IMG/VR virus record: IMGVR_UViG_3300044645_001142
Location: 1-23,057 of that record
Length of the DNA stretch: 23,057 nucleotides
Source: a virus
Direction: 5' to 3' (one strand)
Shown here: positions 1 to 23,057 of the stretch, piece after piece
Layout: each line of letters starts with the position of its first letter
Numbering within the stretch: the stretch's first letter is position 1
The notes under the pieces: generated by a model
What the model was told of the DNA's origin: nothing
What the model saw: only the letters and a program-made list of their open reading frames with translations
Databases searched by the model: none
Program-made: the position numbers and the translations under genes

Positions 1-2
1 AC

Positions 3-665
3 ATCGTGCTGGACCGGGTGGTCCATATCGGTGACCTGTGGGACTTCGCCTCACTTTGCACGCACGACATGGAAGATCCCCGCTGGGCGCACCGCTCCTT
101 GCAGGAAGACATCGAGGCCGGCTTCAACGCGCTCGACTGGATCGCCTCCATCGCCGCAGCCTTCGGGGGTGCGCCTATCGACTTCAACGAGGGCAACCAC
201 GAGGACCGCTACAACAGGTGGATGGCCTCTGACAATCGGCTGCTGACGTCGGAGTTCCCGAAGACGGTCAAGCAGTTGGTGGCCCAGCGGCGCCCGACCT
301 TCAAGATTCGCTACCACTCGTTCTTGAAGCCCGTCTCCATCTACGGCGCCGTCTTCCAGCACTACTTCGTCAGTGGCGTTATGGGCCGGCCGCAGGGTGG
401 CGAACATCATGCCAACAATCTGTTGCGGTCCCAGCACGTTTCGTGCGTCTGCGGCCATTCGCACCTGCTGTCCACTTCGACTCGGACCAAGGGCGACGGC
501 AGCAAGATTCACGGGCTGGTGGCCGGCTGTTTCGTGGACCCCGAAGGCGACTTTGCCTATGCCAAGGCGGCCAAGAAGCTGTGGTGGAACGGCTTTCACC
601 TGTTGCATTTCTATGCACCGGGTGAGTTCGACGTCGAGTCCATCAGTCTTGAAAGGTTGGGATAA
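3..665 (+). CDS. Calcineurin-like metallophosphoesterase (5' end outside window)
   Basis: This is the C-terminal 220 or so residues of a metal-dependent phosphoesterase. The conserved metal-binding blocks are visible in order: HIGDLWDF near the start, EGNHEDR about residue 62, and CGHSHLL about residue 149. This GDxxD / GNHE / GHxH order defines the calcineurin-like superfamily, which hydrolyses phosphomono- or diesters, usually with two Mn or Fe ions. The reading frame is open to the window edge, and the first metal motif lies only about eight residues from the first possible GTG (position 6). The true start is therefore almost certainly upstream and the usual first DxH motif is missing from view. 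The substrate cannot be read from sequence; phage members are often annotated as DNA repair or nucleotide phosphatases. The last bases of the gene carry the promoter of the next operon. Confidence 0.85.
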   Translation: MVLDRVVHIGDLWDFASLCTHDMEDPRWAHRSLQEDIEAGFNALDWIASIAAAFGGAPIDFNEGNHEDRYNRWMASDNRLLTSEFPKTVKQLVAQRRPTFKIRYHSFLKPVSIYGAVFQHYFVSGVMGRPQGGEHHANNLLRSQHVSCVCGHSHLLSTSTRTKGDGSKIHGLVAGCFVDPEGDFAYAKAAKKLWWNGFHLLHFYAPGEFDVESISLERLG

Positions 666-677
666 ACCTGCTATAAT
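649..677 (+). promoter_or_regulatory. Strong sigma70-like promoter with extended -10
   Basis: A -35 box TTGAAA (649-654) is followed by a 17-bp spacer and a perfect TATAAT (672-677). TGC directly precedes the -10, which makes it an extended -10 element. Transcription would be expected to start about six bases downstream, at or next to the A of the ATG at 683, so the message may be leaderless. No ribosome binding site is visible between the -10 and the ATG. The -35 lies inside the end of the upstream phosphoesterase gene. Confidence 0.72.
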
Positions 678-682
678 ATAGC

Positions 683-937
683 ATGGCCAAAACCCCTGCT
701 TGGCAGCGTGCCGAAGGCAAGGACCCCAAAGGCGGGCTCAATGCCAAAGGCCGTGCCTCTTACAATCGTGCGAACCCCGGTAAGCCGGGCCTCAAAGCTC
801 CTCAACCCGAGGGAGGCCCGCGCCGGGATTCGTTCTGTGCCCGCATGAAGGGCATGAAGAAGAAGCTGACTTCCAAGAAGACGGCCAACGATCCCAATAG
901 CCGCATCAATAAGAGCCTCCGAGCCTGGAACTGTTAG
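683..937 (+). CDS. Small basic conserved phage protein (DUF6321-like)
   Basis: An 84-residue, strongly basic protein with conserved-looking blocks: PAWQRAEGKDPKGGLNAKGR near the start, RRDSFCARMKGMKKKLTSKK in the middle, and ANDPNSRINKSLRAWNC at the end. I associate this pattern with a family of unknown function seen in many phages (DUF6321, from memory). Its role is unknown. The charge and small size would fit nucleic-acid binding, but that is inference. It is the first gene after a strong promoter. The start is fixed by the ATG just beyond the -10 box, and no Shine-Dalgarno is seen. Two cysteines are conserved-looking, one within SFCARM and one at the C-terminus. It is followed one base later by the next gene, so the two are co-transcribed. 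Confidence 0.8.
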   Translation: MAKTPAWQRAEGKDPKGGLNAKGRASYNRANPGKPGLKAPQPEGGPRRDSFCARMKGMKKKLTSKKTANDPNSRINKSLRAWNC

Positions 938-938
938 C

Positions 939-1430
939 ATGTCCGACGCAGCCAAGCAAGCCCAAATGTCCGAACAGATGGCGGCCAACGCCTCGAAGGG
1001 CGCCCTAATCGAGAAGGTTGTATTCGCAGCCATCCCGATCCTCTTTAGCTGCGTCGTGTACCTGATGACATCCCTGTCGTCGGCCAACAACGAAATCACC
1101 ATCCTCAAGTCCCGCATTGCCGTGGTTGTGACGCAGGACAACCGGGCTATCCCGCCGCAAGGCACGACCATCGACATGGCCCAGATCCGCGAACATCTGT
1201 CCAACCGGATCGAGCAGGTGGAGCGAGACGCCGCTATTGCCCGGGGCAACATGACGCTGGACCGTGAGCGCAGCATGGCCGGCATTGAGCGTGGCCGACT
1301 TGAGATGGCCGCTGACGCGGCTGCTGCCCGTGCCGCAATTCGGGCCGATCTAACCCGCATGATCAACGAACTTGAGCGGCGCGTGGCCCTCTTGGAGTCC
1401 CGGAATGGAACCGCTCCTCAATCTCGTTAG
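939..1430 (+). CDS. Membrane-anchored coiled-coil protein, possible i-spanin
   Basis: 163 residues. Residues 1-22 are polar; about 27-46 form one strongly hydrophobic segment (FAAIPILFSCVVYLMTSL). The rest is polar, and a long charged heptad-like helix runs from about residue 95 to 156, ending NELERRVALLESRN. A single N-terminal membrane segment followed by an extended helical domain is the layout of an inner-membrane spanin (Rz-like), which bridges the envelope during the last step of lysis. It lies directly upstream of a holin and an endolysin, which supports a lysis role. Against this, no partner outer-membrane lipoprotein with a lipobox is visible nearby, embedded or downstream. It could instead be an accessory holin or an antiholin-like regulator. 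Its 3' end overlaps the holin start by 26 bases. Confidence 0.6.
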   Translation: MSDAAKQAQMSEQMAANASKGALIEKVVFAAIPILFSCVVYLMTSLSSANNEITILKSRIAVVVTQDNRAIPPQGTTIDMAQIREHLSNRIEQVERDAAIARGNMTLDRERSMAGIERGRLEMAADAAAARAAIRADLTRMINELERRVALLESRNGTAPQSR

Positions 1431-1923
1431 GACGGTAGCCCCGTCCATTGCGACTGCCGTGGGTGGACCACTGGCAGGCATGGCGACCCGTGCCATTTCT
1501 GAGGCCCTGCTTGGCAAGCCAGACGGTAGCGAGGCCGAGCTTGTCGAGGCGGCAGCCAAGGCGACGCCGGAGCAGTTGCTGGCCCTGAAGAAAGCCGAGC
1601 AGGACTTCGCGGTGCAGATGCGGGAACTGGACGTCGATCTGGAACGCATCGCCAATGAGGACCGCAACAGTGCCCGGGACCGGGAGATCAAGACCAAGGA
1701 CTGGACGCCCCGCTTTCTAGCCGCTGGCATTACGTTTGGCTATTTCGGGGTGCTGTTCTTCATGTTGCTGAATGGCCTGCCTACGACGGGCGGCTCCGAG
1801 GCTATGCTGGTTATGCTGGGCACGCTTGGCACGGCATGGGGTGGCGTGGTTGCCTATTACTTTGGCAGTTCCGCCGGCTCCAAGGAAAAGAGTGATGCAA
1901 TGAGTAAGATGGTGCGCAAGTGA
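1405..1923 (+). CDS. Holin of the three-membrane-segment (GTA-type) family
   Basis: 172 residues from the ATG at 1405. I prefer this start to an in-frame GTG at 1372 because GGAG lies 7 bases before it. The N-terminal part is helical and Ala-rich with a possible short hydrophobic stretch. A charged helix (LERIANEDRNSARDREIKT) then leads into the diagnostic segment DWTPRFLAAGI, followed by two hydrophobic segments (about residues 107-125 and 131-150) and the ending YYFGSSAGSKEKSD. This matches the family I know as 'holin of 3TMs, for gene-transfer release', found in gene transfer agents and many phages of proteobacteria. It would permeabilise the inner membrane and release the endolysin encoded next. 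The overlap of start and stop codons with the endolysin indicates translational coupling. Confidence 0.82.
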   Translation: MEPLLNLVRTVAPSIATAVGGPLAGMATRAISEALLGKPDGSEAELVEAAAKATPEQLLALKKAEQDFAVQMRELDVDLERIANEDRNSARDREIKTKDWTPRFLAAGITFGYFGVLFFMLLNGLPTTGGSEAMLVMLGTLGTAWGGVVAYYFGSSAGSKEKSDAMSKMVRK

Positions 1924-2429
1924 AAGAGAACTACGCCAAGTGGTTGGCCCTAATTCTGAAGCATGAGGGCGGCTACGTCGATCACCCGGAGGACCCGGGC
2001 GGCGCCACCATGAAGGGCATCACGCTCGCTACCTTCTCGGCCTTCAAGGGCAAGCCCATGAGCAAGGACGAGTTGCGCGCCATCTCTGACGCCGATGTCA
2101 ATACTATCTACAAGGATCAGTATTGGGACGCCCTGAACTGTGACGATCTGAAGTCGGGCGTGGACCTGCTGGCCTTTGACATGGCCGTCAACAAGGGCGT
2201 TCGCCGGGCAGTCAAGCTGATGCAGCGGGGCGCAGGTGTTGCCGATGACGGGGTGCTTGGCCCCAAGAGCATGGCCGCCATCAATGCTGCTGATCCTACC
2301 GACCTGATTGCCAAGGTGTCCGAGGAGCGGCGCGACTTCTATAAGAGCCTCAAGACGTTTGCAACTTTCGGCCGTGGTTGGCTGCGGCGTGTCGACGAAA
2401 CTGAGAAGGAAGCTCTCCATGCCGCTTAA
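1920..2429 (+). CDS. Endolysin, glycoside hydrolase family 108 type
   Basis: 169 residues starting at a GTG that overlaps the holin stop (GTGA). The N-terminal domain contains [20 protein letters not shown], where Glu16 of the EGGY motif is the expected catalytic acid of the GH108 muramidases and DPxDPGGAT is the family signature. A C-terminal half with [27 protein letters not shown] and GRGWLRRV matches the peptidoglycan-binding domain usually paired with it. The length is typical for the family. It cuts the glycan strand between N-acetylmuramic acid and N-acetylglucosamine. There is no signal peptide or signal anchor, so it depends on the holin for release. One small oddity is Met in place of the common Asn after GGAT. 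Assignment is firm; cleavage specificity is by family. Confidence 0.92.
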
Positions 2430-2568
2430 GAAGGGCTCGTCCCAGAAGACTATCTCGGAGAACATTGGCCGGGAAATCAGAAGCGGTCGCCCGCAGAAGC
2501 AGGCGATTGCGATTGCGCTCAGATCGGCGGGCAAACCCCTCCCCGCCAAGAAATCCAAGGAGAAGTAA
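2419..2568 (+). CDS. Small conserved protein, DUF6496-like
   Basis: A 49-residue basic protein starting at the ATG at 2419, inside the last codons of the endolysin, with AAGGA eight bases upstream. The sequence [20 protein letters not shown] followed by a P-Q-K-QA-AIALR block resembles a short helical motif I associate with DUF6496, common as a small phage and bacterial protein. The function is unknown. The C-terminal end is Lys-rich. It overlaps the endolysin by 11 bases and is followed one base after its stop by the next ATG, so it is part of one polycistronic unit. A longer in-frame reading from 2308 exists but lies within the endolysin gene and lacks this signal. Confidence 0.7.
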
Positions 2569-2569
2569 A

Positions 2570-3436
2570 ATGGCTGATGATATTCGTAGTCGGGCGGGAC
2601 TTGATCCCCGAGAAGAGGCTGCCCGCCGCCGTCGTGAAGGTGAGGCTCGCCGTACTGCGGCCCGCGAAGCTCTGACGCAGGAGCAGATGCGCGAGCGCAC
2701 CATGCGTGAGATGGAGCAGCGCCGTGCTGCCCCTCCTCGCCCCGCGCCCGCCGCCCCGCCTGCGGCATCAGCCGCGCCGGGTCAGAGCTTTTCGCAGCGC
2801 CTTCAGGCTGAAGCGATGCGCCCGCCCTCGTCTAGCCCTGCTGCGCGTGCATCGCGTACCCGCATGGGTGCCGGGGCAGTAGGCGCTGGTGCGGCTCTTG
2901 GTGCAGCGGGCTATGAGGCGTATCGCCGGGGCATGTTTGACCGCCGCCGCCCGGAAGCACCGGCCACTGAAGCTGCTGCGCCTGCTTCGCGCACGCGAGA
3001 AGAAGATATGGAGATGGCGCAGGAGCGTGCGCGCATGGATCAGGAACTTGGCGAAGCCGGCCAGCGTATGCCGACTCCTCGTCCGCGTCCTCGCTCCGCC
3101 GCCCCGGCTCCCCGTGAGCTTTCTGCGGATCGCCTGAACGACCTGATGATGGGCGCCGAGCCGACCACCGCCGAGGAGCGTATCGCGCAGATGCGTATGC
3201 GCGGTCGCCAGCAGGAGCTTGAGGAGCGGGGAACTGCCTTCCGCAAGGGCGGTATGGTGAAGCCGAAGGCCAAGCCGGTTGCCAAGAAGGCTGGCGGCAT
3301 GGTGGCTGCCAAGCCGAAGCCGGCTGCGAAGAAGATGATGAAGGGCGGCATGGTTGCCAAGCCCAAGGTTGCTGCGAAGTCCAAGCCGATGCCCGCCTTC
3401 AAGAAGGGCGGCGCCGTTAAGAAGGGGAAGAAGTAA
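2570..3436 (+). CDS. Lys/Ala/Arg-rich protein with C-terminal GG-V repeats
   Basis: 288 residues from the ATG at 2570, with AAGGAG seven bases upstream. The N-terminal third is a highly charged helix rich in Arg and Glu. A Pro/Ala-rich linker follows, then a glycine/alanine-rich hydrophobic stretch (MGAGAVGAGAALGAAGYEAY, about residues 98-117) that could lie in a membrane. A second charged region comes next, and then a very basic tail of repeats: KGGMVKPKAK, AGGMVAAKPK, KGGMVAKPK and KGGAVKKGKK. I recognise no enzyme domain. Similar Lys-rich GG-V tails occur in small proteins of marine phages, with no assigned function. Possible roles are DNA condensation or a virion-packaged protein. It is translationally coupled to the next gene, sharing one base with it. 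Confidence 0.72.
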   Translation: MADDIRSRAGLDPREEAARRRREGEARRTAAREALTQEQMRERTMREMEQRRAAPPRPAPAAPPAASAAPGQSFSQRLQAEAMRPPSSSPAARASRTRMGAGAVGAGAALGAAGYEAYRRGMFDRRRPEAPATEAAAPASRTREEDMEMAQERARMDQELGEAGQRMPTPRPRPRSAAPAPRELSADRLNDLMMGAEPTTAEERIAQMRMRGRQQELEERGTAFRKGGMVKPKAKPVAKKAGGMVAAKPKPAAKKMMKGGMVAKPKVAAKSKPMPAFKKGGAVKKGKK

Positions 3437-3892
3437 TGCCTGGCATGATGAAGAAGGGTATGATGTATCAGGAGGGTGGCCCGGTGCGGTCGCCCGGCAA
3501 GCGCCGGATCATGGAAGGTGGGCCGAAGGGTTTGCCGATGATGACGCCGGAGCAGCTTCGTCAGGCCCGCGAGGCGATGACGCCGGAGGAGCGCCGTGAA
3601 TATCAGAGCGCGCCTGATGCCCGCGAGATGGAAGACCGTCAGCGCCGCATGAAGAAGGGCGGCATGGTCAAGAAGGCTGCTGGCGGCATGGTCAAGGCGA
3701 AGGCGCCGGTCAAGAAGAAGGCCGGTGGTGTTGTGAAGAAGGCCATGGGTGGCATGGTCGGAAAGGGGTGCAAGTGATGATGCGTTCGAACATGGGCAAG
3801 CAGGTTACGCAAGGCCCGATGAAGAAGAAGATGAAGGCCGGCGGCGCCGTGAAGGCAAAGGCGGTCAAGATGCAGAAGGGCGGCAAGGTGCC
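3241..3892 (+). repeat. GG-V protein repeat block across three adjacent genes
   Basis: Within about 650 bases the motif GG followed by M, A, P, V or K and then V recurs about eleven times. It spans the 3' end of one gene, the whole of the next, and the middle of the third. Most copies are preceded by Lys or Ala and followed by Lys. At DNA level many copies share a core close to AAGGGCGGCATGGT, so recent sequence exchange between the genes is possible. Confidence 0.65.
3436..3777 (+). CDS. Small basic protein with GG-V repeats
   Basis: 113 residues, Met-, Lys- and Gly-rich. The start ATG shares a base with the previous stop (TAATG) and AAGGGG precedes it. The N-terminus repeats Met/Lys/Gly (MPGMMKKGMMYQEGGPV). 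The middle is helical with two copies of MTPE (MTPEQLRQAREAM and MTPEERREYQSA). The C-terminal 40 residues are four GG-V repeats spaced by Lys/Ala runs. I recognise no domain. The tail is very like that of the gene before it, so the two probably share a common origin or a common function such as nucleic-acid binding. It ends in GKGCK, with a lone cysteine. The next gene starts inside its stop codon. Confidence 0.7.
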   Translation: MPGMMKKGMMYQEGGPVRSPGKRRIMEGGPKGLPMMTPEQLRQAREAMTPEERREYQSAPDAREMEDRQRRMKKGGMVKKAAGGMVKAKAPVKKKAGGVVKKAMGGMVGKGCK

Positions 3893-3956
3893 GTGCGCTA
3901 GCTGCCCGAACCCGGCGGCGTGCCGTAAGGCTGGTCGCTGCTTGGCGGCTGGCTAA
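3777..3956 (+). CDS. 59-residue basic protein with four-cysteine knuckle
   Basis: A small basic protein; the ATG at 3777 overlaps the previous stop (TGATG) and is preceded by AGGGG. GTG codons just upstream in frame are less likely starts. The first 40 residues continue the Lys/Ala/GG-V style of the two genes before it. The C-terminus then changes to PCASCPNPAACRKAGRC, a CX2CX5CX5C arrangement that could hold one metal ion. I do not recognise the family. The combination of a basic repeat and a possible zinc knuckle would fit nucleic-acid binding, but no function is proven. The stop overlaps the next ATG by one base. Confidence 0.65.
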   Translation: MMRSNMGKQVTQGPMKKKMKAGGAVKAKAVKMQKGGKVPCASCPNPAACRKAGRCLAAG

Positions 3957-4141
3957 TGGCCAAGAAGCCCGAAAGTCGGGTGAACGAAGCGGGCGTCTAC
4001 ACGAAGCCCGGCATGCGCAAGTCCTTGTTCAATCGCATCAAAGCGGGGGACAAGGGCGGCAGGCCGGGTCAGTGGAGCGCCCGCAAAGCTCAAATGCTCG
4101 CCTCTGAATACAAGGCGAAAGGTGGTAAGTACCGTGACTAA
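3956..4141 (+). CDS. Small conserved basic phage protein
   Basis: 61 residues starting at an ATG that overlaps the previous stop by one base. It contains the block DKGGRPGQWSARKAQMLASE followed by a Gly/Lys-rich end, and before it YTKPGMRKSLFNRIKAG. I know this block from small hypothetical proteins in other phages, but no function is established. The overall charge is positive and the fold is probably two short helices. It lies immediately before the HNH gene, which overlaps its last codons. Together with the gene after the HNH gene it appears to belong to one basic-protein set that the endonuclease interrupts. Confidence 0.7.
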   Translation: MAKKPESRVNEAGVYTKPGMRKSLFNRIKAGDKGGRPGQWSARKAQMLASEYKAKGGKYRD

Positions 4142-4562
4142 GCGTTGCTTAGGTTGCCAAGTCGAAAAAGACTTCGCAGACTACTATACGTTTAAAGACA
4201 AATGGTCTGGCCGGCAATACTACAGTTCTCGTTGCCGGCCTTGCCACAATTTGTACAAACATACCAACGCAAACACGCCAAAGAATAGAAAGTCTGAGAA
4301 ACTAAAAGCCAGATACAAACTTAGGTATGATCGTTGGCAGGAAATTCGCAAGCAGCAGAACTTTGCTTGCATGATATGTGGCGTGACGGAAGAAACCTTG
4401 GGAAGGAAATTAGACGTGGATCACTGTCATGCCACGGATGTTGTGCGCGGGGTCTTGTGCAATCCATGCAACACCCTCCTAGGGCACGCTAGAGATAGCA
4501 TCGCCACGTTGGAAAATGCTGCAAAGTACCTTAAAGACAACGCGAAGGGCTACAAGTCGTGA
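4134..4562 (+). CDS. Recombination endonuclease VII-like HNH nuclease
   Basis: 142 residues if started at the GTG at 4134 (MTKRCLGCQ), with AAGGTGG about ten bases upstream; a GTG at 4122 is an alternative. Two CxxC pairs near the N-terminus (CLGC and CRPC) look like a zinc ribbon. The catalytic part has CMIC, then LDVDHCHATDVVRGVLCNPC, then NTLLGHARDS and AAKYLKD. This DHxH ... VRGLLC..CN..LG order is the signature of the endonuclease VII (T4 gp49-like) branch of His-Me/HNH nucleases, which cut branched DNA or act as homing-type nucleases. The base composition looks clearly more AT-rich than both neighbours, and codon use is less GC-biased, suggesting recent arrival. It overlaps the gene before by 8 bases and the one after by 4, an unusually seamless insertion. 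Confidence 0.85.
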   Translation: MTKRCLGCQVEKDFADYYTFKDKWSGRQYYSSRCRPCHNLYKHTNANTPKNRKSEKLKARYKLRYDRWQEIRKQQNFACMICGVTEETLGRKLDVDHCHATDVVRGVLCNPCNTLLGHARDSIATLENAAKYLKDNAKGYKS

Positions 4563-4804
4563 AGGAGCCGCAGAAGTCGCTGGTCGATTGGACCAAGCAG
4601 AAGTGGCGCACCAAGTCTGGCAAGCCCTCGACACAGGGACCAAACGCTACAGGCGAACGGTATCTGCCCGAGGCTGCCATCAAGGCTATGCCTGCCAGCA
4701 CTTATGCGGCGAGTAGCGCGGCGAAGCGGAAGGCGACGAAGGCCGGCAAGCAGTTTTCAAAGCAGCCTGCCGGCGCCGCCAAGATTGCGAAGAAGTTCCG
4801 CTAG
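4559..4804 (+). CDS. Small conserved basic protein (DUF5872-like)
   Basis: 81 residues starting at a GTG overlapping the stop of the HNH gene (GTGA). The central motif QKWRTKSGKPSTQGPNATGE followed by RYLPEAAIKAMPASTYAASS resembles a small phage protein family I associate tentatively with DUF5872; it has no known function. The C-terminus is Lys/Ala-rich and basic. Composition returns to the GC-rich style of the operon before the HNH gene. It is the last gene of the plus-strand operon. Its TAG stop lies in the same CTAG that ends the convergent glycan gene. Confidence 0.72.
   Translation: MKEPQKSLVDWTKQKWRTKSGKPSTQGPNATGERYLPEAAIKAMPASTYAASSAAKRKATKAGKQFSKQPAGAAKIAKKFR
4801..4804. other. CTAG palindrome serving as stop codon on both strands
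   Basis: The four bases CTAG provide TAG for the plus-strand gene (4802-4804) and TAG for the minus-strand gene (4801-4803). The two convergent transcription units therefore overlap by three bases with no intergenic space and no clear terminator hairpin. Only a weak ACGGA/TCCGT inverted repeat lies just inside the minus-strand gene. Confidence 0.9.
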
Positions 4805-6945
4805 AACGGATACTCCGTCGGCGCATTGTAGTTGTTGACGGTCTGTTCCCAGATGGCAGCGCCAGCGCCCTCGCCGTGGAACACCACGTTGATGCGGTTC
4901 TCGACCAGCCAGCGGTTCCACTGCCCCAGATCCTGCATCGCAGCCACCAGTTCGCCGGTCGTCAGGTAGGACTTCTGATCGGCGCCCAAGTTGACGCGCA
5001 TAAGCTGCTGCTTCACGTCGTCCTTGTTGGTGTCTTCCGGGTAGAAGAAGTCGTAGCCGTAGAACTCGAAGCGGCGGAAACCCATAACAAAAGCCAGCAT
5101 AGGAATCCGGGTCGCCGAGCAGGTGCCACCCGCCACAACCATGCCCGTGTCGAAGGACGGCGGCTTGGCTGCGAGCGTGGCCTGCGTATGGGCGTGCCAG
5201 CCAAAGATCTGGACGTTCTTTTCTTCGAGGACCTTGCGCACTGACGGGTGCGTCATGGTGGCAAAGAGGAACTTGTCCTCCGGCCCCACATCCTTGAAGA
5301 GATCGGTGCGGATCACGCCGTGCGTAGACTTGCCTTCGACCGGGCGCGGATCGAGAATGACAGTCCAGTCAGGCGTAATACCCGCCGCCTTGAGAACCGG
5401 CAACGAGTGCTTCACCGCAAAGATCACAGCGCCAGCGGCCTGCTTGGCGCGGATGTCTTCGAGGAAGGACGGCAACGTAGGACCGGCGCTGACCAGCAGA
5501 GCGGTCTTGGTGTGCGCCTGATAGGAGCCAATCCAAGTCGTAATGGCGGCAGCGTTATCCGCAATATGCTGAAGTTGCTCGCCCTTGTCAACTGAGTCGA
5601 TGGGTTTCACCTGAATGCGGGTCTTGAGTTCCGGCATCTTGTAGCCGTCGCGGACAACAAGGCCGAAGGAGATGGTCTGCGTCAGGCCGGCGTAGCCGTC
5701 GCCGCTGGTGATGATGCGCTTCTGGCCGCCGATCTCCTTCATCACCTTGCGCGGACCTTCCGGCGCACCCTCTTCCTCGTTGACGATCACGTCATCGAAG
5801 ACGATAAAGGGTACATGCTTCAGGCATTCGTAGTCCGACTTGGTCGTCTCGTAGCTGTGGCCGCCGTCAATGTAGGCAAATGTAGAATCTGCTACAACGG
5901 CAGCGGAGTCGGGCAGCGTCTTGAGCGTATTGCCCTTGATGAGTGAGAAGGCGAAGTTCAGACCCTTGCGCGCCATCAACTGGCTGTAGTTGTTGAGGCG
6001 GTTAGTGACGATCCAAGAATCGGCGTGCGGCTTGGTATGGCCTTCATGCGCCCGGTCGTTGCCGCCCTCGAAGGTGTCGAAGCCGACATAGGAGACGGAC
6101 GTGACGCCCGTGGCGAACGCGGCTTCTGCCATCTGGATTGCGCGGCTGCCGTTCCAAGTGCCAACCTCTACGATGCGGGCCGCGCCGGTCTCGGCGATGG
6201 AGGCGCCCAGCAATTCGCACAGGGTTTCGTAGCGGGCCGGTGCGCCAAGCGCGGGGTTGGCGATGGTCTGCTTGTCCGGTCCCTTGTAATGCACCATGTA
6301 GGCGGCAAGCGGCGACTGATGGAAGGCATCGAGGCCGAGGCAGCCAGGCGACAGGTCCTTGATTTGCAGGCCGTGCGCCCGATGCAGCAGGGCAATGCGG
6401 TCGAGGACGGCGTTGTCGTGGGCCTTCTTGTAGTGGAAGGCTTCGAGCGAATTGTACAGGCCCCAATAGTCGGCCAGCAGGGAGGCGCCCTTGACGGTGG
6501 CCAGATTGAAGGCGAACCACGAACCTTCGCTTTCCTTGACGGTGCGCCGGTACAGGTACGTCAGATGGTAGTTATCGTCAAAGAGTTCGGCCAGCAGGTC
6601 CTCGTTGATGGGCCTCATCGTTTCGGTGTCAGCGTCAATGAAGCCGATCCAGTCGAGGTCGGGCGTCACAGCGGAGGCGAGGGCGACTGCCTTGAAGCAG
6701 TATTCCAGAGAGGGGCCGTCCTTGGCCTTGGAACCGAGGTGAGCCTTCAGCTTCTGGAAGGAAGCCGTGTCTTCGAGTGCCCTGAAGGTGATGCCCGGAA
6801 ATTCAGGTACATTGCCTTCGAGGTCGTGGTGCCAGATTTCGAGGTCGATGTTGGTAGGCCAGAACCGCTTGAAGGACTCTGCGAAACGCAGGCCGTACCG
6901 TTCCCATGAGGTTGGGCCAATCGTGGTGATAATCTTAGCGCGCAT
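4801..6945 (-). CDS. Trifunctional glycan-modifying fusion: GT-like, SAM methyltransferase, Maf/DUF115-like
   Basis: 714 residues from the ATG at 6945, with GGAG eight bases upstream. Three domains can be read. Residues 1-220 resemble a glycosyltransferase with a DxD-type site in GFIDADTE (101-108). Residues about 235-435 are a class I methyltransferase: VEVGTWNGS (259-267) is the SAM-binding loop and YIDGGHSYETT (358-368) matches the Methyltransf_24 group. Residues about 478-700 carry VSAGPTL (485-491), PDWTVILDP (525-533) and GGTCSATRIPMLAFVMGF, FYGYDF (606-633). That is the pattern of the DUF115/Maf family, whose members transfer nonulosonic acids to flagellin or make related transfers. 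It overlaps the upstream glycosyltransferase gene by 11 bases. The likely job is to modify a glycan of the virion or the host surface; substrate and targets are unknown. The domain order is inferred from motifs alone. Confidence 0.78.
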   Translation of the reverse strand: MRAKIITTIGPTSWERYGLRFAESFKRFWPTNIDLEIWHHDLEGNVPEFPGITFRALEDTASFQKLKAHLGSKAKDGPSLEYCFKAVALASAVTPDLDWIGFIDADTETMRPINEDLLAELFDDNYHLTYLYRRTVKESEGSWFAFNLATVKGASLLADYWGLYNSLEAFHYKKAHDNAVLDRIALLHRAHGLQIKDLSPGCLGLDAFHQSPLAAYMVHYKGPDKQTIANPALGAPARYETLCELLGASIAETGAARIVEVGTWNGSRAIQMAEAAFATGVTSVSYVGFDTFEGGNDRAHEGHTKPHADSWIVTNRLNNYSQLMARKGLNFAFSLIKGNTLKTLPDSAAVVADSTFAYIDGGHSYETTKSDYECLKHVPFIVFDDVIVNEEEGAPEGPRKVMKEIGGQKRIITSGDGYAGLTQTISFGLVVRDGYKMPELKTRIQVKPIDSVDKGEQLQHIADNAAAITTWIGSYQAHTKTALLVSAGPTLPSFLEDIRAKQAAGAVIFAVKHSLPVLKAAGITPDWTVILDPRPVEGKSTHGVIRTDLFKDVGPEDKFLFATMTHPSVRKVLEEKNVQIFGWHAHTQATLAAKPPSFDTGMVVAGGTCSATRIPMLAFVMGFRRFEFYGYDFFYPEDTNKDDVKQQLMRVNLGADQKSYLTTGELVAAMQDLGQWNRWLVENRINVVFHGEGAGAAIWEQTVNNYNAPTEYPF

Positions 6946-7705
6946 CAGTGTAGGCTCCGAGGAGTTCGTTCGTCCAGAAGTCATCGAAGGCAGTAGTCTG
7001 CCGGTCGACCATGCCCGGCACGGGCGGTCCATAGGTGAAGTGAATGCCGTTGATGGGCAGCGGCCGGTTGTTCTCTTCGGCATCCAAGCCCCTGGCAGTC
7101 GTCGGGCTGTAGTTCGGGACCCAGTGCCACGACTCGGAGAGGTAGCCGATGTCGGAATCGTCGAGCCACTCGAAGGTGTGGAGGCGGTTGCCGCTGGCCA
7201 TGTTGACCATCTCGACGGTCGGCAGCTTGGTGGACTTGAGGTTCCACAGCATGAGGGCCGACCACAGCTTCCTGTTGTAGCGGGACTGCACTTGGCCGTC
7301 CATCTTGGTGGTGCCGGTTGGCGAGAAGTTATGGGGCACAACCATCACCGTCTTGGACGGGTCAGCTTCCTTCACCAGCTTATGCACGTCGTCGAGCCAC
7401 AGCCAGTCGCAGTCGGTGAACAGCGCCCAGTCGGTCACGCCGTCCATCTTTGCTACAATCGGGGTGAGGAAGCGGGAGTGCGAGAACTGCACGCTGAACG
7501 GGCGGCCATCCCGCTCGTCCATGTAGGAGCCGTCCTCGTTAATGCGCCACGGCCGATCAAAAAGCTGGCGGCGCCGCAGGTCCAAATGCTCTAGGTGCCG
7601 TATCTCTACTGGCTTGCTGGCATATGCCCTGACGGACGACTCTGTTACGCGGAGAGCCTCTGGCTCGCGGTGATCAACACCAATGTAATAGGCGAATTTC
7701 GACAT
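6935..7705 (-). CDS. GT8-like glycosyltransferase
   Basis: 256 residues. The start YYIGVDHREPEALRVTESSV is characteristic of a phage and bacterial glycosyltransferase group related to family 8. It is followed by PFSVQFSHSRFLTPIV (69-84) and the metal/nucleotide-sugar site ALFTDCDWLWLDD (94-106), where Asp98 and Asp100 form the DxD motif. A later block NRKLWSALMLWNL (144-156) is also typical. It would transfer a sugar from a nucleotide donor, Mn-dependent by family; the acceptor is unknown. The ATG at 7705 sits where transcription from the promoter just upstream should begin, and no ribosome binding site is visible at normal distance, so it may be translated from a leaderless message. It forms a two-gene operon with the fusion gene. 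Confidence 0.82.
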   Translation of the reverse strand: MSKFAYYIGVDHREPEALRVTESSVRAYASKPVEIRHLEHLDLRRRQLFDRPWRINEDGSYMDERDGRPFSVQFSHSRFLTPIVAKMDGVTDWALFTDCDWLWLDDVHKLVKEADPSKTVMVVPHNFSPTGTTKMDGQVQSRYNRKLWSALMLWNLKSTKLPTVEMVNMASGNRLHTFEWLDDSDIGYLSESWHWVPNYSPTTARGLDAEENNRPLPINGIHFTYGPPVPGMVDRQTTAFDDFWTNELLGAYTDAR

Positions 7706-7711
7706 GCCCGC

Positions 7712-7740
7712 AGGATACTATTCCTGCCCAGACCTGTCAA
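7712..7740 (-). promoter_or_regulatory. Sigma70-like promoter of the glycan cassette
   Basis: On the minus strand a perfect -35 TTGACA (7735-7740) is followed by 17 bases and TATCCT (7712-7717), which matches the -10 consensus at four of six positions. The predicted start of transcription, 6-7 bases further, is at or beside the A of the ATG at 7705. It lies in the 48-base gap after the giant virion gene, which has no terminator hairpin. The cassette may therefore also receive read-through. Confidence 0.65.
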
Positions 7741-7753
7741 GAATTTTGTCCGA

Positions 7754-10700
7754 CTACTGTTGGTTCCGCCAAAGGCTGCGGTTGATCATTTCCACAGCAG
7801 CGTCACGGGCCGGGACGCGGGTCGCGCGGGTAAGAACTTCCGGCGAACCCCGGCCCAAGAAGTCCTTGCGGGCTCTATCCAAGATCGCGTTCGGGTTGAT
7901 CTGGACTTGGAACTGCGGTGACTTGTCTGCCTGTTCGGCCCGGATTTCACGCACGCGCGTAGCCAACTGTTGGCGCAGGTTAGCCACTTCGTCGGAACGG
8001 CCAGCTTGCTGCGCCTCGTACATGCGCATGACAATGCGGGACAGTTCGATGTTGACGCGCTCGGTCGGATCGCGGGTCGCCTGCTGAAGCTCACGCTGCC
8101 TATTGACGGTGCGGCGAATATCCGTAAACTCGGGCGGCGCAAAGCCGACTGCTTGCTGCACGCTAGGCGGCAGAACGCCGGATTGGGCTGCGCGCTCAAC
8201 GTCCTGCGGAGTAATGATGCGCCCGCCGCGACGCGTGTATTGCTCGCCGGTCAGTTCGATCTGGCCACCCTTGATCGCGTTGGCCAAGCTGGTCGGCGCC
8301 ATAGCATAGGCGATGCCCCAATAGTCTCCAAGTTGCCAAGACTTATGGGCTTCAAACGGCTTCTGGATCAGACCGCCGATGGGGCCCAGCAGGGAGAAGA
8401 CGTCCCAGTCAGTGATGCTACCTTGGGGCAGCGGGTCGATCTTCATGCGGCTCGTCAGCGTCATCGCGCCGTAAGCGTGGGGCAAACCGTAGTTAGCAGC
8501 AGAGGCAACAAGACCATTGCCGATATACTTTTCGAGTTCCTGCTCGAAGTCGAGAGCCTCGCCGAAGGCAGTCTTCCAGATGAACTCCATGAGTTCCTTG
8601 AGACGATCAGCGAAAGGCAGCGACCAGATACCGGCGATTGCAACTTGAGGGACCAGCAACGCCAAGAACTGAATAGCGGCGGCCTTGGCCATTACTGGAT
8701 CAGACTTGCGGATACCTTCGACAGTCTGAGCAGCGCTACGGGCATACAGTTCAAGCAACTTGAAGACAGGGCCCTGGAACTGTGTGACAATTTCGGCGGC
8801 CGGATGAAAGCGTTGGATAAGGGGACGGTCTTCCGGGCCGCTGCGAAAGTTGGTTTCGTCCGTTGCGACCTGCGCATATTCATAAGGACTGGCGTAGGTG
8901 CGGTTGTCCATGCGAGCAGCGCGCTGCATGACGGAAGGCTGTGCTTTAGCAAGGCGATAGGCGGTGAGGAAGGCCGCGACGCGGTTGGTTTCGTCCACCG
9001 CGTTGAGCATGCGGCCCGACCAGTCCAGCATCTTGTTGGCGCCGGCTGCGAAGGTAGTGGCGCTCTTGTCGGCGATGCCGGCGTTGCGTAGGCTTTCGGC
9101 CGAGACTTGGCTCTGAAGGCTGGCGGTCTGCGAGGGACGGAGGCGACCATCCTTGATCGCGCGTTGAAGCGCAGCCACTTCATCAGCCGGCAGTTTGCCA
9201 GCCTTGGCAACGGCTTGCGCGAAGTTCAGTTCGCCTTGGATCGACTTGGCAAGGTCGCGCGACAGGTAGACATCTCGGAAGGCCGTGGCGTAAAAGCGGC
9301 CAGCATTGAGGCCAGCACCGTCGCGCAGGAGGCGGGCAGCGAGAACGAGATTCTGCGTGAACTGGATGGCAGCCGTACTGAAGTTGAAGCCAAGATACCA
9401 GAAGAATGCGAGGGCACGGCCAGTACCAAAGGCTTCAGTCGGCGTCGTATTGTAGTTGAAGTAGTCGTTGGCGAAGTTCTTTTCTTCAAACGTCAGCGGG
9501 GCGATTGCCCGATTGAAATCCTTTTCTACATGGCGGCGGGCCTGAATGTTGGCCAGCGTCAGGAAGTAGTTGGGCAGCGTGTCGCGCGCGTAGTCAACGG
9601 CGTTCTCGGGCGTGACGGCCCGCAGGATGTCGTTGTTCGGGCGGAAGAAGCGATCCATCTGCGCCTTGTCGATTTCCTTCGACATCTGGTTGATGATCTT
9701 CTTCGCCTCGGGACCGCTCACCTCACTCAGCTTTTCGAGGTAGCGCGTAATGAACTCGCCGTCGCGCTTCAGACTGGCGGCCCGCTCGTTGTTCTCGGCG
9801 CGCATACCCTTCGTCATAATACGATAGCGGCCAGTGTCGGGGAACTCGTCGCGCAGCGCCTTGATCGAAATGGCCTCAAAGTCACGCTGCAAACCGGCAC
9901 GCTGCCGGGCCTTCTTGATACCCTCGACCGGGTTGTAGAAGTAGATGCGGACCAGCTTCTCCTTGCCGTTCGGCTGCTTTTCGTAGGCCGCCACAAAGTG
10001 GGAGCCGCGCGCTACCTGCGGGAAGAAGAACGGATCGCGGATGGAGTTGAGGCGCTGCACCTCGGCGAAGCCTTCGGGCGAGGCGGCACGCACTTGCTCG
10101 GCCGGCATCTCAGTAATGAGACGGTCACCCTTCTCACGCTGGAAGGCTTGCAGGCGGGCGCGGTCTGCGTCAGTTCGGGCGTCAGCCGGATTGAAGTAGT
10201 CGGTCGTAAACGCATCGACAAGGTAGTCGAGACCACGCTGACCCATTGCGTTCGTTGCATCCATAGCAGCATTTTCTTGCGGCGTAAATGCGTTGCGATC
10301 CCACATCTGCTGGCGACTGCGCGACTCTTGCAGTGCGAGCATTGCACGGGCTTGCGACTCGGCAGGCAGCGTGCCAAGCGGCTGATACTGGTTGTTGAAG
10401 TAAGTGACGGCGCTCTGCTTGCGCACAAACATACGATCGGACACATTGGCAAACGCGGTGAACTGGGGCTGGCGACCGATGCCCGTGATGGGCGAGCCGA
10501 ACCACATGCGCCAGAAACCAGGCCGGAAACCGTCAGCGATCTGGGTGTCGAGTAGCTTCTGTTGCTGCTGGATGGTGGTGGTCTGGGGCGACGAGAAGAT
10601 AGACTCCTCGAAGTTGGAAGTCGGCGACCCTGCATCAGTGCCCGGATACGCCTGCGCAACCGCGTTGCCAAGCTGCTGGGCTTCGGGCGTCGGCGGCACA

Positions 10701-12742
10701 ACCGCTTCAGCCGGCGTCAGAGTACGCGGCTGCCCGGTAGCGGGGACCGATGCGGCGGGGCGTTGGGCGGCAGTCGGCTGTGCCGGTGCAGCAGGCGCTG
10801 CGGGAACGGAAGGCACGCGGCCCGTCGGCGCGGCAGCAGGCGGCGCAACTTCCGGCGCAGCACGACGAAGCTGATCGGCGGGGACGTAACTGTCGCGGCC
10901 CTCGTAGTTGACGCGCTGATAAAAACGGCCATCGCTGCCCTGCTGCGGGGCTTCCGGCATAACGCGAACCGGAATGTCGGCGTCGGGTCCCTGCCAAATC
11001 GCTTCACCTTCGGTGGGCGCGGCTTCCGCTTCGGGCGCAGCAGCAGCTTCGGGGGCAGGCTGCTGACGGGGCAGGGTTTCGCCACCAAGACGGCGAGCCT
11101 CGAATGGGCTGATCTGTTCGACGGTGCCCGCTTCGGCGGCTGTGCTAATTTCAGCGACGGCGCGCAGGGAGGCTTCCCGTTCGCGGCGCAGTGCTGCGGC
11201 TGACGGGGCTGCTTCGGCGGCTTGCTGGCGCGGGCCGAACGAAACGCTGAAGCTGGTTGCGGTAGGCTTGGCTAGGATACCTTCTTCCGCTAGGCGGTTC
11301 AACTGCTCGGTAACGAATTGGCGCTCATCCTTCGTAAGACGGCGAGGCTCAATTCCGCTGGAGCGCAGCGCCGCGTTGGCCACATCAATGGCCGAGAAGC
11401 GATTCAGGTTGGTGAGGTTGCCTTCTGCGGCTGCCTGCACCAGATTGCCGAGGAAGGCGTCGGGCTGGCTGGCCGCAAAGTTGGAGATGGCAGACTCACG
11501 GATCTCGCTGACGTTGCGCTGGTATGCAGCTTGGCGAGCGTCGTTAACCCACTTGGCGCGCGCTTCAGGTGTAGTAGCACTGGCAGGCGGGGCAAAATCG
11601 TCGGGATTGGCGGCAATGGCCTCGTTGACTTGCTCAGGTGTGCGCAGCAGTTCCGGCGCCTGCGGAATAGGCGTCCGGGGGAAGAACGGCTCGGCAGCAG
11701 GGGCAGCAGGCGCTGCGGGAGCAGCCGGGGTGGGAGCCGGGGCGCCGGCAACGGGGGCAGCGCCTTCAGCACCGGGCGTGGGCTCGGGAGTGGGGACGGC
11801 TTCGGGGGCAGGGCGCACGCCAAAGAGGCCGCGCGTTGCACCGCCAGCGACAGAACCGGCGGCGGCGCCAGCGAGGCCCGCTTCGAGAAGTTCACGCTGG
11901 ACTTCTGGGTTGGTGAGATCGAGAGTCAAACCCGCTTGGGCGCGTTCGATGGCGGTCTGGCCAACTTCGGTAGGAAGCTCGGTGGCAGCGCCGACTGCCG
12001 CACCACGACCGAGGCGGGGCAGGAGGGCAGCGCCGGCTTCAGCGGCGGGGCGACCAAGCAGACGGCCGAAGCCGAGGGTAGCGACTTCGGGGACTGCTTC
12101 GAGGAGGGCTTGGGGAACGGCAGCAGCAAAGGCAGTACCGGGCGCGGGAGCGCGGGCTTCGGAGGGGCGAGCGCCTGCTTCCTCTTCAACTTGAATTTGG
12201 CGCTGGATGTTTTCGCCGGCCAGTTGAGGGAAGGAGACGCCGGCTGCACCAAGGAGGGCGCCGGGGATCGCGCCACGAACACCACCGATTGCTCGACCGG
12301 CGCGGGCACCAGCGATGGCACCAGCGATGCCGGCGCCAGTGCTGGGGAGGGAGCCACCGACCGCTTCGGCAGTTGCGCGGCCGACGTCGCTGGGACCTTC
12401 GACGGAAAGGAAAGGCGTGCGGAGGTCGCTGGGGAAAGCAGCTTCGGCAGAAACTTGCTGCGCGATGCGGCCAGCGCGACCAAACTGTTCGAGGCCGGGC
12501 TGATTGGTAAGCTGGCCAAGACCTTCGGCGGCAGAGTAGAGGGCACCTTGGAACTGGTCAATGCCGGAAGAAACGCTGCGGCCAAACGAAGAGCCGATGC
12601 CGAGTTGGGTCTGGCGCCAAGCCTCGAACTCTTGCGGGAAGTTCTGGCGGAAGTAGGCGCGTGCCTGCTGGGCGGCGACCTGCGGGTCGTCCGTACCGTC
12701 TACATCAACTGCGATAGTGTCGTTAAGCTTGACGCGGATCAT
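7754..12742 (-). CDS. Giant PLxRFG-like polyvalent virion protein (putative internal/ejected protein)
   Basis: 1,662 residues. The N-terminus MIRVKLNDTIAVDVDGTDDP is a short conserved head. Residues about 135-168 form a glycine-zipper-like hydrophobic stretch. Pro/Ala-rich linkers lie at about 304-354 and 626-686. The C-terminal half contains FWYLGFNFSTAAIQFTQN (about 1114), RPLIQRFHPAAEIVTQFQ (about 1305) and a hydrophobic run ending IAGIWSLPF (about 1355-1380). The WYLG..ST...TQ and PLxxRF blocks are those of the 'PLxRFG' large polyvalent proteins of phages. In podoviruses such giant proteins next to tail genes are usually packaged inside the head and ejected with the DNA. I see no transglycosylase or protease motif. 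The start ATG overlaps the upstream stop (ATGA). The length dominates this window, and long antisense frames over it are composition artefacts. Confidence 0.75.
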   Translation of the reverse strand: MIRVKLNDTIAVDVDGTDDPQVAAQQARAYFRQNFPQEFEAWRQTQLGIGSSFGRSVSSGIDQFQGALYSAAEGLGQLTNQPGLEQFGRAGRIAQQVSAEAAFPSDLRTPFLSVEGPSDVGRATAEAVGGSLPSTGAGIAGAIAGARAGRAIGGVRGAIPGALLGAAGVSFPQLAGENIQRQIQVEEEAGARPSEARAPAPGTAFAAAVPQALLEAVPEVATLGFGRLLGRPAAEAGAALLPRLGRGAAVGAATELPTEVGQTAIERAQAGLTLDLTNPEVQRELLEAGLAGAAAGSVAGGATRGLFGVRPAPEAVPTPEPTPGAEGAAPVAGAPAPTPAAPAAPAAPAAEPFFPRTPIPQAPELLRTPEQVNEAIAANPDDFAPPASATTPEARAKWVNDARQAAYQRNVSEIRESAISNFAASQPDAFLGNLVQAAAEGNLTNLNRFSAIDVANAALRSSGIEPRRLTKDERQFVTEQLNRLAEEGILAKPTATSFSVSFGPRQQAAEAAPSAAALRREREASLRAVAEISTAAEAGTVEQISPFEARRLGGETLPRQQPAPEAAAAPEAEAAPTEGEAIWQGPDADIPVRVMPEAPQQGSDGRFYQRVNYEGRDSYVPADQLRRAAPEVAPPAAAPTGRVPSVPAAPAAPAQPTAAQRPAASVPATGQPRTLTPAEAVVPPTPEAQQLGNAVAQAYPGTDAGSPTSNFEESIFSSPQTTTIQQQQKLLDTQIADGFRPGFWRMWFGSPITGIGRQPQFTAFANVSDRMFVRKQSAVTYFNNQYQPLGTLPAESQARAMLALQESRSRQQMWDRNAFTPQENAAMDATNAMGQRGLDYLVDAFTTDYFNPADARTDADRARLQAFQREKGDRLITEMPAEQVRAASPEGFAEVQRLNSIRDPFFFPQVARGSHFVAAYEKQPNGKEKLVRIYFYNPVEGIKKARQRAGLQRDFEAISIKALRDEFPDTGRYRIMTKGMRAENNERAASLKRDGEFITRYLEKLSEVSGPEAKKIINQMSKEIDKAQMDRFFRPNNDILRAVTPENAVDYARDTLPNYFLTLANIQARRHVEKDFNRAIAPLTFEEKNFANDYFNYNTTPTEAFGTGRALAFFWYLGFNFSTAAIQFTQNLVLAARLLRDGAGLNAGRFYATAFRDVYLSRDLAKSIQGELNFAQAVAKAGKLPADEVAALQRAIKDGRLRPSQTASLQSQVSAESLRNAGIADKSATTFAAGANKMLDWSGRMLNAVDETNRVAAFLTAYRLAKAQPSVMQRAARMDNRTYASPYEYAQVATDETNFRSGPEDRPLIQRFHPAAEIVTQFQGPVFKLLELYARSAAQTVEGIRKSDPVMAKAAAIQFLALLVPQVAIAGIWSLPFADRLKELMEFIWKTAFGEALDFEQELEKYIGNGLVASAANYGLPHAYGAMTLTSRMKIDPLPQGSITDWDVFSLLGPIGGLIQKPFEAHKSWQLGDYWGIAYAMAPTSLANAIKGGQIELTGEQYTRRGGRIITPQDVERAAQSGVLPPSVQQAVGFAPPEFTDIRRTVNRQRELQQATRDPTERVNIELSRIVMRMYEAQQAGRSDEVANLRQQLATRVREIRAEQADKSPQFQVQINPNAILDRARKDFLGRGSPEVLTRATRVPARDAAVEMINRSLWRNQQ

Positions 12743-13663
12743 CGAGCAGTTTGGCCGCTCGGATTAACCGTAATGCGAGGAGTAGCGGGCGGCTCGGGAA
12801 GGTTGACGCCAGCCTCGCCGATAGCTGACAAGAAACGACGAGCAGCATTGTCTCGAAGTAGAGCAGCTTCCGCAGCCGTAAGCGGCTCTTCCTGCGGAAA
12901 AGCGCGGGCACGACGAGCGTTTTCAGTGGTAACAGCGCGTTCGCCGGCTAGGCGCGCATCGCGTTCACGCTGTGTTTCGGCACGACCAGCCGCTCCAATC
13001 CCTGTAGCCCCGCCACGACGAGCAAGAGCAGCATTAGCAAGTGCTTGTTCAGACAGGGCAGCACGATAAGGACCTTCGACGGCAAGACGCTCGGCCTGAA
13101 GGCGGTTCTGTTCGCGGCGATACTCTTCTTCGGAACGCTGGGCGAGGGCTTGGCGCTCGACTTCGGCCGCTTGACGCAGGCGTTCGGTGCGGTCACGAGT
13201 GCCTTCTTCGGCGGCAGCTAGGCCCGCGCCCAAGTTCTCAAAGAAGTTGGGGCTCCGCGACCTAAGCATACCAATGCCGATTTCGCGGAGGCGCTGGTCG
13301 CCCTCTTCGGCCATCTGAGTCTGGACGCGCTGACGCAGCATGTCGAGAAAAGCGCTGGCCGGCGAAGTCTGTGCGGCCGGTTGCTTCGGCCGGCGTGACA
13401 GTCGGGGTGGACGGCTGGTTAGCAGCGGCGGCACGGCGGCGAGCGGCTTCCTCTTGAGCAAGCTGGAAGGAGGAAGGCGGGTTCTCGGAGACAGCAGGGG
13501 CCATCGGCTCGTTGACCGGCGACTCAGGCGGGCGAGCGCGCCCACCGCCAACAAGTCCGCGAAGGTAGTTAAAGAGGCCGACATTGTCGTTAACAATCAT
13601 CGGAATCGGCCCAGCGGCGTTGCCGAGGGCGCGACGCAGCATTTCAGAGTAGGTTTCAGCCAT
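12739..13663 (-). CDS. Putative internal virion protein, read in two frames (+1 shift)
   Basis: Two overlapping frames together look like one protein of about 307 residues. The first, from the ATG at 13663 (AAAGGGA upstream), begins MAETYSEMLRRALGNAAG and is convincing up to about TPAEATGRT, then turns into Arg/Pro-rich text and stops at 13262. The second, one base forward, is convincing from about LDMLRQRVQTQMAEEGDQ (13347) through IGMLRSRSPNFFENLGAGL and a long charged helix to the stop at 12739. The joint probably lies near the TTTT run at 13348-13351: dropping one T gives QRFLDMLRQ in one frame. It could be a sequencing indel, a natural broken gene, or programmed +1 slippage. An ATG at 13341 would allow a separate second gene but has no ribosome binding site. 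The IGMGMLxSxSPNFFExL-type block is familiar from structural proteins beside ejection proteins. Its stop overlaps the next start. Confidence 0.6.
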
Positions 13664-13675
13664 GTCGGTTTCCCT

Positions 13676-14713
13676 TTACGACGGCAGCACCGGCCCGTAA
13701 ACGCCGCTACTATAGTTCGGGTCTAGCCCGGGGTTGCCGACGGTAGTGGTGCGGAAAGGATTGAGGAAGCTGAGACCAAGTGCGCCGCCGACTGAACCAA
13801 GGCCGCCCATGATAGGGCCGCCAAGACCTGCGCTGAGAGCCGCACCACCAAGCTGGCTGATAAGGTTGGGGCCGGGTTCGGTGCGGGTTTCGGTGGTGGT
13901 GGAGCCGATGCCGAGAACTTGAGGCGACAGGCCGAGGCTGGAACGAAGGACTTCGATGCCGCGAATCGGGAAATCGCGCTCTTCTTCGAACTGCTGGCGA
14001 GCGAAGTCGAGTTCGGCCTGCTCAAGGGCGCGCTGCGCACCACCGGCTGCCGTAAGCGGATTGACTTCGGTGCCGAGGCGAGCCGCCGTCTGGGCAATGC
14101 CCGTGCCAACTTGGCCGAGCGCGCCGGAGTATAGCTGGGGGATACGCTCTTGGTCAAGGCGGAACTGAGCGAGAGCTTGGTTGTAGGCGTTGGCGCGTTC
14201 GCGGGCAGACACGTCGCCGACAGTGCGCTGCGTGCGACCCGTGAGTTCGGACTCGGCAATGGCTTGACGGGAGCCGCCAAAGGCGCCAGTACGGGCAGCC
14301 TGCTGGCCGAGACGGAGGCGTTCCTTTTCAGCAGCTTCGCCAATGTCGCGGAGAGCCGGCGCCAACACTGCCTCAGTGTACGGCGACATATAGCCCGTGA
14401 GGTCAGTTTCGGGCAGGCGCGTAGCAAGACCGCGCGCGGCAGCAACGCCCTCGCCAACCAGTTCGCTGGTGAGGGGCGACAAGGCGCCGCTGGTTGCCGC
14501 GATGCGGCGCGCAGCCTCGAAGCCGGCCAGTTCATCCGGCGTGAACTCTGCAATGCGTTGAGCGGTATACGGCTGGAAGGGCTGCGCAGCAAAGGCGCCA
14601 GCGCGGCTCAGAAGGTCCTTCCGCGCACCCTCAACTTCAGTCGGGACAGTCGGAGTGGTGGTGGCGGTGCGAGAAGACTTTTGGGGGCCGAGGCCAAGCA
14701 GCTTGCCTAGCAT
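13676..14713 (-). CDS. Virion structural protein, internal/ejection type
   Basis: 345 residues. The N-terminus is low-complexity Thr/Ser. It continues with FQPYTAQRIAEFTPDELAGF, GYMSPYTEAVLAPALRDI (107-124), and the strongly recognisable RTGAFGGSRQAIAESEL (141-157). I know this YMxPY ... GAFGGSR pattern from a widespread phage protein encoded between tail and internal virion genes; its role is thought to be structural, possibly within the ejected complex. The middle is a long Gln/Arg-rich helix. The C-terminal 60 residues hold a glycine-rich hydrophobic stretch (LGGPIMGGLGSVGGALGLSF), which could insert in a membrane. The ATG shares a base with the upstream stop (TAATG), so the two are coupled. 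Confidence 0.72.
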   Translation of the reverse strand: MLGKLLGLGPQKSSRTATTTPTVPTEVEGARKDLLSRAGAFAAQPFQPYTAQRIAEFTPDELAGFEAARRIAATSGALSPLTSELVGEGVAAARGLATRLPETDLTGYMSPYTEAVLAPALRDIGEAAEKERLRLGQQAARTGAFGGSRQAIAESELTGRTQRTVGDVSARERANAYNQALAQFRLDQERIPQLYSGALGQVGTGIAQTAARLGTEVNPLTAAGGAQRALEQAELDFARQQFEEERDFPIRGIEVLRSSLGLSPQVLGIGSTTTETRTEPGPNLISQLGGAALSAGLGGPIMGGLGSVGGALGLSFLNPFRTTTVGNPGLDPNYSSGVYGPVLPS

Positions 14714-15465
14714 TAGCTAAGGCTCCTTTTCAGGATGTCGCCGACGGGCAGCGGCCCAGCCTGACGGGTGGTGCCGGTCTTAGCATCGCGGACCTGCTTC
14801 ACGAGATCGTAGAGGCGACGCGCACCAGCGTTGGAGGAGCCGTCACCCATCATGGAGACGACGTCGGCAGGAATGACGAACTCGCCGTCCGAAAGGGCAG
14901 CGGCCCGGCGACCATTGATGGAAGTGGGGATCAGGTCGTCGAGGCCGCCGCCGGGACCAATGGCCACCTTGCCGCCACCTTCAAGTGGGACGAGGCCGCC
15001 GGCCGCAAACTCTTCAGGCTCTTCGTCGACCATGCCACCTTCTGCGAAACCGAAGAAAAGCCGGGCAGCAGTGTAGCCGACATCGGCCCAGTCAGAGGTG
15101 TCGCCGCCGTCCGTGAAGATGTTGCCGACGCTGTCGAAGACGCTGTTGCTGTCGTTGTTTTCGATGAAGGGGGCCCGGCCGTAACCATCGAGGGGGCTAC
15201 CGCCGCCGCCGGAACGCGCTTCAGCCTGCTGGCCGGCTTGGGCTTCGATGGCGGGAAGGGCGCCTTGCGCAGGCATGACGGGACGGGAGTCGGGAAGCGG
15301 CTCGTCGCGCGCGGGTATGTCGTATATGTCGGGCAGGGCCGCGAAAGCGGGGAAGGTGATTTCGGCGCGAGGCATGTAAGAAGGCGTCGCGTCCTCAGAG
15401 GCTTCAATCGAGGGATTGAAACCTTGGTAGGCGGGGTAAAAAGAGGCTGCGAGGGATTCGGACAT
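14713..15465 (-). CDS. Virion structural protein with GGMV and DGEFVIPADVV motifs
   Basis: 250 residues from the ATG at 15465, preceded by GAAGG. The N-terminal half is Pro/Ala-rich and looks disordered. About residues 140-160 contain FFGFAEGGMVDEEPEEFAAG and then GGLVPLEGGG. The C-terminal 80 residues carry the conserved block GGGLDDLIPTSINGRRAAAL, SDGEFVIPADVVSMMGDGSS and RRLYDLVKQVRDAKTG. I know this last block from tail-region proteins of many phages, with no defined function. It is the first gene after an internal promoter and is coupled to the next gene by a one-base overlap. Confidence 0.7.
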   Translation of the reverse strand: MSESLAASFYPAYQGFNPSIEASEDATPSYMPRAEITFPAFAALPDIYDIPARDEPLPDSRPVMPAQGALPAIEAQAGQQAEARSGGGGSPLDGYGRAPFIENNDSNSVFDSVGNIFTDGGDTSDWADVGYTAARLFFGFAEGGMVDEEPEEFAAGGLVPLEGGGKVAIGPGGGLDDLIPTSINGRRAAALSDGEFVIPADVVSMMGDGSSNAGARRLYDLVKQVRDAKTGTTRQAGPLPVGDILKRSLS

Positions 15466-15485
15466 GGGTCGGCCTTCTAGCAGGT

Positions 15486-15514
15486 ATTATAGCATGGACG
15501 CCGAGGAAAGTAAA
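15486..15514 (-). promoter_or_regulatory. Internal sigma70-like promoter with extended -10
   Basis: On the minus strand TTTACT (15509-15514, four of six consensus positions) is followed by 17 bases and a perfect TATAAT (15486-15491), with TGC directly before the -10. Transcription would start about 15479, leaving a leader of about 14 bases that includes a GAAGG ribosome binding site before the ATG at 15465. It lies in the 50-base gap between two structural genes and shares TGCTATAATA with the lysis-operon promoter. Confidence 0.68.
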
Positions 15515-15515
15515 C

Positions 15516-15788
15516 CTATCGGACGTCGACGAAGTTGCTGGCTTGCAGGGCCAAAAGCAGCTTGCCGACGACGTTGGTTAGGGCGGTGACCGAGGGGTTC
15601 AGCATGTCGACGGTTAGGGGTGCGGAGACCGTGCCCTGAATGATGAATTGGGGGCGGGTCCGGCGACCAAGGTCGAAGAGGTCGCTCTGTTCGAGGACCT
15701 TGATGAGTTGGTTCCAGACTTCGCGCGAGGAGGCGTCCCACTCGGAGGGCGGGGAGGGCAGGGTGCGGGAGGAGATGCGGCGGGTCAT
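15516..15788 (-). CDS. Small tail-region protein of unknown function
   Basis: 90 residues. It begins MTRRISSRTLPSPPSEWDAS and ends with a hydrophobic helix LTNVVGKLLLALQASNFVD. The middle TRPQFIIQGTVSAPLTVD looks like beta strands. I do not recognise a named family, although short proteins starting MTRRI..RTLP are familiar next to tail genes of podovirus-like phages. The ATG overlaps the stop of the tail nozzle-like gene (ATGA), so it is coupled to it. It is the last gene before the internal promoter. A structural or assembly role is inferred only from position. Confidence 0.65.
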   Translation of the reverse strand: MTRRISSRTLPSPPSEWDASSREVWNQLIKVLEQSDLFDLGRRTRPQFIIQGTVSAPLTVDMLNPSVTALTNVVGKLLLALQASNFVDVR

Positions 15789-17641
15789 CGCAGGCCGTCA
15801 GGCTCGATTGCCATGCGGAATTGGCCCATGCGCCACGGCACGTTGGAGGAGGTGGAGGATTGGATTTGGATTGCCAGTTCCCGGCCGCGCAGGCGGGTCG
15901 AGACTTTCTGGGTGTTGCCGGTCACGGGGAAGGGGCCCTTGGTGATGACGGGGCCACCGGGGTATTTGCGGGCCTGAAGCGAAATATTCAGGGTGCCGGT
16001 ATAGGGCGTGTTGTCCGAGAGGTTGCTGAAGTCGGGGACGAACTTGTTGACGAACAGGATGGAGTTGCCGCCCTCTTGGTCGAAGTACGCGCCTTCGAGG
16101 TTTGCGCCGAGGGCAGAGCTATCGGCAGTGTAACCAGATTCCTGATAGTACAGGTTGGCTGCGTTGTCGTCAATGGCCAACGGATACAGGAAGGTGTTGC
16201 CGTCTTCCCACACGGTGCGGGGCATGGTGCCAATAGTCCAATGCTTCTCGCGCGTGTTGTAGATGACGTAGCGGTCGTTCTCGCCGTTAGGCGATTCCTT
16301 CGAGGTGTAGAACCACATGACCTCGTCGAAGGTCGCATTGCTGGCCGCGTAGATTTTGTCCTCGTACAGAGGATCGAGGTTGTCGTATACGAAGCGCAGC
16401 ACGGTGCAGTTGAGGGGCTGGAGGCGGCCGTCGTACTGGAAGAACTGGCCGCTCGGCGACATCCAATAGAGGGTGCCGCTGTATTCGATGGACGCATTGC
16501 GGGCGATGATGCCGCACTGTTCGCCGACGGCAGTGAAGCCGAAGACGTCGTTGCCGCCGATGTAGGCTTGAATGTACATATCGTTGTCGGTAAGGATCAC
16601 GGTCTTGTCGCTCCACCGAATGACGGAACGGATCTCAGAGCCACGGCTCGGCAGCGGATAGTCACCTGCGGTGTTAGTCGCGGTGGGCGTCCAGTCGGTG
16701 AAGTCTTCTTGGCTGCACCAGCGGATCAGGAGCGGACTGTAGTCGCCGGAGATGTCGTGGGTGCCGTATAGGAGAACGTGTCGGGCTTCCGAGGCGACGC
16801 GCACAATCTGGTTGACGGACGGTGCAGCCGTGACGATAGTGACGCGGTCGGTGATGTTGTTGTCGGTATCCCAATACATGAGCGGGCCGTCGGAGGGCAC
16901 AGCCATGATGTTGGTGCCCCACAGGTCAGCGGACCAGAGACGGATAGGATCGGAGACGGTGCCGAAAGGCGTGCCCCAACCAAAGTTGCCACTCCACGAA
17001 CCTGTGCCCCAACCAGAGCGAGGGATGGTCGAGATGTTGCCGGCGTTGTAGCGAAAACGAAGATTGGCCGAGCCGCCCGTTGCGACAGAAGTTGCCGCCG
17101 CCGTGGTGCCCGTGTCGATGGAGAAGCTGTTAGTACTAATGACGCTAACTTCAAAGAGAGCTTCAACCGAGGACACCGGATTGATGACGATGTTGCCGCC
17201 GATGGTTGTTGCGGCCGAGACGATGCCGACGAGGGTCTGGTCGGTCATGCCGTGCGCCGAAACAGAGACGATAACTTTGGTCGAACCAGCAGTCGTCGAA
17301 AGAATGTTGGAAGCGGAGACGGACGTTACAATGGGTGTGATGTCGTAGAAAGTCGACAGTTCACTAGAGAAAAGGCCATTGTGTGTAGCAATGAAGACGG
17401 CCGCTTGGGTAAGTTTGTTGCGGACGGATGTCAGGTAGCGGGGGACGCCGAAGATTTTCGGGTCCTGCGAGGCGTCGATGGCACGCTGCCAGCCGCCCAT
17501 GAGTTCGGGGCGACCGAAGCGGAAGCGCACCTTGTCGGCGTCAGTCCAAAAGCCACCCGCGTCAAGCTGGGTCTTCTCCTTGAAGACGCCGACCTTGAAC
17601 TCCAGTTCCCTTAGCTGTTGGTCTTGGAGCGTAACCGACAT
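15785..17641 (-). CDS. Tail nozzle / tail tubular protein B-like structural protein
   Basis: 618 residues. The block DAGGFWTDADKVRFRFGRPE (27-46) followed by LMGGWQRAI is a hallmark of a large phage tail protein found in many podoviruses. The body is rich in beta strands with repeated WS.., ..SGD.. and W.RWC-type segments such as LLIRWCSQEDFTDWTP, in keeping with a beta-propeller. About residues 100-205 form a Ser/Thr/Val-rich insert. By position, after the connector genes and beside the tail fibre, it most likely forms the nozzle at the tip of the short tail, like T7 gp12 or P22 gp10. Exact equivalence cannot be judged without structure comparison. It starts three bases after the stop of the fibre gene. 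Confidence 0.72.
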   Translation of the reverse strand: MSVTLQDQQLRELEFKVGVFKEKTQLDAGGFWTDADKVRFRFGRPELMGGWQRAIDASQDPKIFGVPRYLTSVRNKLTQAAVFIATHNGLFSSELSTFYDITPIVTSVSASNILSTTAGSTKVIVSVSAHGMTDQTLVGIVSAATTIGGNIVINPVSSVEALFEVSVISTNSFSIDTGTTAAATSVATGGSANLRFRYNAGNISTIPRSGWGTGSWSGNFGWGTPFGTVSDPIRLWSADLWGTNIMAVPSDGPLMYWDTDNNITDRVTIVTAAPSVNQIVRVASEARHVLLYGTHDISGDYSPLLIRWCSQEDFTDWTPTATNTAGDYPLPSRGSEIRSVIRWSDKTVILTDNDMYIQAYIGGNDVFGFTAVGEQCGIIARNASIEYSGTLYWMSPSGQFFQYDGRLQPLNCTVLRFVYDNLDPLYEDKIYAASNATFDEVMWFYTSKESPNGENDRYVIYNTREKHWTIGTMPRTVWEDGNTFLYPLAIDDNAANLYYQESGYTADSSALGANLEGAYFDQEGGNSILFVNKFVPDFSNLSDNTPYTGTLNISLQARKYPGGPVITKGPFPVTGNTQKVSTRLRGRELAIQIQSSTSSNVPWRMGQFRMAIEPDGLR

Positions 17642-17644
17642 GTA

Positions 17645-18646
17645 TTAGGTCTTGATGATGTAGTTGGACGCGACGTAAGGCGGCGTGACCGAGTGGGTAT
17701 GCGTCTGGCCGCTACCCGTTGCATCGGTGGTAAAGGTGTGGCTGTGGGCGCCAGCAGAACTGGTTGACGGCCCCGAAAAATCAGTAGTTTTGTCAGCAGC
17801 ATAAGTAGGAGCAAGTGAGCCACCATCTCCGGTTGTTTTAGGTAGCGTGTGGCTATGCTCACCGGCAGTTGAGGTGGTGCCGGTGTGGGTGTGCGAAGGA
17901 AGCTGGGCGGTAGTAAGGGCCGTGCCGCCGGAGGTGGAGGAGCCGCCGGTCGAGCCGCGTGCGATAGTGCCGCTGGCGCCAATACCAAAGCGGTCGCGGC
18001 GGTCAGGCACGTTGAAGGTCGTGGAGCCATCGCCGGAACCGTAGGCGGTGCCGATGATAGCAAAGAGGGCGGCATAAGTGGAGCGGCTGACGGCATCACC
18101 ATTACAGAGGAGCCAGCCCGACGGGGCGGTCGTACCACCATATTCCCAGATGACGCCAGCGGGAATGGGCGGGGGCACTTCCAGCGTGGTTTGGGCAGCA
18201 GCGACGCTGGTGGCAGCGAGGAGCGTCTTGGTGTACGGGGTGGCGCCGATGGAGTCGACGCAGGTGGTGCTGGTGCAGACCGTGATGGTCGGGCCGTCGC
18301 GCGAAATGAGGAGGCCGGAGCCAGCGGACTGCTTGAGGGTGACGGTGAAGGCGCCCGTCGTGTTGTTGATGACGGTGTAGTTCTTGGGCGAAGACGGCAC
18401 GATGATGTTGCGGTTGCCCGTCAACAGGCCCGTCAGGACGAGGATGGCTTGGCGCGCTTCGTCTTCGGCGCCGTTGGCCGTCGAAAGGGTGAAGTCGCCG
18501 GAACCGGCCACATTGAGGTTGACCGCGCCTGCGATGGATTCGGCGAGGAGGTCGAGGTTGGTGTTGGTCTTGACGCCCCAGGTGGTGGCGTTCTCGCCGG
18601 TCGCCTGTAGTTCGAGGCGAAGGAGCGGATCATATGTCGAGGGCAT
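17645..18646 (-). CDS. Tail fibre/collar protein with HxH motifs
   Basis: 333 residues. The N-terminus STYDPLLRLELQATGENATT, TWGVKTNTNLDLL is a common virion-attachment segment of phage fibres. Residues about 162-225 are a tail collar domain: PAGVIWEYGGTTAPSGWLLC, NGDAVSRSTYAALFAIIGT and FNVPDRRDRFGIG. The C-terminal 110 residues are Ser/Thr/Gly-rich with four HxH motifs (HTH 252, HSH 264, HSH 301, HTH 316) and end in PPYVASNYIIKT. HxH repeats of this sort bind iron in the T4 long fibre tip, and the ending is typical of receptor-binding collar fibres. It most likely recognises the host surface. No reverse transcriptase or template repeat for a diversity-generating system is in the window. Confidence 0.85.
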   Translation of the reverse strand: MPSTYDPLLRLELQATGENATTWGVKTNTNLDLLAESIAGAVNLNVAGSGDFTLSTANGAEDEARQAILVLTGLLTGNRNIIVPSSPKNYTVINNTTGAFTVTLKQSAGSGLLISRDGPTITVCTSTTCVDSIGATPYTKTLLAATSVAAAQTTLEVPPPIPAGVIWEYGGTTAPSGWLLCNGDAVSRSTYAALFAIIGTAYGSGDGSTTFNVPDRRDRFGIGASGTIARGSTGGSSTSGGTALTTAQLPSHTHTGTTSTAGEHSHTLPKTTGDGGSLAPTYAADKTTDFSGPSTSSAGAHSHTFTTDATGSGQTHTHSVTPPYVASNYIIKT

Positions 18647-18906
18647 TACTTGCGTTCCTCAAGGATGCGTGTTACTTTGTCGTCAATCCTATTTAGCACA
18701 GTTGTGAGCTTATTTTCAAGATCGGAGACAACCTCTCGCGGGGCGAAGTCCTTGTTGACCTGGGCGACGTGGTTGTGGTGAAGCTCTTGAAGGTGTTCGG
18801 CTTTCTTATGCACGGCCGAAATCTCCCGCTGTAGATAGGCGCCGTAAGCCAACAGAAGTGGCCACAGGAAGGTTGCAACGAAATCGAAAACAAGCTTGAT
18901 ATCCAT
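18646..18906 (-). CDS. Small membrane protein with C-terminal coiled coil
   Basis: 86 residues. One hydrophobic segment (FDFVATFLWPLLLAYGAYL, 7-25) is followed by a helical, charged region ending DLENKLTTVLNRIDDKVTRI, with a heptad-like pattern. No family is recognised. Its place inside the structural operon, directly after the zinc-ribbon genes and before the fibre, is unexpected for a membrane protein. It could be a holin or spanin-like protein, or a minor virion part. The ATG at 18906 is 10 bases after the upstream stop, and the stop overlaps the fibre start by one base. Confidence 0.65.
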   Translation of the reverse strand: MDIKLVFDFVATFLWPLLLAYGAYLQREISAVHKKAEHLQELHHNHVAQVNKDFAPREVVSDLENKLTTVLNRIDDKVTRILEERK

Positions 18907-18916
18907 GACACGGTCC

Positions 18917-19228
18917 CTACAACGGGCTGCTTTGTGAAGGAGTCCAGACCACCCCAGTCACGAGGATGTTGGAACCGTCTTCGGTGAGGAGGTAGGCGTC
19001 GTTCTCTTGCGCCAAATAGTTGTCGAGGTTCTGAAGGGGGCGGCCGTCGGGGACCTTGCGAGACTCGAAGCGGGGGCGGGGTGGCCGGTTCTGCGGGTGC
19101 TTCTTAAGATCGTAGGCGCCGTCGTAACAAGCGGTACAGACAACGAGCTTGGTAGATTCCTTGCGTAGCTGGCGGCGGAAGAACTTCTGGCCACAGCGGT
19201 CACAAAGGGACCAGACGTCCATCTTCAT
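18917..19228 (-). CDS. Zinc-ribbon-like protein, longer paralogue
   Basis: 103 residues. CDRCG near the start and CTACYDGAYDLKKHPQN after about 22 residues give two CxxC pairs, enough for one zinc ion. The segment FFRRQLRKESTKLVV lies between them. The pattern W.(L/V)CDRCG ... RKE.T..VVC..C(Y/F)D ... HPQN is familiar from small phage structural-region proteins, whose function is not known. The C-terminal 45 residues, with LDNYLAQENDAYLLTEDGSN, are absent from its neighbour. It is a tandem duplicate of the gene just upstream, two bases apart. Confidence 0.75.
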   Translation of the reverse strand: MKMDVWSLCDRCGQKFFRRQLRKESTKLVVCTACYDGAYDLKKHPQNRPPRPRFESRKVPDGRPLQNLDNYLAQENDAYLLTEDGSNILVTGVVWTPSQSSPL

Positions 19229-19230
19229 GA

Positions 19231-19449
19231 CTAGGAACCATAGTTAGTCTGGTCAGGCCGCGCGTCAGGAACTTGTTGGAGTTCGCGGCGGGGCTTGGCT
19301 GAATAGTTTTGCGGGTGGCTCTTCTTGTCGAAGCGGCCATCGAAGCAGGCGTAGCAGACGACGAAGTTGGTAGTTTCCTTGCGGAGGTCGCGGCGCTTGT
19401 AGTCGAAACCACAGCGGTCGCAGACCGACCACATATCGAGGACGGACAT
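19231..19449 (-). CDS. Zinc-ribbon-like protein, shorter paralogue
   Basis: 72 residues. It has the same layout as the next gene: MWSVCDRCGFDYKRRDLRKE, then VVCYACFDGRFDKKSHPQN, giving two CxxC pairs. It ends soon after the ribbon in a basic tail with PRRELQQVPDARPDQTN. The ATG at 19449 shares a base with the upstream stop; a second ATG five codons later (MWSVCD) is also possible. The function is unknown. Its place between the connector and tail genes suggests a small structural or assembly protein. Confidence 0.75.
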   Translation of the reverse strand: MSVLDMWSVCDRCGFDYKRRDLRKETTNFVVCYACFDGRFDKKSHPQNYSAKPRRELQQVPDARPDQTNYGS

Positions 19450-20102
19450 TACGGCGTCCCCGCGATGGTGTTTTCAGGCGAGCCCCTAAAGCGGTTGGAG
19501 GTGTCGGAACGGCGCGCCCGCGTCGACTCGATGTTGAGGACCGCGAGTTCTTCGTCGAGGATGGTCTTCCACACCGTGACGGCGCCAGCGTTCTTGGTCC
19601 ACGCATTGGCGTACAGCATGGCGGCGGCGAAGAAGGCCGTGTCGGTGTAGGTGGAGAAGTAGTTGGTCGTGGTGGACGAACTAAGGATGCTGACGCGCGG
19701 GATGTATTCGATGAGGGCCGTGGTGTTAGACGGCGGCGTGGGCGCCAAGAAGATGGTGGCGTTGTCCTTGGGCGCGTAGTATTTGGAAGGGGCGCAGGAC
19801 GTGTAGTCCGGCCAGTACGCGGTGAGGAACTCGTTGTTCTGTTCGAGCAGGTTGTTCCAGCCATCCGTCGCACACACTTGGATGGACTTGAGGACGAGCA
19901 GGTTGGAGGGCAGGGTCAGGGTGCGCGTCGATGCGCTGACCGAGACCTCGGTGAAGGTGATGATGTTGACCGGGTCGAGGCGCCGCTGCAAGTGGGACTG
20001 GGCACGCTCGATGATGGAAGGCAGGGCCGAGACGAACTCAGCCGAGTCTTCCTCCATGTTGGCGATGACGTCGTTGGTTAGGGTGGTGTAGGTGTATGGC
20101 AT
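19449..20102 (-). CDS. Head-tail connector / tail tubular protein A-like
   Basis: 217 residues. It begins with a helical segment (MPYTYTTLTNDVIANMEEDS, then FVSALPSIIERAQSHLQRRL), followed by beta strands with TLTLPSNLLVLKSIQV, then an EFLTAYWP..S..PKYYAP-like block (SKYYAPKDNATIFLAPTPPS), and ends in helices with FFAAAMLYANAWTKNAG. This arrangement of helices, a strand domain and a YY.....FLAPTP block is known from phage gp6-like adaptors and gatekeeper proteins that join portal and tail. It would form a ring under the portal. The start overlaps the previous stop by one base. It is probably distantly related to the next gene. Confidence 0.72.
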   Translation of the reverse strand: MPYTYTTLTNDVIANMEEDSAEFVSALPSIIERAQSHLQRRLDPVNIITFTEVSVSASTRTLTLPSNLLVLKSIQVCATDGWNNLLEQNNEFLTAYWPDYTSCAPSKYYAPKDNATIFLAPTPPSNTTALIEYIPRVSILSSSTTTNYFSTYTDTAFFAAAMLYANAWTKNAGAVTVWKTILDEELAVLNIESTRARRSDTSNRFRGSPENTIAGTP

Positions 20103-20764
20103 CAGCGGCCAATCCTGATGAGGACCTTGCCCCGCTCACGGTCTTCGCGCATGGCGCCCTTGAGGGCAGCCTCGTAATTTACGCGGATGAGATTGAGGCG
20201 GTCGGTCGGGACGGCAGCGCCGCGACGGAGGCCAATCCAGTAGGCGAGTCCGTAGACGAGGGCGGGCATAAAGCGGCGCGGGACGTCCACGTTGTCGAAG
20301 GCGCGTAGAGTGGATTCGGCGTTCTTCTGGATGGTGAGGACGACGGTGTAGGTTTGGTCGGGGACCGGCCAGAAGTTCATGACGTTGGTGGTGCGACGGC
20401 GATCCCACCAGTAGCGGGTCGGGCGGCCAGACTGGGATTTGGTAGGGACTTCCGCCCAACGCTCATAGCCGTCGCGGTCAATAAGGATGTCGGTGGTGGA
20501 AGTGCGGATGCTGGCGACGAGGACGTCAGAGATGGTTTGGTCGAAGGTCAGCGAGGAGACGGACGCGGAGACCGGGACGATGGTGGTCTCGATCTTGTGC
20601 AGGAGGACGTTCCGGTTTTGAAGGTCCGTCAGCAGGTAGTCGAGGCCACGTCGGGCGCTGATCAGTTCGTCAGCGAGGACAGGCCCGCCGCCAACCATCG
20701 CGGCAGCATCCTGCAAAAGATCATCGAACGTAGGGTCGAAGTTGGATGTGCCGCTGGTTGCCAC
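20102..20764 (-). CDS. Head-tail connector-like structural protein
   Basis: 220 residues from a GTG at 20764, with GGAAAG eight bases upstream. The N-terminal part DDLLQDAAAMVGGGPVLADE, LISARRGLDYLLTDLQNRN resembles the start of a widespread connector family. The middle has WPVPDQTYTVVLTIQKNAE, a strand pair, and the end AYWIGLRRGAAVPTDRLN with a basic tail. It most likely forms part of the connector between the portal and the nozzle, beside the tail tubular A-like protein. Exact ring order cannot be read. The stop overlaps the start of the next gene by one base. Confidence 0.72.
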   Translation of the reverse strand: MATSGTSNFDPTFDDLLQDAAAMVGGGPVLADELISARRGLDYLLTDLQNRNVLLHKIETTIVPVSASVSSLTFDQTISDVLVASIRTSTTDILIDRDGYERWAEVPTKSQSGRPTRYWWDRRRTTNVMNFWPVPDQTYTVVLTIQKNAESTLRAFDNVDVPRRFMPALVYGLAYWIGLRRGAAVPTDRLNLIRVNYEAALKGAMREDRERGKVLIRIGR

Positions 20765-20779
20765 GGTCGTTACTTTCCG

Positions 20780-21094
20780 TTACACCACCCCGTAGATGGT
20801 GACAAGCGGGCCACCGCCAGCATAGGAGGTGCGAACGTAAGGAATGTCGAGTTCGAAGGGCACGATAGCCTGGGTCACAGCGGCGGTCACCTCGGCGAAG
20901 GCGATCCACGGGCCAGCAGTGGTTGGCGCGGCTTCGAGGAAGACGGACGGGCCGGCAGCGGCGCTCTTCTGGACGAAGAAGGTGCGGGTCGGCGTACCGT
21001 CGAAACGGTAGTCAACGTCGATAGCGGGGCTGGTCGTGGTCGCCGAAGTCGACACTTGGAAGGTAATGAGGCGGATGGACTTTGTGGCGGGCAT
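20780..21094 (-). CDS. Small beta-rich structural protein of unknown family
   Basis: 104 residues. It is rich in Thr, Val and Ala and predicted mainly beta strand, with FDGTPTRTFFVQKSAAAGPS and FELDIPYVRTSYAGGGP. The start ATG at 21094 has AGGAG nine bases upstream. No family is recognised. It lies between the capsid-associated gene and the connectors, after a strong hairpin, so it may be a head-completion or decoration protein. That is by position only. Confidence 0.6.
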   Translation of the reverse strand: MPATKSIRLITFQVSTSATTTSPAIDVDYRFDGTPTRTFFVQKSAAAGPSVFLEAAPTTAGPWIAFAEVTAAVTQAIVPFELDIPYVRTSYAGGGPLVTIYGVV

Positions 21095-21109
21095 GCGATG
21101 CTCCTATGG

Positions 21110-21152
21110 CAAGGAAGGCAGACCCTGCCGAAGCAGAGCCTGCCAAACCTTG
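21110..21152 (-). terminator. Strong UUCG hairpin, likely attenuating terminator
   Basis: On the minus strand a 12-bp stem (21133-21144 with 21117-21128, two G-U pairs) is closed by a C(UUCG)G tetraloop. It is extended by CAAGG/CCTTG outer pairs across a short internal loop. It begins 9 bases after the stop of the gene at 21153. The following bases are TTCCTTGCC rather than a clean T run, so termination may be partial or the structure may protect the capsid message. Confidence 0.72.
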
Positions 21153-21596
21153 TTAGCCAATCACAACGTGGACGATAACGGAGCCAGCCGTGACCGCCGA
21201 CGTGTCGATGGACACGATAGCCTGCACCGTGGTATCAGCCGTCAGCGCAATGGCATTGGCCGAAACCTGGGCGCCCGTACCAGCGTAGGCGCGGCGACCG
21301 GCCGTGTTAGCAGTGGTCGCAGCGTAGAGGATGCCCGTCGACGTCGGAATACCCACGCGGATATTCGTCGTGGTGTTGTCGAAGGGCGTCGTGACGTCCA
21401 GCACGCACTCGTAGAACGTGGAGCCAGCCGGAGCAACGAACAGCGGAATGGTAGTCGCCGCCGCCGCAGTGCCGGTCTTCGCCGTGTCCACGACCACCGA
21501 GTAGCGGCCGGGCACCCGCGCTTCCACAAGGTTGACGGACTCGGGGCCCGGCGGCTCATGGTTGCGGATGTTAAGCGGGTAGCTAAAGCTAGTCAT
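21153..21596 (-). CDS. Capsid-associated protein, possible decoration protein
   Basis: 147 residues. It begins MTSFSYPLNIRNHEPPGPES and continues as an Ala/Thr/Val-rich beta protein with PLFVAPAGSTFYECVLDVTT and VQAIVSIDTSAVTAGSVIV. A strong AAGGAG lies seven bases before the ATG at 21596. I do not recognise the family. The position right after the major capsid gene and between two hairpins points to a protein made in large amounts, such as a head decoration or fibre protein. The function is inferred only from context. Confidence 0.65.
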   Translation of the reverse strand: MTSFSYPLNIRNHEPPGPESVNLVEARVPGRYSVVVDTAKTGTAAAATTIPLFVAPAGSTFYECVLDVTTPFDNTTTNIRVGIPTSTGILYAATTANTAGRRAYAGTGAQVSANAIALTADTTVQAIVSIDTSAVTAGSVIVHVVIG

Positions 21597-21620
21597 CTGA
21601 TTCTCCTTTATGATGGAGGA

Positions 21621-21638
21621 AAGGGGGCCGAAGCCCCC
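21621..21638 (-). terminator. Rho-independent-like terminator after the major capsid gene
   Basis: On the minus strand GGGGGC, the loop TTCG and GCCCCC form a perfect 6-bp stem with a C(UUCG)G tetraloop, followed by TTT and CC. It starts 7 bases after the capsid stop. The short T run suggests partial termination, letting some transcripts continue into the connector and tail genes. Confidence 0.78.
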
Positions 21639-21644
21639 AATCCA

Positions 21645-22559
21645 TTAGGTCGAACCAGACGAACCGAACCACTGACGCCAGTCAGACCAGCCGAAGCTGT
21701 AACGCTCGCGGGCCTTGTAGCGCATGTTGCCGGTCAGGAAGTCCACATCGTCCTTCGTCGCCAGCGGGGCGCGGATGAACATCTTGGTGCCGTTCGGAAC
21801 GTCCGTGCGGATAAACCAAGCGTTCGGGTCCGTGAACCGATGGTTGACGGTGTAGCCCTTCGAGAACAGGCCCATGTCCTTCATGGCGTTCGTGTCGTTG
21901 TCCGCCGTGCCGACTCGGAGGTCCGAGAACAGAATGCGGTGAGCAACGAACTGAAGCTGCGGAGGAATGTGCAGGCTCACGGCGCGAGCGCCGATCAGCA
22001 GGCCACGGTCGTCCTTGGTCAGCGAGATCGTGATCAGCGCGGACTCAAGGGCGGTCTCGGACAGGTCCGAGCTAACGCGGTTGGACTGAGTGCCGGCCGC
22101 GAGGGTCGGGTGCGCAGTCGAGAACAGCGGCTGACCGTCACCACCAGCGTAGAGCGAGCTAGCGGAGAAGCCGTTGTTGTAGACGTTGGCAGCCTTGACC
22201 TGCTTGGCATTCGCCATCGCGCGGCCCATGGCATTCGCCTTCATCTTACCGGTCGTGCCATAGAGGTTGTCCTCGATAGCCTCTTCGGTGATGGCGAACG
22301 CCATCGCAACGGTCTCGTGGGTGTAGCGGCTCGTCCAAGCTTCAGACGCGGTGTCGAAGAACACCTGATCGCCTTCAGACTTGACCGGGGCCGTACCGAA
22401 GCCCGTCATCAGCACTTCTTCTTCGAACGAGCGGTCAGAACGCTCGACGTCGAACAGCGGAGTATGCTCATTGTCGATGCTCTTGTAGGCCGTGCCGAAG
22501 ATGGCATTGAGGCCCGGAACAAGCTGCTTCGCAAATTGAGCGCGAGTCAAAATAGTCAT
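21645..22559 (-). CDS. Major capsid protein
   Basis: 304 residues. A typical series is visible: FAKQLVPGLNAIFGTAYK near the start, FEEEVLMTGFGTAPVKSEGD (45-64), FDTASEAWTSRYTHETVAMA and FAITEEAIEDNLYG (68-102). Then come PLFSTAHPTLAAG (144-156) and a C-terminal RFTDPNAWFIRTDVPNGTKM plus WSDWRQWFGSSGST. These are the landmarks of an HK97-fold coat protein group in many podo- and siphoviruses. There is no long N-terminal scaffolding (delta) domain, so a separate scaffold may be encoded upstream of the window. An AGGGGGA site precedes the ATG, and a strong terminator-like hairpin follows the stop, fitting high expression. Confidence 0.88.
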   Translation of the reverse strand: MTILTRAQFAKQLVPGLNAIFGTAYKSIDNEHTPLFDVERSDRSFEEEVLMTGFGTAPVKSEGDQVFFDTASEAWTSRYTHETVAMAFAITEEAIEDNLYGTTGKMKANAMGRAMANAKQVKAANVYNNGFSASSLYAGGDGQPLFSTAHPTLAAGTQSNRVSSDLSETALESALITISLTKDDRGLLIGARAVSLHIPPQLQFVAHRILFSDLRVGTADNDTNAMKDMGLFSKGYTVNHRFTDPNAWFIRTDVPNGTKMFIRAPLATKDDVDFLTGNMRYKARERYSFGWSDWRQWFGSSGST

Positions 22560-22575
22560 TGTCTATATCCCCCTA

Positions 22576-23057
22576 TTAGGCCGCCGAGACCTGCTGGAGG
22601 ATCGGGCCGTTCAGCTTCACGACCAGCACCGGGAACGGATCGCCCCAGTTGTTGTCGGGAATGTTGGCCAGACCCACAAGCTTCACCGCCGTGTTGATGG
22701 CGGAGGTGCGGGTGGAAGCGTCCAGAGTGTACTGCGACGTGCCGTACACCGAGTTGACATCGCCGCCAGACGCCGTCACATCGAAGTTCAGACCAAGGTC
22801 GCCCGCCGTAACGGAGGCATCAGCCTGGATCAGGAACAGCGCGAACGGGTTGTCCACGATGTAGGCCGTCGGACGGTCGGAACCGTCGTACAGGCCAGCC
22901 GAGGACGTGTCGGCCGGGATCGAGTTCTTAAGCTGGGGCTGCTTGGTCGTGGGGTCGATCCACGCGAAGCCAGCCGCCACACCGAGCAGCGGACCGCCGC
23001 CCGTGCCAACCGAAGTAATAACGCCGCCCGACAGCTTGACCGGAGAGCCCTTACCGA
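22576..23057 (-). CDS. Virion structural protein, N-terminus outside window
   Basis: The C-terminal 160 residues of a protein; the frame is open to the edge of the window, and the first internal GTG (22980) follows SVGTGGGPLLG, which already looks like coding sequence. The visible part is beta-rich: AWIDPTTKQPQLKNSIPADT, DNPFALFLIQADASV, LGLNFDVTASGGDVNSVYGT and IPDNNWGDPFPVLVVKLNGP. Proteins of this type sit directly upstream of the major capsid gene in related phages and are annotated as structural or capsid-associated. The function is unknown. The gap to the capsid ATG is 16 bases and holds only its ribosome binding site. Confidence 0.72.
   Translation of the reverse strand, partial: GKGSPVKLSGGVITSVGTGGGPLLGVAAGFAWIDPTTKQPQLKNSIPADTSSAGLYDGSDRPTAYIVDNPFALFLIQADASVTAGDLGLNFDVTASGGDVNSVYGTSQYTLDASTRTSAINTAVKLVGLANIPDNNWGDPFPVLVVKLNGPILQQVSAA

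Follow-up and report, generated by a model that had tools for sequence, protein, structure and literature searches.

A pair of adjacent genes in the 23,057-nucleotide viral stretch analysed here (the window), encoding a predicted GT8-fold protein (P2) and a three-domain fusion protein (P1), is a real pair, and this cassette belongs to the core genes of its phage group, which is uncultured, apparently lytic and aquatic. Its probable role is to add a short glycan, made from the activated sugars of the host, to the virus particle (or to the host surface). It is very probable that one pathway unites two glycosyltransferases, a methyltransferase for sugars and a Maf-like domain; a virion protein is tentatively favoured as the target of the glycan over host lipopolysaccharide. 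The features of the locus are the following.

4559 to 4804, plus strand: small convergent gene (phrog_14910), whose 3' end shares 4 bases with the P1 stop
4801 to 6945, minus strand: P1, 714 amino acids, three-domain fusion, stop codon included
4840 to 5613, minus strand: P1 domain 3, residues 445-702, MptE/Maf-like PF01973; LDPR at 5355-5344, STHG at 5328-5317, TTGEL at 4962-4948
5638 to 6258, minus strand: P1 domain 2, residues 230-436, predicted sugar O-methyltransferase of the MycF/SpnH/CalS11 kind; EVGTWNG at 6168-6148, DGGHS at 5868-5854, FDD at 5799-5791
6262 to 6945, minus strand: P1 domain 1, residues 1-228, GT-A-fold glycosyltransferase-like; DAD at 6636-6628, HYKG at residues 219-222
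6935 to 7705, minus strand: P2, 256 amino acids, GT8-fold glycosyltransferase (predicted)
7406 to 7414, minus strand: DCD of P2 (residues 98-100), DxD metal/nucleotide motif, kept in relatives
7712 to 7740, minus strand: sigma-70-type promoter; TTGACA at 7740-7735, 17-nt spacer, TATCCT at 7717-7712
7754 to 12742, minus strand: giant 1662-aa virion protein (PLxRFG / tail-700), directly upstream of the cassette

The two genes share 11 bases (6935-6945). The start of P1 that is kept in relatives is the ATG at 6945; the mechanical open reading frame of 846 aa opens at an upstream TTG. Within P1, DAD occupies residues 104-106, EVGTWNG 260-266, DGGHS 360-364, SAGP 486-489 and LDPR 531-534, and the methyltransferase motif VEVGTWNGS quoted in an earlier sequence-only reading begins at residue 259. 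That reading had described a GT8-like gene overlapping the next by 11 bases, a 714-residue glycosyltransferase, methyltransferase and Maf-like fusion, and a promoter belonging to the pair; the overlap is present, a GT8 fold is predicted for P2, the three domains were recovered by Pfam and fold searches, and TTGACA-N17-TATCCT precedes P2 and is conserved in relatives. A fold search, proposed there as a refutation test, returned both Maf and methyltransferase folds. Conservation of catalytic residues, likewise proposed as a test, was found for the DxD of domain 1 (DAD) in 94 of 95 relatives and for the DD of the methyltransferase, its putative metal ligands, in 87 of 95. Families and folds thus support the idea of one polypeptide carrying several glycan steps.

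Across 17 distinct rows of the near clade, the -35 element has a majority fraction of 1.00 and the -10 element one of 0.97, as compared with 0.69 for both the spacer and the 20 nt upstream. A promoter score of at least 10/12 was reached in 24 of 25 near-clade loci and in 0.4% of control windows. Judged by this conservation, the predicted private promoter of the pair is real and is kept in relatives. The end of TATCCT lies only 6-7 nt from the ATG of P2, and therefore a leaderless mRNA is predicted. The host RNA polymerase would read the pair from this promoter, and P2 and P1 would be made as coupled partners. In a search for a single-subunit RNA polymerase (PF00940), the control matched nowhere.

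Relatives of P1 are encoded by at least 552 viral-contig stretches. P2 lies directly upstream of P1 in all 93 loci with room, at a median distance of 3 nt, and both the P1 domains and P2 are under purifying selection (dN/dS of about 0.12). Because the pair is kept in all of these loci and dN/dS is so low, its association is far beyond chance. Divergence of the P1 domains and of P2 is correlated (r 0.91-0.96), and the pair is carried by all tail-anchored loci that extend beyond the giant gene and have room for it. A recent moron was considered and rejected, because no near-clade locus with room lacks the pair and divergence tracks across domains. The window gave no megablast match among phages, only machine-named metagenomic proteins in UniProt have the three-domain architecture of P1, and no description of the glycosyltransferase, methyltransferase and PF01973 fusion was found in the literature.

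The predicted structure of P2 (pLDDT 89, pTM 0.88), for which cultured-phage rows were left out of the input, has 3tzt (Z 17.1) and LgtC 1g9r (Z 16.3) as fold neighbours, and by this model P2 has the GT8 fold. In sequence, P2 matches phrog_28018 (E 2.9e-51) and no Pfam family, PF01501 included; a homolog in Pelagibacter phage Mosig does pass PF01501. Among 92 relatives, at least 97% keep D98 and D100. P2 thus resembles bacterial GT8 enzymes (LgtC, GlyE, the WbbM C-terminal domain) in full-length fold and DxD, but its sequence is below the reach of Pfam and in its family it is always paired with P1. The matches of P1 domain 1 in the structure search were LARGE1, alpha-1,3-GalT and glycogenin; its assignment is at the level of the GT-A fold, the domain being barely represented among the structure-comparison rows. 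In other phages its homologue is a free-standing gene beside P2. A paralogy of P2 with the GT-A domain that would be detectable in sequence is unsupported (hhalign probability 1.7%).

Domain 2 matches Methyltransf_24 (PF13578) with E 1.8e-8 and 35.6 bits (cut-off 26.3); with the TylF family PF05711, P1 reached 12.7 bits, under the cut-off of 23. Its fold neighbours are 3tos (Z 16.1), 4xvz (Z 16.1) and 4ce0 (Z 15.5), and D360, D384 and D385 align with the DGD/DD Asp residues of SpnH, which serve as metal ligands. Domain 2 shares with the TylF/MycF/SpnH and CalS11 sugar O-methyltransferases the fold (Z 15-16), the E-x-G-x-W-x-G SAM motif and these Asp residues; unlike them, it is embedded in a glycosyltransferase polypeptide, scores below the TylF cut-off, and is lost or mutated in several lineages. 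In those lineages, where it is deleted, reduced to a stub or mutated, the transferase and PF01973 residues stay conserved. Since the methyltransferase is optional in the P1 family, the system does not centre on methylation.

Domain 3 matches PF01973 (MptE-like / Maf_flag10) with E 9.8e-18 and 64.9 bits (cut-off 34.6), the cut-off is also passed in nine relatives, and 43 residues of the domain are each kept by 97% or more of 95 sequences. Maf 5mu5 is first by Z (20.8; 352 residues, with an rmsd of 13.7 over several domains), first in Foldseek and the best sequence match in the PDB. HPPK of M. jannaschii (8sd5; Z 16.9, rmsd 3.4 over 198 residues) is nearly as near in fold, which makes sugar transfer by this domain less certain. 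On predicted structure, the nearest relatives of domain 3 are therefore Maf and archaeal HPPK (MptE). It is improbable, but consistent with the HPPK match and with the Pfam name, that the domain is pyrophosphokinase-like or purely structural, binding only nucleotide or acceptor, and that P1 and P2 make a methylated disaccharide. Such a role would concern one step and be compatible with either a virion or a host target. The leading position of 5mu5 and the NCBIfam match argue otherwise; the latter, to the flagellin modification protein PseD (full-length family NF050051), covers the central part only and scores 33.7 bits, where the cut-off is 670. Moreover, no pterin chemistry suits two glycosyltransferases and a sugar methyltransferase, and no pterin gene context was seen.

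In the proposed pathway, P2 and domain 1 of P1 would each add one sugar taken from host nucleotide sugars, as their folds and DxD motifs suggest. The middle domain may then use SAM and a divalent metal to O-methylate a hydroxyl group of a sugar, in view of its kinship and conserved ligands; this would be an optional finish, because several lineages have lost it. The weakest step is that of PF01973: as a transferase of the Maf/Cst-II kind, it might take an acidic sugar from a host CMP donor and add or attach it. No CMP-sugar or sugar-nucleotide genes were found in nine relatives of 43-63 kb, and PF02348 had no match there; the donor sugars would thus have to come from the host, and the autonomy claimed earlier for the cassette is not supported.

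P1 and P2 are soluble by prediction, with no membrane segments (best 19-residue hydropathy 1.38 and 0.83). As cytoplasmic enzymes, they would most likely act on a virion protein before assembly, by analogy with Maf on flagellin; Maf acts in the cytoplasm (PMC4065374). The cassette sits at the junction of the virion operon and the replication operon. Its supposed position behind the virion genes is true of only part of the family, where the giant virion gene also lies upstream of the pair, but not of one large clade, in which the pair ends the ribonucleotide-reductase (RNR)/replication operon on the replication-side strand. In the midpoint-rooted tree the giant-side arrangement is basal and the RNR-side arrangement forms a single clade. 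Beyond the family, the tail genes of Caulobacter phage CcrColossus are closely followed by a PF01973-like gene and a P2 homolog, and in locus L233 the P2, GT-A and methyltransferase genes follow right behind a terminase gene and a DUF4055 gene. The basal, virion-linked arrangement and these homologs favour a virion target, as do the soluble proteins and the lack of an integrase (PF00589) in the nine large relatives, on which lysogenic conversion was also rejected. The glycan cluster of Mosig shares a P2 homolog with that of CcrColossus and has an adjacent, separate GT-A gene and methyltransferases; in both phages the genes are separate, unlike the fusion in P1.

The RNR-side clade weighs against a virion acceptor, and no virion protein was identified as one. 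The pair may instead remodel host lipo-oligosaccharide early, a possibility to be taken seriously even if it is the less favoured one: P2 and GT-A would extend the outer core, PF01973 would place an acidic sugar at the end, in the manner of Cst-II, and the methyltransferase would cap it, either barring adsorption of further phages or keeping progeny off debris. The conserved sigma-70 promoter is in keeping with this, as a private host-type promoter does not demand late, virion-coupled expression; so are the position at the end of the replication-side operon, the nearness of P2 to LgtC and WbbM-type surface-glycan enzymes, and the GT8 and Cst-II folds, which are also typical of lipooligosaccharide synthesis. 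Locus L255, where P2 and GT-A cluster with a cytidylyltransferase-like/mannose-6-phosphate-isomerase protein and a separate methyltransferase, resembles a surface-glycan locus. However, the cassette has no membrane or flippase gene and its proteins no membrane segments, without an integrase there is no lysogen to protect, and the link to the virion operon is tight and basal. Of GtrABC-type O-antigen modification, the flippase and membrane-bound transferases are not present in the two-gene cassette.

Decoration of another macromolecule (phage DNA, a host envelope protein or flagellin) against defence or motility is quite unlikely. Maf kinship does suggest flagellin-like acceptors, but phage genes for a nonulosonic acid (NulO) donor were not found in the nine large relatives. 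A thymidylate-synthase-type base hydroxymethylase is the common route to a sugar-bearing DNA base. Such a gene (PF00303) was absent from these nine relatives, in which controls matched, leaving no sign of a DNA-sugar route, and DNA hypermodification was rejected. An anti-phage defence role was also rejected, P1 and P2 having no PADLOC match.

For the favoured virion target there is precedent in mycobacteriophages, which glycosylate their own capsid and tail tube proteins (cited in PMC12363180). In Che8, Corndog and Myrna, phage-encoded glycosyltransferases act on virion proteins (PMC12363180); these are single enzymes, whereas P1 is a fused unit with methyltransferase and PF01973, and the parallel does not rest on sequence kinship. 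Neither P1 nor P2 found a match in the cultured relatives HTVC023P, CRP-901 and DSL-LC04, which speaks against a virion target; phages of this wider kind can therefore live without the pair. Many phage glycosyltransferases have targets yet to be assigned. Because the unit is compact, obligately paired, core in an uncultured aquatic phage group and available in a natural series with and without methyltransferase, it is a good system for testing phage self-glycosylation of particles, and it may provide a small soluble enzyme for glycan assembly.

As in the Maf/PseD flagellin glycosyltransferases (5mu5), which are cytoplasmic and soluble, PF01973 in P1 is directly preceded by a Rossmann-like domain. 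Unlike them, P1 has an intact methyltransferase at this position and an extra GT-A domain, and lacks an evident helical C-terminal domain and a flagellar or nonulosonic-acid gene context. A more speculative and rather unlikely proposal is that lytic phages possess here a machine for protein O-glycosylation that works without a flagellum: two glycosyltransferases, the sugar methyltransferase and the Maf-like domain would build a glycan, cap it and attach it to a virion protein. In this proposal, methyltransferase and PF01973 together mirror the 'degenerate Rossmann + PF01973' core of bacterial Maf and may be related to it. The pair also places a Maf-type domain outside flagella and offers a possible route by which Maf gained its Rossmann-like N-terminal domain. 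In the predicted structure of P1 (pLDDT 79.8, pTM 0.45), the single domains are confident and their relative orientation is not. About 350 residues across domains 2 and 3 align with 5mu5, and in some phage lineages a methyltransferase stub is found at the same place.

The cassette consists of two genes overlapping by 11 bases, the glycosyltransferase gene P2 and the three-domain fusion P1:

6935-7705, minus strand: P2, 256 aa
4801-6945, minus strand: P1, 714 aa

The pair lies downstream of a giant virion protein of 1662 aa (NCBIfam tail-700, PLxRFG) and is convergent with plus-strand genes, including those of endonuclease VII and endolysin. The 23-kb contig belongs to a podovirus-like phage: relatives of its 618-aa structural protein occur in Pelagibacter phages HTVC023P and HTVC027P, Roseobacter phages CRP-901 and CRP-902, and phage DSL-LC04. 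CRP-901 and CRP-902 are described as strictly lytic and are assigned, with HTVC023P, to one family, a group abundant in the ocean (PMC10149686). The endonuclease VII-like gene beside the cassette (4122-4562, plus strand) looks as if exchanged in and out; its homologs in related loci differ in position and identity (26-71%).

The AlphaFold2 model of P2 (pLDDT 89, pTM 0.88) has a GT8 fold in structure comparison (3tzt, Z 17.1; LgtC 1g9r, Z 16.3). For P1, a mean pLDDT of 79.8 with a pTM of 0.45 makes the single domains credible, but not their mutual arrangement. Residues 1-228 form a GT-A-like domain with DAD, for which Foldseek returned LARGE1, alpha-1,3-galactosyltransferase and glycogenin. Residues 230-436 resemble sugar O-methyltransferases in fold (CalS11, Z 16.1; MycF, 16.1; SpnH, 15.5), and in the SpnH sequence alignment EVGTWNG, FDTFEG, D360 and D384-D385 fall on equivalent motifs. 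Residues 445-702 are PF01973 (E 9.8e-18), with the Maf flagellin glycosyltransferase 5mu5 as top fold match (Z 20.8), followed by M. jannaschii HPPK (Z 16.9).

In Maf, a degenerate Rossmann-like domain precedes PF01973 (PMC11339370). P1 residues 218-702 (methyltransferase and PF01973) align with 352 Maf residues, at an rmsd of 13.7 over several domains, and the PF01973 fold alone accounts for only about 200 of these; the Maf N-terminal domain may thus, as a lead only, be a decayed relative of the P1-type methyltransferase. A search for sequence support for this kinship found none.

Relatives of P1 were present in 55 stretches in the first IMG/VR scan and in at least 552 by profile scan. In 50,697 deposited phage records, tblastn found no fusion; its GT-A domain alone was matched, encoded by a gene of its own in Pelagibacter phage Mosig and in MW202713. 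UniProt holds a 714-aa metagenomic phage protein, 83% identical to P1 and named from the methyltransferase domain only, and several MptE-like ones.

Among loci with a P1 start and more than 700 bp upstream, P2 was directly upstream of P1 in 93 of 93 (median distance 3 nt); the sole large gap, in L013, is filled by a free-standing HNH-type endonuclease gene (L013:9437-10000). Pairwise distances of the three P1 domains and of P2 are correlated (0.91-0.96), their means being almost equal, and near-clade median dN/dS is 0.105-0.137 for the P1 domains and 0.128 for P2. The giant virion protein (7754-12742, minus strand) diverges far faster between related phages than the adjoining cassette, often being only 29-60% identical where P1 is 77-95% identical, in many of the same genomes.

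Over 95 full-length P1 sequences, DAD of domain 1 was retained in 94 and DD of the methyltransferase in 87, and in domain 3, 43 positions are conserved in at least 97% of sequences, among them VKH, LDPR, STHG, GGT and TTGEL. The methyltransferase is deleted in L114, L214-216, L222, L223, L226 and L235 (proteins of about 540 aa), has mutated metal or motif residues in L042-044, L065, L070, L098 and L113, and is cut to a segment of ~140 residues in L210, L217, L225, L228, L229 and L232; this segment aligns weakly with the C-terminal third of the methyltransferase (hhalign E 1.4e-4, probability 53%). There are separate-gene versions as well: P2 adjoins a lone GT-A gene in Mosig, L227, L233, L258 and L279, and the order in L250 is P2, separate GT-A, then methyltransferase-PF01973. 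Because the methyltransferase was lost in several ways and separate-gene forms exist, the three domains appear to belong to a single pathway and to have been fused later, with methylation as an optional step.

In L255:5528-8660, a cytidylyltransferase-like/mannose-6-phosphate-isomerase protein lies beside separate P2 and GT-A genes, in a cluster that also includes a Methyltransf_24 gene and a PF01973-like ORF, both separate. In L242, L245 and L249, P2 homologs are joined to a further domain of more than 300 residues (proteins of 585-634 aa), possibly another glycan fusion; that of L249 has a weak capsule-synthesis match.

A TTGACA-N17-TATCCT site precedes P2. Conservation of its boxes is 1.00 and 0.97, versus 0.69 in both the spacer and the upstream bases. 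Scores of at least 10/12 occurred in 24 of 25 near-clade loci versus 0.4% of control windows, and in 20 of 72 more distant loci versus 1.6%. The -10 box ends 6-7 nt ahead of the start codon, too close for a Shine-Dalgarno sequence to fit; a leaderless mRNA is therefore predicted. Further sigma-70-like sites on the same strand suggest that host polymerase may transcribe much of this phage; the private P2 promoter on its own does not settle the expression timing. Another good promoter-like site, TTTACT-N17-TATAAT (15514-15486, minus strand), precedes the gene at 14713-15465 and recurs, at equal distance from the tail gene, in 8 of 25 related loci.

In the window's clade, the cassette is present in every tail-anchored locus that extends beyond the giant gene with room for it. 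Across the family it sits where two operons meet: it either closes the virion operon, behind the giant gene, or closes the ribonucleotide-reductase/replication side, where it lies at the small terminase gene and faces the giant gene. In the P1 tree, where a few arrangement labels in both groups are based on one neighbour gene or close kin (short contigs), the latter arrangement is a single clade (support 97) and the former is basal under midpoint rooting, which suggests that the cassette was inherited vertically and probably changed operon once. In L002 the giant gene and P2 are separated by an additional 365-aa gene (L002:8091-9188), with a sub-threshold ADP-ribosyltransferase (ART-PolyVal) match.

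From folds and residues, the following course is proposed. Host polymerase would transcribe both genes; one sugar each would be added by P2 and by the GT-A domain, the methyltransferase could cap the glycan, and the PF01973 domain would add or attach an acidic sugar. Nine large relatives contained no CMP-sugar synthetase-type or epimerase-type gene (controls were positive), so the sugar donors must be host-derived. Maf acts on flagellin in the cytoplasm, prior to export (PMC4065374), and its central domain is Cst-II-like (PMC11339370); protein and lipo-oligosaccharide acceptors therefore both fit, and remodelling of host lipo-oligosaccharide is a strong rival to modification of a virion protein. 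The virion-protein target is preferred, because no integrase was found in the nine large relatives, suggesting a lytic life, because the virion-operon position is basal, because in CcrColossus the tail genes are directly followed by a PF01973-like gene and a P2 homolog, and because P2, GT-A and methyltransferase adjoin the terminase in L233.
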